The notes under the pieces: generated by a model
Database searches by the model: none
What the model saw: the letters and a program-made list of their open reading frames with translations, nothing else
What the model was told of the DNA's origin: nothing
Made by a program: the position numbers and the translations under genes
Part shown: positions 1-64,000 of the stretch, piece after piece
Layout: each line of letters begins with the position of its first letter
Numbering within the stretch: position 1 is the first letter of the stretch
Assembly (NCBI GenBank): GCA_030747175.1
Contig: JASLLE010000004.1
Span: forward strand, 1-64,000
Origin: Dehalococcoidia bacterium
Lineage (GTDB): Bacteria; Chloroflexota; Dehalococcoidia; Lucifugimonadales; Lucifugimonadaceae
Reading direction: 5' to 3'
Length of the DNA stretch: 64,000 nt

Positions 1-165
1 TCTCGGCATGTCTTCCCCCTTCTGGAAACGTCCAGTCTCTAATTTATTGACTGGTACCGTTTCAGGGGGTCAGGTCACGACCGCACGTCGACGCGATTCC
101 TCTGTCATTAAGCGAGTGACGAACCGGGTCACCAGATGACTATGTGAATCGAGGCTATTCCTGCC

Positions 166-298
166 ATCCTGAAATGATTCAGGATCGGTCATTACGTCGG
201 CGGGCCGATAGTTCAGGCGGAACGATCGGAAGGCGTCAGGCCAGGGACACTATCATGCCGGATCTGAGTACGAGCGGATCCTGAATCAAGTTCAGGAT
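166..298. repeat. Pair of REP-like palindromes
   Basis: Two short palindromes built on the same arm (ATCCTGAA / TTCAGGAT) lie at 166-185 (4-nt loop) and 278-298 (5-nt loop), about 110 bp apart in the gap before the first gene. They look like two units of one dispersed palindromic repeat. Apart from these I see no gene or confident promoter in bases 1-332. Confidence 0.55.
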
Positions 299-332
299 AG
301 GCATATATGCCCAGGATGACAGGATTGAGTTC

Positions 333-890
333 GTGGTGACGGAAACACCTTCCAGAGTCGGCCTTGCCGTGATCGCCTACCCGGAACTTGAGCCCGGTGA
401 TCTGGCGTGGATCGAAAATATCCGTGCGGATGCCGATCCCAATCACGGGTTGATCGGACCACATTTCACGCTGGTATATCCGACGAACGTCCTGTCTCCT
501 GACGAGATGTCGGCGCACGTCCGGGAACGCCTCGCGGAAAACTCAATGATCGACTTTGTGTTGCGAGGGATCGCGATCGACGATGCTCGTGATCAAGGTG
601 AGATTTACGTATTCCTGGTTCCTAACGAGGGGCGCGATGCCATCGCCGCCCTGCACGACTCCCTGTACGCGGGGCCGTTGGAGGCAGAGCTTCGTGTTGA
701 TCTTCCATACAGACCTCACATGACAATTGGCCGGCTGCCGGAACGGGTCGCCGCCGATCGACTGATATCGGAATTGGCGCTCCAGGACGTCGACATCAGC
801 GGAACGGTGGCCGAAGTGCAGGTTGTCGATTGCACGTCGACGGATTTCGGGACACTCGATACGATCCCATTTGCTTCTCTACCCGGATGA
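333..890 (+). CDS. 2H phosphoesterase / 2'-5' RNA ligase-like protein
   Basis: A 185-residue cytoplasmic protein with the two HxTx signatures of the 2H phosphoesterase superfamily: HFTLVYP near residue 44 and HMTIGRLP near residue 129. In the family the two His-x-Thr motifs form one active site that cleaves 2'-5' or cyclic phosphodiester bonds, or acts as an RNA ligase or cyclic phosphodiesterase. The substrate cannot be told from sequence. The start is one of two consecutive GTG codons (333 or 336) with only a weak purine-rich stretch upstream. The stop is 4 bases before the next start, so the two are probably co-transcribed. Confidence 0.8.
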   Translation: MVTETPSRVGLAVIAYPELEPGDLAWIENIRADADPNHGLIGPHFTLVYPTNVLSPDEMSAHVRERLAENSMIDFVLRGIAIDDARDQGEIYVFLVPNEGRDAIAALHDSLYAGPLEAELRVDLPYRPHMTIGRLPERVAADRLISELALQDVDISGTVAEVQVVDCTSTDFGTLDTIPFASLPG

Positions 891-894
891 CAAC

Positions 895-1326
895 ATGACA
901 GAAAGCTGGCATATGACGCAGGTACGGATCACCGTTGGATCGTTCGTGTTCGTGGCGAACGTCGAGGAAGAAGCCGCGCCGCAGACGTGGTCGGAGTTTC
1001 GGAAATTGCTGCCTTACCGGAACAAGTTGATCCAGGTCCGTTGGAGCGGCGAGGCGGCGTGGGTTCCGATGGGTGAGTTCAAGCTGGACGTCGGCTTCGA
1101 GAACCACACCAGCTACCCGGCCCCGGGCCACATCATCTTTTACCCGGGCGGCTTCAGTGAGACGGAAATCCTGTTTCCTTACGGCGGGACATCCTTCGCC
1201 AGCAGGATGGGGCCGCTCGCTGGAAATCACTTCCTGACCGTCGTCGAGGGGAATGAGCAGCTTCCCGCGCTCGGCGAGAAGGTCCTGTGGGAGGGCGCCC
1301 AGGAAATCGTGTTCGAGGAGATCTAG
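895..1326 (+). CDS. DUF3830 family protein (cyclophilin-like fold)
   Basis: A protein of about 143 residues resembling DUF3830, a cyclophilin-like beta-barrel family. Recognisable stretches are the RWSGEAAW segment, GFENHTSYPAPG, the ETEILFPYG strand and GPLAGNHFLTV. No enzymatic function is established for the family; members often sit beside catabolic hydrolases. I chose ATG 895, just after the preceding stop and behind GGATG; ATG 913 is the alternative. The open frame runs back to 823 inside the upstream gene, but that extension looks unrelated to the family. No signal peptide. Confidence 0.85.
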   Translation: MTESWHMTQVRITVGSFVFVANVEEEAAPQTWSEFRKLLPYRNKLIQVRWSGEAAWVPMGEFKLDVGFENHTSYPAPGHIIFYPGGFSETEILFPYGGTSFASRMGPLAGNHFLTVVEGNEQLPALGEKVLWEGAQEIVFEEI

Positions 1327-1424
1327 GTCTCGGCGCTACGGGTGATCCGCGTGGCATACAATCCGCCAGCCCGGTTAGGGCGAAGCTGGCCGCCCGGTAC
1401 GGGCGGATACAAAGGAACGGTCAG

Positions 1425-2186
1425 ATGCCCGAGATGCGCAGGAACCCGGCGAAAGCAAAACTGGCGGCCGGCGGGGTCGTCACCGCGGTGGGCGGCGTGT
1501 ACACGGCCCAGATGGCGGATTTCGTTGGCACTCTTGGTGTCGAGGGCGTGTGGCTGGAGGCCGAGCACGGGCCGTTGGATTTCGCCGATATCGAGGACAT
1601 CACACGCGCCTGCGACCTGTGGGGAATGGCGTCGATCGTCCGGGTGGGGCGCGCCGAGGCGAACACGATCTACCGAACGCTGGACTGCGGCGCGCAGGGA
1701 ATCGTTGTGCCGCACGTCAACACGCGTGAGGAGGCGGAGCTGGTGGTCGATTCCGCCAAGTACGCACCACTTGGAAGCCGGGGCATGTTCAGCACCCGCC
1801 AGGGTTACGGCGTTGGCGACTACCTGGATCATGCCAATAACGAGACCTTCGTGTGCGTGTTGATCGAAGACATCGTTGCGGTCGAGAACCTGGACGAGAT
1901 TGTCAGCGTCGACAACATCGACGTGTTCCTCGTTGCGCCGAGCGACCTGTCGCAGTCGATGGGGCACCTCGGCCACGCAGAGCACCCGGAGGTTCAAGCC
2001 GTGATCGACCGCTCGATCCAACGAATCCTGGACGCCGGACGGATCCCCGGTCACGTGGGACGAACGGCCAGTGTTGCGAGGTATATCCAGAAGGGTGTCC
2101 GGTTCTTCAACGCCAACCTGAACGAGTGGGTGACAAACGGGGCAGCGATCTACACGGACGAGGTCAAGAAGGGGAGCGCGGGGTAG
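1425..2186 (+). CDS. HpcH/HpaI-type 2-oxo-hydroxyacid aldolase (copy 1)
   Basis: A class II pyruvate-type aldolase of 253 residues. In the family it cleaves or forms 4-hydroxy-2-oxo acids (products pyruvate or glyoxylate plus an aldehyde) using a divalent metal. Expected catalytic or metal positions are visible: His48 in EAEHGP, Arg73 in VRVGR, Glu148 in LIEDI and Asp174 in APSDLSQSMG. The start at ATG 1425 is supported by AAAGGA 8 nt upstream; the frame is open back to 1287 but that part is non-homologous. A close paralogue follows at 2649, separated by a repeat-filled gap. Substrate unknown; could also be a citrate lyase beta-like enzyme, but length and motifs fit HpcH/HpaI better. Confidence 0.85.
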   Translation: MPEMRRNPAKAKLAAGGVVTAVGGVYTAQMADFVGTLGVEGVWLEAEHGPLDFADIEDITRACDLWGMASIVRVGRAEANTIYRTLDCGAQGIVVPHVNTREEAELVVDSAKYAPLGSRGMFSTRQGYGVGDYLDHANNETFVCVLIEDIVAVENLDEIVSVDNIDVFLVAPSDLSQSMGHLGHAEHPEVQAVIDRSIQRILDAGRIPGHVGRTASVARYIQKGVRFFNANLNEWVTNGAAIYTDEVKKGSAG

Positions 2187-2203
2187 TTCTGGCAATGGTG
2201 AAC

Positions 2204-2590
2204 TCTCCCCCTCACCCTCGATGTACGCGGGCCTCTCCGGCGGCGTGGAGAGGGGCAAGTGTCCAGTAATCCCGGTCCTTCCCCGGGAGGATGGGGGATC
2301 TTTACCAAAAGGCTTTCCGGCAAATAAGGATCGTCCACGGCGGACCAGCGTTCTCCCTCACCCTAACCCTCTCCCGCTGGGAGAGGGGCGCTCGCTACTG
2401 TCATCCCGATCGGAGCCGAGGGACCTGCACCGCGCGACATCTGCCCAGGGACACACGAATCGCGCCATTACATCTGACTGCGTAAGGCGCTCACCGCATG
2501 AGGTTGAAGTGGCGCACCAAAGACTTGAAGAAATTACGTTCTGCCGGTGAATGTCCCTCGTCCTTCCGGTCCCGGAAGGATCGGGATGAC
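2204..2590. repeat. Cluster of dispersed palindromic repeats
   Basis: The 462-bp gap between the two aldolase genes holds no convincing gene but several palindromes. At 2204-2259 a CTCTCC...GGAGAG unit begins with a CCCTCACCCT tract. At 2357-2387 a second CCCTCACCCT tract ends in a perfect 9-bp palindrome (CCCTCTCCC, loop GCT, GGGAGAGGG, 2367-2387). At 2400-2425 lies an arm like the 8925-9010 inverted repeat (GTCATCCCGA...GAGGGAC). An opposite-facing partial arm (GTCCCTCG...TCGGGATGAC) sits at 2553-2590, so 2400-2590 resembles a small element with terminal inverted repeats. Confidence 0.6.
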
Positions 2591-2648
2591 CGGGGGTTGA
2601 CGCCATCGCGCAGCAAGATCGAAAAATCAGGAATACGGAGAACAACAA

Positions 2649-3398
2649 ATGGCTGAACTGCGACCTAACCGCGCCAAGGATAAGCTGGCGAAGGGTGAGA
2701 TTGTCACCTGTCTGGCCGGCGTGGACACCCCGCATCTCGTCGATTTCGTCGGGCAGATCGGGATCGATTCCGTGTGGCTCGAGGCCGAGCACGGGCCGGT
2801 GGACTTCGAGGCGATTGGCGATCTGTCTCGTGCCGCGGACCTGTGGGGCATGACGCCGCTGGTGCGAGTCGGCAGTACCGATTACAACACGATCTATCGA
2901 ACGCTGGACATGGGCGCCATGGGCATCACCGTGCCGCACGTGGACACGGCGCAGGACGCGCGCGACGTGGTCCGGGCGGCGAAGTACGCGCCGGTCGGCG
3001 GTCGCGGCATGTACGGTCCCCGCCAGGCCTACGGCGTGACCGATTACGTCAAGAAGGCGAACGACCAGACGATGGTCGTCGTGCTTGTCGAGGACATCAA
3101 GTCGGTCAACAACCTGGACGCGATCCTGGAAGTCGACCACGTAGACGTGTTCCACGTCGCGCCGAGCGATCTTGCACAATCGATGGGCCACATCGGCGAT
3201 GACGAGCACCCGGACGTGCAACGCACCATCGACGAGTCGATAGCCAAAATTATTGCCGCCGGTAAAACCGCAGGCACCACCGTAGGGGCGCACAACGTCG
3301 GCCGATTCCGGGATCAGGGCGTGAAGTTCTTCTACACGAGCCTGAACGGCTGGATCATATCCGGCGGCAGGGAGTTCCTGGACGCGCTGGGCGCGTAG
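2649..3398 (+). CDS. HpcH/HpaI-type 2-oxo-hydroxyacid aldolase (copy 2)
   Basis: A 249-residue aldolase colinear with the gene at 1425 and sharing most motif blocks: His48 in EAEHGP, Arg73 in VRVGS, Glu148 in LVEDI and Asp174 in APSDLAQSMG. Predicted reaction is metal-dependent retro-aldol cleavage of a 4-hydroxy-2-oxo acid. The start has GGAG about 8 nt upstream. It is probably an ancient tandem duplicate: framework and active site are conserved, but substrate-side loops differ (GRAEAN versus GSTDYN after the Arg; the last 40 residues). That suggests different aldehyde specificity, not dosage. Confidence 0.85.
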   Translation: MAELRPNRAKDKLAKGEIVTCLAGVDTPHLVDFVGQIGIDSVWLEAEHGPVDFEAIGDLSRAADLWGMTPLVRVGSTDYNTIYRTLDMGAMGITVPHVDTAQDARDVVRAAKYAPVGGRGMYGPRQAYGVTDYVKKANDQTMVVVLVEDIKSVNNLDAILEVDHVDVFHVAPSDLAQSMGHIGDDEHPDVQRTIDESIAKIIAAGKTAGTTVGAHNVGRFRDQGVKFFYTSLNGWIISGGREFLDALGA

Positions 3399-3428
3399 CG
3401 TGGGTGATCGACGCCCGTGACGGAACTC

Positions 3429-5105
3429 TTAGAACGGGTCCGGGCCGGTTCCCTGCCGGTGCAACTCTTCACGGGTGTAGCTGCCGAGTGAGCGGAAGTC
3501 GAACTCGGTGTATCGCTTGACCCAGCCGAGCACGATCTGTTCCGACTCCCGATAACGTGCCCGGGTCGCATCGTCCGCCTCATTTCCGAGTCGCTCGATG
3601 ATGTCGACGCCTTCCGAACGCGTCAGTTCCTTGATAAGCGCGAGGTCATGATTTCGCTCGGTGTCTTCGCAGGCGGCGGCGTGCACAACGCGCTGGGCGG
3701 TCTGCGCCACGGAGATGCGGGCCGTTGCCAGGTCTTCCATGAGCGCCGGGTGAATACCCGGGTGACCATCCAGGGAGTCGATTCCTTTCGCCCCTCGACC
3801 GTTCAGCCATCCTTCGACGTATTCCACGATGGTCCGAATGTTGCGGCGAGTTCCCTCCTGAGTGACCGGTCCCTCGGGCGTCTCGATCACCACCGGGAAG
3901 TTATCCGGGTTCTTCATCGCATCGGTCGGCCGCCAGCCGGTCGCATGGAGGTCTTTGAACGGGTCCGCGGCCGTCTTCTGGTGGTAGATGTGGGCCGTCC
4001 AACCTCGCAGGAAACCGTTGTCCGCCTCCCAGATCTTGTCGGCGCGAATCCCCTTCGCCGCCGCTTCGTTAACCTGCTCGTCCTGGCTCGGAAGCTGGGT
4101 AGCCATGCCGCCGATCGGCACTGCGCCGTGCTTCAAACAGACCGCCACAAGGCGACGGAAGATGTTCGAGATGAAAGTCGTAGTCTTGACGTCCACGCCA
4201 AACCGGTCCGGCCACAGGGAGTCCGGATCGTTCATCACGAACTCCAGCAAACTGGCCTTCAGATCCCAGCGCGCCGCGTTCAACCCGGCGGCGTAACGCC
4301 CCAGCTCGTAAAGCATCTCCTCCATCTGCCAGACGGCGGGGAGTGACTCCACGAGGATGATCGCCCGAATCTGGGCGTTCGAGAGGTGAGGGACCAACTC
4401 CCGGGAGATGTCGAAAACGTCTCGATACAGGCGGATCTCGGCCACCGATTCCGTCTTTGGCAGGTAGAAGTAGATGCCCTTGCCCTGCTCGGCGTGGACT
4501 CGCCCGGCGTGAAACAGCGTTGCCGCCGTGCCAAGCAACGTGGCCGATACCGGAGCGCCATCGATCGTGAAGTCAGGCTCGTCCAGGTGCAGGCCGCGCT
4601 CCCGGTGCATGAAGAACGGAATCGGCCCGTCCCACAGCTTGTAATGCCGGTCCCGTTCCTCATCGTGGAACTCCAGCGTCCCGAGAAGGGCATCCCGGCG
4701 GTTGATCGCGGACTGGACCGTGTCCGCTAGTGAGTGACCAGCGGAATCCTCATCGTCGTCGAGATCGCCAACGGCCTGGGTGCCGTCCGGCATCGGGTTA
4801 AGGGCGTTGATGAACATGGATGTCATCGACACCGGGCCGGATATCTCGATGCCGGGCTGTTTCAACTCTTCCGGCACCGGAGGCACCTGCCAGTCGGTAG
4901 TCGTAGCCGGACCCGGTGCGAGGTGTCCCGGCTGCCGCCCTTCACGGACGGCCGCGGCAGATACGGCCAGGCGCTCTGCGCGCAGCGCCAGGACCCGGTC
5001 GTTGAACTCATCGTGGAGTGCGACCACGTACTCCAGGAAGTCCGGCGTCATGATCTCGCCGGAACCCGGCACATTCGGATATTTGACTCGGTCACTGGCC
5101 GACAT
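3429..5105 (-). CDS. Malate synthase A-like protein
   Basis: 558 residues, slightly longer than malate synthase A. The family condenses glyoxylate with acetyl-CoA to malate using a general base and Mg2+. Family anchors appear in order: GPVSMTSMFINALNP near 90-104, catalytic Arg170 in HRERGLHLDEP, Glu253 in LVESLPA, Asp281 in LNAARWD, GGMATQLPS near 332-340, and general-base Asp458 in ALMEDLATARIS. The block normally reading MADFEDA-SPTW is replaced by an acidic stretch (residues 112-120), so substrate specificity may have shifted. Convergent with the aldolases, divergent from the glutamine synthetase-like gene. No isocitrate lyase is in the window; glyoxylate could come from the aldolases. 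Start ATG has GAGGGA about 10 nt upstream. Confidence 0.75.
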   Translation of the reverse strand: MSASDRVKYPNVPGSGEIMTPDFLEYVVALHDEFNDRVLALRAERLAVSAAAVREGRQPGHLAPGPATTTDWQVPPVPEELKQPGIEISGPVSMTSMFINALNPMPDGTQAVGDLDDDEDSAGHSLADTVQSAINRRDALLGTLEFHDEERDRHYKLWDGPIPFFMHRERGLHLDEPDFTIDGAPVSATLLGTAATLFHAGRVHAEQGKGIYFYLPKTESVAEIRLYRDVFDISRELVPHLSNAQIRAIILVESLPAVWQMEEMLYELGRYAAGLNAARWDLKASLLEFVMNDPDSLWPDRFGVDVKTTTFISNIFRRLVAVCLKHGAVPIGGMATQLPSQDEQVNEAAAKGIRADKIWEADNGFLRGWTAHIYHQKTAADPFKDLHATGWRPTDAMKNPDNFPVVIETPEGPVTQEGTRRNIRTIVEYVEGWLNGRGAKGIDSLDGHPGIHPALMEDLATARISVAQTAQRVVHAAACEDTERNHDLALIKELTRSEGVDIIERLGNEADDATRARYRESEQIVLGWVKRYTEFDFRSLGSYTREELHRQGTGPDPF

Positions 5106-5343
5106 GGAAGAAGTCCCTCATGCTCTGGCACGTTCTGGCCGCGCGACGCACTGCAGTCATACGGCCACGAAATCGCCTTACGCAGCGCACGGGCTGGAGA
5201 TAAGGCCGGTCCGCATCGACGGTGGGTTCATTTTCAGCACGAGATATTAGCTTGATCGACCGTACCCGGCCATCACGGAAGCGTGTAACCGGCGTGAGAT
5301 ACTCGGCCCCGCTGCCTTAACAACACGTCGAGAGGATGATGCC
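5106..5343. promoter_or_regulatory. Divergent intergenic region
   Basis: 238 bp between the divergently oriented malate synthase-like and glutamine synthetase-like genes, so it must contain both promoters. I cannot assign confident -35/-10 elements or an operator. GAGAGGATG just before 5344 is the ribosome binding site of the rightward gene. Confidence 0.4.
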
Positions 5344-6735
5344 GTGACTTCGACCGGACCCGCCATCAGGGGCATGTTGACCCGCGATGCCCTTGTCCGC
5401 CTGGCGCAACGGGGCGAAGTCGATACCGTGGTAGTCGGTTTCACTGACCTGTACGGCCGGTTCATGGGCAAGCGGTTCGATGCCGATTTTTTCATCGGCC
5501 AGACGGTCGAACACGGCACTCACGGCTGCGACTATCTCCTGGCGGTCGATATGGAGATGGAGCCCGTCCCCGGCTATCAGTTCGCGAACTGGTCGAAGGG
5601 ATACGGAGATATCCATCTTTCACCGGACATGGAGACATTGCGGGTGGCCTCCTGGCTCGACAAGACCGCCATGGTCCAGTGCGACGCCCATTTGCCGGAG
5701 TCGCCCGAATCCAAAGTCCACGGGCTGGTACCGATCGCGCCCCGGTCCATGCTCCGGAAGCAGTTGGAACGCGTTGATGCCATGGGATTCAAGGCGTTCG
5801 CCGGTTCCGAGCTCGAGTACTACGTATTCAACGATTCGTACGCCGATGCGGCGCGCTCGGGGTACGCGGGCCTTGAGCGCGCGGGGTGGTACGACGAGGA
5901 CTACAGCCTGCTGCAAGGGACGCGGGGAGAGGGACTCAATGGCGCAGTGCGGCGCCATCTGCGCGATTCAGGGGTACCGGTCGAAACCTCCAAAGGTGAG
6001 GCCGGTCTGGGGCAGCACGAGTTGAACGTCCGGTACTCGGAACTGCTGACAATGGCGGACCGGCACGTCGTGTACAAGCAATGCGTCAAGGAGGTGGCGG
6101 ATGGGATTGGCATGAGCGTGACATTCATGGCGAAGTTCGCTGAGGGGCACAACGGATCGAGCTGCCACATCCACCTGAGCCTTCGTAAAGACGGGGAGCC
6201 AGTCTTTGCTGACGGGACAGGGCAATCAGACGTTTTCCGCTGGTTCCTGGGCGGCTGGATGGCACACGCGCGTGAGTTCATGCCCTTCTACGCGCCAACC
6301 GTGAACTCCTACAAGCGATATCAGAGCGGCTCCTGGGCGCCGACAACCCTGGCATGGGCGTTCGATAACCGCACGGTGGGTTTCCGGGTGGTTGGAAACG
6401 GTGACTCGCTGCGAATCGAATGCCGATTGCCGGGCGCCGACTGCAATCCCTACCTGGCGTACACGGCGGCGCTGGCATCGGGCCTGGACGGCATAGAGAA
6501 TCGGATCGAGCCGCCACCGGCGTTGGACGGTGACGGTTACACGTCGCCCGGAGTCGCCGGTTTGCCGGCGACGCTGCGCGAAGCCAACGACGAGTTCCGA
6601 ACGAGCGAGTTCGTCCGCACGTCGCTCGGCGACGAGGTGGTCCAGCACTACGCCCATTTTTTTGAGACGGAGCAAAAATCGTTTGACGGCGCAGTCACCG
6701 ATTGGGAACGACTGCGTTATTTCGAACGTATCTGA
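5344..6735 (+). CDS. Glutamine synthetase-like ligase (gamma-glutamylamide synthetase type)
   Basis: A 463-residue class I glutamine synthetase fold protein. It should activate glutamate gamma-carboxylate with ATP and join it to ammonia or an amine. The beta-grasp N-domain contains FTDLYGRFMGKR (33-44). Metal/ATP motifs are SELEYYVF (155-162), GEAGLGQHELN (218-228, replacing EAGPGQHE) and GSSCHIHLSL (271-280, His275). The proline-to-leucine change and presence in a catabolic region point to a PuuA/GlnT-like ligase acting on an amine, not the ammonia-assimilating GlnA; this is inference. Start is GTG 5344 behind GAGAGGATG; nearby ATGs are out of frame. Confidence 0.8.
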   Translation: MTSTGPAIRGMLTRDALVRLAQRGEVDTVVVGFTDLYGRFMGKRFDADFFIGQTVEHGTHGCDYLLAVDMEMEPVPGYQFANWSKGYGDIHLSPDMETLRVASWLDKTAMVQCDAHLPESPESKVHGLVPIAPRSMLRKQLERVDAMGFKAFAGSELEYYVFNDSYADAARSGYAGLERAGWYDEDYSLLQGTRGEGLNGAVRRHLRDSGVPVETSKGEAGLGQHELNVRYSELLTMADRHVVYKQCVKEVADGIGMSVTFMAKFAEGHNGSSCHIHLSLRKDGEPVFADGTGQSDVFRWFLGGWMAHAREFMPFYAPTVNSYKRYQSGSWAPTTLAWAFDNRTVGFRVVGNGDSLRIECRLPGADCNPYLAYTAALASGLDGIENRIEPPPALDGDGYTSPGVAGLPATLREANDEFRTSEFVRTSLGDEVVQHYAHFFETEQKSFDGAVTDWERLRYFERI

Positions 6736-6881
6736 CTTGTGCAACCCTTCCGATTATGTGGTTAACGCGCTGATAATCAGTGGTCGTCCCCAATCGCAAG
6801 CGCAGACCGGGATTCGCGTCCCGCACGCAGCCGTAAGAAAAAACAAAACCCGGATTTTCGGACCTGGAGCCAACAACAACG

Positions 6882-7373
6882 ATGAACGTTCGCCCTCATA
6901 TGCGTTTCACCCGGACTCTGTTGCGGTTCGGGCTGCCGGCCGTGATCCTGACCGCGATCACCCTGATCGCCGCGTGTTCGTCCGACGGTTCGGACGCGTC
7001 TCCGACCACCACTCCCGTGCCACAGCAGACCACGCAGGCGGCCCCCGGTGAGACCGTGACGCTGGCCCCGGGCCAGTCCGTTGGGATCGACGGAGAAGAC
7101 ATCGAACTGGCGTTCTATCAGGTGGTCGACGAATCCCGATGTCCAGAGGGCGCCCAGTGCATAACGGCGGGCACAGCGACCGTGTTGATGTCCCTGACAG
7201 GGCCAGATTTCGACTCCGGCCAGATTTCGTTCTTCGTTCCGCCCGGCGGCAGCAGTACCGCCGTAGCAGGGCCGTATGACGTCAACCTGATAGCACTGGA
7301 ACCTGATCCGCCGCCCAAGGGCGGTGTAGAAGCGGGTGACTATCGGGTCACCTTCAGCGTGACCAAAAATTAG
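6882..7373 (+). CDS. Small secreted lipoprotein with paired-Cys motif
   Basis: 163 residues with a basic n-region, a hydrophobic segment (about 16-30) and a lipobox ending IAAC (Cys32), so it is predicted to be lipidated and anchored outside the membrane. A Thr/Pro/Gln-rich linker (about 40-55) leads to a small beta-rich domain with ESRCPEGAQCITAG near residues 86-99. Its two cysteines, six residues apart, recall a family of small lipoproteins carrying a DSRCP...C motif; function unknown. ATG 6900 (residue 7) is an alternative start. Likely monocistronic. Confidence 0.75.
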   Translation: MNVRPHMRFTRTLLRFGLPAVILTAITLIAACSSDGSDASPTTTPVPQQTTQAAPGETVTLAPGQSVGIDGEDIELAFYQVVDESRCPEGAQCITAGTATVLMSLTGPDFDSGQISFFVPPGGSSTAVAGPYDVNLIALEPDPPPKGGVEAGDYRVTFSVTKN

Positions 7374-7466
7374 CCCGAAAGCACGGCGGATGGACCGGCA
7401 CACCCTGCCACAGCGGTAGAACAGCTAATCTCATCAGCCCGGCCTCCAACCCGAACGGAGATCCAT

Positions 7467-8846
7467 ATGGGATTCACGCCTGAACAGGAATCTATCGTCG
7501 AGAGCTTTATCGGAGCAAACGACATCCCGGGCGCGGCCGTGGCTATCGTTCGCGGCGATCAGATCATTGCCGAGGGCGGGTTCGGCATAGCCGACGTGGC
7601 AAAGGAAGCCCCGGCGACTGAACACACCATCTGGCCGATCTGTTCGATCACCAAGTCGTTCACCGGCGTCTCCGCTATGCAACTGGTCGAGTCCGGGAAG
7701 TTGCGTCTGGACGAGCCGGTCCAGACGTATCTGCCGGGTTTCCGGGTAAAAGACGAGGCGGCGAGCCGCCGGATGACGACCCGCCTACTCCTCCGGCACA
7801 ACAGTGGAATGGGCCGCACGGGACACCAGGACCGAACCCGCGAAGAGGCAGTCAATCCTTACCCGACCCGCGAAACGCTGGTTAACGCGCTCGACTCCGC
7901 GGAGCTTCAATCAGCTCCCGGGGAGGCGTTCTCCTATTGCAACGAGGGCTTCGCCACCGTGGGCCACACGATCGAGACCGTTGCCGGAGTGCCGCTTGAG
8001 GAGTACTTCAAAAGCAAGATTCTCGACCCGGTCGGCATGTCGGATACGTCCATCGACTTCATGGACTGGAAGAACGGCGCGGACCGCACATACGCCTACT
8101 CAAAGGGCGACGCGGGACCATTCGATAGCGGCGAACGGCACGGCGAGTACATCGTCGTGCGCCTGAATGACGACTACCAGACCTTCCTTTCGACGGGCGG
8201 CATCGTCAGTTCCGTGCACGACCTCGCGCTCTACCAGATCGCCTCGATGGCGTACGAAGATTCGCCACTTGGATTGACTGCCGGGTCTCTTGATCACATG
8301 CAGGACGTGCAGTTCCCGTTCGGCGATACGGGCTGGGGCTACGGACTCGGTTACTGGGTGTTTTGGAGCGGGTCAACGAAGGTCATCGGTCACTCCGGCG
8401 GCTTGCCCGGCATCTCCACCTACTCGATGATGATCCCGTCCGAGAAGACCGGCGTGGTGGTGTTCACGAACCGGGGAGACCGGCGAGCCTTCTTCCTGGC
8501 GGAGGAACTGATGAACACGGTGCGCGGGCAGGTGTGGCGGGACTCCACAAGTGAGCCGCTGCCGTATGAAACCCGATATCCGACGCCCTCGGCCGACGAT
8601 CTCTCGGAATACGCGGGCCGTTACGAGTTCCGCGCCGGGATCGCAGACGTGGAGGCGGGCGACGGTGGCGTGGTGATCACGACGCCGTCACGGTTGGACG
8701 GGCCGCCGGTGTCGATCGTGACCACTCAGGTAGGCCCGGACTCCTTCATGAGCCGCGACCAGGGCATGTCCATTCCCTTCGTACGTGACGACTCAGGACG
8801 CGTCGTGCGTTTCCTGAACGGCGGCTACTCGTACGAGCGGGTTTGA
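7467..8846 (+). CDS. Beta-lactamase-fold serine hydrolase (class C / S12 family)
   Basis: 459 residues. The serine hydrolase triad is present: Ser60-x-x-Lys63 (CSITKSF), Tyr157-Cys-Asn159 (YSYCN-type YxN) and HSGG in VIGHSGGLPG. These belong to the AmpC / EstB / D-aminopeptidase group that hydrolyses amides or esters. A C-terminal beta domain (from about 370) resembles the lipocalin-like tail of this group. There is no signal peptide, so it acts in the cytoplasm, unlike true AmpC. GGAGAT sits 7 nt before the ATG. Substrate unknown; a peptide or ester catabolic role fits the neighbourhood. Confidence 0.85.
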   Translation: MGFTPEQESIVESFIGANDIPGAAVAIVRGDQIIAEGGFGIADVAKEAPATEHTIWPICSITKSFTGVSAMQLVESGKLRLDEPVQTYLPGFRVKDEAASRRMTTRLLLRHNSGMGRTGHQDRTREEAVNPYPTRETLVNALDSAELQSAPGEAFSYCNEGFATVGHTIETVAGVPLEEYFKSKILDPVGMSDTSIDFMDWKNGADRTYAYSKGDAGPFDSGERHGEYIVVRLNDDYQTFLSTGGIVSSVHDLALYQIASMAYEDSPLGLTAGSLDHMQDVQFPFGDTGWGYGLGYWVFWSGSTKVIGHSGGLPGISTYSMMIPSEKTGVVVFTNRGDRRAFFLAEELMNTVRGQVWRDSTSEPLPYETRYPTPSADDLSEYAGRYEFRAGIADVEAGDGGVVITTPSRLDGPPVSIVTTQVGPDSFMSRDQGMSIPFVRDDSGRVVRFLNGGYSYERV

Positions 8847-8924
8847 GGGGTTCAACGGAACCGGCGTTTCGTAGAAGCATGACCAGTACCCGAGACGCGT
8901 TTCGTGCACGGATAACGCCGCGGT

Positions 8925-9010
8925 AAAGGTCCCTCGGCTTCGCTCGGGATGACGATGAGAGACGTCAATTGCGAACAAAATGTCATCCCGAGCGAAGCCG
9001 AGGGACCTTT
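8925..9010. repeat. Perfect 29-bp inverted repeat
   Basis: Arms at 8925-8953 and 8982-9010 are exact reverse complements over 29 bp, separated by 28 bp. Each arm carries GGTCCCTCGG...CGGGATGAC; a diverged single arm recurs at 2400. It sits between convergent genes (serine hydrolase ending 8846, ThDP enzyme ending 9110), where it would form a very stable hairpin and could serve as bidirectional terminator. Neither side has a clear T-run. Confidence 0.8.
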
Positions 9011-9109
9011 CCAGCTGGGTAACCATCAACCCAAACTGGAATAACCGTTCTCAGTCGTCCGAAATCGGCTTTACGCTACGACAGTCGTCGCATTGCTGAC
9101 ACGCCCGTC

Positions 9110-10741
9110 CTACTCCATCTTGGAGCCGACGAAACGGGAGATTGCTCGCGCCGTTGGGTCAACTCGGACGTTAATCAGAGCCGGTTTTCCCGAAGCGAAT
9201 GCGCGTCCCAAAGCCGGCCGGATCTGATCCGGTTCCTCTACCAGTTCGCCGTGTCCGCCCAGCCCCTGCGCCACGAGATCAAACCGGGTGAAACCCAGCT
9301 CACGGCCCGGCTTTCTTATGCCCTCGACTCGTGCGGTCCAGCCTTCGTTATTGCTGACCACGACTACGATCGGCAGGTCGTGCCGGACCGCGGTGTCGAA
9401 GTCCATCATGTTCAGGCCCAGCGAGCCGTCGCCGTGCAATGAGAGCACCTGGTGATCCGGTTTCGCCAGCTTTGCTCCGATGGCGTATGGCAGCCCGACG
9501 CCCATGCAACCGCTCGGGCCGGAGTTCAGTCGGTGGCCCGGGTAGTAGGTGTTGATCGACTGTCGCCCGTAGTGAAGAATCTCGTTGCCATCCACGGTCA
9601 CGATGGCGTCACGGTCAAGAAACTTGTCGATCTCGTTACAGAGCCGAAGCGGATGGATCGGCACCTGGTCAGAGTTCAGGTTGGGCTGAGCCCGTACGAG
9701 TCGTGACTCGTTCTGCTCGTCCAGGTAGTCGGACCATTCTTTTCGGGCCCCTGCGCCTTCTGATTCGATACCGGAGTCGAGTAGCTGCTGAAGCACGACC
9801 TTGCAGTCGCCAACGAGCCCGACTTCGACCGACCGGTTGTGGCCGATCTCCGACTGCTCTATGTCGATCTGGATGAGTTTCGCGTCCGGGCCGATCCGGC
9901 CTCCGAAGGTCATCATCCAGTTGAGGCGGGTCCCCACTATCAACACCACGTCCGCCTCGCGAAGAGCTGTGCTCCGCGCCGCCGGGAACGACAACTCGTG
10001 ATCGTCCGGGATCAGGCCGCGCGAGATCGGCGAAGTGTAGAACGGGATGTTCACCGTCTCGACCAGCTGTCGCAACTCGTCCCATGCCTTGCCAAAGAAC
10101 GCGCCGCCGCCGGCGAAGATCAACGGCTTTTTGGCGTTGCGCAGCATGTCCGCTGCGGCTTCGATAGATGCCGGGTCAGCGCCGGAGCGTGAAAGCGCTT
10201 CGGGACGGGTTGCGGGAGCGGCGTCCGATTCCTCGACTTTCGTGTAGAGAATGTCTTCCGCGCAGTCGACGTAGACCGGACCGGGCCGGCCTGTCGTCGC
10301 AATTCTGAACGCCGTGGACACCTGTTCCGGGTATCGCGCTGCATCGGTCACCCGCATGGTGGCTTTGGAGACCTCTTCGAAGATCGCCGCCTGGTCCAGT
10401 TCCTGAAAGCCGTCCTTGCCCCAGTCGTGGTACGGACCGGCGCCTCCGAGGGTGATCATCGGGGCGTTATCTATGTAGGCGGTGTACTGGCCGGTCAGCA
10501 GGTTGAGCGTGCCCGGCCCCGATGCCGCCGTGGTCACGCCGGGCTTGCCGGTTACGCGAGCGTAACCGTGCGCCGCCATCGCAGCCGCCTGCTCGTGGCG
10601 GAAGTCGATGGCGCGAATCCCGAAATCTTCCGAGTAGTTCACGATCTCGTAGTTCGGGCCGCCCATCAGGAAGAAAAGCACTTCAACGCCCTCTTCCTTG
10701 AGCGTCCGGGCAATCAGGTAGCTGCCGGAGACTTCGGCCAT
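9110..10741 (-). CDS. ThDP-dependent enzyme (acetolactate synthase / oxalyl-CoA decarboxylase / 2-hydroxyacyl-CoA lyase family)
   Basis: 543 residues with the three-domain ThDP architecture: Pyr domain with catalytic Glu50 in FRHEQAAAMA, a central Rossmann domain (about 195-325), and PP domain with GDGSLG (437-442) ending in NN (464-465), the Mg/ThDP motif of the family. SPISRGLIPDDH (237-248) and CMGVGLPYAIGAK (412-424) resemble oxalyl-CoA decarboxylases and 2-hydroxyacyl-CoA lyases at least as much as IlvB. No small regulatory subunit (IlvN) is nearby, so a catabolic C-C lyase or decarboxylase is favoured. AAGGA lies about 10 nt before the ATG. Confidence 0.8.
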   Translation of the reverse strand: MAEVSGSYLIARTLKEEGVEVLFFLMGGPNYEIVNYSEDFGIRAIDFRHEQAAAMAAHGYARVTGKPGVTTAASGPGTLNLLTGQYTAYIDNAPMITLGGAGPYHDWGKDGFQELDQAAIFEEVSKATMRVTDAARYPEQVSTAFRIATTGRPGPVYVDCAEDILYTKVEESDAAPATRPEALSRSGADPASIEAAADMLRNAKKPLIFAGGGAFFGKAWDELRQLVETVNIPFYTSPISRGLIPDDHELSFPAARSTALREADVVLIVGTRLNWMMTFGGRIGPDAKLIQIDIEQSEIGHNRSVEVGLVGDCKVVLQQLLDSGIESEGAGARKEWSDYLDEQNESRLVRAQPNLNSDQVPIHPLRLCNEIDKFLDRDAIVTVDGNEILHYGRQSINTYYPGHRLNSGPSGCMGVGLPYAIGAKLAKPDHQVLSLHGDGSLGLNMMDFDTAVRHDLPIVVVVSNNEGWTARVEGIRKPGRELGFTRFDLVAQGLGGHGELVEEPDQIRPALGRAFASGKPALINVRVDPTARAISRFVGSKME

Positions 10742-10910
10742 GTGTCGGTCCTTGTACTCGTTCGTTTTACCCGTGTTTCACGGGTTGTCGGGGATTCTGG
10801 AAGACTCGGCAGACATGATGCGTGACCGAGACGTCAGGGTTTGCGGGGCGTCATTGTACGGGGCTGCGCGCCTGATGCCATCTGATTCCGGGGGAGCGCC
10901 GCGTCTCGAA

Positions 10911-12014
10911 TCAACTTGCCGAATCAATCAACCGTCGTTCCTCCGCCTCTGGCCGCTCCCTGATACGCGCTCCGGCCGCCGAACTCGGGTTGGTCCCGGC
11001 AAGTGCGGCCGCCCCGGCAAGCAACGCCACGCCCGTGGCAAAATCGTCGTGGTGGATGAACTCTGGCCTGATCGTGTCGTCGGGTCCATTGTTGTGCCAT
11101 GCGCCGAGCGGGAAAGCCAGCCCGGTCGTCGGGTACCCGTTGCGTGCGAACGCCGTTCCCTCGCATGTTCCTGCCTGCATCAACTGTCGCTGGACCGGCG
11201 AATCGCCAATATCTTTGACCGCCGCCGCCAGGTACTCCTCCGCCTCGTGTCCAAACGTCGTCATGCGATCCCCGGTGCGTACGACCGGACCATCCCCGAT
11301 CTCTGCGCCGGGTAACACGCTGCTCGTCTCCACGGACACAACGATCGTGCCTGCCGGTATCAAGCCGTCCGCCGCCGCCAGTCGCGCCCCGACCAGCCCA
11401 ACTTCCTCCGCACGGGTGAACAGGCCGTACACGGCTCCCGGCGACGGCTCCGCCACGATCGAGCGCAATACAGCCAGGATGCCGGCGCAACCGGCGAGAT
11501 CATCCGCCGCCCGCATGCGAATGAGTTGGGTCTGCTCGTCGTAGTCAAAGTCCGGCAGGTCTAGAACGACGGCACACGGCAGTTCACCGAGCCGGTCTCC
11601 GGCGACCGTGAATATCAGGTTGTTGCCCTCGCGAGCGCCGGCACGTCCCATAACCAGGCCCGGAACCCGGTCTCCGCCTCCCGTCACGAAGGTAACGGCA
11701 ACCCCGGAGTCGTACGCCTGCTGGGGCAGCCCTCCGAGTCCCCGGCCATGTACGCCATCATCCTCGGTCGAGAGCGCTTCGTAGCCAGGGTGATCCATAT
11801 GCGCGACGAACGCGATACCCGTTGCCGAATCGTCCTGACCAGGCCGCGTCGCAAGGATGTTGCCGTATCGGTCCACGTGCGTCTCAACGCCGATACTGGC
11901 GCACTGCGACAGGATGTAGTCCGCCACCGGCTGCTCGTAATAAGAGGTCGCAGGTATGGCCCCCAGGCCGGCGAGGTAACCAAGGCCGATCGCCGTAAGT
12001 TGATCGCGATCCAT
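10911..12014 (-). CDS. M42-like metallo-aminopeptidase (M20/M42 clan)
   Basis: 367 residues with the ligand pattern of dinuclear zinc exopeptidases: His72 in AHMDHPG, bridging Asp171 in AADDLAG, catalytic Glu203-Glu204 in RAEEVGLVGA, Glu229 in SVETSS and His307 in AWHNNGPDD. The TxxEEVG block and overall order fit M42 glutamyl/deblocking aminopeptidases better than M20, although the protein is diverged. Predicted cytoplasmic. Same strand as the ThDP enzyme, 169 bp upstream of it, so possibly co-transcribed. Confidence 0.75.
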   Translation of the reverse strand: MDRDQLTAIGLGYLAGLGAIPATSYYEQPVADYILSQCASIGVETHVDRYGNILATRPGQDDSATGIAFVAHMDHPGYEALSTEDDGVHGRGLGGLPQQAYDSGVAVTFVTGGGDRVPGLVMGRAGAREGNNLIFTVAGDRLGELPCAVVLDLPDFDYDEQTQLIRMRAADDLAGCAGILAVLRSIVAEPSPGAVYGLFTRAEEVGLVGARLAAADGLIPAGTIVVSVETSSVLPGAEIGDGPVVRTGDRMTTFGHEAEEYLAAAVKDIGDSPVQRQLMQAGTCEGTAFARNGYPTTGLAFPLGAWHNNGPDDTIRPEFIHHDDFATGVALLAGAAALAGTNPSSAAGARIRERPEAEERRLIDSAS

Positions 12015-12212
12015 ATGCGGAACGTTCCTTGCAAATAACTGGGTGGACAGATATCCGGGTGACGGTCAGCTATCTTCGGCACGAAGCAAGTGCGACGCCG
12101 TCTGAAAATAACTGATCCCTCGACCCGGGCCCGGCTTGCTAGAATACCGCCGCTCCTGACTCGCCGGCTCATCGCCGCCGTCCAATGCCAGTAACCGGAG
12201 GTTTGCTCAAAT

Positions 12213-13181
12213 ATGCCAAAGGTCGCTTATTTCATCCCACCGGAAAGTCCGATGGCCACGATCTCTCGCGACTTCATCCCGGCGGGGTGGGACGTGACGA
12301 TGATGGACGCATCCGTATCGTCCGAAGAGGAACAGATAGATCTTGTTGCGGACGCCGATGCATTGATCGTGTTCGGAGCCAAGCCATCTGAAGCGGTGCT
12401 GAGGGCGGCGAAGAAGGCCCGGCTGTACCAGCTTGGTTCGGCGGGGTATGACGGCGTCGACATGCAACTCACCGGCGAGCTGGGGATGCCGGTGGCGACC
12501 GCCAGCGGGACGAACGCGGAGGGCGTGGCGGAGCAGTTCATTGCCCTCACCCTGGCGCTGTACCGGCACCTGACCTGGGTCGACTCGTCGCTCCGGGAGG
12601 GCGAATGGGTTCCCGAGCGCGCCCGGGGCATGGAGACCTTCGAGATCCTCGGCAAAACGGTCGGCATAATCGGGGCCGGGTACATCGGCTCCACGGTCAT
12701 GAGACTGCTACAGGGATTCAACTGCACGATCCTGTACAACGACATCCTGGCAAAGCCAGAGCTTGAAGAACAATACGGCGCCCGGCCTGCGTCGGTAGAC
12801 GAAATTATGTCCGAAGCGGACATCGTCACGGTGCACGTGCCTCTCCTGGAATCCACACGCCACTTCATCGGCCGGCGAGAACTTGCCCTGATGAAAGAGT
12901 CAGCCATCCTGATCAACACGAGCCGGGGGCCGACGGTGGACCAGGATGCGCTGGTCGAGGCCCTGAAAGCCCGCAAGATCTGGGGCGCCGGTCTCGATGT
13001 GTTCGAAGTGGAACCGGCCTCCGGCGATAACCCGTTATTTGCGCTGGACAACATCGTCGTCAGCGGACATGTGGCCGGCCCGACCCGGGAGAGCTTCCCT
13101 CGCCGCGCCGAGTTTGCTTTCGCCAACATCAAGCGTGTTCTCGAAGGCGAGGAGGCGATCAATATCGTCACCGCCACGTAG
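12213..13181 (+). CDS. D-2-hydroxyacid dehydrogenase (copy 1)
   Basis: 322 residues of the D-isomer specific 2-hydroxyacid dehydrogenase family, interconverting a D-2-hydroxy acid and a 2-oxo acid with NAD(P)H. Dinucleotide motif GAGYIG at 154-159; catalytic Arg238 (NTSRGP), Glu267 (DVFEVEP) and His286 (SGHVAGP) all present. GGAGG lies about 11 nt before the ATG. Followed after 106 bp by a related dehydrogenase. Candidate substrates are glycerate/hydroxypyruvate, glyoxylate/glycolate or phosphoglycerate; sequence alone does not choose. No ACT domain, which argues against SerA. Confidence 0.85.
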   Translation: MPKVAYFIPPESPMATISRDFIPAGWDVTMMDASVSSEEEQIDLVADADALIVFGAKPSEAVLRAAKKARLYQLGSAGYDGVDMQLTGELGMPVATASGTNAEGVAEQFIALTLALYRHLTWVDSSLREGEWVPERARGMETFEILGKTVGIIGAGYIGSTVMRLLQGFNCTILYNDILAKPELEEQYGARPASVDEIMSEADIVTVHVPLLESTRHFIGRRELALMKESAILINTSRGPTVDQDALVEALKARKIWGAGLDVFEVEPASGDNPLFALDNIVVSGHVAGPTRESFPRRAEFAFANIKRVLEGEEAINIVTAT

Positions 13182-13287
13182 CCAGATACGTCCTTGAACT
13201 ACTGACGGGCCAAGTGCAACATGGCCCAGCGATCAACATGCCCACCGTTGGTCGTCCAGCCCCAACACAAAGGAAGCCTGAATAATC

Positions 13288-14322
13288 ATGGTTACCGGAG
13301 ATGCACAACAGAAGGTAGTCTTCCTCGGCCCGGAAGATGACCCGCTTACTTACGAACGCGCCGAGCTTGAGGGAATGGATGTCGAGATCATCCAGATCAA
13401 CCCCGACAGCGAGGGGGAGGCGATCGAGGCGGTCAAAGACGCCGATGTCGTACTCGCCCGCGGCTACGCCATGAAGGACCCGGTCCTGCGTGAGATGGAG
13501 CAGGGCGCAGGCGTAATCGTGTATTCGCATGGATTCGACCACATGGATGTCGATTCGGCGACCGAGCACGGAATCATGGTTGCGAACGGCGCAGGCATGT
13601 GTGCGGAAGAGGTCTCAGACCAGGCATGTGCGCTGATCCTGGACGTCGCACGCCAGATAACTTTTTCAGACCGCTACATGACCGAAGGCAACTGGACCGA
13701 CCCGGCGATGCTGGGCCGCCGAACACCGATCGACGAGGCCACGCTCGGCATCGTCGGCTTCGGCAACATCGGGCGGGCTGTCGCTCGCAAGATGTCCGGC
13801 TGGCGGATGCGCACGGTCGTGTACGACCCCTGGGTAGCCCCGTGGGTCGCCAAGGAACACAACGTGGAACAGGCTCATGATCTCCACGAACTGCTCCGGC
13901 AGGTGGACTACGTAACGGTTCACGTTCCGCACAACAAGCAAACGGACAAGCTGTTCGGCGAGGCGGAGTTCAAGGCGATGAAGAACACCGCCTTCTTCGT
14001 CAACACCTGCCGCGGCAAGGTGCAGGACGAAGCGGCCCTGATCAACGCCCTCAAGACCGGCGAGATCGCAGGCGCTGGCCTGGACGTGTTCGAGACCGAG
14101 CCGACTCCTGCCGAAAACCCGCTCCGAACGATGCCGAACGTGGTCACGACGCCGCACGCCGCCGGGGGTTCTACGCGTTCCGCTGTGCTCTCCCGTATTC
14201 GGGCCGGCCAGAATGCGGTGAGCATGCTCCGCGGAGAGTGGTCGATGGCCGGGGTCAACCCGGGCGTGCGAGACATCATCTCGCCGCGCAAGGTGGCACA
14301 GTTCTCCGGTTACAACAGCTAG
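13288..14322 (+). CDS. D-2-hydroxyacid dehydrogenase (copy 2)
   Basis: 344 residues, same family as its upstream neighbour but well diverged. NAD motif GFGNIG 157-162, catalytic Arg242 (NTCRGK), Glu271 (DVFETEP) and His290 (TPHAAGG). The C-terminal form of the NAD domain recalls the CtBP / phosphoglycerate dehydrogenase-like branch. AAGGAAG precedes the ATG. A tandem pair with different active-site surroundings suggests two hydroxy-acid substrates, not redundancy. Confidence 0.85.
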   Translation: MVTGDAQQKVVFLGPEDDPLTYERAELEGMDVEIIQINPDSEGEAIEAVKDADVVLARGYAMKDPVLREMEQGAGVIVYSHGFDHMDVDSATEHGIMVANGAGMCAEEVSDQACALILDVARQITFSDRYMTEGNWTDPAMLGRRTPIDEATLGIVGFGNIGRAVARKMSGWRMRTVVYDPWVAPWVAKEHNVEQAHDLHELLRQVDYVTVHVPHNKQTDKLFGEAEFKAMKNTAFFVNTCRGKVQDEAALINALKTGEIAGAGLDVFETEPTPAENPLRTMPNVVTTPHAAGGSTRSAVLSRIRAGQNAVSMLRGEWSMAGVNPGVRDIISPRKVAQFSGYNS

Positions 14323-14349
14323 GAGACACGAGAGGCCGGTCCGGGGCGC

Positions 14350-14679
14350 TTACGCGGCGTCCCGGCGGTCCTCTTGCACAACCCGGGTGTAATAAAGACT
14401 CCAGAGGTGGTCGGTCACCGCGTCGAACACGTTTCGCGCGATTAGCCCGGTCGCCGTCATGCGGCGCTGAAGTACGCCTTCAAGCGTGGGCTCCGTAGTA
14501 GCCAGGTCTACGTCCCGCTGGGCCAGTTTTAGCAAATCTACGGTGTAGAGGGGCACGCACCGGTCCGCGATGTCCTGGATGCGAGCGCCGGCCTCGGCCT
14601 GCGAAGAAACGGATCGCGCGGCCCCCTCCCGCCGCCATATGGATTCGGCTTCCGAGACGATACCTTCGAGCGTTTCCAA
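14350..14679 (-). CDS. Small helical protein, unknown
   Basis: A 109-residue open frame on the minus strand, convergent with the dehydrogenase. I do not recognise the family. Composition is protein-like and predicted mostly alpha-helical, acidic/basic balanced, without signal or membrane segment. The only in-frame start is TTG 14679, since a TAG lies a few codons upstream; no strong ribosome binding site is visible. It could be a genuine small protein or the 3' part of a gene damaged upstream. Confidence 0.4.
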   Translation of the reverse strand: METLEGIVSEAESIWRREGAARSVSSQAEAGARIQDIADRCVPLYTVDLLKLAQRDVDLATTEPTLEGVLQRRMTATGLIARNVFDAVTDHLWSLYYTRVVQEDRRDAA

Positions 14680-14987
14680 CGTGTCGGGTTTCTAGCCAGG
14701 AAGCCGCAGAATGGCACGTCCGCGACCGTTGTCGATAGCCGTTGACTCTCCATTTTCGAACACGATTCATCGTAATAAATGGGGAATGAAGGCCGCGTGA
14801 ACGCGGAAAACACGCCGGATGTTTTGCGGGTAGCCAGGCAGAAACCACAGGGGCGGTGCCTTCGCGTTGCGGAGACCACTTTGTTGTTTCACAATTCCAC
14901 GTTGTGCGATCTCTGGTCACCAGTTGGCGTTGATTTAGATCGCAGGCCGGTAACGAAGCTGGCCCCACACGGCTATGCTCTCCAACC
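14680..14987. other. Intergenic region, 308 bp
   Basis: Between the leftward small ORF and the rightward M81 gene. Several overlapping frames are open but none has family resemblance. It probably holds the M81 promoter; I see no confident motif. Confidence 0.3.
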
Positions 14988-16490
14988 ATGACACGCATCG
15001 CTGCCTTCGGAATTCACCACGAGACGAACTCGTTTTCGTCGCGAAAAACGACGCTGGAATCGTTCCGGCGGTCCGGGCTCCAGCGCGAGGGAGTTCAGCG
15101 CGGAACGCGAATCGAAGAGATGCACCGCGGTGCAAAGACGGTCTTCACCGGCTTTTTTGACGCCGCGGACAGGCTTGGTTTCGATCTGGTTCCCATCCTG
15201 TTCGCCGCGACCGATCCCGGCGGAACGATCAGCGCCGAAGCATTTGACCAACTGACCGGCGAAGCGCTGGCCGTTCTGCGTGACCGGGGGCCGTGGGACG
15301 GAGTATTGCTCAACCAGATGGGCGCCGCGGTCTCCGAGAGTTATCCGGACATGGACGGCGAGATAGCCCGTCGAACACGTGAGATCGTTGGACCGGGCAC
15401 CCCCGTGGTGATGACGCTGGACCTCCATGCCAATGTGTCACAACGGATGGCCAGAGAGACCGACGCGCTGGTGATCTATCACACCAATCCGCATCTTGAC
15501 GCTGTCCCGAGAGCAAACGAGGCGTGCGATCTGCTGGTACGAATGATCTCCGGGGAGATCAAGCCGGCGCATGCGCTCGAGATGCCCCCGATGGTGATCG
15601 GCATCATGCACCAGAATACGAACGTCCAGCCGATGAAGGGCATCATCGACGACCTCCTGGACGTTCAGCAGCGTCCCGGCGTTCTCCATGCCAGCGTCGG
15701 GCAGGGCTACCCGTGGTCCGACGTGGATGAGATGGGCTTCGCCTGTTACGTACTGCACGAGAAGTCCGAGAAGGAGGCGCGACGTCTCGCCCGATGGATA
15801 ACAGGGCGCGCATGGGATCGCCGCGCCGAGTTCGCCGAAGAGGTCGGCATGACCCCGGCGGATGCAGTCCGTCACGGTCTTGCCGCGGATGCGAAACCGG
15901 TTGTCCTGCTCGACGCCGGCGACAACATAGGCGCCGGCAGTTCGGGCGACTCCACCGTGATCCTGGAGGAGGCGATGGCGCAGGGAGCCCGGAGCTATCT
16001 CCAGACACTCCGGGATCCGGAGGCGGTCGCAGTTTGCGACGCCGTCGGCATCGGCGAGACCGTGAGTATGCTGGTGGGCGGCAAAACAGACGGCCTGCAC
16101 GGGCGGCCCCTCCCAATCACCGGCACGGTCCGGGAACTCTCAGAGGGCGCGTTCGAGGATAACCGGGCGCTTCATGCCGGTTGGACCTTTTACGACCAGG
16201 GCAGGTGCGCAGTTGTCGAGTGCGACTCCGGCCCAACCCTCCTCCTCGTATCCAGCAGCATCGGCAACGTCAGCCTTGAGCAATACTACTCGGTCGGGCT
16301 GCGTCCCGAGGAGTTCAAGATAGTGGTGGCGAAAGGCGTGATGTCTCCGCGCCCCGCCTACGAGCCGATAGCCGCGGAGATGATCCTCGTAAACTCGCCC
16401 GGGGCCACGTCTGCGGATCTTTCGACGTTCCACTATGCTCATCGCAGGACGCCGCTGTATCCGTTTGAGGCCGAGGCGACCTACGAATAG
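14988..16490 (+). CDS. M81 family metallopeptidase (MlrC-like)
   Basis: 500 residues matching the two-domain M81/MlrC family, known from microcystinase C, which finishes breakdown of linearised microcystin, with most members of unknown substrate. N-terminal zinc-site motifs HETNSF (11-16), DLHAN (145-149) and YHTNPH (about 164-169), and the C-domain motif DAGDNIGAGSSGD, are all present. Predicted cytoplasmic metallo-peptidase/amidase of small modified peptides. Cyanotoxin degradation need not be its role. Confidence 0.85.
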   Translation: MTRIAAFGIHHETNSFSSRKTTLESFRRSGLQREGVQRGTRIEEMHRGAKTVFTGFFDAADRLGFDLVPILFAATDPGGTISAEAFDQLTGEALAVLRDRGPWDGVLLNQMGAAVSESYPDMDGEIARRTREIVGPGTPVVMTLDLHANVSQRMARETDALVIYHTNPHLDAVPRANEACDLLVRMISGEIKPAHALEMPPMVIGIMHQNTNVQPMKGIIDDLLDVQQRPGVLHASVGQGYPWSDVDEMGFACYVLHEKSEKEARRLARWITGRAWDRRAEFAEEVGMTPADAVRHGLAADAKPVVLLDAGDNIGAGSSGDSTVILEEAMAQGARSYLQTLRDPEAVAVCDAVGIGETVSMLVGGKTDGLHGRPLPITGTVRELSEGAFEDNRALHAGWTFYDQGRCAVVECDSGPTLLLVSSSIGNVSLEQYYSVGLRPEEFKIVVAKGVMSPRPAYEPIAAEMILVNSPGATSADLSTFHYAHRRTPLYPFEAEATYE

Positions 16491-16561
16491 TTCTGGTCAA
16501 AAGTCCCAACACCGCCGAAGATCGGGTGCAATAAACCGGTCAATACAACCGCTCTACTCCC

Positions 16562-17272
16562 ATGACTTCACAACACCGCAAGATCGTGGTCATCGAGGAC
16601 GACCCGACCCTCCGTGAAGCGCTCCGGTACAACCTGGTATCGGAGGGGTACGAGGTCGAAACGGCGGAGGACGGCATCAAGGGTCTCGAAATCGCCCGTG
16701 ATACCGATCCGGACCTCGTCGTACTTGATCTGATGTTGCCGGGGATTAGCGGCCTGGATGTCTGCCGATCATTGCGCCAGGGTGGATCCGTGGTACCGAT
16801 CCTGATGCTTACAGCGCGAGATACGGAGCTTGACCGGGTGGTCGGGTTGGAAGTCGGCGCAGACGACTACATCACAAAACCGTTCAGCATGCGGGAGCTA
16901 CTAGCACGCGTCGCCTCTACTTTGAGGCGGATTGAGATGGACCGGTCAGCGGGGGCTCACCAGGAAGGACTGGAAGTCCTGGAGTTTGATGGCCTGACTA
17001 TCGACGTCAGCAAACGCCGGGTAATTGTCGACGGAGAACAGGTAGAGCTGCGACACCGGGAGTTCGATCTGCTCGCGTACCTGGCGTCCCACCCCGGCCG
17101 GCCGTTCACGCGAGACGCCTTGCTTTCCGATGTCTGGGGCTACGACTACCTCGGCGATTCCCGGACCGTGGACGTCCACATACGGTGGCTGAGGATGAAG
17201 ATCGAGAAAGAACCGTCTCATCCAACACGGCTGGTCACGTCACGCGGAGTCGGTTACAGGTTTGAGCCGTGA
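16562..17272 (+). CDS. phoB: PhoB-type response regulator
   Basis: 236 residues of the OmpR/PhoB class. Receiver domain with acidic pocket EDD (12-14), phosphoacceptor Asp56 (VVLDLMLPG), Thr84 and Lys106 (YITKPF); winged-helix DNA-binding domain from about 135 with the recognition helix region SRTVDVHIRWLR and the C-terminal hairpin GVGYRF. It lies directly before a PhoR-like kinase and pst genes, so a phosphate-starvation regulator is well supported. It likely binds the 11-bp-periodic repeat at 18754-18782. Confidence 0.88.
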   Translation: MTSQHRKIVVIEDDPTLREALRYNLVSEGYEVETAEDGIKGLEIARDTDPDLVVLDLMLPGISGLDVCRSLRQGGSVVPILMLTARDTELDRVVGLEVGADDYITKPFSMRELLARVASTLRRIEMDRSAGAHQEGLEVLEFDGLTIDVSKRRVIVDGEQVELRHREFDLLAYLASHPGRPFTRDALLSDVWGYDYLGDSRTVDVHIRWLRMKIEKEPSHPTRLVTSRGVGYRFEP

Positions 17273-17297
17273 TCGCCACACCCCCGATGGGTACGAC

Positions 17298-18758
17298 ATG
17301 AAATCGATCAATCTCAAGGTCCGTACCGCGCTGGTGTCGGCGGGACTTACCGCGGCGGGCTCCATCCTGGTCGGGTTAATTGCCGTCGGGGCTTCGGCTG
17401 ACACTGCGCCGGTCGTTACCGCCGTGGTTGTTATATCCGCGCTCGGATTCGGCGTTTCATGGGTCTTGTCCGGCCGTCTCACTGCGGGCATTGCACGCCT
17501 CGCTGCGGTCGGGAGCCGCGCCGTGGAGGGTGACTACACTGCGCGTGCGGGTACCGGCGGGCCGTCCGAAGTGTCGGAGGCCTCGGCATCACTCAACCAT
17601 CTGATCGACAGGCTTCGTTCCGCGCTGGAAGCCGGTGGTTCTGAGCGTATCCGACTGTCTTCCATCCTCAACACGATGACGGACGGCGTTCTGGTCGTGG
17701 ATGACGAAGGCATTGTAGAACTGGTCAACCCGGCCGCGCTTGAGATGCTGGACGCTCCGTCAGAGTTCTGGACGGGCGATCGGCTGGTGACGCTCAACCG
17801 GGATCACGAGGTGCTTCGCGTCATCATGGACTGCGTAAACGAGCGCACCCCGGCCCAGGGACAGGTGGAACTTCTCGGGTCCAGGAGGTTTCTTAACATC
17901 GTGGCCGTCCCGCTCACGGACGAGGCCCTGGTTGATGAACCGGCTCGCACCATGAACCGGGCGCTCGTCCTCTTGAACGACTTGACCGAATTACGGCGCG
18001 TGGACGTTACCCGGACCGAATTCGTAGCGAACGCTTCTCACGAGTTGCGCACTCCCCTCGCCGCGATACGCGCCTCCGCGGAAACCCTGCAACTGGGAGC
18101 GCTCAATGATCCGGAAGCGGCATCCGATTTTCTCAACCGTATCGAAGACAACGTGCTTCGCATGGAGGGGATGATCTCCGAGATGCTCGAACTGTCCCGT
18201 CTTGAAACGGGGCAGGCGCCGATGCACCTCGCGCCGATCAGCCTGCCAGATGTGGTCGTCGAAGAAGTCGACCGCTTGAGGCCTGTCGCAGAACGGGCCG
18301 GGATCGAACTCGGCTTGGATCTGGAGGACGACCTGCCCGCCATAACGGCAGACCGCACGATGGTCAGCCAGGTGGTGAGCAACCTTGTCTCCAACGCCCT
18401 TCATGCCTCCGGTAAAGGCGACAAAGTGAGTGTCGCCGCCAGACGAACGGCGGATGGCATTGATCTCTCCGTTACCGACACCGGTCGCGGCATCGAAACC
18501 GAATATGTTCCACACGTGTTTGAACGGTTCTACAAGGTCGGCGCCTCCCGAAGTGATGGCGGAACCGGCATAGGGCTGGCCATCGTCAAGCACATCGCGC
18601 AGGCACACGGCGGCGACGCCAGCGTCGATAGCGCTCCCGGGCGTGGATCAACGTTCACGGTGGCGTTCCCCCTGACTCGAGGGTTCGAAATCGACCCGGA
18701 CGCACTGTCCGAAGAACAACCGCACACTCCTGGCGACCAGGCTCAGCCACGTATTTAA
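17298..18758 (+). CDS. phoR: PhoR-type sensor histidine kinase
   Basis: About 486 residues from ATG 17298. Two N-terminal transmembrane helices (about 11-34 and 36-57) with a very short outer loop, a HAMP-like linker, a PAS domain (about 120-230), HisKA with phospho-acceptor His248 in NASHELRTPL, and HATPase with N-box NLVSNALHAS, DTGRGI and GTGIGLAIVKH. The tiny extracytoplasmic loop is typical of PhoR kinases that sense through the Pst/PhoU complex and PAS domain instead of an external domain. A TTG at 17262, overlapping the phoB stop, would add 12 residues. The stop codon falls inside the Pho-box repeat. Confidence 0.87.
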   Translation: MKSINLKVRTALVSAGLTAAGSILVGLIAVGASADTAPVVTAVVVISALGFGVSWVLSGRLTAGIARLAAVGSRAVEGDYTARAGTGGPSEVSEASASLNHLIDRLRSALEAGGSERIRLSSILNTMTDGVLVVDDEGIVELVNPAALEMLDAPSEFWTGDRLVTLNRDHEVLRVIMDCVNERTPAQGQVELLGSRRFLNIVAVPLTDEALVDEPARTMNRALVLLNDLTELRRVDVTRTEFVANASHELRTPLAAIRASAETLQLGALNDPEAASDFLNRIEDNVLRMEGMISEMLELSRLETGQAPMHLAPISLPDVVVEEVDRLRPVAERAGIELGLDLEDDLPAITADRTMVSQVVSNLVSNALHASGKGDKVSVAARRTADGIDLSVTDTGRGIETEYVPHVFERFYKVGASRSDGGTGIGLAIVKHIAQAHGGDASVDSAPGRGSTFTVAFPLTRGFEIDPDALSEEQPHTPGDQAQPRI

Positions 18759-18782
18759 CAATCGTTTAACAAACCCGTTGCA
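18754..18782 (+). promoter_or_regulatory. Pho-box-like direct repeat
   Basis: TTTAACA at 18754-18760 and again at 18765-18771 gives exactly 11-bp spacing, with a weak third unit (CGTTGCA) in register at 18776. PhoB/PhoP operators in other bacteria are direct repeats with 11-bp periodicity, and Gram-positive PhoP boxes are TTAACA-like. It lies about 120-150 bp upstream of pstS and overlaps the phoR stop codon. Predicted site for activation of pstSCAB under phosphate limitation. Confidence 0.6.
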
Positions 18783-18900
18783 CGGCGATAAAGCTGCGCG
18801 CGGAAGCTAGGCCGTGGTTCGCCCCTGTTGCCAGGGGAACTGGTCAATCATCTCAACGAACCGGCTGCCGATTGAACCTCCATCCTGGAGACGGTAAAGC

Positions 18901-19860
18901 TTGCCGACGCGTTACGTGGCACTTGCACTGGGGATCGCCCTGATAGCGGGGATCGTCGCGCTTGCCATGAACGAACCCGGTGCGAGCCTCCTGGCGACCG
19001 ATTCGCCCCTTGCGGGCACTATCGAGATCGACGGGTCAAGCACGGTCTTCCCGATCTCCCAGGCCGTCGCCGAAGAGTTCCGCAAGGTCCACCCTGACGT
19101 CCAGGTACCGGTCGGCGTATCAGGGACGGGCGGAGGGTTCAAGCGATTCGTAGTCGGCGAGACTCAGATTTCCAACGCTTCCCGGTCCATCAAGCCGAGC
19201 GAGATTGAAATAGCGGACGAGAACGGGATCGAGTTCGTCGAGATCGCTGTCGGGTTTGACGGCCTGTCGGTGGTAGCCAATCCCGCGAACCGTTTCCTGG
19301 AATGCCTGACGACAAAGGAATTGAAGGCGATCTGGGAACCCGGGAGTGAAGTGAACCGTTGGAGCGATGTACGCGAGGGACTGCCGGACGGCAAGTTCCG
19401 CCTTTACGGGCCGGATACCGATTCCGGTACGTTCGACTACTTCACGGAGGCGATCGTCGAACATGAAGACGCCAGTCGCTCCGACTACTCCGCGAGCGCC
19501 GACGACAACGTCTTGATCCGGGGAGTTGGCGGCGACAAGAACGCTCTCGGCTATTTCGGATTCGCTTTCTATTCGTCTAGCCCCCATTTGTTGAAGTTGA
19601 TCGCCGTCGATTCCGGGGACGGATGTGTGCTCCCATCCACGGAGACGATCAACAACGGCAGCTACGCTCCGCTGTCACGACCGATGTTCATTTACGTGAA
19701 TACGGCCGCCCTTGGACGGGTGGAAGTGGTGGAGTTTCTGAAGTTCTACCTGGACAACGCCACAAAACTGGTACAGGAAGTCGGGTACGTGCCGCTGCCC
19801 GAGGCGATGTACGACGAAGGCAGAGGCACCCTGACCGCCTCGATCGGAACTCCAGATTGA
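18901..19860 (+). CDS. pstS: Phosphate ABC transporter substrate-binding protein
   Basis: 319 residues. An N-terminal hydrophobic segment (about 5-23) has no lipobox Cys, so it is a signal peptide or membrane anchor. Phosphate-binding loops are visible: DGSSTVFPI (44-52), [10 protein letters not shown] (about 74-83) and DSGTFDYF (about 176-183). It captures phosphate outside the membrane and delivers it to PstCA. Start is TTG 18901 with GGAGAC about 8 nt upstream; no ATG/GTG lies near the family-typical N-terminus. Confidence 0.9.
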
Positions 19861-19870
19861 AGGACCAACC

Positions 19871-20824
19871 GTGGCTTCTCTAAACCGGGCGGAGCCGGAG
19901 CGATCCGGCATCGTGGCATCGTTGGTCGCTCGCCGGAGAGCCAGACGACGCGTACGGGCCGAGCAGCTTGTGATCCTGGCGTTGCTGCTGATCGCTACCC
20001 TCGTATCCGTATTGACCACCGTCGGCATCATTTTCACGCTGGTCAGAGAGAGCTTCGGATTCTTCCAGGAAGTTTCCGTCTGGGAGTTCGTCACGGGGAC
20101 GAAGTGGGCTCCGTTGTTCGAGCCTCAAGCGTTCGGCGTGTTACCGCTGATCGCCGGAACCTTGCTCGCAGCCGGAATCGCCGGGATAGTTGCCCTCACT
20201 CTGGGCCTCGGCGCTGCGATTTACCTCTCGGAGTATGCGCCCGACCGGGTGCGGCGGATCATCAAGCCCATCCTGGAAGTCCTGGCCGGAATCCCGACCG
20301 TTGTGTACGGATTCTTCGCGCTTTCGTTCCTGACCCCGATACTTCAATCGGTTCTGCCGATCCCGGTCATCTTCAACGTCCTGAGCGCCGGCATGGTCAT
20401 GGGACTGATGATCATGCCTATGGTGTCCACGCTGAGCGAAGACGCCATGGTGGCCGTTCCACGGGAGTTGCGCGACGGCGCGTACGCACTTGGCGCTACG
20501 AGGTTTGAGGTCGCAACCAAGGTCGTGGTCCCGGCCGCCCTTCCCGGGATCGTGGCTTCGTTCATCCTGGCACTCTCCCGGGCGATCGGGGAGACGTTGA
20601 TCGTGACCATCGCCGCCGGGGCGACTCCCAATCTCACGATCAACCCGCTCGAAAGCATCCAGACGATGACGGCCTACATCGTCCAGGTATCGCTCGGCGA
20701 GACGCCGCAGGGAACACTCGTCTTCAAGACGATCTTCGCTGTCGGGCTCCTCCTGTTCCTCATGACGCTGACGATGAACATCATCGGACGCTGGATCGTC
20801 CGCCGGTACACGGAGAGGTACTGA
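19871..20824 (+). CDS. pstC: Phosphate ABC transporter permease PstC
   Basis: 317 residues with six predicted transmembrane helices and the inner-membrane permease loop (EAA-like) around [19 protein letters not shown]. Two signatures, [19 protein letters not shown] and [10 protein letters not shown], are typical of PstC. An arginine-rich N-terminus (about 22-30) faces the cytoplasm. GTG start 10 bp after pstS with AGGA upstream. Stop and pstA start overlap by one base, so the two are translationally coupled. Confidence 0.92.
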
Positions 20825-21783
20825 TGGAACGCCAGCAAGCACCGCTCGGCTCCGCCCGGGTGACAAGCCAGATCGCCGCCAGCGTGACCCGACCGCGCTA
20901 CTCCGGGCCAACGCCGCCGGTGGGCTCCGCCACGGCTCGATCACCGTGGCGGCGATGGCGGGACAGGTTCTTCTTCCTGCTGTTCTTCGCATCGGTCGCG
21001 ATCGGGATCTTCGGGCTGGCGGCGCTGGTCATCGATGTCCTGACGGACGGACTGGGCACGCTGGATTTCAGCTTCATCAACAGCTACCCGTCCAGACATG
21101 CCGGAGAGTCCGGAATCAGGGCAGCGCTTTTCGGCACGATCTGGATAACGGTCGGCACCGCGGCATTCGCCATCCCGATAGGCGTCGCGACGGCGATCTA
21201 TCTGGAAGAGTTTGCGCCGGACCATTGGAGCACAAGGTTGGTGCAACTCAACATCGCAAACCTTGCCGGTGTGCCGTCAATCATCTACGGAATCCTTGGC
21301 CTTGCGCTCTTCGTCCAGGCGTTTGCCCTGGATCGTTCCGTCCTCGCCGGATCGTTGACTATGACACTGCTGATCCTGCCCATCGTCATCATCGTGTCCC
21401 AGGAAGCGATAAAAGCTGTTCCGAATGAGTTCCGCGATGCAGCGTTCGCGCTCGGCGCCAACCGGTGGCAGGTGGTCAAGACCGTGGTGCTTCCGCAGGC
21501 CATCCCGGGAATCATGAGCGGGATCATCCTGGCGCTCTCCCGGGCGGTGGGCGAGGCCGCCCCCATGCTGATGATCAGTTCGCTGGTGTTCCTGACCTTC
21601 ATCCCATCGTCTCCCGGCGACCGGTTCACCGTGCTGCCGGTACAGATTTTCAACTGGGTGTCTTTGCCCCAGCCCGGGTTCCAGGCCGTTGCTTCCGCCG
21701 GGATCATCGTCCTTCTCGCCGTCCTGCTGTCGATGAACTCCATCGCCATCTGGATCCGCAACCGTTACCAGAAGAGGTATTAG
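20824..21783 (+). CDS. pstA: Phosphate ABC transporter permease PstA
   Basis: 319 residues, six transmembrane helices after a basic, Pro/Arg-rich N-terminal tail of about 45 residues. PstA signatures include LEEFAPDHW, NLAGVPSIIYGILGL, GANRWQVVKTVVLPQAIPG and SRAVGEAAPMLM. It forms the channel with PstC; the loop contacts PstB. ATG overlaps the pstC TGA by one base. Confidence 0.92.
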   Translation: MERQQAPLGSARVTSQIAASVTRPRYSGPTPPVGSATARSPWRRWRDRFFFLLFFASVAIGIFGLAALVIDVLTDGLGTLDFSFINSYPSRHAGESGIRAALFGTIWITVGTAAFAIPIGVATAIYLEEFAPDHWSTRLVQLNIANLAGVPSIIYGILGLALFVQAFALDRSVLAGSLTMTLLILPIVIIVSQEAIKAVPNEFRDAAFALGANRWQVVKTVVLPQAIPGIMSGIILALSRAVGEAAPMLMISSLVFLTFIPSSPGDRFTVLPVQIFNWVSLPQPGFQAVASAGIIVLLAVLLSMNSIAIWIRNRYQKRY

Positions 21784-21785
21784 CC

Positions 21786-22702
21786 ATGTCCACTGAATGT
21801 CTGGCCGGTGAAATCATGACTGGATCGGGGGCGCGGTCATAGCAGCGAACTTCGAACCGGTCAGCGCGCCTTCAAACACGAGCGCCGAAGACCTCACGAT
21901 CAACCTGGGCGAACGCTACGTCGAGCAGTTCGACGCGGGGGATGTTGCCCTTGAAACAAAAGGGCTACGCGTTCATTACGGCGAAACGCTGGCTCTCTAC
22001 GACGCTGACCTGCAGTTCCCCCGAAACAAAGTCACAGCAATCATCGGTCCGTCCGGCTGCGGCAAGAGCACGCTCTTGCGATCGCTGAACCGGATGAACG
22101 AGCTGATCCCGGGAGCCCGGGTCGGCGGCAGCGTGATGTTCGACGGCCAGGATCTGTACGCGCCGGGTGTCGACCCCACGGAGGTCCGTTTCCGGATCGG
22201 CATGGTGTTTCAGAGGCCAAACCCGTTCCCGAAGTCCATTTACGAGAACGTCGTGTTCGGCGTCAGAATAAACGGGCTGCGCCGTGACCTAGACGAGGTT
22301 GTTGAGCGCGCTCTCAGCCAGGCCGCTTTATGGGACGAGGTGAAGGACCGGCTGGACGACAACGCGTTCGGGCTTTCGGGCGGGCAGCAGCAGCGGCTCT
22401 GCATCGCCCGGGCGCTTGCGGTGGAGCCGGAGATTCTCCTGATGGATGAGCCGGCTTCGGCGCTCGACCCCATCTCAACGTTGTCCATCGAGGACTTTAT
22501 TCGCGAGCTTCGTGAGCAGTACACGATCGTGATCGTGACCCACAACATGCAGCAGGCGAACCGCGTCTCTGACTACACGGCGCAGATGTGGACCGATGAA
22601 CAGCGCCAGGGCACGTTGATCGAATACGCAGAAACGCGTGACCTGTTCAGCAACCCGCACGACAGCCGCACCGAGGGTTACATCACGGGCCGCTTCGGTT
22701 AG
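21786..22702 (+). CDS. pstB: Phosphate ABC transporter ATPase PstB, 5' end disrupted
   Basis: The ATPase is clear: Walker [11 protein letters not shown]-loop region [13 protein letters not shown], signature [15 protein letters not shown], Walker [14 protein letters not shown] and the H-loop VTHNM. However, the in-frame sequence (from 21812 to 22076) contains no ATG, GTG or TTG, while PstB homology begins by about 21944. ATG 21786, with AGAGGT about 10 nt upstream, opens another frame that stops at 21841. A -1 shift at the GGGGG run 21827-21831 joins the two into one natural-looking N-terminus. Either one G is missing (sequence error or mutation), or there is frameshifting, or an ATA/CTG start is used. 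A start at TTG 22076 would remove part of Walker A and is implausible. Confidence 0.85.
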
Positions 22703-22772
22703 CGCTACACTCTCGCCCGGCGCCCTTCGCCTTGCTGTGGCGGGTATCGGGACGCCGCATAAGGAGTTAGCG

Positions 22773-23531
22773 ATGACCGTGATCCGAAACTGGAAAGAGG
22801 TCGTCCCCTACATCGGGCACGATTTCGCGATTATCTGGCCCATCTTCCGAAGTGTCGGCTGGCCGGACAGGACCCCGGATGAGGCGCCGTTGCGGGGAAT
22901 GGACGGTTTCACGGTTCATCGTATGCAGGGTGCACAGGCCGGCGATTATCACGATCATGCGGCGCAGGAACAGGTCTACTACTTCACAAGCGGCAGCGGC
23001 CAGATGAAGCTGGACGGTGAGATCGTTGACGTGCAGGAGGGGGACGCCGTCCACATCCCGGCGAAGGTGATGCACCAGTTCATCAACAACTCCGACGACT
23101 GGTGTGAGCACGTCCTCGTCACCGCAGATGTGGCTGACCCGCCGACCGGATCAGGTTCGCCGACCCTGATCCGGAACTGGAAGGACCTCGTTCCGTACGT
23201 CCGGCATGACACGGCGATCATCTGGGGCCTGTTTATGGGCGCCGGGCGTGAGGACGTAGATCCCGAAAGCACTGTGATGCGCGGGATGGACGGATTCACG
23301 CTGCACCGCATGCAGGGCCGGCTGACGGGCGAGTACCACAGCCACGAGAACCAGGAACAGGTCTACTATTTCATCAAAGGCAGCGGCCAGATGAAGCTGG
23401 ACGGTGAGATATTCGATGTGAAAGAGGGCGACGCCGTTTACGTTCCGCCGAAGGTGAAGCACCAGCTCATCAACAACACAGAGGACTGGTGCGAGCATTT
23501 ACTCGTGACTGCGGGGGTGGCCAGGTCTTAG
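22773..23531 (+). CDS. Bicupin protein (tandem cupin duplication)
   Basis: 252 residues made of two closely similar cupin repeats (about 1-125 and 128-252), each opening with an IRNWK(E/D)-VPY segment. Each has a cupin motif 1 (YHDHAAQEQVYY, YHSHENQEQVYY) and motif 2 (IPAKVMHQFINN, VPPKVKHQLINN) with the His/His/Glu/His metal ligands. The repeats are similar enough to suggest fairly recent intragenic duplication. Function could be a metal-dependent isomerase, dioxygenase or sugar-binding protein; not assignable. AAGGAG precedes ATG 22773; the open frame back to 22638 overlaps pstB and is not homologous. It occupies the place where phoU usually follows pstB. Confidence 0.85.
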   Translation: MTVIRNWKEVVPYIGHDFAIIWPIFRSVGWPDRTPDEAPLRGMDGFTVHRMQGAQAGDYHDHAAQEQVYYFTSGSGQMKLDGEIVDVQEGDAVHIPAKVMHQFINNSDDWCEHVLVTADVADPPTGSGSPTLIRNWKDLVPYVRHDTAIIWGLFMGAGREDVDPESTVMRGMDGFTLHRMQGRLTGEYHSHENQEQVYYFIKGSGQMKLDGEIFDVKEGDAVYVPPKVKHQLINNTEDWCEHLLVTAGVARS

Positions 23532-23687
23532 TCGCCCCTCAAAATAAGCGCGAGATAACCTGATCTTATTAAGACAACTCGAATAGAATTACCGGCGCAT
23601 TCAGCCCGAGGATCGATGATTGCGTATGTTCGCTTCGATCCATCCAAATAGCTTTCCGACGTACCCCAAGAGAGGATCTTTCAACGA

Positions 23688-25994
23688 ATGGTGATCTCCG
23701 AGTCAGCCCATGCCGCCCATCGAGTAGTCGGTACGAGGCCGATCAGACCCGACGGCCTGGACAAGGTGACGGGCCGGGCGCTCTACGGAGCGGACGTTGA
23801 GCTCGAAGGACTTGTGCACGGCGTCGTTCTGCGAAGTCCGCACGTTCACGCCCGGATAAAGTCGATCGACACCTCGGCAGCCGAGAAGGCGCCGGGCGTG
23901 CTTGCGGTGATCACCGGGGCGGACATGCCCGTCGCCGCCGAGGGGATGGTGGAGATCGGTGAAGAAGGGAACGTGGCGCTGGCGTGGTCTTCAAACCGGG
24001 TGATGGCGCATGACAAGGCGTTGTTCAAGGGCCACCCCGTCGCAGCCATAGCGGCAACCGACCGCAACGCCGGATATGAAGCGCTCAAGTTGATCGACAT
24101 CGAATACGAACCGCTCGATTCGGTGCTATCGATCGAAGAGGCGATAGCGCCGGGCGCGACCCTTGTGCACGACGATCTCGTCGGAAATCACCTCGGCGAG
24201 TCGGTCAAGGACACCAACATCGCGGCGATCATCCGCCACGAACTCGGCGATCCGATCGATGCGATGGGCCGGGCGTCACTGGTGGTCGAGCGCGAAGTCA
24301 AAATGGCGACGGTTCACCAGGGTTACATAGAACCCCAGACCGGCACCGCTCACTGGGATGAAAACGGCCGCGTTACCGTCTGGACGAGTACCCAGGGAGC
24401 CTTCGGCGTGCGGGCCCAGATGGCCGGGATATTGAACCTGTCCGAGACCGATGTGCATGTCGTTCCGATGGAGATCGGCGGCGGTTTCGGCGGCAAGCTG
24501 AACGTGTACCTGGAACCCGTCGCAGCAATCCTGTCACGGAAATGCGGACGGCCGGTCAAGGCGTACATGAGCCGGACCGACGTGTTCGAAGCTACCGGCC
24601 CGGGCGCTGCGGCCATTATCAAGATCAAGTTCGGCGTCGACGACGACGGGATGATCATCGCCGCAGATGCCGACCTCAAGTACGAGGCCGGGTCATACCC
24701 GGGCTCGCCGGTCGCGGCCGGATCGGTCTGCTGTTTTGCGGCTTACAACCTCGATAACGTGCGGATCACGGGTTACGACGTGCTGGTCACCAAGCCCAAG
24801 ACGGCGGCATATCGCGCTCCGGGCTCGACTCACGTCGCGTACGGCGTGGAGTCGGTGATCGACGAGATCTGCGAGATACGCGGATACGATCCGATCGAGT
24901 TCAGGATCAAGAACGCGTCCCGCGAGGGCAAACGCCGCGCCGACGGCCCGATCTGGGGACCGATCGGCATTACGCAGGTGCTCGAGAAATCTCGCGACTC
25001 GGATCACTGGAAGTCTCCACTGGAGAAGACCGGTCCGGACGGAAAGAAGCGCGGGCGAGGCATCGCCATCGGCTTCTGGCGCAACGGTGGCCGGCGCTCC
25101 GTGGTCACGCTAAACCTGAACAGCGATGGCGTCGTGTCATTGATCGAAGGATCCGTGGACATCGGCGGGTCGCGCGCCTCCATCGCCATGCAGGCGGCGG
25201 AGGTTCTCTGCGTCCCGATGGAGGACATCCGGCCCCAGGTCGCTTCGACCGAAAGCGTCGGCTACACAGACAACACGGGCGGCAGCCGCACGACTTACGC
25301 CACCGGCATGGCCTCATACCGGGCCGCCGGGTTGATGGTGGACGAGTTGAGGTCCCGGGTCGCGAAGATCTGGGACATCGATCCATCAGAGGTTGTATAT
25401 GACTCCGGGACCTTCCGGGCCATGCAGGACGCCGAGCTTCAGTCGATGAGCATGACGTTCAAAGAGCTGGCGGGCCGCATTGATGGCACGGGCGGGCCTG
25501 TTGCGGTCACGGCCAGTGTGGACCTGGCAGACGCGGCCGGCGCGTTTGGCGCTCACCTCGTGGACGTCGAAGTGGACACGGAGACCGGGAAGACAGATAT
25601 CCTCCGCTACACCGTCGTCCAGGATGTCGGCGGCGCTATCCACCCGTCCTACACCGAAGGCCAGCTACAGGGCGGCGCGGCGCAGGGCATCGGCTGGGCA
25701 TTGAACGAGGAGTACTTCCTGACGACGGAGGGTCGCATGGCGAACCCAACGTTCCTGGACTACCGGATGCCGACGACCTTCGACCTGCCTGAGATCGAGA
25801 CGATCCTGGTGGAGTTCCCGAACCCGCTCCACCCGTTCGGCGTGCGCGGCGCCGGTGAGGTTTCGATATCGCCGCCCGTGGGTGCTATCGCAAACGCATT
25901 ACACGACGCACTGGGCATTCGCTTCCGGCAGTCACCGATGAAGCCGGGGCGCATCCTGGAATCGCTGGGGACGTTGAAGGACGGCGTGCAATAA
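23688..25994 (+). CDS. Xanthine dehydrogenase-family molybdopterin-binding subunit (CoxL/XdhB type)
   Basis: 768 residues, the full-length Mo-cofactor subunit. Family features: N-terminal RPDGLDKVTGRALYGADV; Gln236 in STQGAFG; Moco loop GGGFGGK (264-270); AYRAPGS (374-380); and the catalytic Glu724 in GVRGAGE. The CoxL active-site loop AYXCSFR is absent, so it is not a form I CO dehydrogenase. Family enzymes hydroxylate aldehydes, purines or N-heterocycles. The 2Fe-2S and FAD subunits normally encoded beside it are not in this window, so it must pair with distant partners or work differently. No signal peptide is obvious. Confidence 0.85.
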   Translation: MVISESAHAAHRVVGTRPIRPDGLDKVTGRALYGADVELEGLVHGVVLRSPHVHARIKSIDTSAAEKAPGVLAVITGADMPVAAEGMVEIGEEGNVALAWSSNRVMAHDKALFKGHPVAAIAATDRNAGYEALKLIDIEYEPLDSVLSIEEAIAPGATLVHDDLVGNHLGESVKDTNIAAIIRHELGDPIDAMGRASLVVEREVKMATVHQGYIEPQTGTAHWDENGRVTVWTSTQGAFGVRAQMAGILNLSETDVHVVPMEIGGGFGGKLNVYLEPVAAILSRKCGRPVKAYMSRTDVFEATGPGAAAIIKIKFGVDDDGMIIAADADLKYEAGSYPGSPVAAGSVCCFAAYNLDNVRITGYDVLVTKPKTAAYRAPGSTHVAYGVESVIDEICEIRGYDPIEFRIKNASREGKRRADGPIWGPIGITQVLEKSRDSDHWKSPLEKTGPDGKKRGRGIAIGFWRNGGRRSVVTLNLNSDGVVSLIEGSVDIGGSRASIAMQAAEVLCVPMEDIRPQVASTESVGYTDNTGGSRTTYATGMASYRAAGLMVDELRSRVAKIWDIDPSEVVYDSGTFRAMQDAELQSMSMTFKELAGRIDGTGGPVAVTASVDLADAAGAFGAHLVDVEVDTETGKTDILRYTVVQDVGGAIHPSYTEGQLQGGAAQGIGWALNEEYFLTTEGRMANPTFLDYRMPTTFDLPEIETILVEFPNPLHPFGVRGAGEVSISPPVGAIANALHDALGIRFRQSPMKPGRILESLGTLKDGVQ

Positions 25995-26020
25995 ACACCG
26001 CCTTGCGGCTGGATCAAAGG

Positions 26021-26107
26021 GAAGGTCCGCTCGCGAGAGCGGGCCTTCTTGCGTTCTCAGTCGAGTTCCTAACTGTGGCGCGACCAGATTCTCCGTGCGC
26101 CACAGTT
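26021..26107. terminator. Two consecutive hairpins between convergent genes
   Basis: Hairpin 1: 12-bp stem 26021-26032 / 26037-26048 (GAAGGTCCGCTC with one G-U pair), GCGA tetraloop, followed by TT; it suits termination of the rightward molybdenum gene. Hairpin 2: perfect 11-bp stem 26071-26081 / 26097-26107 (AACTGTGGCGC) with a 15-nt loop, lying 24 bp past the stop of the leftward aldo/keto reductase. Together they separate two convergent units. Confidence 0.6.
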
Positions 26108-26131
26108 CCCAGATAATCACCCCATTGGGGT

Positions 26132-26986
26132 TCAGGCCGCCGGGTGGGCGAAGATCGGGGTGTGTGAACTGGCCTCTTTTTTGAGAGTCTCTATCTCGTC
26201 ATCGGTGATAGGCGTGAAGTCTTCGCCGATCTCGGCCATCATCCGCCAGAGATCAGGATCGCCGGGTGGCACTGCGGCGGTTATCGGCTGGGAGAGGGTG
26301 AACCGAACGGCCAGAGACATGAGGTCGCGGTCGACGATCGGCTCGTACCAGCACTTTTCATGGGTTCGCGCCGCGGGATCGGCGAGCTTCGCCTTCGCCG
26401 CGGCTTTAAGCGACAGTCTTGCGGTCCCTTTATCTTCGGCCTTCTCAACGATCTGCGGGCCGAAATCGCCTTCAAAGTAGTTCACGAAGTTCAGCGGGAA
26501 TAGAACGGAGTTGAACTCGAACGCGTCCAGCAGCCTGGTGGCGGCCTCCACCGAGTGTGCGGAGAACCCGAGAAAGCGCGCCAGCCCCTGTTCGCATGCC
26601 CTCACGAATGTCTCCAGTGCGCCGCCGGAGCCAAGCACCGTATCGATGTCTTCATCCGTCGTCATGCCGTGCATCTGGTAGAGATCGAAATGATCCGTGC
26701 GCAGTTTTTTGAGCGAATCGTGCAACTCGCCCTCCGCCTTTGCCCCGTCTCGTTCCCGGGTCTTGCAGGCCAGGAACACGTCGTTCCGGTGACGCTCCAA
26801 CGCCGGACCGAGCATGTCCTGCGCGTTACCGTAGCGCGGCGCAACGTCAAAGTAGTTGATCCCGCGATCTATGGCTTCGCTGACAAGCCGGGACGCTTCG
26901 TCGGTCTCAACGTCTTTAACCACCATGCCGCCAAAGCCGATGATCGAGAGCATCTCTCCGGTGTCGCCGTAAGGTCGTTTCTGCAT
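26132..26986 (-). CDS. Aldo/keto reductase
   Basis: 284 residues of the AKR superfamily, NAD(P)H-dependent carbonyl reduction in the cytoplasm. The catalytic tetrad is intact: Asp47, Tyr52, Lys75 and His106 (FDVAPRYG, FLACKTRE, LYQMHG). The C-terminal third is shorter than in classical AKRs and ends in a region resembling ferredoxin-type AKRs, but no Cys cluster is present. It follows the metallohydrolase on the same strand after 32 bp, so they are probably one operon. The metallohydrolase product may be its substrate; inference only. Confidence 0.85.
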   Translation of the reverse strand: MQKRPYGDTGEMLSIIGFGGMVVKDVETDEASRLVSEAIDRGINYFDVAPRYGNAQDMLGPALERHRNDVFLACKTRERDGAKAEGELHDSLKKLRTDHFDLYQMHGMTTDEDIDTVLGSGGALETFVRACEQGLARFLGFSAHSVEAATRLLDAFEFNSVLFPLNFVNYFEGDFGPQIVEKAEDKGTARLSLKAAAKAKLADPAARTHEKCWYEPIVDRDLMSLAVRFTLSQPITAAVPPGDPDLWRMMAEIGEDFTPITDDEIETLKKEASSHTPIFAHPAA

Positions 26987-27018
26987 GTCGTGATCCTCCC
27001 GAATTATCGTTTGGCCGT

Positions 27019-28467
27019 TTACGTCGCAAGCCCCTTATAAACATCAAGACCCTGCCCGAACAGATCCACCACTTCGGCCCGTTGTGCATCGGTGTAGAAG
27101 CGGCCCTTTGCCTTGACCCAGGCCATCGACTCCTCGATGTCCCGGACGAAGAGCGCGGCAGATGCCGCCTGCACATCTGCTTTCACCCCGCCCGCGTCGA
27201 TGTAGACAGCCGACGTGTGCGCCCAGAGCGCCTGCGCAAACGAGTCCCTTTGCGATGAGCCGAGCCGAGCCGCGATCCAGCCGTCCGACCCGACCTCGAT
27301 ATCGGCCTCTAGCGACCCCCCGGTCGCATTAGAGGCGTCCGTTGACACGCGCTTGACCACCAGTCCATTCTGCACGATCTCGACCGTCTCAACGGCGTAG
27401 TGCGATGACCAGTCCACCTTCACGTGCGTCGTGCCGCCGGCGCTCACCTGGACCGTGGAGCCGGGCGCAGCCCCGTCCACAGATATCGAGATAGCCGGGC
27501 CGTTCGTGATGAAGGTCTCGCCCCGCTTGATGCCCGCCAGCCAGTCGTCGTACGAGAACGCTCCGCCGGTCTGCGAGTAGATGCGGTTGGCGGAGCAGAC
27601 GAACCAGTCAGATCCGGTTGAGGCCGGCATCTTGATCCCGCAGTTCAACATCCGGTACCAGATGTCGTACTCGACATCGTTCCAGTACGGGTCAAACAGG
27701 TTGATGGCGTCCACTTTGCCAAGGGCGGCGGCGACGGGCGCCTCCATACCCTGCCCGTTGTGGCACCAGATCACCAGCCCGTCCTGGTCGCGGGCGTCGT
27801 CACAGGCCCATGAGAGCGGCGGGTAGTCGGGATCGAAGGTATCGATCAACGCCCCGCGGGAGATCGGGTCCACGATGTTACGGATGTTCAAGAGCATCAC
27901 GTGGCCGTAGCCGCGGGACCAGCCGTCCTTGTCGTTGTGCCGGTTTTCCTCACCGACCTGTACGTGATGATGCGTGTCCGTGTAGTCGTTCAGGACGCCG
28001 ATCGGGTACTTGTTGGTGGCGTAGTTGAGATCCCAGCGCCGGAGGATCGAAATCGCCGTCATCCTGAGGTCTTCGACCCGGGAGTCGTAGCCGAGCCGTT
28101 CATCCGGCTTCTCCTCCTTCTCGTCGTAGTGGATGTGGGTGTTCCCGGGATGCCAGCCACGATCAGGCAGGTCCGCCCAGCGTTCCAGCTCGATATCGAG
28201 CGCCACAGTTCCGCCGGCGTCATCGACGTCGACGGTGCGAATCCAGGGCCGGTACTCGGTGCCCCGCTCGACCGTGATCCGTGACTGGCCGCGCGGCACG
28301 TCCAGCGAGAAATCGCCGTTGGAGTAGAAGAACGGCTCGCCGCTGCCGACCTTCCACATAGCGTCAGCCGGGGCGAGTTGATTTCCGTTCGGGGAGAGCA
28401 CCTGTACGCGTGCCTGCACCTCCGCCCCGGTGGTCGGATCGATGATCTTTCCAGAAAGTTTCGCCAC
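27019..28467 (-). CDS. CehA/McbA-like metallohydrolase (PHP-type)
   Basis: 482 residues. An N-terminal beta-sandwich domain (about 1-95, carboxypeptidase-regulatory-like) precedes a PHP-type metal-dependent hydrolase domain with HPGNTHIHYD (His111, His113), a THHH cluster, VIWCHNGQG and PASTGSDWF. A further beta domain lies near 340-420. CehA and McbA hydrolyse carbaryl esters; most relatives have unknown natural ester or phosphate substrates. No signal peptide, so cytoplasmic. Probably co-transcribed with the downstream aldo/keto reductase. Confidence 0.75.
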   Translation of the reverse strand: MAKLSGKIIDPTTGAEVQARVQVLSPNGNQLAPADAMWKVGSGEPFFYSNGDFSLDVPRGQSRITVERGTEYRPWIRTVDVDDAGGTVALDIELERWADLPDRGWHPGNTHIHYDEKEEKPDERLGYDSRVEDLRMTAISILRRWDLNYATNKYPIGVLNDYTDTHHHVQVGEENRHNDKDGWSRGYGHVMLLNIRNIVDPISRGALIDTFDPDYPPLSWACDDARDQDGLVIWCHNGQGMEAPVAAALGKVDAINLFDPYWNDVEYDIWYRMLNCGIKMPASTGSDWFVCSANRIYSQTGGAFSYDDWLAGIKRGETFITNGPAISISVDGAAPGSTVQVSAGGTTHVKVDWSSHYAVETVEIVQNGLVVKRVSTDASNATGGSLEADIEVGSDGWIAARLGSSQRDSFAQALWAHTSAVYIDAGGVKADVQAASAALFVRDIEESMAWVKAKGRFYTDAQRAEVVDLFGQGLDVYKGLAT

Positions 28468-28608
28468 GTGTGAAATTCCTTGTTCTGCTTCTGACTGCGG
28501 GCGATGGATACATCGGCCTGGATCACATTGCCTGCCCGCAGTTTCATCCCGGCCGGTTCGTGGCGCAAGATGTAGGCGACATCACAAGCGGTAGCAATCG
28601 AGGATCAG

Positions 28609-29211
28609 ATGCCGGAGTTCGTCGACCCTAAAGCCGACCCGATGGATGAGTTACGCCGCTGGCTATCGGAGGCCACGGAAGCAGGAGTGTTCAACCCGGC
28701 GGCGATGGTGCTGGCCACCGTCAGCCCCGAGGGCACGCCTTCCGCACGAGCGATGATGACAAGGACCCGGGAAGGCGATTCGATCACCTTTTTCACCCAT
28801 TACGAGAGTCCCAAAGGGCGAGACCTCGCAGCCAGCTCGAGCGTCGAAGCCGTGTTCCTGTGGACACCACTCGAGCGGCAGGTCCGCGTCACGGGCACGA
28901 TAACGAAGACGACTGTCGAGGAATCCGACGCCTACTGGGCTTCGCGACCGAGAAACACGCAACTGGCGGTCGCGGCGGCGCCGCAGAGTGCGCCGGTGTC
29001 CGATCACGCCGAGCTCGTGAAGGCCAAGGCGGATTTCACGGCGAACATCGGAGACGGCGAGGTCCCCCGCCCGCAGTCGTACGGCGGATACCGGCTTACG
29101 CCGGGTTCGTTCGAGTTCTGGCAGGGCCGCCCGGCGGATCGTTTACATCTGAGGGCGACATACACGCAAGCCGCTGACGAAAGCTGGGCGTTCCAGACGC
29201 TGGCGCCGTAA
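28609..29211 (+). CDS. pdxH: Pyridoxamine 5'-phosphate oxidase
   Basis: 200 residues, slightly shorter than the usual 210-220. PNP/PMP oxidase makes pyridoxal phosphate using FMN and O2. FMN-binding stretches PSARAMMTR and TFFTHYESPKGRDL, and the C-terminal FEFWQGRPADRLHLR with closing W..LAP, are diagnostic. Divergent from the metallohydrolase (141 bp shared promoter region). Upstream GAGGATCAG probably contains the ribosome binding site. Confidence 0.85.
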   Translation: MPEFVDPKADPMDELRRWLSEATEAGVFNPAAMVLATVSPEGTPSARAMMTRTREGDSITFFTHYESPKGRDLAASSSVEAVFLWTPLERQVRVTGTITKTTVEESDAYWASRPRNTQLAVAAAPQSAPVSDHAELVKAKADFTANIGDGEVPRPQSYGGYRLTPGSFEFWQGRPADRLHLRATYTQAADESWAFQTLAP

Positions 29212-29287
29212 GGCCATCGGGCCATCCCGGCCTGCATGGCTACTCCGGGATTCAAGACGCTACGCGCAATTCGGTTACCGGCCCGTC

Positions 29288-29293
29288 TATAAT
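29288..29293 (+). promoter_or_regulatory. Possible -10 element of the tRNA cluster
   Basis: A perfect TATAAT lies in the gap after pdxH, about 93 bp before tRNA-Leu. No convincing -35 hexamer is seen at 17 bp upstream, so support is limited to the -10 match and position. Confidence 0.35.
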
Positions 29294-29385
29294 TTGAAAA
29301 TCGGTGGACGCCTGCGCATCGGTATCTCATACTTCTTGTGCAGGTCGGCTCAGAACCTGGTTCTTTGTCGCCCATCGCACCTCAT

Positions 29386-29471
29386 GCCGAGGTGGCGAAA
29401 TGGTAGACGCGCTACGTTCAGGACGTAGTGTCCTTACGGACGTGCGAGTTCGACTCTCGCCCTCGGCACCA
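29386..29471 (+). tRNA. tRNA-Leu (CAG anticodon)
   Basis: A class II tRNA with acceptor stem GCCGAGG / CCTCGGC, anticodon stem CTACG / CGTAG with loop TTCAGGA (anticodon CAG, reads CUG), and a long variable arm (GTCCTTACGGAC). Discriminator A and encoded 3' CCA at 29469-29471. Confidence 0.95.
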
Positions 29472-29516
29472 TCCTTCCCTCAAGCCCGGTCGGGCCGGAA
29501 GGACCGAAAAGTACAT

Positions 29517-29592
29517 GCGCCTGTAGCTCAGCGGATAGAGCGCAGCCCTGCGAAGGCTGAAGTCGTGAGTTCAAATCTCACCAGGCGCGCCA
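29517..29592 (+). tRNA. tRNA-Arg (GCG anticodon)
   Basis: Standard cloverleaf: acceptor GCGCCTG / CAGGCGC, D arm GCTC...GAGC, anticodon stem CAGCC / GGCTG with loop CTGCGAA, T arm GTGAG / CTCAC, discriminator G and encoded CCA. The anticodon is GCG, reading CGC and, by wobble, CGU. Most bacteria read these with tRNA-Arg(ACG) modified to inosine, so G34 is unusual. 45 bp after tRNA-Leu, probably the same transcript. Confidence 0.95.
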
Positions 29593-29798
29593 CTTTCCTG
29601 GATCATCGGGGCGTGGGAATAAACCACCCCCGCGCGGTCGTACCTGCCTCCCCATCGGGTCACTTTCCACTTCGTGACGACGCGCGGCCGGAGTCTCCGG
29701 CTCTCGTTGTAAACTGAATTTGAGGGTGAATGGGTCTGACTTCGAGATCGGCCAGGGCCGTGATTCAACCTCGCCGGGGTCGACAATCGCGCGTTCCC

Positions 29799-29875
29799 GG
29801 GCGGTTAGCTCAGCTGGTTAGAGCACCTGCCTTACAAGCAGGGGGTCGCAGGTTCGAGTCCTGCACCGCCCACCA
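29799..29875 (+). tRNA. tRNA-Val (TAC anticodon)
   Basis: Acceptor GGGCGGT / ACCGCCC, anticodon stem CCTGC / GCAGG with loop CTTACAA (anticodon TAC), T arm GCAGG / CCTGC with loop TTCGAGT, discriminator A, encoded CCA at 29873-29875. 206 bp separate it from tRNA-Arg; no gene is supported in that gap. Confidence 0.95.
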
Positions 29876-29952
29876 TCGCGGTCCCCGGAAATGGCCGTAG
29901 AAGAACCGCGACGCTCGTCGCTCCGTAATAATCGCCAGCGAGAGGGATCTAT

Positions 29953-30924
29953 TTGGCCACGACAACCGGTCCCGAGCTACTGGCACGGGAAATCGTTCAG
30001 AACGTCGAGAAGGTGATCGTCGGCAAGACCGCCGTCGTCGAACTCGTCGTGATCGCCTTGATCTCGCGCGGCCATGCCCTGATCGAAGACGTGCCGGGCG
30101 TCGGCAAAACCATGCTGGCCCGCAGCGTTGCGCGATCGGTCGGATGTGATTTCCAGCGCATTCAATTCACGCCGGATTTACTGCCCAGCGACATCACCGG
30201 GGTCTCGTTCTACAACCAGAAGAGTTCGGAATTTGAATTCAGACCCGGACCGATCCTCTCGCAGATCGTCCTGGCCGACGAGATAAATCGGGCGACCCCC
30301 AAGACACAGTCGGCATTGCTCGAAGCGATGGCGGAACGCCAGGTGACCGTGGAGGGTGTCACACACCGCCTCGCCGATCCCTTCATGGTGATGGCGACCC
30401 AGAATCCGATCGAGTATGAGGGCACCTTCCCCCTGCCGGAAGCGCAACTGGACCGTTTCTTTCTGCGCGTCAGGGTCGGCTACCCGACTATGGACCAGGA
30501 GATCGCCATCCTGGACAGCCAGATCCTGGCGGAGCCGATAGACAACCTGGAACCGGTAGCAAATCCGGGGGACATTATCGAACTCCAGAACGCAGCCCGG
30601 AACGTTTACGTTCACGATCTGATCAAGGAATACATCGTCGCGCTGACCAACGAAACGCGCGACCACCAGGACGCCTCGCTCGGCGTATCGCCACGAGCGT
30701 CACTGGCGCTCATGCGCGGCGCACAGGCGCGTTCCATGATCGATGGGCGCGACTATGTATCGCCGGATGATGTGAAGTCCATTGCGAGAGCCGTGATGGC
30801 ACACAGGTTGATCATCTCGCCGGCGGCGCGGATGCGCGGGGTCAACGGCGAAGACCTGATAGGCGAGGTGCTCGACTCCGTGCCGGTCCCGGGCGCCGAG
30901 GTCGGCGGTCCGGCGCGCGGATAG
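29953..30924 (+). CDS. MoxR family AAA+ ATPase
   Basis: 323 residues. AAA_3/MoxR core: Walker A DVPGVGKTM (46-54), Walker B VLADEINRATPKTQ (106-119), sensor 1 MATQNPIEYEGTFPLPEAQLDRF (split motif) and a C-terminal lid domain. MoxR ATPases act as chaperones for maturation of partner proteins, often with VWA or DUF58 proteins. Start TTG 29953 has GAGAGGGA 5-12 nt upstream. First gene of a moxR-DUF58-transglutaminase operon. Confidence 0.9.
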   Translation: MATTTGPELLAREIVQNVEKVIVGKTAVVELVVIALISRGHALIEDVPGVGKTMLARSVARSVGCDFQRIQFTPDLLPSDITGVSFYNQKSSEFEFRPGPILSQIVLADEINRATPKTQSALLEAMAERQVTVEGVTHRLADPFMVMATQNPIEYEGTFPLPEAQLDRFFLRVRVGYPTMDQEIAILDSQILAEPIDNLEPVANPGDIIELQNAARNVYVHDLIKEYIVALTNETRDHQDASLGVSPRASLALMRGAQARSMIDGRDYVSPDDVKSIARAVMAHRLIISPAARMRGVNGEDLIGEVLDSVPVPGAEVGGPARG

Positions 30925-30933
30925 GCCTCGGCC

Positions 30934-32364
30934 GTGTTGACCGCCCGCCCCGCCATCTCACGCCGGCCTTCAGTGTCCGCAAGACGGTCCCGCGGGCGGC
31001 GGATTGGACACTGGATTTACGATCATCGCCGGGCGGCGATCGTCGTCCTTGTCACCATCCTGACCTTCACCTCCGGAATGGGGACGGGATTCACGCTCTC
31101 CTTCAGGCTCGGGTACGTCCTGGTCATCATGCTGGCCGTGGCGTTCGTATGGTCCCGGATCGGCTTCGCCCGGATCGATGCCAGGGTTCGGCGCCCGAAC
31201 AGGCCAATGCGCGTCGGCGAGCAGCTATCGGAAACGGTTGAAGTCGCCAACCACGGAGGATTGCCAAACCCCTGGATAGAAATCGAAGAAGTGACCGATA
31301 TCCCGGGAGTGCGCGCGGGCCGGGTAATCGACATGCCGGGCGTGATCGTAAATCGAAGTTTTGAAGTTGAAGCGCCGATGGTCCAGCGCGGCGAGTTTGC
31401 TCTTGGCCCGTTAATCGTCCGATCCGCCGACCCGTTCGGGTTGTTCCCGAACTCCAGACAGTACCAGGGTATCGACCGCCTGCTCGTATACCCGCGTGCC
31501 GTTGCGATTCCGGATTTCGCCATGGCACACCTCAATCTGAGTGGTGACGCGGGCGACCGTCGCCGAACCCATCTCGTGTCGCCGCACGTGTCGTCTGTTC
31601 GTGACTACGTTGCCGGCGACAGCATGAGCCGGATCCACTGGCCGAGCACGGCTCGTCACTCCAAGTTAATGGTCAAACTTTTCGATCAAGGTGAGGCGGG
31701 CGAAGTCCTGGTGGTCTTCGATCAACACCGTTCTACGGTCGCCGGACACGACGCAGAGTCCGCCGACGAATACGGGGCGGCCGTGGCAATTTCGGCCATC
31801 GAAAAGTACCTCGGCATGCAACTCCCGGTCGGCTACGTCTCGTACGGCAGTCACCCGATGACCACGCCACCGGTCCGAGGCGGAGGACAGCTTGAAGCGA
31901 TCACAAGAAACATCGCCATAAGCAGGCCGGAGGGGGACGTGGACCTGGTCGACATCCTCGCCGAACTGGATCCGTCGATCGGAGCGAACACGGCGCTCGT
32001 GGTAGTCACTGCGTCGCGATCCGCATCCAGCCCGAATAACTGGATTGCGGCGCTTCAGGGCCTGGCCCGGCGTGGCGTCAACGTCACCGTGGCGCTTATG
32101 GACCGGGAATCGTTCCTGGACGACGACCAGGTCACCGGGGGCGATGCCGACTCCAACTCGGGCGTACTCGTGGATCTCGTCAGCGCGGGGGTCAGGACCT
32201 ACCTGCTGAAACAGGGAGAGCGGCTGGCCAGTTCGCTGACCGATCCTGTTCGGGAGACAGAGATCGCCGGTCCAGATCATGAATTCGGCATAGCCGGGCA
32301 AAGCGTCGTTGAACGCGGTGAAGAAGATGGTCTGGCCAGCGCCGCGGCGGGAGTCGGCGATTGA
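30934..32364 (+). CDS. DUF58 domain membrane protein
   Basis: 476 residues with a basic N-terminus, two predicted transmembrane helices (about 34-54 and 59-75), a beta-rich region, and the DUF58 signature VRDYVAGDSMSRIHWPSTAR (222-241). The C-terminal part resembles a VWA-like fold. DUF58 proteins are usual partners of MoxR and transglutaminase-like proteins; the molecular role is not established. GTG start 9 bp after moxR; stop overlaps the next start (TTGA). Confidence 0.88.
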   Translation: MLTARPAISRRPSVSARRSRGRRIGHWIYDHRRAAIVVLVTILTFTSGMGTGFTLSFRLGYVLVIMLAVAFVWSRIGFARIDARVRRPNRPMRVGEQLSETVEVANHGGLPNPWIEIEEVTDIPGVRAGRVIDMPGVIVNRSFEVEAPMVQRGEFALGPLIVRSADPFGLFPNSRQYQGIDRLLVYPRAVAIPDFAMAHLNLSGDAGDRRRTHLVSPHVSSVRDYVAGDSMSRIHWPSTARHSKLMVKLFDQGEAGEVLVVFDQHRSTVAGHDAESADEYGAAVAISAIEKYLGMQLPVGYVSYGSHPMTTPPVRGGGQLEAITRNIAISRPEGDVDLVDILAELDPSIGANTALVVVTASRSASSPNNWIAALQGLARRGVNVTVALMDRESFLDDDQVTGGDADSNSGVLVDLVSAGVRTYLLKQGERLASSLTDPVRETEIAGPDHEFGIAGQSVVERGEEDGLASAAAGVGD

Positions 32365-35057
32365 GTACCAGTACGCTGAGCCGGCCGGCGACGAACGGTA
32401 TTGAAATTACCGGCCGGGTCCGGCGAGTTTTGGAGATCGCCGGACACATCGCCGGCATCAGCGGCCTTGAAGGGCTCATCACTTACGTCCTTCTTGGCCT
32501 GATGGCGCTCGTGGTCGCATGGTCCGTTCAGCTGGCTGACTGGGGAGACTCCCCGGTCCTGATCTGGACGGTACTTACCGGCGCAGCCCTGGGCGTCGCG
32601 TTCACCCGTTCCCTGGGCCCGTGGCCGTTACGCCACCTCGCCGGGATCATGATCGGCGTGCCTTTTGCTATCTGGCAGGTCTCGTCCAATGCGGACGGCA
32701 CAAACGTTATCGCCCGATTTGGCGATACCTGGACCCGGCTCGAAATATGGATCGATATCGCAAGGGCGGACGGCATTAGCACGGACCCGTTGCCGTTCAG
32801 TGTTTTCCTGTCCGTCATCGCCTGGATCGTTGCCTATACCGCCGGGTGGAGCCTGTTCAAATGGCGGTCGCCGTGGGCGCCGTCGTTCATTTTTGGGATC
32901 GCGATCCTCACAAACCTGAGCTATAGATTCGGCCAGTTTGAGTACACCTTCTATTTCTTCGCGGCGATTGCCATTGCCCTGTTTGCCCACCTGACCCTGG
33001 TTAACACCCGCCGCCGGTGGGACGCTGCCGGTATCCAGTACTCCCATGGAATTAGCCTCGACAGCATCATGACGCCGATCCTGATCGGAGCAATCGTTGT
33101 CGTGATCGCGGGATTCATGCCCATGTACAGAATCCGGCCGGAGACCCTGGACCGGGCATGGGGAGCGATGAAGGATCCGTTCCGCGACGGACTCGGAGGC
33201 CACGCGTCGCGGTTGTTCCCGAACGTTGGAGGCGTCGGATCGGGCGATTTGGGCGCTTTCGATCAGGTCCTCGCCTTCAAGGGAAGTATCAAGTTCAAAC
33301 AGGACCCACTGTTCTTTGTCGAGTCACGGTACGAGACGCTCAACCCGGCGCGCGCTTACGCCGTTTATACATCGCAGGGATGGCTTGCGGGGCCCGTCAC
33401 CGAGGTCACCCGTCAACCGTCCGAGTCGTTGCCCCTTGAGGGAACCCTTCTTGAGCGTATCGCCGTCGAGCAGCGCCTCGTCTCGGACGAAGAAAGATTG
33501 GGATTCGCTATCCCCGGCGACTACACCCTCAATATCGACCGCCCTTACATCTCGGAAGAACTCCCGCCGCTACGAGTTCGGCTAAACATGGTGGAGGGTA
33601 CGCTCGACCCAAACCTCCCGGAAGATGTCATTGCTTACTCCGACGCGCTCAGGGAGATTTACGTCAACTCAGACCTCATCACCGCGCCGAGGGTTGACGA
33701 TGTGATCGCAGAACTCCTGCCGCCCGACCTGGAGATAATCGAGTTTGAGGAAAGAAACGGCGCTCTGGAATGGATAAGCGTCGAGCGTATCAGCGAGCCG
33801 ATTTTCGACCAGCTGGCGGTTCGCTTCACTGAACGCGCCGAAACGGGCGAACCGATCATCGTGCAACGGTTGTTGTCGCAAGCCACGGAAGACCAGCTCA
33901 ACGAAGCCGGAACCGAATACCCGCTGTGGGTGACGGACCGGTATCTCCAGTTGCCGGGGACGCTTCCCGACGAGGTAGCGGACCTCGCCGGTCAGATAAT
34001 CACTGATGCCCGGGCTGTCACGCCGTACGAGAAAGCTGAAGCCCTGGTCGCCTATCTACAGGGTTTCGGATACAGCCAGGATATTGAGGGTCCGGGACCG
34101 AAACAAGATGGAGTTTCTTACTTCCTGTTCGATACCGCTCTGGAACCCTGCCGGGGTGACTCCGTCGGCCCCCGGTGCGATGACGATGGGGCGAAAGGCT
34201 ACTCCCAGTATTTCGGCTCGGCCCTCGCCGTCATGTTGCGTACCCAGGGCGTGCCGGCGCGCATGATCTCTGGATTCAAGGCCGGCGAGTTTGATCCGGT
34301 GCGCGCCGGCTTTGTGATCCGGGATGTCGACAGCCACGGTTGGGCGCAGGCTTACTTCCCTGAATACGGTTGGATCGATCTGGAATCCACTCCCGGCGCG
34401 TCTCAACCGGTGCGTGGTGTGCTACCAGAAATGGAGATAACGGTGTCGTCGGGAACCGACTCTTTCGCCGCCGGTGCCGACCTGTTCACAGAGACCGGGG
34501 AATCCCCGGTGGGGACGGGCGATGGCCCTGACCTGGATCAACTTCTGAGCGCCTCCGGCCGGGACAGTTCGACGCCGGTCTGGCCGTTCATTGCGGGCGT
34601 GGCGACCATGCTGGCATTCATCGGCGGCGTCTTCGCATGGCGCTGGCGCTACTGGGCGATGTCGCCGACCGGCCGAGCCTACGCCGGTATGTCTCGATTG
34701 GGCTGGCTCTCCGGGACCGGACGACGACCGCATGAAACCCCCGGCGAGTACGCTCTGCGGCTCGGCGAGATAGCTCGTGACGCCGATGATGGGGCACAGG
34801 CGATAGCAACGGCCTTCGAGATTGAAACGTACGGCGGACGCGAGGTCCCGGAAGCGGTTCACGAGGGTGCAAAAGACGAGTGGCCGACGGTTCGCTGGGC
34901 GCTGTTGCGGCGGTCTCTGCTCCGGCTAATCGGGGTCAAACCGCGACCCCCGCTCAGGGTGATGATGGCCAATCCGGTACAGCGCCCCCTTTACTCCAGC
35001 CTGGCCGCCGCAGAGATGGAAATTTCAGACGGGTCCGGAGTACAGGCCGGCGCTTGA
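32361..35057 (+). CDS. TgpA-like membrane transglutaminase homologue, catalytic Cys replaced
   Basis: 898 residues. Several N-terminal transmembrane helices (within about 40-260), a long external region, a transglutaminase-like core, one more TM helix (about 735-755) and a cytoplasmic DUF4129-like tail containing HETPGEYALRLGEIA. In active homologues the core reads GYCxYFA...DSHAW...DPTP. Here it is GYSQYFGSALAVML (Ser615), DSHGW (His659) and DLESTPG (Glu675 in place of Asp). The Cys nucleophile is therefore Ser and the acidic residue changed, so transamidase or protease activity is doubtful. An insertion of about 20 residues with two Cys precedes the core. Start TTG overlaps the DUF58 stop by 4 bases. 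Confidence 0.85.
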   Translation: MSTSTLSRPATNGIEITGRVRRVLEIAGHIAGISGLEGLITYVLLGLMALVVAWSVQLADWGDSPVLIWTVLTGAALGVAFTRSLGPWPLRHLAGIMIGVPFAIWQVSSNADGTNVIARFGDTWTRLEIWIDIARADGISTDPLPFSVFLSVIAWIVAYTAGWSLFKWRSPWAPSFIFGIAILTNLSYRFGQFEYTFYFFAAIAIALFAHLTLVNTRRRWDAAGIQYSHGISLDSIMTPILIGAIVVVIAGFMPMYRIRPETLDRAWGAMKDPFRDGLGGHASRLFPNVGGVGSGDLGAFDQVLAFKGSIKFKQDPLFFVESRYETLNPARAYAVYTSQGWLAGPVTEVTRQPSESLPLEGTLLERIAVEQRLVSDEERLGFAIPGDYTLNIDRPYISEELPPLRVRLNMVEGTLDPNLPEDVIAYSDALREIYVNSDLITAPRVDDVIAELLPPDLEIIEFEERNGALEWISVERISEPIFDQLAVRFTERAETGEPIIVQRLLSQATEDQLNEAGTEYPLWVTDRYLQLPGTLPDEVADLAGQIITDARAVTPYEKAEALVAYLQGFGYSQDIEGPGPKQDGVSYFLFDTALEPCRGDSVGPRCDDDGAKGYSQYFGSALAVMLRTQGVPARMISGFKAGEFDPVRAGFVIRDVDSHGWAQAYFPEYGWIDLESTPGASQPVRGVLPEMEITVSSGTDSFAAGADLFTETGESPVGTGDGPDLDQLLSASGRDSSTPVWPFIAGVATMLAFIGGVFAWRWRYWAMSPTGRAYAGMSRLGWLSGTGRRPHETPGEYALRLGEIARDADDGAQAIATAFEIETYGGREVPEAVHEGAKDEWPTVRWALLRRSLLRLIGVKPRPPLRVMMANPVQRPLYSSLAAAEMEISDGSGVQAGA

Positions 35058-35224
35058 GTACGATGTCTTCGAAACGGCGTACGGGTGGATAGCGTAATCG
35101 CGTCTGAGGATGGGACCAGGCGGATCAGCCTTCCGGAGCGGCAAGGGCCGACGCCCTGGCGGGGCTGGGCAGATGATCGAAGTCGGACAGCGTACAACTC
35201 AAGCTGCACGCGTGAGCAAGGGAG

Positions 35225-35479
35225 TCAGTCAGAGTCGCCCTGCGATGTCGGGTCGTCGATGCCGATCTCTGATAGCTGGACCAGGGTTTCGAGGGCGTCG
35301 CGTGCGATCTCTGCTTCTTCCTGCGGGGCGACCAGCCTGACGGGTGTCGCAGACACGCCCAGAAAACCGTATGTGTCGCCCGCCCTCAACTGGCACCTGA
35401 TCTGTGCCTGGGAGAGCAGATCCTGCCACATCTCCGCCGTCATCTGATCCGGCGCGGTGGCAAATACAACCCATTCCAT
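35225..35479 (-). CDS. DUF2007-like small protein
   Basis: 84 residues resembling DUF2007 (putative signal-transducing protein, ferredoxin-like fold): MEWVVFATAPDQMTAEMWQ, a central FLGVS...VRLVAP and an acidic helix. Function is not established. It follows dnaE on the same strand after 28 bp, as the last gene of the run. Convergent with the transglutaminase homologue; the 167-bp gap shows no clear terminator. Confidence 0.75.
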   Translation of the reverse strand: MEWVVFATAPDQMTAEMWQDLLSQAQIRCQLRAGDTYGFLGVSATPVRLVAPQEEAEIARDALETLVQLSEIGIDDPTSQGDSD

Positions 35480-35507
35480 AAGTACAGCTTACGCCCCGAT
35501 AAATTAC

Positions 35508-38500
35508 TTACGCGGGGGTGGCGTCTGCCATCCCCGGGATCAAGACGTTCTCACTTCCTATCAGCTCAGACAGGTTTGATACAAGCTCGTCACACGGCTG
35601 GATGGCGAACGGCATTTCCAGTGTCACGACCCGTTCTCCCGTCTCGACTTCAAGGATAAACGGGTGATCGCCCTTGTAGTTCAGGAGCAACCGGATGATG
35701 TCCTCGAATCGGTCCTTGTCCTCGGATGTCACGCCGGTCTCGGATACCCGTATCGACATCGCCGGTTGCGCTGGAACTGGTGATTCTGAATGGCCGGAAG
35801 AAGCGCCATTTCCGTTGGTCGCGCCGTTCTGCCCCGTGGCGATGCCGGCGGGGTTTGCCCCCATCGGGGATGCCGGCGTGAGCCGGTTCGGGTTATGCGG
35901 CGGAGGGGCTTGCGCCGGGGCGCCGGGCTGACCCGGGGAGGCGTTCGTCAATGGGACGGCTTCTTCGTGTCCGGGCAATCGATACTCCCGTGCTTCTTCC
36001 ACTGATATTGATACGCGTCCGTCGCGTTCCCGCACCGATCCGGTTAGCGAAACAAATGTCCCCTGCTTCCAGAGATGTTCGGTCGCCGCAAGAATGTTGG
36101 ACCACACCACGAGTTCTATGTCGCCGCCGAGCAACCCGAACTGGATGGATACAAAGCGGTCTCCCTTGCGCGTCGTCAGCTCGTGGACCGTGCCGACCTG
36201 TCCCACCGAGGATTTGCGCTGGCCTGAAATATCGGCCGTGAGCTGGTTTGCGAACACGATCGATTCGTCTTGCAACTGGTACATCGCGCGGGTGATCGGG
36301 TTCTCCGTGATCTCGACGCCAAGCAACTCACGCTCCCAGAGCGTTCGCTCGTGATCGGTAACATCGCCGCCGCTCGGCAGTTCAAGTGCGGGGAGGGGGG
36401 TGTCCACGGAGTCGCCGAGCATATCGAACATGGTGCTCTGGCCGGAGTCGCGCAACTCGCTCTCGCGCCGGATCAGGGCCATGATCCGGTCCAGTCCTTC
36501 GATCATGGCGCCGCGATCGCCGAGCCGATCAAACCCGCCGACCTTCATCAGGCTCTCAAGGGCGCGTTTGTTGAGGCCGCCGAAATCGACACGCTTGCAG
36601 AAATCTTCTAGCGATTCGAACGGCCCGCCGGAGTTTCGCTCTTCGATGATCGGCTCGATCGCACTCGCCCCGACGTTCTTGACGGCGGCCATGCCGAAAC
36701 GGATGGCTTCCGTGTCATCGTTGCGATCAACAGAGAAACCGACCTGCCCGAGGTTTACGTCGGGCGCCAGGACAGTGATGCCGAGTCTGCGGCATTCGGT
36801 GATGGCGGCGCTGAGCTTGTCCGGCGCGCCCGTCGCTGCGTCCAGGAAGGCCACCATGTACTCGACGGTGTAGTTGGCCTTCAGGTATGCCGTCCAGTAC
36901 GACACCATGGCGTAACAGACGCTGTGCGCCTTGTTGAAGGCGTACCCGGCGAACGGCTCGATCAGGTTGAACATCTGCTGCGAGAGTTCGGGAGAGTAGC
37001 CGTTGCTGATACCGCCGGCGATGAACTTCTCGCTTTCGGCCGCCATGACCGCTGCGTCCTTCTTGCCCATCGCCTTGCGGAGGATGTCCGCCTCTCCGAG
37101 CGTGTATCCGCCGAAACGCTGTGCAACCAGGAGCACCTGGTCCTGGTAGACGACGATCCCGTAGGTCTCTTCGAGCAGATCTCTCAGGTCATCGTGCGGG
37201 TAGGTGATCTGGCTGCGGCCGTGCTTGGCGTTAATAAAATCGCCGATGAACTCCATCGGGCCGGGCCGATAAAGAGCGATCATGGCGGCGACATCCATGA
37301 CCGAGTTCGGACGCAGCTCTTTGATGTAGCGCCGCATCCCTGAGCCTTCAAGCTGGAACACGCCCGCCGTCTCGCCGGATGACAGCATGTTGAACGTGGC
37401 CGAGTCATCGAGCGGAATGTCCGGCAGCGTCAGCGTCTCGCCGCGCGTCTCGGCGATCAGTTTGAGGGCGCGATCAAGGATGGTGAGGTTCGTCAGCCCC
37501 AGGAAGTCCATCTTGAGCAACCCGATCTTTGCGAGCGGCGCCATCGGGTACTGCGTCGTTGGAACGGCGTTCGCATCGGACCCGGTGGCCCGGGCGAGCG
37601 GGACATAGTCCGTGAGCGGTTCTTCCGTGATCATCACCCCGGCGGCGTGGGTGCTGGCGTGGCGGACCGTGCCCTCGATCCCCTGTGCAAGATCCAGCAG
37701 GCGCTGGCCATTGCCGCCATCGTTCGCCGCCTGCTGAAGTTCCGGGGTCTCGTTGATCGCCTCCCCGAGCGTGATCTTCAGCGTGTTCGGGATAAGCCGC
37801 GCCAGCCGGTCGACCTCGGCGAGCTCGGTGCCAAGCGCCCGTCCGACATCCCGAACCGCCGCCTTCGCGCCGAGGGTGCCGAATGTAACGATCTGCGCCA
37901 CGTGCCCATCGCCGTACTTGTCCAGGCAGTAGCGGATGACCTCCTCACGCCGATCGTCCTGGAAGTCCATGTCGATATCAGGCATCTCGCGTCGTTCGAG
38001 GTTCAGGAAGCGTTCGAACACGAGCCTCGTGGCGAGCGGATCGATGTCGGTTACGCCGAGACAGTACAAAACCAGGCTCGCGGCCGCGCTTCCGCGCACG
38101 CCGAAAACGATGCCCTCCCGGTGGACGAAGTTGGCGATGTCCCAGACCACCAGGAAGTAATCCGGGAACCCGGTTTTTTCGATCACCTCGAGTTCGTAGT
38201 TGAGCCGGTCCCAGACGGCCTGGTCGGCGCTCGGGTAACGCTGAACCAGGCCCTCTTCACAAAGCGTCCTGACGTACTCGAGAGCGGTTTCGCCGTTCGG
38301 CGTCTGGTAACGCGGCAACCGGCTCTGAGTGAAGTCGATCTCAAGCTCACACTCTTCGGCGATCCGGCCGCTGTTGGCGATCGCTTCGGGATGCTCGGGG
38401 AAGAGGGCCGCCATCTCTTGCTCAGATCGCAGGTAGAAGGTTGGATCCTCCATCTTCATCCGGTTGCTGTCCGTGACGAGCGAGTTGGTCTGGATGCACA

Positions 38501-39155
38501 GCAGGATGTCGTGGAGTTCGTGGTCGGACGGGTGCGTGTAATGGTTGTCGTTCGTGGCGACCAGTGGAGTGCCGGTTTCCTTCGCCAGCTCAAATACGGC
38601 CCGGTTCATCGTGAGCTGATCGGGGATCTTCTCGTGCCACATCACTTCCAGGTAATAGTCATCCCCAAAGACCTGGCGGTACCAGTCCACGGCTTCTCGC
38701 GCTTTGTCCACCTGGCCGCGTACGACGTGGGTGCCAATCTCGCCGGAGAGGCAGCCGGAAAGGACGACGAGACCCTCGGAGTGCTCTTCGAGGATCTCGC
38801 GATCCATACGGGGCCGATAGTAGAACCCTTCAAGCTGGGCCTTGCTGGCGAGTTTGAGGAGGTTTCCGTAGCCGACCTCGTTCTTCGCCAGCACCGTAAT
38901 GTGGTACGGGGACCGGTCGGAGGGATTGCGGGTCAGCCGACTGTCCTGCGCTACGTAGCCTTCCATGCCGATGATCGGCTTGATGCCGGCGGCCTTGCAG
39001 GCGCGGTAAAAGTCGATCGCACCGTACATCACCCCGTGATCGGTGAGTGCTAGCGCGCTCTGTCCGAGTTCGGCCGCCCGATTGGCCATCGCATCGACCG
39101 AACTCAGCCCATCGAGGAGGCTGTACTCGGAATGATTATGGAGATGAGTGAACAA
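35508..39155 (-). CDS. dnaE: DNA polymerase III alpha subunit
   Basis: 1215 residues, within the range for DnaE. The N-terminal PHP domain has all nine usual metal-ligand positions: His4, His6, Asp15, His40, Glu65, His85, Cys135, Asp203 and His205, so PHP-type 3'-5' exonuclease activity is possible. Polymerase core with PDIDMDFQDD (catalytic Asp pair), fingers, helix-hairpin-helix region and an OB domain (about 980-1060). A Pro/Asn/Gly-rich linker (about 1075-1130) leads to an unusual C-terminal domain of about 80 residues. Replicative elongation in the cytoplasm. Same-strand neighbours folC, fabF and the RDD gene lie upstream; the gap to the RDD gene is 165 bp. Confidence 0.95.
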   Translation of the reverse strand: MFTHLHNHSEYSLLDGLSSVDAMANRAAELGQSALALTDHGVMYGAIDFYRACKAAGIKPIIGMEGYVAQDSRLTRNPSDRSPYHITVLAKNEVGYGNLLKLASKAQLEGFYYRPRMDREILEEHSEGLVVLSGCLSGEIGTHVVRGQVDKAREAVDWYRQVFGDDYYLEVMWHEKIPDQLTMNRAVFELAKETGTPLVATNDNHYTHPSDHELHDILLCIQTNSLVTDSNRMKMEDPTFYLRSEQEMAALFPEHPEAIANSGRIAEECELEIDFTQSRLPRYQTPNGETALEYVRTLCEEGLVQRYPSADQAVWDRLNYELEVIEKTGFPDYFLVVWDIANFVHREGIVFGVRGSAAASLVLYCLGVTDIDPLATRLVFERFLNLERREMPDIDMDFQDDRREEVIRYCLDKYGDGHVAQIVTFGTLGAKAAVRDVGRALGTELAEVDRLARLIPNTLKITLGEAINETPELQQAANDGGNGQRLLDLAQGIEGTVRHASTHAAGVMITEEPLTDYVPLARATGSDANAVPTTQYPMAPLAKIGLLKMDFLGLTNLTILDRALKLIAETRGETLTLPDIPLDDSATFNMLSSGETAGVFQLEGSGMRRYIKELRPNSVMDVAAMIALYRPGPMEFIGDFINAKHGRSQITYPHDDLRDLLEETYGIVVYQDQVLLVAQRFGGYTLGEADILRKAMGKKDAAVMAAESEKFIAGGISNGYSPELSQQMFNLIEPFAGYAFNKAHSVCYAMVSYWTAYLKANYTVEYMVAFLDAATGAPDKLSAAITECRRLGITVLAPDVNLGQVGFSVDRNDDTEAIRFGMAAVKNVGASAIEPIIEERNSGGPFESLEDFCKRVDFGGLNKRALESLMKVGGFDRLGDRGAMIEGLDRIMALIRRESELRDSGQSTMFDMLGDSVDTPLPALELPSGGDVTDHERTLWERELLGVEITENPITRAMYQLQDESIVFANQLTADISGQRKSSVGQVGTVHELTTRKGDRFVSIQFGLLGGDIELVVWSNILAATEHLWKQGTFVSLTGSVRERDGRVSISVEEAREYRLPGHEEAVPLTNASPGQPGAPAQAPPPHNPNRLTPASPMGANPAGIATGQNGATNGNGASSGHSESPVPAQPAMSIRVSETGVTSEDKDRFEDIIRLLLNYKGDHPFILEVETGERVVTLEMPFAIQPCDELVSNLSELIGSENVLIPGMADATPA

Positions 39156-39320
39156 GGCGCGTGAGAACCTTTTGTGCGCGAGCTCGGAAGGGGATGCGCA
39201 TCCCCTCCGTTAACGATGCTCCCGGCCTGGGACCGTTCGCCTCCCGGCGGAAACACCGGCGGTCACCGGGTGCTCGGACTATAGCCCGCGGAGCGGTCGC
39301 GCGTCGAGACCCTGCATCCC

Positions 39321-40058
39321 CTAAATGTTGTTGTGGATGGATGGCATGTCACCACTTCTTGTGGATATCTGCTCATCAGAACCCCAATTTGGGTCGAAGT
39401 CCACGAGTGACGCGAACAGGGTGGCCAGGAAAACCATCAATGCCACGATCAAGATGATCATCAGTACGAGGCTGATCCAGAAAATGGCTTTAGCCGTCGG
39501 GGAGCTTGTGCCGGGCAGGTCATCTACTTCGGGACCAGACTTAACGACGTAAGTCCCTACCCATTTATCGTGCCAGGTTCGATTGTCGCGATCCCAGTAT
39601 GCGGTCCAGAAACCTGCACCGATCACGATGAAGCTAATCATGCTCGCCAGAGCGCGGACCCACATCTGGAAAAAACCCGCCAGCTCTCCCGTGTCCCGAA
39701 CCACCCTGAGACCGACAATACGCGCTCCGATATCCTGCCCTCGTTGGTACAGGACCATCGTCCAGAAGAATGCGCCGATCGACAAAAGCCAACCGACAAC
39801 CGGGAGAGCGGTTATGAACTGGACAGCGATGTAAGAGATTAGCCAGGCTCCGGTTCGGCTTCCCATGGGGGCAAGCTCGCCCGGGATGGCGGTCCCGTTT
39901 GATGCGATGGTGGAAGGCAGATAGGCCCCGGGATCACCGGTTTGATGTTGGCCGCGTAAACCTGCCGGAACCTGAGTGCCGCATTCCCGGCAGAAGTTGG
40001 CGCCCGCCATAAGACGAGCGCCACAATTGCCGCAGAATCCCTGGATCGACGAAGTCAA
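39321..40058 (-). CDS. Zinc-ribbon plus RDD family membrane protein
   Basis: About 245 residues. An N-terminal zinc ribbon (CGNCGAR...CRECG near 9-30) is followed by a linker and an RDD domain with three to four transmembrane helices; RGQDIGARIVGLRVV and DRDNRTWHDKWVGTYVV are typical RDD stretches. RDD proteins are small membrane proteins of uncertain, possibly transport, function. The start is TTG 40058 with AGGCAGGGGG upstream; the frame is open to 40322 but that part overlaps fabF and is not protein-like. Confidence 0.8.
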   Translation of the reverse strand: MTSSIQGFCGNCGARLMAGANFCRECGTQVPAGLRGQHQTGDPGAYLPSTIASNGTAIPGELAPMGSRTGAWLISYIAVQFITALPVVGWLLSIGAFFWTMVLYQRGQDIGARIVGLRVVRDTGELAGFFQMWVRALASMISFIVIGAGFWTAYWDRDNRTWHDKWVGTYVVKSGPEVDDLPGTSSPTAKAIFWISLVLMIILIVALMVFLATLFASLVDFDPNWGSDEQISTRSGDMPSIHNNI

Positions 40059-40116
40059 AATTGACCCCCTGCCTCCGCTCGATATTGCCTTCCGTCGAGT
40101 CTCGTCTGCCGGTTCC

Positions 40117-41412
40117 CTACTCCACGAACTTCGTGAGTACCACGCAGGCGTTCTGGCCACCGAAACCGAAGCTGTTGGAGAGGACCGTTTTGACGTCTGC
40201 TTCTCTCGCCACGTTCGGCACGTAGTCCAGATCGCAGGCCGGATCGGGATTCTCGTAGTTGATCGTCGGGTGGATAACGCCATCGGCGATGGTACAGATT
40301 GCGGCCGCCGCTTCCAGTCCACCGGATGCGCCCAGGGAATGCCCGATCATCGACTTGGTCGAGCTGATCGGCGTGCTCACCGCGTGCTCGCCGAACACCG
40401 TCTTGATTGCGAGGGTCTCGGCGGCGTCGTTTATCGACGTCGAAGTGCCGTGGGCGTTGATGTAATCGACGTCCTGTGGCGCGATATCAGCGTCGCCCAG
40501 GGCCATCCGCATCGCTCGAACGGCGCCCGCGCCGTCTTCTGGCGGGTGGACGAGGTGGTGGGCGTCAGAAGTCACGCCCCATCCGGCGAGTTCGCCGAGT
40601 ATCGGCACGCCCCGGTCCAGCGCGTGCTCCAAATCCTCCAGGATCAGGATTCCTGAACCCTCGGCAGGCACAAAGCCGTCGCGGTCTGCGTCGAAGGGCC
40701 GGCTCGCCTTCTCCGGCGCTTCGTTGCTGCTCGTGGACAGGGCGTGGATCGTCGAAAACCCTCCGAGTCCGATCTCGCAAATCCCGGCCTCCGCCCCACC
40801 GGCGACCATCACATCAGCGCCGCCGCGCCGGATGACCTCGGCCGCCTCGCCGAGAGCTTGTGTTCCCGCGGCGCACGCCGTGATCGTGGTCCCGATGTAT
40901 CCGGTGGCCCCGTAAACGCGGCTCACGTTCGCCGCCGCCATGTTGGGCAGCATCATCGGTATGTAATAGGGCGAAATGCGCGTCCCGCTGCGCCTCACCA
41001 TCACCCGCGCCGCGGCCTCCGTCTCCGGGTATCCGCCGATGCCCGTGCCGAGCAGTACGCCGCACCGGGTTAGCTCATCATCCGACAGGCCATCGAGCCG
41101 GCCGAGTCCGGCAGACTCAAGCGCCTCTCCGGCGGCGATCACGGCGAACTGTGCGAAACGAGCCAGCCGGCGCGTCTCTTTGCGGTCCATGTACTGAGTC
41201 GGGTCAAAATCCTGGACCGTCGCGCCGATGCGGCACGGGTAGTCGTCGATCCCATCGAGTGGTAGCGGAGTCACTCCTGACTCTCCCGCCTTCAGGGCGC
41301 TCCAGAACGTATCAACATCGTGTCCGATCGCCGAAATGACGCCGACCCCGGTTACTACAACCCTGCGTCTGCCGTTGCTGTCCGTCATGGTGTTAACACC
41401 GAGTCCTGACAT
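40117..41412 (-). CDS. fabF: 3-oxoacyl-ACP synthase II (KAS II)
   Basis: 431 residues. Elongating condensing enzyme of fatty acid synthesis: Claisen condensation of acyl-ACP with malonyl-ACP. Catalytic Cys180 (TACAAGTQAL), His321 (NAHGTST) and His358 (SMIGHSLGASG) are intact, plus the C-terminal FGFGGQNA. ATG 41388 (residue 9) is an equally plausible start nearer the core VVVTGVG. 36 bp after folC and 58 bp before the RDD gene. No acpP or fabD nearby. Confidence 0.92.
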   Translation of the reverse strand: MSGLGVNTMTDSNGRRRVVVTGVGVISAIGHDVDTFWSALKAGESGVTPLPLDGIDDYPCRIGATVQDFDPTQYMDRKETRRLARFAQFAVIAAGEALESAGLGRLDGLSDDELTRCGVLLGTGIGGYPETEAAARVMVRRSGTRISPYYIPMMLPNMAAANVSRVYGATGYIGTTITACAAGTQALGEAAEVIRRGGADVMVAGGAEAGICEIGLGGFSTIHALSTSSNEAPEKASRPFDADRDGFVPAEGSGILILEDLEHALDRGVPILGELAGWGVTSDAHHLVHPPEDGAGAVRAMRMALGDADIAPQDVDYINAHGTSTSINDAAETLAIKTVFGEHAVSTPISSTKSMIGHSLGASGGLEAAAAICTIADGVIHPTINYENPDPACDLDYVPNVAREADVKTVLSNSFGFGGQNACVVLTKFVE

Positions 41413-41448
41413 CGAAGTTTCTTGAGGTTGCCCGGGCGAGATCGAGTT

Positions 41449-42924
41449 TCATGAAGAGCCGTGCCGCGCGTCCGGGCCTGGTTGATTCCCGGTAGTCGGG
41501 ACGGTTGAGCTGAGGGCGGATTCCTCGTACGACGGCATCATCTCGCCGCGCATATCCGGGTATATTTCCGGCGCTATGGAGAGCATTGTTTCTCGTACCT
41601 CGGCTGCCACAAACAACGAGCCGGTCGCTATTATCACGTCCCCGGGAGATGCGATAAGCCGCGCCTCCCTCAATGCGCTTTCGACATCAGACGTGACCGC
41701 GGCAACCGAAATATTATCGCATCGCAGGGCGTCGGCCACCGTTTCGGCGGCGACCGCCTTCGGGTGGCGGGTACGTGTGACGATGACCTGCGGCGCGAGC
41801 CGGGAAAATTCACGGGCTGTTGCGGTGAAATCGTGTCCCCCGGAACCGGCATACACGAGCACGATGCGTCCGGCCAGCGGGAAAAGCGACTCCAGCGTGG
41901 TTACAAGCGCCGCAGCCGAGGCGCTGTTATGTGCGCCGTCCACGATTATCTGGACCGCTTCATCCTGGGTCGTGAGCACCTCAGCGCGCGCCGGCCACCG
42001 CACCGCCGAAATACCGCGTGAGACAGAGTCCGCGCTGATCGCCAACTTTCGTTGCGAGGCAAAAGTTTCGAGAGCAGTGATGGCGGTCATAGCGTTTTCG
42101 ACCTGGTGAGGGCCGGGGAGAGGAAGCTCCAATCGGTACTCGTTTGAAGCACTTTGAAGCGCCAGGCATTGCACACGCAATCCATCAGTTGTTGTGACCT
42201 GTTCCGCATCGCGTGCGAGCGACAGATGATCGTGTGCGTACGTCACTTGCGAGCCGCGTTCGCCCGCCGCATGTTCGATGACGGGCCGCGCCGCGGGCGC
42301 CTGGTTCCCGACCACGACCGGGACGCCGGGTTTGATGATTCCCGCCTTTTCGAACGCGATCTTTGGAACCGTGTCGCCAAGGACGGCGGTGTGGTCCAGG
42401 CTAATCGGCGTGATCACCGCTACATCCGGCGTCACCAGATTCGTCGCATCAAGCCGCCCGCCAAGGCCGACCTCAATCACCTGGACATCTGCGCCCACCG
42501 ATCGGAACTCGACAAAGGCCATCGCAGTGAGCAGCTCGAACACGCTGACAACCCCGACATCGCCGCGCTTCTCGACCGCCTCAACTTCCGGCCATAGTTC
42601 TTCGACGAGCGCGGCAAATCTATCGGCCGAAATTTCTTCCATATCGACCCGGATCCGCTCCGTAATGCGGTGCAGATGGGGGGAGGTGAACAGACCCGTC
42701 CGTAAGCCCGCCGCCGTCAGAACGGAGGCGATCATGGCGGAACTGCTCCCTTTGCCCTTTGAACCGGCGACATGGATCGTGGGAGTGGCGCGCTCCGGGT
42801 GATCAAGGCGCGCCAGTAAAACCTCCATTCGCCGGAGGTGGAAATCGGGTGGTTCGTTGACCCGTGACTTTCGCTCGAAATCAGCGAGGGAGAGTAACTG
42901 GGCGACAGCGTCTCGGTAGTTCAG
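41449..42924 (-). CDS. folC: Bifunctional folylpolyglutamate / dihydrofolate synthase, probable CTG start
   Basis: Adds glutamate to folates (and to dihydropteroate) with ATP. P-loop GSKGKGSSS, FTSPHLHRITERI, EVGLGGRLDATN and VDGAHNSAS are diagnostic. The first standard start is ATG 42828 (459 residues), but the frame continues upstream with residues matching the FolC N-terminus (NYRDAVAQLLSLADFER), back to a TAG at about 42936-42938. No ATG, GTG or TTG lies in that stretch; CTG 42924 gives MNYRDAV, exactly where homologues begin, making 491 residues. A destroyed ATG with functional loss of 32 residues is the alternative. The C-terminal 40 residues are a low-complexity tail. Confidence 0.88.
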   Translation of the reverse strand: MNYRDAVAQLLSLADFERKSRVNEPPDFHLRRMEVLLARLDHPERATPTIHVAGSKGKGSSSAMIASVLTAAGLRTGLFTSPHLHRITERIRVDMEEISADRFAALVEELWPEVEAVEKRGDVGVVSVFELLTAMAFVEFRSVGADVQVIEVGLGGRLDATNLVTPDVAVITPISLDHTAVLGDTVPKIAFEKAGIIKPGVPVVVGNQAPAARPVIEHAAGERGSQVTYAHDHLSLARDAEQVTTTDGLRVQCLALQSASNEYRLELPLPGPHQVENAMTAITALETFASQRKLAISADSVSRGISAVRWPARAEVLTTQDEAVQIIVDGAHNSASAAALVTTLESLFPLAGRIVLVYAGSGGHDFTATAREFSRLAPQVIVTRTRHPKAVAAETVADALRCDNISVAAVTSDVESALREARLIASPGDVIIATGSLFVAAEVRETMLSIAPEIYPDMRGEMMPSYEESALSSTVPTTGNQPGPDARHGSS

Positions 42925-43251
42925 CGGGTGGTCTTTCTAAATTGTGTCTGGGTCGAGACGAGACGGCGACATCGCGTGTGTGACGCGCCCGACTCGCTCC
43001 GTTGAATGCTGACGACAATTCTAATCTTGCTTGCCGGCCTGCAACCGGGTTCTGCCGGGCCTTTTTTGTCCGGATCACCCGGAAGCGGCCTTGATTTTAT
43101 GATCCCCGGGTGCGGAATAGCCTCAGACAGGCCGGCGGGACTCGCGCGATTCGAGCGCCCGGACTCCCCTGCGGTCCACAGGCTGGGGTATATTCCGCCT
43201 GCCCACACCACGTGAGCGCCCGGATCACTGGAAACAACTGGAGAGGAACAC
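42925..43251. other. Divergent intergenic region with orphan terminator-like hairpin
   Basis: 327 bp between folC (leftward) and the ketopantoate reductase family gene (rightward). At 43036-43061 a 6-bp stem (GGCCTG / CGGGCC, one G-U) with a 14-nt loop is followed by six T (43062-43067), resembling a rightward intrinsic terminator with no gene upstream of it. A short frame at 43006-43215 is open but shows no family resemblance. Confidence 0.35.
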
Positions 43252-44292
43252 ATGAGCGCACGGATAGGAATCATCGGCGGCGGCGCGATCGGCGGCTACA
43301 CGGGCGGGATGCTCACCAGGGGCGGACATGACGTTACGATCGTCGACCAGTGGCCGGAGCACGTCGCCGCGGTGAAAGCCAATGGCCTGACCATTCGTCA
43401 CAACGAAGACGAAGTAAACATCCCCGCCAACTACATCAACATCAACGAGTTGCAGGCCATCGACGACCCGTTCGACTACGTTTTCGTCGCCGTGAAGTCC
43501 TACGACACGGAGTGGGCCGCCACGCTGATGCGCCGTTACCTGAAGCCGGACGGCGCCTACGTGGACTTCCAGAACGGCATCAACGACTACCGGCTGGCGG
43601 AGACGGTCGGCGTCGGGAATGCCCTCGGTTGCGTCATCACTATCGCCGCCGGTTGCTACGAGCCGGGCATCGTGCAGCGCACCGACACCAATCCAGTGGC
43701 GTACAAGATCGGCGAGCACGATGGCTCCGACAGCGCGCGGGCGCGTGAACTGGTAGAGATCGTTTCGTCGGCGTCCGAAGGCACCTATTTCACGGACAAC
43801 CTGTGGGGCGAGCGCTGGGCCAAATTGGCCATCAACTGCATGGTCAATCCGATGGCGGGAATCACCGGGTTGACGTCCGACAAAGTTCGCACAGACCCGC
43901 TTGTGCGCGACATCCGGACACAGGTCGGCGCCGAGGTCATCCGGGTCGGGCGGGCGCTTGGCCACAACATCGGCGACCTCCTCGGGGTGCCGGCACAGAT
44001 GTTTATCGATGCCGCCGAGGGACGGAACGTCGAGGATCTCGAGATCGAGATGGACAAACAGGCCGCCAATTCGGGAGTTGCCGGCCGTGCATCGTTCCTC
44101 CAGGACGTGATCAAACACAGGCGTACAGAGATCGAATTCCTGAACGGTTACGTAGCGGAACAGGGACGCGAGACCGGAGTTCCAACGCCGTTCTGTGACG
44201 CGCTGGTTGCCGTCGTTCGTGAAGCGGGTGTCGGCAAACTCGAGCCGGACCCGGAAAACCTGTCGCCGGTGGCGTCGCTGCTCCAGGCGTAA
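43252..44292 (+). CDS. Ketopantoate reductase family (ApbA/PanE) oxidoreductase
   Basis: 346 residues. NADPH fold with GGGAIGG (9-15), catalytic Lys82 (VAVKSYDT), a second Lys191/Asn region GERWAKLAINCMVNP and the C-terminal HRRTEIEFLNGYV. This family includes PanE, which reduces 2-dehydropantoate in pantothenate synthesis, and many catabolic 2-oxo/2-hydroxy acid dehydrogenases. At 346 residues it is longer than typical PanE (about 300), and no panB/panC is nearby, so a catabolic role is at least as likely. GGAGAGGAA precedes the ATG. Confidence 0.8.
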   Translation: MSARIGIIGGGAIGGYTGGMLTRGGHDVTIVDQWPEHVAAVKANGLTIRHNEDEVNIPANYININELQAIDDPFDYVFVAVKSYDTEWAATLMRRYLKPDGAYVDFQNGINDYRLAETVGVGNALGCVITIAAGCYEPGIVQRTDTNPVAYKIGEHDGSDSARARELVEIVSSASEGTYFTDNLWGERWAKLAINCMVNPMAGITGLTSDKVRTDPLVRDIRTQVGAEVIRVGRALGHNIGDLLGVPAQMFIDAAEGRNVEDLEIEMDKQAANSGVAGRASFLQDVIKHRRTEIEFLNGYVAEQGRETGVPTPFCDALVAVVREAGVGKLEPDPENLSPVASLLQA

Positions 44293-44370
44293 ACCGGACC
44301 GATAAGATCGTTTGACCCCGCATGACGCGTCTTGTTCGAACGCGCCGTGAGTTGCCAGAGCCACACAGAT

Positions 44371-45204
44371 ATGACCGTCAGAAGCCGAATCATCCCGGAC
44401 ACCGGTCGGCCTATCTGGCTCGCGCTGCTCACGGCCGCGTCAATCCTGTCGATCGCGTGCGGCGCTGGCGGCGAAGAAACAACCCGACTGTCGTTTGATG
44501 TCGGGCCTTCGCCGCATCTCGTGGTCGGCGCTGGACACGGGGATGTGATCGTGCAAACCGGGGCTGCTGGCACGATCACTGTCCTCGGCGTGACTACCGC
44601 AGCGGACAACGTGGACCTTGAAATCGGCGCCATAGCCGATGTCGTCACGGTGGCTTCCGTCACAGGGTCCAGCCGGAACCTGTTCGGTGACACTGCACAG
44701 GGCGGGGTCGATTTCACTTTCACCGTACCCCCGGAGACCGTGATCGAGGTGGGTATCGCCAACGGAACGGTAAGCGTGGACGGGGTACAGGCCGGCGGCG
44801 TGATCAGCGCCGGGATCGGGAGCATCGCGTTGCGCGACGTAACGGGAGAGTTTTCGGGCGGCGCCGGTTCGGGCGATATCGAAATATCCAGAGGGACCGG
44901 TTCCTTCCGATTCACCACAGGCATGGGCTCGATCAGGTTCGAGGGCGACCTGATCTCGGGCGGAGTGAACGAGTTCGAGGCGGGCACCGGGGACGTGATC
45001 GTAGCGATTTCCGGGGACGCGGACATCGAACTTGAAGCGACCGTCGCTAAGGGCTCGCTATCGAGCGAACTCACTCTCACGGAGGAAACGTCCACCCTGT
45101 CCGGGAGTGGGGGCACTCTCGCCGGAACTCTCGGAGATGGCGGCGCTGATCTTGTGATTACGGTCGGGACCGGCTCCGTGGAAATCAGCGACCGGCCCTT
45201 CTGA
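44371..45204 (+). CDS. Lipoprotein with DUF4097-like beta-helix
   Basis: 277 residues from ATG 44371. Signal peptide with lipobox LSIAC (Cys30), so surface-anchored. The rest is glycine-rich repeating short beta strands (IANGTVSVDGVQAG, GIGSIALRDV, GAGSGDIEIS, GMGSIRFEGD, GTGDVIVAIS), the pattern of DUF4097 putative adhesin / right-handed beta-helix proteins. Function unknown. A TTG at 44332 would add 13 residues before the signal peptide and is less likely. Confidence 0.75.
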   Translation: MTVRSRIIPDTGRPIWLALLTAASILSIACGAGGEETTRLSFDVGPSPHLVVGAGHGDVIVQTGAAGTITVLGVTTAADNVDLEIGAIADVVTVASVTGSSRNLFGDTAQGGVDFTFTVPPETVIEVGIANGTVSVDGVQAGGVISAGIGSIALRDVTGEFSGGAGSGDIEISRGTGSFRFTTGMGSIRFEGDLISGGVNEFEAGTGDVIVAISGDADIELEATVAKGSLSSELTLTEETSTLSGSGGTLAGTLGDGGADLVITVGTGSVEISDRPF

Positions 45205-45251
45205 ATCGATCGGGCCGAATCCGGGCGTGTCAGCGTTTTCGCAACGCCCGG
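45192..45251. terminator. Hairpins at lipoprotein / Hsp20 convergent junction
   Basis: A 6-bp stem CGGCCC / GGGCCG surrounds the lipoprotein stop codon. A perfect 8-bp stem CCGGGCGT / ACGCCCGG (45221-45228 / 45244-45251) follows 17 bp after it. No T-run, so a factor-assisted or merely structural role is possible. Confidence 0.35.
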
Positions 45252-45393
45252 AGAGCCAGCCACCGGCCGCCATTTCAAGGTCTCTTCCCTTCGTTTCCGC
45301 GCCTCCCGCTCCTGACCGGAATGTTGCGCCCGAACACCCGCGCATATCGCGTGCGATCGCCGCGCGATCCAATTGCGATCCGATACCCGGGTG

Positions 45394-45831
45394 CTAGTCG
45401 ACCACTGACACCGGGATTTTCTTCGGGTGAACGGGCTCCAATTTTGGGAAGGTGATGCTCAGAATCCCGCCTTCAAGCGTGGACTCCGCCTTGTCCTCAT
45501 CGACGGTGGCGGGGAGACGCACAGAACGGAAAAACTCGCCCGTACGGCGTTCCCGCATGATGTAGTGGTCCGAATCGGACTCGTACTCGTCTGCGGTTTG
45601 CCCCTTGATCGTCAGCACCCCGTCCCGGACCGCTACCTCGAGATCCTCCGACTTGACGCCCGGCACAGAAGCCAGCACTACGATGCGGTCGTCTTCTTCC
45701 GTGATGTCCACCGCCATCGTCCAGTTTTCGATTGCGTGGCCGACCGCCGACTCACCAAACGGCTCCCACATTCGGTTCATCATTTCGTCCAGGCGGCGCA
45801 TCCGGCCGTATGGGTTCCATCGTTCCAGCAT
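45394..45831 (-). CDS. Small heat shock protein Hsp20 / alpha-crystallin
   Basis: 145 residues. A short N-terminal arm, an alpha-crystallin domain (about 36-125) with VDITEEDDRIVVLASVPGV, the GVLTIKG strand, RTGEFFRSVRLPATVD and GILSITFPK, and a C-terminal KKIPVSV matching the I-x-I/V anchoring motif. ATP-independent holdase forming oligomers. GGAG lies 9 nt before ATG 45831; the frame extends to 45942 but the extra residues are not Hsp20-like. Confidence 0.9.
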   Translation of the reverse strand: MLERWNPYGRMRRLDEMMNRMWEPFGESAVGHAIENWTMAVDITEEDDRIVVLASVPGVKSEDLEVAVRDGVLTIKGQTADEYESDSDHYIMRERRTGEFFRSVRLPATVDEDKAESTLEGGILSITFPKLEPVHPKKIPVSVVD

Positions 45832-46613
45832 GTGTGTGCTCCGCTCTGCCGGAACGGTGCCAGGACACGCGCGCCTTTTGCCGCTCCGACCGTATCCCTC
45901 ACAAATCACGATACCGGTCGGAACGTGAAGGCGACATGACATTTCGCCACACGCGAATGTGGGATGCGTGATACGCGTCGGCGTGCTTTTTTGCGAGGGC
46001 CCCGATCGTTCAGGCAGGCCGCACCGGGTACCTGGGCCGTCGAGATTTCAGATTGCTGGACGGGCCATCCGGCCGGGCCCCGTTCAGCATCGCCTTCGTC
46101 GAGTCGCCCAGGGCGTACCCGATTCTGCGGTGGTCCGCCAGCACATCGACCGAGTGTTCGCTGAGGCCGGAGGTTGGTCGATGATCCTCTCCGCGGAAGC
46201 GATGGCAGGCGCGCTGATCCACGGCGGAGGGGACCCCCGCGGCGGCGTCACAAGCGTGTGCCCACGGACACATGTAAGCGATGCAGCGCGTCATCTCACC
46301 GGCGAACGGCGCGTACTCCGGCCCGGCTCCAAGAAAACGGAGAGCCGCGACCTGTCGATCCGACAACGTCCGTAAACGTCCCGAACGGGGTCGTGCTGCG
46401 CGTGGTGATGTGAACCGTGTTGTCATACAGCCTGTTGTGCCCGCGAGTTCCCTGACACGGAATCCGTGCGGAACCGTGTATCCCGCCAGATAATCCCAGG
46501 ACTCCGGAGACCTCTGGAGGGCGCCCGGTGGGATCCGGGCAACGTAGTTACACGCTATCTGTTACCCGGAACCCGGTAAAGGCGTGCATGACGCCGTATC
46601 GCGCCGATCTGGA
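45832..46613. other. 782-bp region without supported gene
   Basis: Several frames are open on both strands (the longest about 138 codons at 46010-46426, minus), but none looks like a known family and their Arg/Pro/Gly-rich compositions suggest non-coding frames of GC-rich DNA. A hairpin (46535-46543 / 46561-46569, CCGGGCAAC with one mismatch, 17-nt loop) lies about 45 bp past the SDR stop and may end that transcript. The region may contain a decayed gene. Confidence 0.4.
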
Positions 46614-47432
46614 CTACAGCTCGGTGACGCTACCACCGTTTACGTTGATCGACTGGCCGGTGATGTATCTCGCGCGATCCGAGCAAAGGAAACCGATCAG
46701 ATCGGCAACCTCTTCGTCCGTTCCGGCCCGGCCCATTGGGATGTTTGACTCGAGAGTTTGCCATCCCTCACCCCGGCCCAGAACGTCCATCCGGGCGGTG
46801 TCGATAGCGCCCGGGCACACGCCGTTCACATTAATTCCATGCGGCGCGAGCTCTTTCGATAGCGCCTGGGTGAAACCGTTGATGGCGAAGTTTGCCGCGT
46901 TGTAAGCGGACGTGTTCGCCGAGCCGCGCTTACCGGCCGTCGAAGACAGATTGACGATGGCTCCGCCATCGGCATTTCGTCCGATCAGGTGCCTGGCTAC
47001 GGCCCGGGCGCACAGGAAGGAGCCGACCACCTTGATGTCCAGCACTCGGCGGAACAGGGACTCATCGAGATCCACGACCGCGACGCGGTCCTCCCCGCGG
47101 CGAAACGCCGCGTTGTTGATCAGGATATCGACCCGGCCGAACTCGCTGATCGTATCTGCGACCATCTTGTCCACCGCATCGGAACTGGATACATCGACCA
47201 CCAGCGGAAGAGCGCGTTGGCCTAGCTCACGAACCTGGTCGGCTACCGACTCGATGTCACGCCAGCCGATAGCCTTTTCGTCATCGGCGAACGTCTCCGG
47301 GTCCCGTCCCGTTCCGGTTATCACCACGTCGGCGCCCATCTCCGCCAGCCTCACCGCTGATGCGCGCCCGATACCCCGAAGCCGGCCGGCTCCGGTGACG
47401 ATCGCTACTTTGCCCGCAAGTTCTTTGCTCAT
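46614..47432 (-). CDS. Short-chain dehydrogenase/reductase with altered active site
   Basis: 272 residues of the classical SDR fold. Cofactor loop TGAGRLRGIG (13-22), INNAA (105-109), Ser164 in NLSST and Tyr177. The catalytic Lys of YxxxK is replaced by Asn181 (YNAAN). The closing DTARMD and GQSINVNGG fit SDRs. Because Lys lowers the Tyr pKa and binds the nicotinamide ribose, the protein may be slow, use another base, or be non-catalytic. It is preceded on the same strand by the HtrA-like gene stop after 45 bp upstream. Confidence 0.82.
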   Translation of the reverse strand: MSKELAGKVAIVTGAGRLRGIGRASAVRLAEMGADVVITGTGRDPETFADDEKAIGWRDIESVADQVRELGQRALPLVVDVSSSDAVDKMVADTISEFGRVDILINNAAFRRGEDRVAVVDLDESLFRRVLDIKVVGSFLCARAVARHLIGRNADGGAIVNLSSTAGKRGSANTSAYNAANFAINGFTQALSKELAPHGINVNGVCPGAIDTARMDVLGRGEGWQTLESNIPMGRAGTDEEVADLIGFLCSDRARYITGQSINVNGGSVTEL

Positions 47433-47477
47433 CGATTACTCCAAGATATCCAAACGCCCCGTTGTTCCGGGGATTGA

Positions 47478-48770
47478 TCAACCGGGTCTTTCGCCAAGGG
47501 TCAGACTACTCGTGAGGAGCCCTGCACTCCGCCTGAAAAACGTTATCTCTACAACATCGCCCGCTGGATGCTCCCGCAGGAATTGCTCCAGCGCCAGTGT
47601 GTCCGGGATCGCCGTGTCATTGATCTGGATGATTATGTCGTCTATTTCGAGAACGCCGTCGGCCGGACTGCCGGAAACGACGTTCAGGATGCCCACTCCC
47701 CGCAGTACCGGAAGGGAGAGCTGATCGGCGAGTGTAGGGGTGATGTCAAGCGGTACGATACCCAAAAAACCCGGTTCGACACCACTTTGAGCGGCAAGGC
47801 GCACGGCGACGGCGTGAGCGGTGTTGATCTCGATGGCGAATCCAATGCCGTCTCCGGTCGGGATCTTGGCGGTGTTAATACCGATTACTTCGCCGTTCAT
47901 GTTCAGGAGCGGGCCTCCACTGTTGCCCGGGTTGATTGCGGCGTCCGTCTGAATCAGGTCGGAAAGCACTTCCGTGCCGTCCACGAGGGATCGATCCAGC
48001 GCGCTGACCACTCCCTTGCTGACGGTTGGGCCGCCGGGCAGATCAAGTGCGTGGCCTATCGCCACGACATCCTCACCTACCCGGACGATGTCCGAGTCCC
48101 CGATCCCGGCGCTCGGCAAATCGTCGGCATCCACGCTAACGACGGCGATGTCGATGGATGAGTCAAGTCCGACGAGCTCGCCAACCAGAACTCTGCCGTC
48201 GGCGAGTGAGACGCGGATTTCTACCGCGTCTTGGACGACGTGGCGATTCGTCATGATCAGCCCGCCATCCGCAAACGCGACTCCCGTTCCTGTGCCGCTG
48301 TCGCCGGATGACGTAACGACTCCGATATGGACGACAGAGGGCGCCGCCGCCGCAACAAGATCCGCTGTCCCGAGCGCGGGCGCAGGCGTCGGGAACGGTG
48401 TCGGGAATGTGATCGGCGTCGGCGCCGGCGGGATGACGACCGGCGTCGGCGTTAACGGCATGGCGATAGGTGTTGGTTCAGGCTGGGGTGTGGCCGTCGG
48501 CTGGGGTGTGGCCGTCGGCTGGGGCGTAGCCGTTGGCTGCGGCGTGGCGGTCGGCTGGGGCGTTGGCTGTGGAACCGGCTCACCGATCTCGGGTTCGACC
48601 GCCGGGCTGCTACACGCGGCGAGGGCTATGGCGATGACAACGGCGAATACGGCCGCGCCCGAGCGCCTCTTTATGTTTCGATCGATCAATCGCCGGAACA
48701 CTGTATGGCGACCCCGCTTTCGCCAGCTTGATCCGATACTCCCGATTACGAACAACCGGTGATCGGGCAT
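47478..48770 (-). CDS. HtrA-like (S1C) serine protease, lipoprotein
   Basis: 430 residues from ATG 48770. Lipobox ALAAC (Cys53) after a hydrophobic run, then a long Pro/Thr/Gln-rich spacer, a trypsin-like domain with His177 (TNRHVV), Asp207 (SSIDIAVV) and Ser284 (NPGNSGGPL), and one C-terminal PDZ domain (about 325-420). It is predicted to be an extracytoplasmic quality-control protease tethered to the membrane by lipid, whereas most HtrA proteins are soluble or TM-anchored. GTG 48701 would give a shorter, more typical leader. The spacer is encoded by 18-bp tandem repeats at 48481-48552. Confidence 0.85.
   Translation of the reverse strand: MPDHRLFVIGSIGSSWRKRGRHTVFRRLIDRNIKRRSGAAVFAVVIAIALAACSSPAVEPEIGEPVPQPTPQPTATPQPTATPQPTATPQPTATPQPEPTPIAMPLTPTPVVIPPAPTPITFPTPFPTPAPALGTADLVAAAAPSVVHIGVVTSSGDSGTGTGVAFADGGLIMTNRHVVQDAVEIRVSLADGRVLVGELVGLDSSIDIAVVSVDADDLPSAGIGDSDIVRVGEDVVAIGHALDLPGGPTVSKGVVSALDRSLVDGTEVLSDLIQTDAAINPGNSGGPLLNMNGEVIGINTAKIPTGDGIGFAIEINTAHAVAVRLAAQSGVEPGFLGIVPLDITPTLADQLSLPVLRGVGILNVVSGSPADGVLEIDDIIIQINDTAIPDTLALEQFLREHPAGDVVEITFFRRSAGLLTSSLTLGERPG
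48481..48564 (-). repeat. 18-bp tandem repeats coding a Pro-rich spacer
   Basis: Four consecutive 18-bp units (48481-48498, -48516, -48534, -48552), the first two identical and the others with 2-4 substitutions, plus a partial fifth. They encode PTATPQ-type hexapeptides in the protease linker. The length is a multiple of three, so copy-number change keeps frame. Confidence 0.85.
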
Positions 48771-48996
48771 TCTCGGATCCAATGTGGGCGAAATTGTACG
48801 GGGTGCGGGAGGCACGCCGGCTCCGTCTCCGGGCCAATCATCCTGGATCTCTGTGACACAGCGCCGTCGTACTCCTTCACATATATCGGCGTACCCGGCG
48901 AATCCGTGCCATTCGACCGTCAGTTAAGATTCCTCGGTTGTTCAGATGCCAGAGATGTCGGGTCGCTAACAGGAGCTTGTAGGAAGACGACGAACC

Positions 48997-51900
48997 ATCG
49001 GTAGCTCAGGCTCAGGACTGTTTCTGTTCGGCCGTTTCATCCGCCGCCGAGGGACCGCGGACGCCGGGCTACTTCTTGGAGTCGGACTGGCGGTTCTGAT
49101 CGCCACGATCGTGATCGGCGGCTCCCCGGCCTACCTCAGAAGCCTCGACCGCGTTGGCGTAGAAGCCGTGCTCGACGATCTGCCGCCGACCGGCAAGAAC
49201 CTCATCGTGAGCAACGATGCGATCCCCTCCAGGCTGAGTTCGGTCAACGCCGTCACGTCCGATATTGACGCAACGTCCCGCGCTACTTTCGGGGAGATCG
49301 CGTCGGACTCGAGACGCGCGCTTCGCTCCCCTTACCATCGGAATATAGACCCGGTCACGATCAGTGAATGGTCCCTGGCACGGTTCGTGTTGATGGACGG
49401 ATTCGCAGACAACGTACAGTTCGTGTCCGGCGAACCACCTCAAACGCCGGCGAATAACCGGCCCGGCGCTGCGTCAGAAATCGTGGCGGAAGCCGCGCTG
49501 GTGGCGGATGCCGCCGAAGAGCTCGGAATCACCACCGGCGACACCCTGACGCTCACATTGGCGTTCGGGGCCTCGTCCGCCGTGGACGTGTTTATCAGTG
49601 GAACCTTTGTCCCTGACGACGAACTCGGCGAATTCTGGATGGGGTTTGGTGGACCCATCTTGCGCCCGACGGTACTCCCGGGCTTTGCCGGCGGCGTGGC
49701 CGGCTTATTCGTGACCGAGGAAGGGTTCGGGGCTGTGGCGCTGGAGGCCGCCGCAACCCCGATGGACGCGGCGTGGATCGTGGACCTCGATCGGATCGGT
49801 CTGGCCGAGCTCAATGCAGGCGAGATCGCGGACAGGGCGGATCGGTTCGAAGGGCGTATCGACCAGGACGTCCCGGGGTCGCTGGTCATCACCGGACTTG
49901 ACAGAGCTTTTAGAGCGCTGGAGCGCAGGTCCGTGTTCGCACGGATACCGATGTTCTTGATGGCGACCATCCTGCTCACCATAGTTGCCTACTACCTGCT
50001 GATGGCGGCCAGTGTCCTGGCAGACCGGCGGAAGGACGAGATTGGATCTCTCCGTAGCCGCGGAATCTCGCTGACCCAGATGGCGAAACTCTACGGTCTG
50101 GAAGCGGGGATTCTCATCGGGTTACCTGTAGTACTCGGACCGCTGATTTCGGTCGTCCTGATTTCACAGTCGGGGCGAATTCCGCCCTTTGATGGCATAA
50201 CGGGCGGTGGAACCCTGCCGGCATCTCTTGCATGGGAACAATTTTCGTTCTCCCTCCTGGCCGGGTTGGCAGCCCTCGTGGTGCTCGTCGTTCCGATTGT
50301 TTTAAGCGGCGCTGGCAATATCGTGGTTCAGCTCCGAAACGAAGCACGGCCGACACGGTCCCCTTTCTTCCAGCGTTACTTCCTTGACGCAGCGCTTCTG
50401 GTCCTCGCCGGATTCCTTGTCTGGGAACTGAGCGCTAATGGCAACGAGGCGATCCGGGTCGACGAGGACGGCGGCCTCAGTACCGATCCGACCCTGTTCT
50501 TCGCGCCCGCGCTCACCCTGTCGGCGGTATCGCTGGTCTTTTTACGCGTCTTCCCACCCGTTGTAAGAGGGCTGGCCTTTTTCATGGCCAGATTCGGCCC
50601 CGCGTGGGCGGCGCTTGCCGTCTGGCGTCTCGGCCGAGCGCCTTACTTCTACGCCCCTGTCATTCTCCTTCTCACGCTGGCGTCTGGCCTGGCGGTGGTT
50701 GCCGCCACGCTGGCATCGACCCTGGAGGACAGCGCGCGAGAGCGCGTGCTTTACGACTCGGGCTCGGATATCCACATCGAAGCGGCCCGGGAGTCGCTCG
50801 ATAAGGTCGAAATCGCCAGGGAGTTTTCGTCCGTCCGAGAAGCGTCAGCCGCCATGAGAGTCAGGGGCGAGATCGGCACAGCGACCCGTGGCTTCAGTTT
50901 TGAACTGCTGGGCGTGCAAGCGGACCGTTTCGCTGACATTGCATGGTTCCGTCCCGACTTTGCCGAAACTGGTCTCACGGACCTCATGGGGGGCATCTCG
51001 TCCGGCACGGCGGTGGAACCGCTGTTGCTTCCGGACTCCGCAACTGAGCTCGGGATCTGGACGCAGTCCGACGACGACATCAGACATCTTTTCCTGTGGG
51101 CGACGATACGGGGCGGCACAGGTATCGCGGAGACGATCACCCTGGGTCCCGTGGAGCCCGGAGGATGGCGTCTTCAGTCGGCTTCCCTCGAGGGTATCGC
51201 CACCCCCGTGGAACTGCTCTCGATCAAGTTGTTTGAGCCGGAAGGGGAGGACAGAGCCACCGCCGGATCGATCCTCCTCGATGATGTCGTCGCGATCGAT
51301 TCCGCGACCGGCGAGCGAACTATCGTGGTCGATTTTGACCGGCCTGATCGCTGGACACCGTTTCCGACTTCGAACGGCCTGGATGTCGTGTTCAAGATTG
51401 CTCGAGAAGCTGAAGACCTCCGAACGGGCGAGATCTCCGGTTCCGGAGTTGGAAGTATGACGTTCGGCCGCGGTACCGACGGCGGCGTTCGCGGTATCTA
51501 CCGGTCAGCGAGTGGCGGGCCGCTGCCGGTGCTCGTCAGTTCTACCCTGGCCAGAAACGCCGGAATAGCCCTGGACTTTCCGTTTATTGCCCGGTTGTCC
51601 GGCGGATTGACCCCGCTCGTGGCCGTCCAGATCGTCGATTATTTTCCGACCATGGATCCCGATACCGACCAGGGATTCATGGTCGTTGATCTGGACGTCT
51701 TCGCCGATTTCCTGGAGCTAAAAGGGGCGCTGCCGGTGGACCTGATCGACGAGCTGTTCATCGGGGCCGCACCGGGAAGTCACGATCAAGCGCTGGCGGA
51801 TGTCAACTCTCTACTAACGGCCGCCGCACGGGTGGACGTAAGACAGGAAATGCAGAGCGAATCGCTGGTCGATCCGTTATCGGTCGCCGGATGGCGCGGG

Positions 51901-52311
51901 ATCGGCCTGCTTGCTGGAATTACGACCTTGATAGTTGTCGTACTCGGTTACCTGACTTACCTGCGGGCGTATGCAGGAAAGATGAACACGGAGGAAGCGT
52001 TCGTCCGGTCCATGGGTCTCAGCCGCGGCGGCTACATGGCGGCGGCGGTGATCGAGCATGTGTTCCTCGGGCTGGTCGGCATCTTGCTGGGCGTCATATC
52101 CGGCCTGGCCGTCGCCGGGCTCGCGGTGGGCGTCTCCACGAGAACTTCTTCCGGGGACGAACCGCTTCCGCCGTTCAACCTTGCGACGCAGTGGGAACCG
52201 GTGCTGATCGGGTACGTGATTCTCTGCATAATCGCCGGGGTTGCGCTGGGCCTGCTTACCGCTCGTTACAGCAGGCGGGCACTGCATGAGGCGACGAGGG
52301 TGGACGAGTGA
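48997..52311 (+). CDS. Large FtsX-type ABC permease 1, non-standard start
   Basis: About 1104 residues. Two FtsX-type modules, each a TM cluster plus external domain. The first FtsX block is visible at PMFLMATILLTIVAYYLL and DEIGSLRSRGISLTQM, the last at GGYMAAAVIEHVFLG near the C-terminus. About 10 TM helices, with two large extracytoplasmic domains. The first ATG/GTG/TTG is GTG 49111, in the middle of TM1 (GLLLGVGLAVLIATIVIGG). The frame extends upstream to a TAA at 48967; ATC 48997 has AGGAAG about 9-14 nt before it and CTG 49018 is another option. Either a rare start codon or a sequence error is implied. First gene of a four-gene export cassette; likely moves a substrate out of the membrane in MacB/LolCE style. 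Confidence 0.8.
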   Translation: MGSSGSGLFLFGRFIRRRGTADAGLLLGVGLAVLIATIVIGGSPAYLRSLDRVGVEAVLDDLPPTGKNLIVSNDAIPSRLSSVNAVTSDIDATSRATFGEIASDSRRALRSPYHRNIDPVTISEWSLARFVLMDGFADNVQFVSGEPPQTPANNRPGAASEIVAEAALVADAAEELGITTGDTLTLTLAFGASSAVDVFISGTFVPDDELGEFWMGFGGPILRPTVLPGFAGGVAGLFVTEEGFGAVALEAAATPMDAAWIVDLDRIGLAELNAGEIADRADRFEGRIDQDVPGSLVITGLDRAFRALERRSVFARIPMFLMATILLTIVAYYLLMAASVLADRRKDEIGSLRSRGISLTQMAKLYGLEAGILIGLPVVLGPLISVVLISQSGRIPPFDGITGGGTLPASLAWEQFSFSLLAGLAALVVLVVPIVLSGAGNIVVQLRNEARPTRSPFFQRYFLDAALLVLAGFLVWELSANGNEAIRVDEDGGLSTDPTLFFAPALTLSAVSLVFLRVFPPVVRGLAFFMARFGPAWAALAVWRLGRAPYFYAPVILLLTLASGLAVVAATLASTLEDSARERVLYDSGSDIHIEAARESLDKVEIAREFSSVREASAAMRVRGEIGTATRGFSFELLGVQADRFADIAWFRPDFAETGLTDLMGGISSGTAVEPLLLPDSATELGIWTQSDDDIRHLFLWATIRGGTGIAETITLGPVEPGGWRLQSASLEGIATPVELLSIKLFEPEGEDRATAGSILLDDVVAIDSATGERTIVVDFDRPDRWTPFPTSNGLDVVFKIAREAEDLRTGEISGSGVGSMTFGRGTDGGVRGIYRSASGGPLPVLVSSTLARNAGIALDFPFIARLSGGLTPLVAVQIVDYFPTMDPDTDQGFMVVDLDVFADFLELKGALPVDLIDELFIGAAPGSHDQALADVNSLLTAAARVDVRQEMQSESLVDPLSVAGWRGIGLLAGITTLIVVVLGYLTYLRAYAGKMNTEEAFVRSMGLSRGGYMAAAVIEHVFLGLVGILLGVISGLAVAGLAVGVSTRTSSGDEPLPPFNLATQWEPVLIGYVILCIIAGVALGLLTARYSRRALHEATRVDE

Positions 52312-55300
52312 TAACGACCGCTCTGAAACTCATCGCCCGTCGTAGTCTCGCCCATCTACGACTATTGACCGCGGTGATCGCCGGGGTTGTGATCGCCGTC
52401 GCGATCATGGCCGCGACTCTCATCTATTTCGACTCGTTGCGGAATCTTGCTTTGCGGCGGGCCGTGGATCAACAGGCGCCGGCCTCGTTAGACGTGGTGA
52501 TGCAGTTGTCCGCCGCTGCCGCGCCACGGCCGTTACACGACCGGTTAACTGCCAGGGTCGACGGCATCGTGGACGCGGGCCTCAAAGATTACGTCCGGGA
52601 AAAGCATCTCGCAGTGCGATCCGCGTCCTTTGATTTTGCGCCCGCGTCCGATGTGTCACCCGTTCAGGAAGGTGTGACCCGTCGTGTCGCATTCGCTTTT
52701 CTTCCGGGCATCGAAGACGAGATCGACATCGTTGCCGGTGTAGCGCCCGGAAGCCCGGGGCCGCCGGCTGAACCCGGCAAAGTTTTCAGGCCCGAGGTCA
52801 TGATCCCGGCGAGCGTAGCCGACGTCTTCGGTCTGGCAATCGGGGAGACCTACGTCGCCGTTCCTTTCTGGGACAACCACAACCCGGCTCCAGAACCGGT
52901 GGTCGCCGGGATTTTCAAGCGGCGTAACCCGGACTCAGCCTTCTGGCGGGTATACGACGACCTGTTCGCGTTTGACTCAAGTAATTTTTCTTTCGCTGTG
53001 TCGGTGGTGGACGAGTCTGTCTTTGTAGACGATCTCGCCGGACACCTGCCCAACATGACGGCGTCTTACGGCTGGACGCTTGACGTCGATCCGAACAGCA
53101 TCGACGCCGCGTCGGCGAAAGGCATCATGGACTCTCTGTCGGCGCTGGAGGCGACGCTGAAGGCCGATAGCAACTCCTACCGGCAGATCACGGGCCTGCA
53201 TGCCACGCTGTCGGATTTCGAAACCCGTCTCTTCTTCAATCGGCTTCCGATGATCATAGTGATGGTGCTGGTGGTTGTGGTGGTGCTGTACTACGCCGTC
53301 ACCCTCGCCAGCCTGCTCGTGGACGCGCAGCGGGAAGAGATAGCGCTGTTGAGTACCAGAGGGTCGAGCGGAGGCCAGATAGTCGCCGTCTTTGCGATCG
53401 AGGCGGCGGTGCTGTCCCTTGTAGCGGTGGCCATCGGCCCGGTGATCGCTGCCATGGCAATCAGGTACGCCGGAGTCATGCCGTGGTTCAGCGAACTTAA
53501 CGGCGGCACGGCTGTTCCCGTAAATGTGAGCTGGGCGGCATACCGGCTTGCCGCGCTCGGCGGTGTATTCAGTTTCGCGGCTCTTTTCTACCCCGCATTC
53601 AGGGCATCGCGCGTCGGTCTCCTGACGCACCGCAGCCGCACGGGGCGATCGACCGGCCCCCCGGCCTTCCAGCGGTACTACCTGGACGTGGGAGCGCTCG
53701 GCGTGGCTGTTGTGCTACTGGCGCAGCTCCAGTCCAGGGGATCGGTTGCGGCGGAAAACCTGGCCGGGGAGAAAACGGTTGACCAGGTAACGCTGGCGTT
53801 CCCGGCGTTGTTCCTCGTAGTCGCCGGCGTTGTCATGTTGCGACTGTTTCCGGTGATGATGGAGCTGCTTGCCAGGCTGTTCTCGAGCCGGATCTTCTAC
53901 CGTCTCATATCGCCGACGATGATCCTCGGGTTGTGGACGATGGCGCGCAACCCCGCTCATTACTCTCGACTGTCCCTGCTGTTCATTCTCACCGCCGGGC
54001 TGGGAGTTTTCTCCGCCAACTTTGGCGCCACGCTGGACCGAAGCAGCAAAGACCAGGCCCTTTATGCCACCGGGGCCGATGTGCGCGTCGTCGGCCTGGC
54101 GCCCAGGCCCCGGCAGCCGGGCGCGGACATCATCGGCAATATAGACCGGCTGGATGACGTCGAGACGACTACCCGGGTGATGCGGCGCGATGGCGCGGTG
54201 CGCCGCGCTTTCGGCAGCGACTCATATCGAATGATCGCCGTGGACCCCGACAACTTTACCGCCACGGCGTGGTCCAGGTCTGACCTGAACGCCGAAGACC
54301 TCCAGAACCAGCTGGATTCGATACGCGTCGACGACATGCCGGGAATCCCACTGCCGGACGACACCCGTTTCCTGACCATGCGCGTTCGGCCGAGTCAACC
54401 CACGCCCGGGATCAGCGTGTTCGCCAGTTTCAGAGACGAAAACGGAAGGTACTCTGCGGGGTCTCTCGGAACCCTGGAGCCCCGACCGGCGAACGCGCGT
54501 CAATTCAATTGTCCAGATCCGGTTGCCACGGACGCCGCGGGAGAATCCGGGGCGCAACCGGACTGGTGCACGATAGGGGGCAGCGCCGGGAGGGTGTCAT
54601 TCAATGTCGGCGCCGCAAACGCGGTCTCTCAGAACCTCCTCGCGTTTGGATTCAGCGCGCCAGGAGGGTTTCTTTCCGACTCCGGCCGGGTACCGGCTGG
54701 CACGTTACAGATCGATGAAATCAGCGCCGTATCGTCGAACGGGACGGTGACCGTGATTGAGTCTTTTGATGATCCCGAAGCGCTGGATCGTTGGAGTGGA
54801 ACACCGCTGCTCCCGGCCTCCGACGTAAACGACCTCCCGATACCCGGAGCCGTCAGCCTCGGGTGGGGTGAGTTCGAGGCCAGTGGCGGGTTCATGCTTT
54901 TCGCCGGACTCGAAACCCCGCCGGCGCCGGTGCTCGCCAGCAGCGAGTTCATGGAGCGCTCGGGTCGCTCCATCGGCGACGTGATGGAGGCAAAACTGGA
55001 AACCGCGGACCTGGTCCTGGAAATCGTCGATATCATCGATTTCATCCCGACGGTCGACCCCAATCAAAATCCGTTCCTGGTGGCCGACATTGACGCCGTT
55101 CTGGGCGCCGCCAACCGGTTCGGCGCATTCGGAAATGTCCTTCAATACAACGAACTCTGGATCCAGGTCCGGGGGGAAGATACCTCGGAGGTCGGTCGCC
55201 GCGTATCTGCCCGGATCAATCTTTTGCCGTTTACGCACACCGGGATCGTGGATCGTGATTCCGCACTCGCGAAGATCGCTTCCGATCCACTCGTCCGGGC

Positions 55301-55727
55301 CGGCTGGTCGGTACTGCTGGCGCTTGCGTACGCCACCGTGCTTCTCGTGAGCGCAGTGGGTTTCCTGGTTCACTCCCAGGTGTCGTTCGATGCTCGAAAG
55401 GGAGAGTTCGCCTTGCTGAGAACCATTGGCCTCTCGATGCGCCAACTGCTCTCGCTTGTCGTGCTGGAGCAGGCGCTCGTTCTCGGCGTGGCTATCGGCA
55501 TCGGGATTTTCATGGGAACCCGTCTTGGCGGAACAATGTTGCCATTTTTGAGCAACTCGGGCGAAGGTATCCGGGTAGTGCCGCCCATCCTCGTGGAGGT
55601 GGATTGGCCATCGTTCGGGATTACCTTTGCTCTGCTTGGCGCGGTGATCCTGGCCGTGGTGGCAGTGATCCTGTTCAGCGTTTACCGTATGTCGATCCAG
55701 TCCGTGCTCCGGCTCGGCGAAAGATGA
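52308..55727 (+). CDS. Large FtsX-type ABC permease 2
   Basis: 1139 residues, same architecture as permease 1: TM1 (about 21-42), external domain, FtsX block 1 (PMIIVMVLVVVVVLYYAV, REEIALLSTRGSSGGQI), middle TMs (about 465-560), a very large second external domain (about 570-1000) and FtsX block 2 (ARKGEFALLRTIGLSMRQL) at the C-terminus. GTG overlaps the preceding TGA (GTGA), so the two permeases are translationally coupled and probably form a heterodimer. The external domains are larger than in LolC or MacB. Substrate unknown. Confidence 0.85.
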   Translation: MITTALKLIARRSLAHLRLLTAVIAGVVIAVAIMAATLIYFDSLRNLALRRAVDQQAPASLDVVMQLSAAAAPRPLHDRLTARVDGIVDAGLKDYVREKHLAVRSASFDFAPASDVSPVQEGVTRRVAFAFLPGIEDEIDIVAGVAPGSPGPPAEPGKVFRPEVMIPASVADVFGLAIGETYVAVPFWDNHNPAPEPVVAGIFKRRNPDSAFWRVYDDLFAFDSSNFSFAVSVVDESVFVDDLAGHLPNMTASYGWTLDVDPNSIDAASAKGIMDSLSALEATLKADSNSYRQITGLHATLSDFETRLFFNRLPMIIVMVLVVVVVLYYAVTLASLLVDAQREEIALLSTRGSSGGQIVAVFAIEAAVLSLVAVAIGPVIAAMAIRYAGVMPWFSELNGGTAVPVNVSWAAYRLAALGGVFSFAALFYPAFRASRVGLLTHRSRTGRSTGPPAFQRYYLDVGALGVAVVLLAQLQSRGSVAAENLAGEKTVDQVTLAFPALFLVVAGVVMLRLFPVMMELLARLFSSRIFYRLISPTMILGLWTMARNPAHYSRLSLLFILTAGLGVFSANFGATLDRSSKDQALYATGADVRVVGLAPRPRQPGADIIGNIDRLDDVETTTRVMRRDGAVRRAFGSDSYRMIAVDPDNFTATAWSRSDLNAEDLQNQLDSIRVDDMPGIPLPDDTRFLTMRVRPSQPTPGISVFASFRDENGRYSAGSLGTLEPRPANARQFNCPDPVATDAAGESGAQPDWCTIGGSAGRVSFNVGAANAVSQNLLAFGFSAPGGFLSDSGRVPAGTLQIDEISAVSSNGTVTVIESFDDPEALDRWSGTPLLPASDVNDLPIPGAVSLGWGEFEASGGFMLFAGLETPPAPVLASSEFMERSGRSIGDVMEAKLETADLVLEIVDIIDFIPTVDPNQNPFLVADIDAVLGAANRFGAFGNVLQYNELWIQVRGEDTSEVGRRVSARINLLPFTHTGIVDRDSALAKIASDPLVRAGWSVLLALAYATVLLVSAVGFLVHSQVSFDARKGEFALLRTIGLSMRQLLSLVVLEQALVLGVAIGIGIFMGTRLGGTMLPFLSNSGEGIRVVPPILVEVDWPSFGITFALLGAVILAVVAVILFSVYRMSIQSVLRLGER

Positions 55728-55734
55728 CCTTCTT

Positions 55735-56667
55735 ATGACTCCCGCGACACCCGGTTCCTCATACATCTCTTGCAGGGATGTATTCAAGATTTACAAGGTG
55801 GCTGATCTTGAGGTCGTAGCCTTGCGCGGGCTTGAGCTGGAGGTGGAGCGCGGGGAGGTCATGGCGATCATCGGCGCGTCCGGGAGCGGCAAATCCACAC
55901 TGCTCAACATCCTCGCCGGGTACGACGCGCCGTCCGCCGGGCAGGTCCAGGTTGGCGGCTACGACCTGCTCAATATGAACTCCAAACAAATCGTGGAGTA
56001 CCGGCGTCGCGAGGTCGGTTTCGTCTGGCAACAGACATCCCGCAACCTGTTCCCTTATCTGAACTCACGGGAGAACGTCGAACTACCCATGCTACTGGCC
56101 GGCGCTGGCGGTCGAGAGCGTCGTGATCGGGCCGAGGAGCTGCTGGCGCTGGTGGGACTCGGCGACCGGCTCTCGCACAAGCCCGCCCAGCTCTCCGGCG
56201 GGGAGCAGCAGCGAGTTGCGATCGCCGTCGCCCTCGGGAACCGTCCTTCTCTCCTTCTGGCGGACGAACCGACAGGTGAACTAGACACCGAGACGGGCCA
56301 GGAAATCCTGGACATGTTCGCTACGATCAACCGGGAGCTTGGTACGACCATCATCGTTGTGACCCACGACCCTGCCGTGTCGCAATCGGTCGGGCGTGCG
56401 GTCGCAATTCGTGACGGCAAAACGAGTAGCGAGATACGCGGCCGGGTCCAGTTTGATCGGCAGATCGGCGGCGGGCGGCGTGACGTTGAGGAGTTTCTCC
56501 TCGTGGATTCTTCCGGGCGAGTTCAGATACCGCGCGAGATGTTGGACGGCCTGAATATCAAGAGGCTGGTACAGGCGGACGTGGAAGATGATCAGGTACG
56601 TATCCGGCCGTCAGATGCCGCCGACGAGTCGCCGGGCGATGGATCGGCCGGGGATGGATCACGGTGA
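55735..56667 (+). CDS. ABC transporter ATPase 1 with AbrB-like C-terminal tail
   Basis: 310 residues. LolD/MacB-type ATPase: Walker A GASGSGKST (47-55), signature [15 protein letters not shown], Walker [14 protein letters not shown]-loop VVTHD. After the ATPase (about 230) comes an extra segment of about 80 residues. Residues 255-292 (LLVDSSGRVQIPREMLDGL...) match the SpoVT/AbrB swapped-hairpin pattern (GRV-IP-E), ending in an acidic Gly/Ser tail. Such a domain on an ABC ATPase is unusual: it may aid dimerisation or bind DNA. Starts 7 bp after permease 2; the next ATPase overlaps by 4 bases. Confidence 0.88.
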   Translation: MTPATPGSSYISCRDVFKIYKVADLEVVALRGLELEVERGEVMAIIGASGSGKSTLLNILAGYDAPSAGQVQVGGYDLLNMNSKQIVEYRRREVGFVWQQTSRNLFPYLNSRENVELPMLLAGAGGRERRDRAEELLALVGLGDRLSHKPAQLSGGEQQRVAIAVALGNRPSLLLADEPTGELDTETGQEILDMFATINRELGTTIIVVTHDPAVSQSVGRAVAIRDGKTSSEIRGRVQFDRQIGGGRRDVEEFLLVDSSGRVQIPREMLDGLNIKRLVQADVEDDQVRIRPSDAADESPGDGSAGDGSR

Positions 56668-57479
56668 CGACGGGCGGCGAAACGCAACCGCTCCTGGTGG
56701 CCGATCACGTCAGCCGAACGTTCCATCTTGAAGGCGAAGAGGTTCACGCCGTCCGGGACATCAGCCTGACGATTAATCGCGGCAGGTTCGTCGCTATAGT
56801 CGGACGTTCCGGGTCCGGCAAGACGACGTTACTGAATCTGCTGGCCGGTCTCGACACGCCCACATCCGGCCGGGTCAGGTTTGAGGGCCGGGATGTGTCG
56901 GATATGGGCGAAAAAGAGATGACGGAGCTGCGCCGGCATCGCATCGGTATCGTTTTTCAGTCGTTCGGGCTGCTCCCTCTTCTGTCGGCGTTTGAAAACG
57001 TCGAGTTGCCGCTTCGGATCGCCGGCGTCGGAGCACGCTTGCGGAATGAACGCGCGGAAGAAGTCCTTGATCTGGTCGGGCTGTTGCCCCGGGCGCGCCA
57101 CCGCCCGTTTGAGCTATCGGGTGGAGAACAGCAGCGAGTCGCCATCGCCCGGGCCGTCTCCATGCGCCCGTCAGTGATCCTGGCGGACGAGCCAACCGGC
57201 GAGCTGGATTCCGCTAATGCCGAGTCGATCTTTGGCCTGTTCAGCCAGATGGCGGGCGCAGAAGAAATGGCGATCGTCACGACAACCCACGACCAGACTC
57301 TGCTCGACATGGCTGAAGAGGTTCACGAGATCGGCGACGGCCTGCTCATCGAGAACGGAACGATTGGCCGGCCCCGGATGCGAACAGAGATCCCGGAGCC
57401 GGAAGAATCCGCGGCGGAACCAGCGGAACCGTCAGATTCCGCCCCGGTCGACGACAGCATGTTCCGACGCCCGGACTGA
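56664..57479 (+). CDS. ABC transporter ATPase 2
   Basis: 271 residues of the LolD/MacB ATPase group. Walker [10 protein letters not shown] (47-55), Q-loop [21 protein letters not shown], signature [15 protein letters not shown], Walker [15 protein letters not shown]-loop TTTHD. The C-terminal 40 residues are an acidic Pro/Glu-rich tail. GTGA overlap with ATPase 1. With two permeases and two ATPases this is a likely heterotetrameric exporter. Confidence 0.9.
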
Positions 57480-57540
57480 TCCGCACACGACAGTTCAACC
57501 CCGGCTTCGCAACGGACACGGGGACCGTTAACCTTTCGAC

Positions 57541-58320
57541 ATGCCTTACGTAACTTCGTCAGGCCGCCGTCTTTATTACGAAGTCGCTGGCGCAGGTTTT
57601 CCGCTGCTGATGCATCACGGCTTCGCGCAATCCGCTCAGAGCTGGGTCGATTCAGGCTGGCGAGATCTTCTCGCGACGCGATCTCGTGTGATCTCGTTCG
57701 ATATCCTGGGCCACGGCAGGAGCGACACGCCGCATGATATCGAGGCCTACCGCATGGAAGAACGGATGGCGGATGTGATCGCCGTCGCCGAGGCAGGGGG
57801 CGCGCAGCGGTTCGACATGCTCGGATTTTCGCTGGGTGGCCGGGTTGCCCTCGGGATGGCGTTTCGGCGACCGGAGTGTTTACGCGGCCTGATAGTCGGC
57901 GGGATGCACGCTCGTGCTACAGCGCTGACGGCTGAGGGTATGAACAGGCGCACGGCGACGCTCAGAAAGGGCAGTGTCCGTGCACTGAAACGAGCGCTGG
58001 GCCAGAACTCGAAGAGTTCAAACGAACTGCCGGACCCGGATCCCGAGGCGCTCGCCCTCTCGGACGAGGGATTGCTTGACTGGCCGGGCGTGGTCGAAGA
58101 TCTGCATTCGCTGGAACTGCCCACCCTCATGTTCGTGGGAGAGCAGGATCGCATGCAGCCCTGGGTGGAGGAGGATGCGGCGGCCATCCCAAACGTGAAC
58201 TACGTTTGTTGCCCTGACGTGGACCACACGGGAGCGTTTGACCGCAGCGACCTGGCGGGGCCTTCGGTGGTCGAGTTCCTCTCACGACTTCCGGACGCGA
58301 ACGCAGGGCCGATCCCATGA
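57541..58320 (+). CDS. Alpha/beta hydrolase
   Basis: 259 residues. Oxyanion-hole motif HHG (25-27), nucleophile elbow GFSLGG (Ser97), acidic residue in VGEQDRM and His in DVDHTGAF. Carboxyl-ester or related hydrolase in the cytoplasm; substrate unknown. Its stop overlaps the start of the S51-like gene (ATGA), so they are coupled. Confidence 0.85.
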   Translation: MPYVTSSGRRLYYEVAGAGFPLLMHHGFAQSAQSWVDSGWRDLLATRSRVISFDILGHGRSDTPHDIEAYRMEERMADVIAVAEAGGAQRFDMLGFSLGGRVALGMAFRRPECLRGLIVGGMHARATALTAEGMNRRTATLRKGSVRALKRALGQNSKSSNELPDPDPEALALSDEGLLDWPGVVEDLHSLELPTLMFVGEQDRMQPWVEEDAAAIPNVNYVCCPDVDHTGAFDRSDLAGPSVVEFLSRLPDANAGPIP

Positions 58321-58997
58321 ACGGCGTCCTGGTCCTGGTGGGCGGTGGTGAGTTCCAGCCCGAGATGAAGTACGTCGATCGCGTCTTGCTGGACCATGTG
58401 ATCGGCCCGCCTCGCATCGCCATCCTGCCGACGGCGGCGGGCAAGGATCCAGACACCGCCCTGAAACTTGGGGAAGCGGGAGCATCGTATTTCCGCGAGA
58501 TGGACGCCGAGGCCGACGCGATACCGGTCATAGATCGAGAGTCAGCCATGGACGAGGGCCTGGCGGCCCGGATCGAGGACGCAAACGTCGTTTACATGAC
58601 GGACGGCGACTCGCGATACCTGTACAACACCCTCCAGTTCAGCCACGCGTGGACCTCCATCGGGAACGTGATAGAGCTGAATGGCCTCGTCGCAGCTTCC
58701 GGCGCAGCGGCATCCGTATTTGGAGAGCGTTCCCCGGGGTCAGCCCTGCGCTGGGGTCCGGCGTTCAACATCCTTCCGGGGTCGGTCATCGTTCCGGACT
58801 ACGCGACCACCTCGCCGTTCGGGATGCGTATGAGGCGCCTCCGCCGCCGCGGACTCGCCTGCCTGGGAATCGACCGTCATACCGCCCTTTTCAACCGGGA
58901 CTTCCAGTTCACCGTCGTCGGCGAGGGCGGTGTTACCGTCTGGAGCACAAAGCGTCATGAGGAACGAGACGACGGCGATCCCCTGATCTGGCCCTGA
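58317..58997 (+). CDS. S51 / class I glutamine amidotransferase-like protein
   Basis: 226 residues, resembling peptidase E / cyanophycinase (S51) with GGGEF (9-13), PTAAG (38-42), MTDGD (94-98, the G-G-D/N motif) and a nucleophile region VAASGAAAS with Ser128. The family nucleophile is normally GxSAGA; here Ser is kept but the following Ala/Gly order is changed. C-terminal half has the CLGIDRHTAL motif of cyanophycinases (GIGIDE-T-like, with His for Glu). Likely a small peptidase or amidase, or inactive relative. Confidence 0.72.
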   Translation: MNGVLVLVGGGEFQPEMKYVDRVLLDHVIGPPRIAILPTAAGKDPDTALKLGEAGASYFREMDAEADAIPVIDRESAMDEGLAARIEDANVVYMTDGDSRYLYNTLQFSHAWTSIGNVIELNGLVAASGAAASVFGERSPGSALRWGPAFNILPGSVIVPDYATTSPFGMRMRRLRRRGLACLGIDRHTALFNRDFQFTVVGEGGVTVWSTKRHEERDDGDPLIWP

Positions 58998-59150
58998 ACC
59001 GACGCATTGCGGGACGCCAGCCGTGTACGAAGCGGATGTAAGATTCTCCAGCACATTTCTTGAGGCGTAACTAGACGCGCCGACCGGTAGACCAGGATTC
59101 ATTTGCGGGACGTCACGTCAAGCTCCCGCCAACGGGGAGGTCGCAACGAA

Positions 59151-59876
59151 ATGCCGAGGGCAATTGATCCAGAACCCGCTTACAGACGCGCCATGGTTGT
59201 AGTGGCGCACGCAGACGACGCCGAGTACGGCTGCTCGGGCTCCGTGGCGAAGCTGGTCCGTGAGGGGATCGAGGTGGTGTACGTGCTCTGCACGGACGGC
59301 AGCAAGGGAAGCGATGATCCGAAAGATACCCGGGAATCGCTGGCTGCGGTTCGTCAAAATGAGCAGGTCGAGGCCGGAAAAATCCTGGGACTGAAGACCG
59401 TGGAGTTCCTCGGATTTCCGGACTCGGAGCTGGAACCCACCCTGGAGCTGCGAAAAGCCATCGCCCGTGAGATTCGCCGGCACAAGCCCGACATCTTGAT
59501 CTGTCCGAACCCGACTCGGAGCCTGGAAATTGCCGGTTACGTCGGCCACCCTGACCACCAGGCCGCGGGCGAAGCGGCGTTGTCCGCGGTCTACCCGACG
59601 GCGCGTGACCGCCTGACCTACCCGGACCTGCTAGACGAAGGTTTCGAGCCGCACAGGGTCCGCGAGGTGTGGGTCATGCTCGGTTTGGAGCGCGCCGACT
59701 TCTTCAATGAACTGGAAGAAGAAGACATGCAGAAAGCCGTCGCCGCACTCAAGTCACACGAGAGCCAGGTGGGTTACCCGGAAGTCGATGCGCGGATGCG
59801 CGAATGGCGCGGCAGGACCGGGGCGAAAGTCGGCGTCCGCTTCGCCGAAGCGTTCAAAGTCTTCACGCTGGGCTAG
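59151..59876 (+). CDS. PIG-L family deacetylase (LmbE-like)
   Basis: 241 residues from ATG 59151. LmbE zinc motif AHADDAEYGC (family AHPDDxE, Pro to Ala here) and HPDHQAAGEAA with zinc His and Asp. PIG-L enzymes remove N-acetyl groups from GlcNAc-type substrates (mycothiol, bacillithiol, lincosamide pathways). A TTG 59103 start would add 16 basic residues; GGGAGG upstream of 59151 favours the ATG. Ends 12 bp from the convergent ligase. Confidence 0.85.
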   Translation: MPRAIDPEPAYRRAMVVVAHADDAEYGCSGSVAKLVREGIEVVYVLCTDGSKGSDDPKDTRESLAAVRQNEQVEAGKILGLKTVEFLGFPDSELEPTLELRKAIAREIRRHKPDILICPNPTRSLEIAGYVGHPDHQAAGEAALSAVYPTARDRLTYPDLLDEGFEPHRVREVWVMLGLERADFFNELEEEDMQKAVAALKSHESQVGYPEVDARMREWRGRTGAKVGVRFAEAFKVFTLG

Positions 59877-59888
59877 GACCGGCGCGCG

Positions 59889-61490
59889 CTACCCTGGACC
59901 GGCTTTGGCGCGCTCCCCCTCGACCAGAACCCGCCGGAGGATCTTGCCCGACGGGTTCTTCGGGATGGCGTCGATGAACTCGACTTCGCGCACCTGCTTG
60001 AACGTGGCCACCTGGTCGGCGACGAACTGCATTAATTCCGGACCTTCAACGGACGATCCAGCCGTCCGGACAACGAAGGCCTTTGGTATTTCGCCCGATC
60101 TCGGGTCCGGTTTCGCTATCACGGCGCAGTCGGCCACACCGTCGTGCTCAAGCAGCAGTCCTTCAAGCTCCGCCGGTGGAACCTGGAAGCCGCTGTACTT
60201 GATCAACTCCTTCTTGCGGTCGACGATCCATACGAAGCCGTTTTCGTCCATGCGTGCGATGTCGCCGGTATGCAGCCAGCCGTCCTCGGTGAGGGTTTCC
60301 GCCGTGGCCTCGGGATCATCAAAATAGCCCTTCATCACCTGGGGACCGCGCATCAATAACTCGCCCTCTTCGCCCACGGCCAACTCTTTCGTTCCGGCAT
60401 CGAGATCGACGATCTTCTGCTCCGTATCGGCCGTCGCCGGCCCGACCGATCCGGGACGGCCGCGCTCGGGGTCGACAAGATCAAGGTTTGTCACGGGAGA
60501 TGTCTCCGTCATGCCGTAGCCCTGGATCGCAGGTACGCCGATCACTTCTTTCACTCTGTTTTGCAGCTCCGCGGAGAGTGGCGCTGCTCCTATCATCATG
60601 CAGCGCAACGCGGACAGGTCGTGATCCTTCACGCCCGGGTACTGGGACAGGCCGACGAGGACGGGCGGAGCGGTGTACAGGACGCTCACCCTGTGCTCAT
60701 CCAGCAGGCCGAGGAACTCATCCATGTCGAAGCGGCCCATCATCACCTGCGCGTTTCCGATCGCGATGCAGGGGTTCATGAGCACGTTCATTCCGTAGAT
60801 GTGGAACAACGGTAGATGGACCAGCACCACATCGTCCGGGCGTGGCTCGGCGAACTCACCCGGGCGCTTCAAAAACTGCTCGACGTTCGAGGTCAGGTTG
60901 TAATGCGTCAGCATCACGCCCTTCGAGAGGCCGGTTGTGCCGCTTGAGTACGGAAGCACAGCGAGATCATTGATCGGGTCGATCTCTACGTATGGCGCCT
61001 CTGCCGGCGCGGCGGCTATGCGACCCCAGAACGACTCGGGGTCGGCTCCATCGGAGCGGATGACGATGAGCTCCGGCACGTCGTTGAGGAGCGGTTTTGC
61101 CGCGTCCGCCATCTCCACCAGTGAGTCGTGCACGATCAAGATCGAAGCGCGGCTGTTGTTGAGCTGATGGGCGATCTCACGTTCGCGATAGCCCGAGTTG
61201 ATAGTGGTGACGGTGGCTCCGGTCTTGAGCACGCCGAAGAACGCTATCTCAAACTCGGCGCAGTTGGGCGCGAGCAGCCCGATCCGGTCTCCCTTTTTGA
61301 CGCCCGTATCCGCAAGAGCGGCGGCAAGGCGGTCGCTATGGGCGTTCAGATCGCCAAATGTGAACCGCCGCTGTCCGTCGATTACGGCGATCTTCAGCGG
61401 CCACTTCTCGGCCGCATCCACAAGGTACTGCTGCACCGGATGTACCGAGTAGGGCCGGAGCGAACTACGTACTGGCCTCAAACTCGTCAT
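59889..61490 (-). CDS. AMP-binding acyl-CoA ligase (4-coumarate-CoA ligase-like)
   Basis: 533 residues of the ANL superfamily: ATP plus carboxylate gives acyl-AMP, then acyl-CoA. P-loop SSGTTGLSKG (182-191), YGMTETSP, hinge GWLHTGDIARMDENG, DRKKELIKYSGFQVPPAELE (split motif) and catalytic Lys516 in NPSGKILRR. The substrate pocket resembles 4CL/medium-chain or aromatic acid ligases; exact acid unknown. Upstream neighbours on this strand are the Lin0512 pair and an aldolase, so it may be part of the same catabolic unit. Confidence 0.87.
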   Translation of the reverse strand: MTSLRPVRSSLRPYSVHPVQQYLVDAAEKWPLKIAVIDGQRRFTFGDLNAHSDRLAAALADTGVKKGDRIGLLAPNCAEFEIAFFGVLKTGATVTTINSGYREREIAHQLNNSRASILIVHDSLVEMADAAKPLLNDVPELIVIRSDGADPESFWGRIAAAPAEAPYVEIDPINDLAVLPYSSGTTGLSKGVMLTHYNLTSNVEQFLKRPGEFAEPRPDDVVLVHLPLFHIYGMNVLMNPCIAIGNAQVMMGRFDMDEFLGLLDEHRVSVLYTAPPVLVGLSQYPGVKDHDLSALRCMMIGAAPLSAELQNRVKEVIGVPAIQGYGMTETSPVTNLDLVDPERGRPGSVGPATADTEQKIVDLDAGTKELAVGEEGELLMRGPQVMKGYFDDPEATAETLTEDGWLHTGDIARMDENGFVWIVDRKKELIKYSGFQVPPAELEGLLLEHDGVADCAVIAKPDPRSGEIPKAFVVRTAGSSVEGPELMQFVADQVATFKQVREVEFIDAIPKNPSGKILRRVLVEGERAKAGPG

Positions 61491-61564
61491 TGCGAACCTC
61501 CCTGCGGTACACCGTCGACGTGTGTGCCTGGCTCAAGCGCCGTGAGCGGATCCGGCGCGTCTAC

Positions 61565-61906
61565 TTACGGCAGATCTATCCTGACCTGTATCGCGGCGTT
61601 GGCGATTATCGCGAAGTCGCCGCCATCTGGATCAGGCACGTCAATCCCGCCCTTGACGGCGTTGACTGTCACCTGCCCGCCCGGAAGAGCGGCTTTGACG
61701 GCTTCATTATCGACTTTGTTCGGCTCCTGGACGCCGACGGTTACCTCAACCTGCAGCGAAGAAAACTCGATGCCGAGCGCCCGCGTTATTCCGAGCGAGC
61801 TGTGGTGAAGGGCGTCGTTGACGGCGCGAATCGCCGCCTTCGTGTAGTCGCCGCCGTGTAGATCGTTTCCTGTCCCCATCTCGAGGATCACGCGTTTCTG
61901 TGGCAT
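61565..61906 (-). CDS. Lin0512 family protein (copy 1)
   Basis: 113 residues of the Lin0512 family (conserved hypothetical): MPQKRVILEMGTGNDLHGGDYTKAA (blocks), RAVNDALHHSS, LQVEVTVGV and a C-terminal ANAAIQVRIDLP. Single alpha/beta domain, cytoplasmic, function unestablished. Adjacent to a paralogue with a 10-bp gap. Confidence 0.8.
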   Translation of the reverse strand: MPQKRVILEMGTGNDLHGGDYTKAAIRAVNDALHHSSLGITRALGIEFSSLQVEVTVGVQEPNKVDNEAVKAALPGGQVTVNAVKGGIDVPDPDGGDFAIIANAAIQVRIDLP

Positions 61907-61916
61907 GGGATTCCTC

Positions 61917-62258
61917 CTAGGGGAGATCGAGCCGCACGATAGCGGCAGCGCTTGCGATCAGGGTTCCGTCGGTTCCTTCGTCGTTGAGGATCTCAAGACC
62001 CCCTTCGACGACGTCCACGGTGCCGGTCCCGTGCGGCAACGCCGCCAGGACAGCCGCCTTATCCACCTGGTCCGGCCGGGTGACGCCGATGGTCACCTCG
62101 ACCTGCATCGAATCGACGTCCAGCCCGAGCGCGTTGGCGGCGCTGAGCGAGTTGTGCCAGAGGGCGTCTCGCAACGCCCGCACGGCGACCTTCGTATAGT
62201 CCCGGCCCCTGATGTCCGTGCCCATGCCGATCTCGAGCACTACCCGTTTCCAGGCCAT
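61917..62258 (-). CDS. Lin0512 family protein (copy 2)
   Basis: 113 residues, the same length as its neighbour and alignable end to end without obvious gaps: KRVVLEIGMGTDIRG, DYTKVAVRALRDALWHNSL, MQVEVTIGV, VDKAAVLAALP and AAIVRLDLP. The pair is clearly a tandem duplication; two copies suggest a heteromer. Function unknown. Upstream (52 bp) is the aldolase gene on the same strand. Confidence 0.8.
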   Translation of the reverse strand: MAWKRVVLEIGMGTDIRGRDYTKVAVRALRDALWHNSLSAANALGLDVDSMQVEVTIGVTRPDQVDKAAVLAALPHGTGTVDVVEGGLEILNDEGTDGTLIASAAAIVRLDLP

Positions 62259-62309
62259 AAATTTCCTTTCCGACGCGGCACCGCGCGTTCCTCAGAAACG
62301 TAGAACAGG

Positions 62310-63125
62310 CTAAACGGTTTCTACGTGGTCCCCGGCCGCGGCCTTCGTAGCGCCCGCTATCTCACGCAACTGGTTCATGTGGTCCTGCATGGCGGTCTGC
62401 ATCAGCCTTGCGTCCGAGGAGTGCATGATGAACCGCGCGCCGAGCTTGATCGCCGTGGCGGAGGTATCGATCGTCTGCTGGTGGATCATCACCGGAACGC
62501 CGCGCGCTGACGATTTGGCGATGATGTCCTTCAGCACGTCTGTGTACTTCTCGTTCGTGTAGTCGTCCGGAATGCCGAGGGACGTGGACATATCGTTCGG
62601 GCCGATAAAGATGCCGTCGATGCCGTCTACGTCCAGGATGTTGTCTAGATTCTGGTGTCCGGGGACAGACTCGATGCCGATGATGACGATGGATTCCCTG
62701 TGCCGGTTCTCCAGGTACTCTTTCGATGTGTCGCTCGGAAGTACGCCTTCCGTCACGGCCCGGATCAGGTACTCGCCCTTGAGTGGGTGCCACTTGGCCG
62801 TGGCGACCACAGCCTGGACCTCTTCAACCGTCTCGCAGTAGGGAACGAGCACCCCAGCGGCGCCGGCGTCCAGTGCCATCGCCACCCACTCAGATTTGGG
62901 GATGGGGACTCGGATGATGGGGGTGATTCCTGCCTGGCGAAGCACCATGCACAGGAGCTGGTTCTCCGTCCGGTCACGGGAGCCGTGCTCGGTGTCGATG
63001 ATCGCAAAGTCGAGAGTGCTGCCCGCCAGCGCTCCCTGGAACCTGATCCCCTGCATGGAGGAGATCATGCAGCCGAACACGTGTCCGCCACCGTTAAGGG
63101 TCTCTTTAAGTTGAACAGCGTCCAT
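62310..63125 (-). CDS. HpcH/HpaI-type aldolase (copy 3)
   Basis: 271 residues. Catalytic or metal residues: His47 (IDTEHGS), Arg72 (IIRVPIP), Glu152 (GIESVPG) and Asp178 (IGPNDMS). This branch (ITPIIRVP; GIFIGPNDMS) is closer to GarL/HpaI-type 2-oxo-3-deoxyglucarate and 4-hydroxy-2-oxo acid aldolases than to copies 1 and 2. It releases pyruvate or related oxo acid. Possibly co-transcribed with the Lin0512 pair and ligase. Confidence 0.88.
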   Translation of the reverse strand: MDAVQLKETLNGGGHVFGCMISSMQGIRFQGALAGSTLDFAIIDTEHGSRDRTENQLLCMVLRQAGITPIIRVPIPKSEWVAMALDAGAAGVLVPYCETVEEVQAVVATAKWHPLKGEYLIRAVTEGVLPSDTSKEYLENRHRESIVIIGIESVPGHQNLDNILDVDGIDGIFIGPNDMSTSLGIPDDYTNEKYTDVLKDIIAKSSARGVPVMIHQQTIDTSATAIKLGARFIMHSSDARLMQTAMQDHMNQLREIAGATKAAAGDHVETV

Positions 63126-63277
63126 TTCGAAGCGTCCCTTTCCTTGTTCTGAACCGGGGGTTGATTTTGCTCGGCAGATTGGAGACCTGATCTTCAGGTC
63201 ACATTTTCGCGGTTACCAGATATGGCCTTTAGCGCCCGCACACGATAAACGAAGCATGGCCCGCGCGCGCACCAGCT

Positions 63278-63745
63278 TCAACTCACCTCTCTCCAGAATG
63301 GTTCGCGTTTTCGCGCGTTCTCAAGGACGGACGAGTCCCACGGTTCGAGATCGAATCCTTCTGGCTGTGGAGGACGACCGGCCCAACCGATACGCTCATG
63401 GACCCGGCTATCCGTGTAGTAGGTCTCGTAAACCAGCTCGATAAACTCCCCGAACTGGACCGGCAGATTCGTTTCGACCGTTTTGAGGGCAGCGATCTGA
63501 CGCTCTTCATCGAGCGCGGCGAATCCACCTTCGACTCTCGATGCCATATCCAGCGACATCGCATCCAACACGGCCAGCAGACCGGACCGCAGGCGGCCGT
63601 AACGCAGCGATGATCGTTCCAGGCGCTCCGTCAGCCCGAGACCACCGGCGCCCGGAAAGTCGTCGGCCGGCGGGATGACGAGATCCAACATACGCGTGAG
63701 GACCACTCGATCGACGTCCGTTATTCGCCTGTCAGTGGTCGGCAT
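63278..63745 (-). CDS. Gluconate 2-dehydrogenase subunit 3-like protein
   Basis: 155 residues matching the small gluconate 2-dehydrogenase subunit 3 family: LDLVIPPADDFPGAGGLGL, the central helices and LVYETYYTDSRVHERIGW with RPPQPEGFDL at the C-terminus. No twin-arginine leader is seen at the start chosen. It lies 57 bp downstream of a GMC oxidoreductase on the same strand, as in other small/large subunit pairs of FAD-dependent alcohol or sugar dehydrogenases. Confidence 0.85.
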   Translation of the reverse strand: MPTTDRRITDVDRVVLTRMLDLVIPPADDFPGAGGLGLTERLERSSLRYGRLRSGLLAVLDAMSLDMASRVEGGFAALDEERQIAALKTVETNLPVQFGEFIELVYETYYTDSRVHERIGWAGRPPQPEGFDLEPWDSSVLENARKREPFWREVS

Positions 63746-63802
63746 ATGCGTATCTCTGCGTTCTCATGGTGATTCGGAGCAGGCAAGCAGGCAAAAGGCT
63801 GA

Positions 63803-64000
63803 TCATCTCTTCAGGTCGTCCCGCTCATGCGCAATGTAATCAGCCGCCCGAAGAGCAATCGCCTGGAGGGTCGGCGTCGGGTTGACGGCGCCGGCGGTCA
63901 CGAACACGCTGCCGTCCACGACAAATACGTTGTCCGTGTCGTGCGCCTGGCACCACTGGTTCACGACCGAGCGTTCCGGGTCTTCGCCCATTCGGGCGGT
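63803..64000 (-). CDS. GMC family oxidoreductase, C-terminal fragment (runs off the window)
   Basis: Only the last 65 codons are inside the window: TARMGEDP, NQWCQAHDTDNVFVVDGSVF, GAVNPTPTLQAIALRAADYI (blocks). This is the GMC C-terminal signature with the active-site His (AHD) and Asn (VNPT). FAD-dependent oxidation of an alcohol or sugar. The gene continues beyond base 64000; it is the likely large subunit for the protein at 63278. Confidence 0.88.
   Translation of the reverse strand, partial: TARMGEDPERSVVNQWCQAHDTDNVFVVDGSVFVTAGAVNPTPTLQAIALRAADYIAHERDDLKR

Follow-up and report, generated by a model that had tools for sequence, protein, structure and literature searches.

A conserved serine at the nucleophile position of TgpA-like transglutaminase homologues in a branch of Dehalococcoidia

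Background

TgpA of Pseudomonas aeruginosa (PA2873; structures 6g49 and 6g4h) is an active transglutaminase, and the transglutaminase gene has been reported as essential in this species (PMC3507681). Operons combining MoxR, DUF58 and transglutaminase genes are widespread.

Replacement of Cys by Ser usually cripples thiol enzymes. Several papain-like families are based on Ser in place of Cys (menin, APC5867, DUF2145, DUF2272 and DUF3750), and the activity of some such families has been proposed without proof (PMC10318531). Bleomycin hydrolase and congopain retain some activity after a change of Cys to Ser (PMC10318531). Glu is ordinary as the third triad residue (PMC4866520), and it works in this role in an active Cys-His-Glu NAT (4dmo). 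The open-access literature searched yielded nothing on transglutaminase in Dehalococcoidia and only a general papain-like survey on serine-type transglutaminases; neither of the two clades defined below, Ser and dead, was described there.

Data and methods

The survey covered 60 relatives, 294 genomes of the class, 301 genomes of the phylum and 80 named loci, and recovered several hundred domains. Most named records were Chloroflexota MAGs, SAR202 and Dehalococcoidia among them, and the outgroups came from Paenibacillus, Acidobacteria and others. A FastTree phylogeny of 248 rows was calculated with the three triad residues masked and was complemented by a mixture-model tree of 96 rows and a tree of 56 rows.

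Results

The window, meaning the whole analysed stretch of 64,000 nucleotides, contains the MoxR-DUF58-transglutaminase triad with the full transglutaminase architecture. Pfam domains, hydropathy and neighbouring genes all agree with the earlier note on this point. The MoxR and DUF58 genes adjoin the transglutaminase gene upstream on the same strand:

29953..30924, + strand: MoxR-type AAA ATPase gene, 323 aa (Pfam AAA_3, 219 bits, and AAA_lid_2)
30934..32364, + strand: DUF58 gene, 476 aa (Pfam DUF58, 53.5 bits), with a stop that overlaps the transglutaminase start
32361..35057, + strand: TgpA-like membrane transglutaminase homologue, 898 aa, with Ser at the nucleophile position
34014..34385, + strand: Transglut_core domain, residues 552-675 (Pfam PF01841, 51.6 bits, E 1.3e-13)
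34689..34871, + strand: DUF4129 domain, residues 777-837 (Pfam PF13559, 36.3 bits)

The transglutaminase reading frame opens with a TTG start overlapping the DUF58 stop and has no internal stops. Hydropathy peaks at 38-250 mark the N-terminal membrane helices, and the DUF4129 domain follows the final predicted membrane segment (hydropathy peak 746-753). The Transglut_core score lies above the curated cut-off of 23 bits. Three tRNA genes (Leu-CAG, Arg-GCG and Val-TAC, at 29386-29875) are located directly upstream of the MoxR gene.

The active-site residues were placed by alignment and structural modelling:

34071..34073, + strand: Tyr571, an active-site marker (identity 94% in the Ser, 100% in the Cys and 35% in the dead group)
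34203..34205, + strand: Ser615 (TCC), nucleophile position of the core helix by alignment to TgpA, and first residue of model helix 335-348
34335..34337, + strand: His659 (CAC), catalytic His position by alignment to TgpA
34383..34385, + strand: Glu675 (GAA), acidic triad position by alignment to TgpA

The phmmer alignment to TgpA (6g49) pairs GFCAH with GYSQY, the TgpA His with His659 and the TgpA Asp with Glu675, in agreement with the earlier proposal that the nucleophile aligns with Ser615. The transglutaminase site of the window protein has no Cys nucleophile; Ser615 occupies the position and there is no other Cys at the site. The AF2 model of residues 281-738 (pLDDT 84.6, pTM 0.85) matches TgpA 6g4h with a Z of 23.2 and an rmsd of 3.5 over 256 residues, and 6g49 likewise at a Z of about 23. 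His659 lies within a strand of the model and Glu675 just past the next strand. Glu675 does sit at the acidic position, as the earlier note had stated, but the Asp-to-Glu difference can be ruled out as a special change. Glu is ordinary among Cys-type relatives, occurring in 94/112 Cys-type rows (those outside the Ser and dead clades) with Asp in 17/112.

Ser615 and the Cys pair are the same in all seven orthologues of the same genus (70-75% identity), and open frames are full-length throughout the genus. All family orthologues that can be read at the site have this combination too, which makes it neither a chance occurrence nor a sequencing error. The Ser-for-Cys difference is real and conserved, and it is broader than the earlier note described, being common to a branch of Dehalococcoidia. 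Ser-based papain-like proteins are characterized by a negatively charged active-site pocket (PMC10318531); here, charge was calculated for the whole domain, with a mean of -6.9 in Ser forms versus -5.6 in Cys forms.

With identical domains removed, the residues at the nucleophile, His and acid positions were C-H-E in 105, S-H-E in 79 and C-H-D in 17 domains, next to a large group without the triad (F-Y/W/F-N/S, plus rarer A, P and V forms); these are counts and not frequencies, as the named set was found with a Ser-type alignment that favours Ser-like sequences and the class and phylum loci came mostly from the top of match lists. In the FastTree phylogeny, 78 rows form a Ser clade (support 98) with 74 Ser and 4 Cys, and 48 rows form a dead clade (support 100) with F in 41, S in 3, P in 2, A in 1 and V in 1. 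The mixture-model tree recovered both clades in much the same form, with the four Cys rows nested at two places (96 and 99). The base of the Ser clade was poorly resolved in the 56-row tree, where the Ser row L069 fell outside the clade. Four further Ser rows (L076, L043, L098 and L249) are located within Cys clades, all with His and Glu kept. L042 (Cys) and L043 (Ser, TCT) are a well-supported sister pair having His and Glu in both. Three Ala rows of the main family (L111, L122 and L134) keep His, with Asn as the acid.

The dead clade has lost the triad entirely, with His in 0/48 and Glu in 0/48 rows. The substitutes are mostly Phe at the nucleophile, Tyr, Trp or Phe at the His and Asn or Ser at the acid. 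All 13 dead-clade loci examined (L320-L330, L337 and L338) have the MoxR-DUF58-transglutaminase order on one strand. In the main family, examined over the same flank, this order is present at 2/3 Ser loci and 2/2 Cys loci (L334 and L335); the third Ser locus, L333, has DUF58, with no MoxR detected in the sequence piece examined. DUF58 is upstream in 39 of the 40 Ser-clade loci with enough upstream sequence. The intact operon of the dead clade indicates that the module persists even where all of the transglutaminase residues are gone and thus does not always need catalysis. A different output of the locus, as suggested earlier, is better backed by this sister clade than by the window protein itself. 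Within the dead clade, L131, L157 and L208 have Ser without His and acid, and this Ser probably derives from Phe via a single base change.

All rows of the Ser clade (78/78) have either Ser or Cys at position 615, the nucleophile position, from which Ala, Thr and Gly are absent. His, which the earlier note had recognized as retained at 659, is present in 78/78 rows and so is Glu. Over the 48 substitutions per site of the Ser subtree, parsimony gave 16 changes for the median column, two for column 615, both involving Cys, and none for columns 659 and 675. The same three columns changed 7, 6 and 7 times over the 29 substitutions per site of the dead clade. Tyr571 and Gly642 follow this pattern with 3 and 4 changes in the Ser clade versus 22 and 27 in the dead clade; both residues persist in Ser and Cys forms and are lost from the dead clade. 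Domains of the Ser clade are as little as 27% identical in pairwise comparison, with a median of 49%, hence the conservation is not shallow. The Ser-clade codons comprise 61 AGY, 13 TCN and 4 Cys TGY, and the codon set changed at least 7 times when the changes to Cys are counted. The codon set switched between TCN and AGY about five times with Ser kept. As such a switch requires either a tandem change (PMC6872785) or a Thr or Cys intermediate, the Ser side chain itself is selected. Clade-wide purifying selection acts on exactly 615, 659 and 675.

Two cysteines precede the active site, as had been noted earlier, and could be located in a family-specific insertion of about 19 aa:

34137..34193, + strand: insertion, residues 593-611, before the active site and absent from other members of the order
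34149..34151, + strand: Cys597, first of the Cys pair, in 27/27 family members
34176..34178, + strand: Cys606, second of the Cys pair (CX8C here), in 27/27 family members

Cys597 and Cys606 are the sole cysteines of the window transglutaminase. The pair is probably a structural disulfide in an extracytoplasmic family-specific loop flanking the site.

The genome of the window has only one other PF01841 match (L290, G000:C74:26727-29084), which lies outside the window and is Ser-His-Asp. Relatives of this second paralogue include Cys-His-Asp forms in part of the order and Ala-His-Asp forms in many members of the family. Wherever an Ala-type row can be read at all three positions, His and Asp are retained. 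Other copies have been truncated or split (L305 and L306), and G001 and G003 contain remnants. The Ala-His-Asp forms indicate that His and the acid can persist without the nucleophile, so that conserved His and Glu are weaker proof of catalysis. The absence of Ala sets the main Ser clade apart from this paralogue.

Discussion

The window protein has, in our assessment, about an even chance of being a working Ser-His-Glu acyl-transfer or hydrolase site in a TgpA-type membrane protein. The earlier note had left the choice between a serine-based hydrolase and a binding-only protein. This remains the right pair of alternatives, of which the comparison among relatives favours a maintained Ser-His-Glu site. 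The extracytoplasmic transglutaminase-fold domain would keep an acyl-enzyme site that was rebuilt on serine. Ser615, the N-terminal residue of the core helix, would be the nucleophile attacking the substrate carbonyl, with His659 as the general base oriented by Glu675. The ester intermediate might then be passed to water or an amine, in which case the protein would not be a classical cross-linker but a hydrolase, an amidase or a slow transferase. MoxR and DUF58 might assemble or regulate the transglutaminase at the membrane. More broadly, we tentatively propose, at slightly less than even probability, that a hydroxyl nucleophile naturally replaced a thiol across the lineage, with repeated Ser-Cys exchange, and that the Cys, Ser, Ala and Phe series may represent a module with catalytic and non-catalytic modes.

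A binding-only pseudoenzyme is the main rival and quite conceivable, though we place it clearly below an even chance. The Ser-His-Glu pocket would hold a peptide, glycan or cell-surface ligand, the domain would serve MoxR-DUF58 as a sensor or scaffold, and the sister clade would extend the same role with a Phe-Tyr-Asn type of pocket. Such a role could account for the 48 relatives without any of the triad, their operon being intact wherever examined, and for the second paralogue, whose Ala forms retain His and Asp. Inactive members of the fold are on record as well (EPB42/protein 4.2, FBXO21 and Rad4; PMC10318531). However, ligand binding offers no obvious reason for the limit to Ser or Cys at 615 over 48 substitutions per site, when the dead clade allows F, S, P, V and A in the same column, nor for the alternation of Cys and Ser in the Ser clade while His and Glu stay fixed. 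A decaying enzyme, in which Ser would be a near-neutral first step of loss with nothing maintained, appears improbable. The class does include complete loss, as well as Ala forms with partial loss and the dead-clade Ser rows L131, L157 and L208 without His. Yet none of the 78 rows of the Ser clade shows a change of His or Glu, positions that changed 6 and 7 times in the dead clade. Ser was kept through codon-set switching, and the frames are open and full-length throughout the genus.

The earlier note had further raised the idea that a cysteine of the insertion might reach the site and act as nucleophile. Both Cys597 and Cys606 are at most 18 residues from Ser615 and invariant in the family, and either could in principle pair with His659. 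Most members of the Ser clade lack both cysteines, though, but still retain His and Glu: in 50 of the 51 outside the family of the window, the 40 residues preceding the site contain no Cys. The two are also conserved as a pair in a disulfide-like manner, and the core helix starts at Ser615, where the papain-like nucleophile always sits. We regard a displaced cysteine as very improbable.

Dehalococcoidia provide a natural mutant series of one operon, in which the site is Cys, Ser, Ala or fully dead. Through this series, both the need of the module for catalysis and the operation of a transglutaminase fold on serine become testable. A transglutaminase fold working with serine would bear on thiol-versus-hydroxyl chemistry. 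More speculatively, the serine swap may possibly also matter for organisms that live in oxic water, where a thiol would be exposed.

The maintained Ser-His-Glu site that we suggest can be set against four described or sampled groups. Like the window protein, TgpA has TM helices, an extracytoplasmic Transglut_core domain and the same fold (Z 23), and its gene comes last in a co-transcribed cluster of three (PMC3507681). TgpA differs in its Cys-His-Asp triad and measured transglutaminase activity, whereas the window protein is Ser-His-Glu; identity in the structural alignment is 20%, and the window protein has the added loop with the Cys pair. Nearer relatives are the Cys-type TgpA-like proteins of Chloroflexota (for example L063, L190 and L224), which share the domain with His and Glu and, at the loci examined (L334 and L335), MoxR-DUF58 upstream, but differ by the Cys nucleophile. 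The dead-triad sister clade (for example L320-L330) shares the homologous domain and the MoxR-DUF58 operon and differs in the replaced triad. The Ser-based papain-like families (PMC10318531) resemble the Ser clade in having a conserved Ser for Cys with the other two residues kept, as in the 74 Ser rows. They are other families, however; those listed in that survey include none from PF01841, and it describes no series of Ser, Cys and dead sites within one operon such as the one found here.
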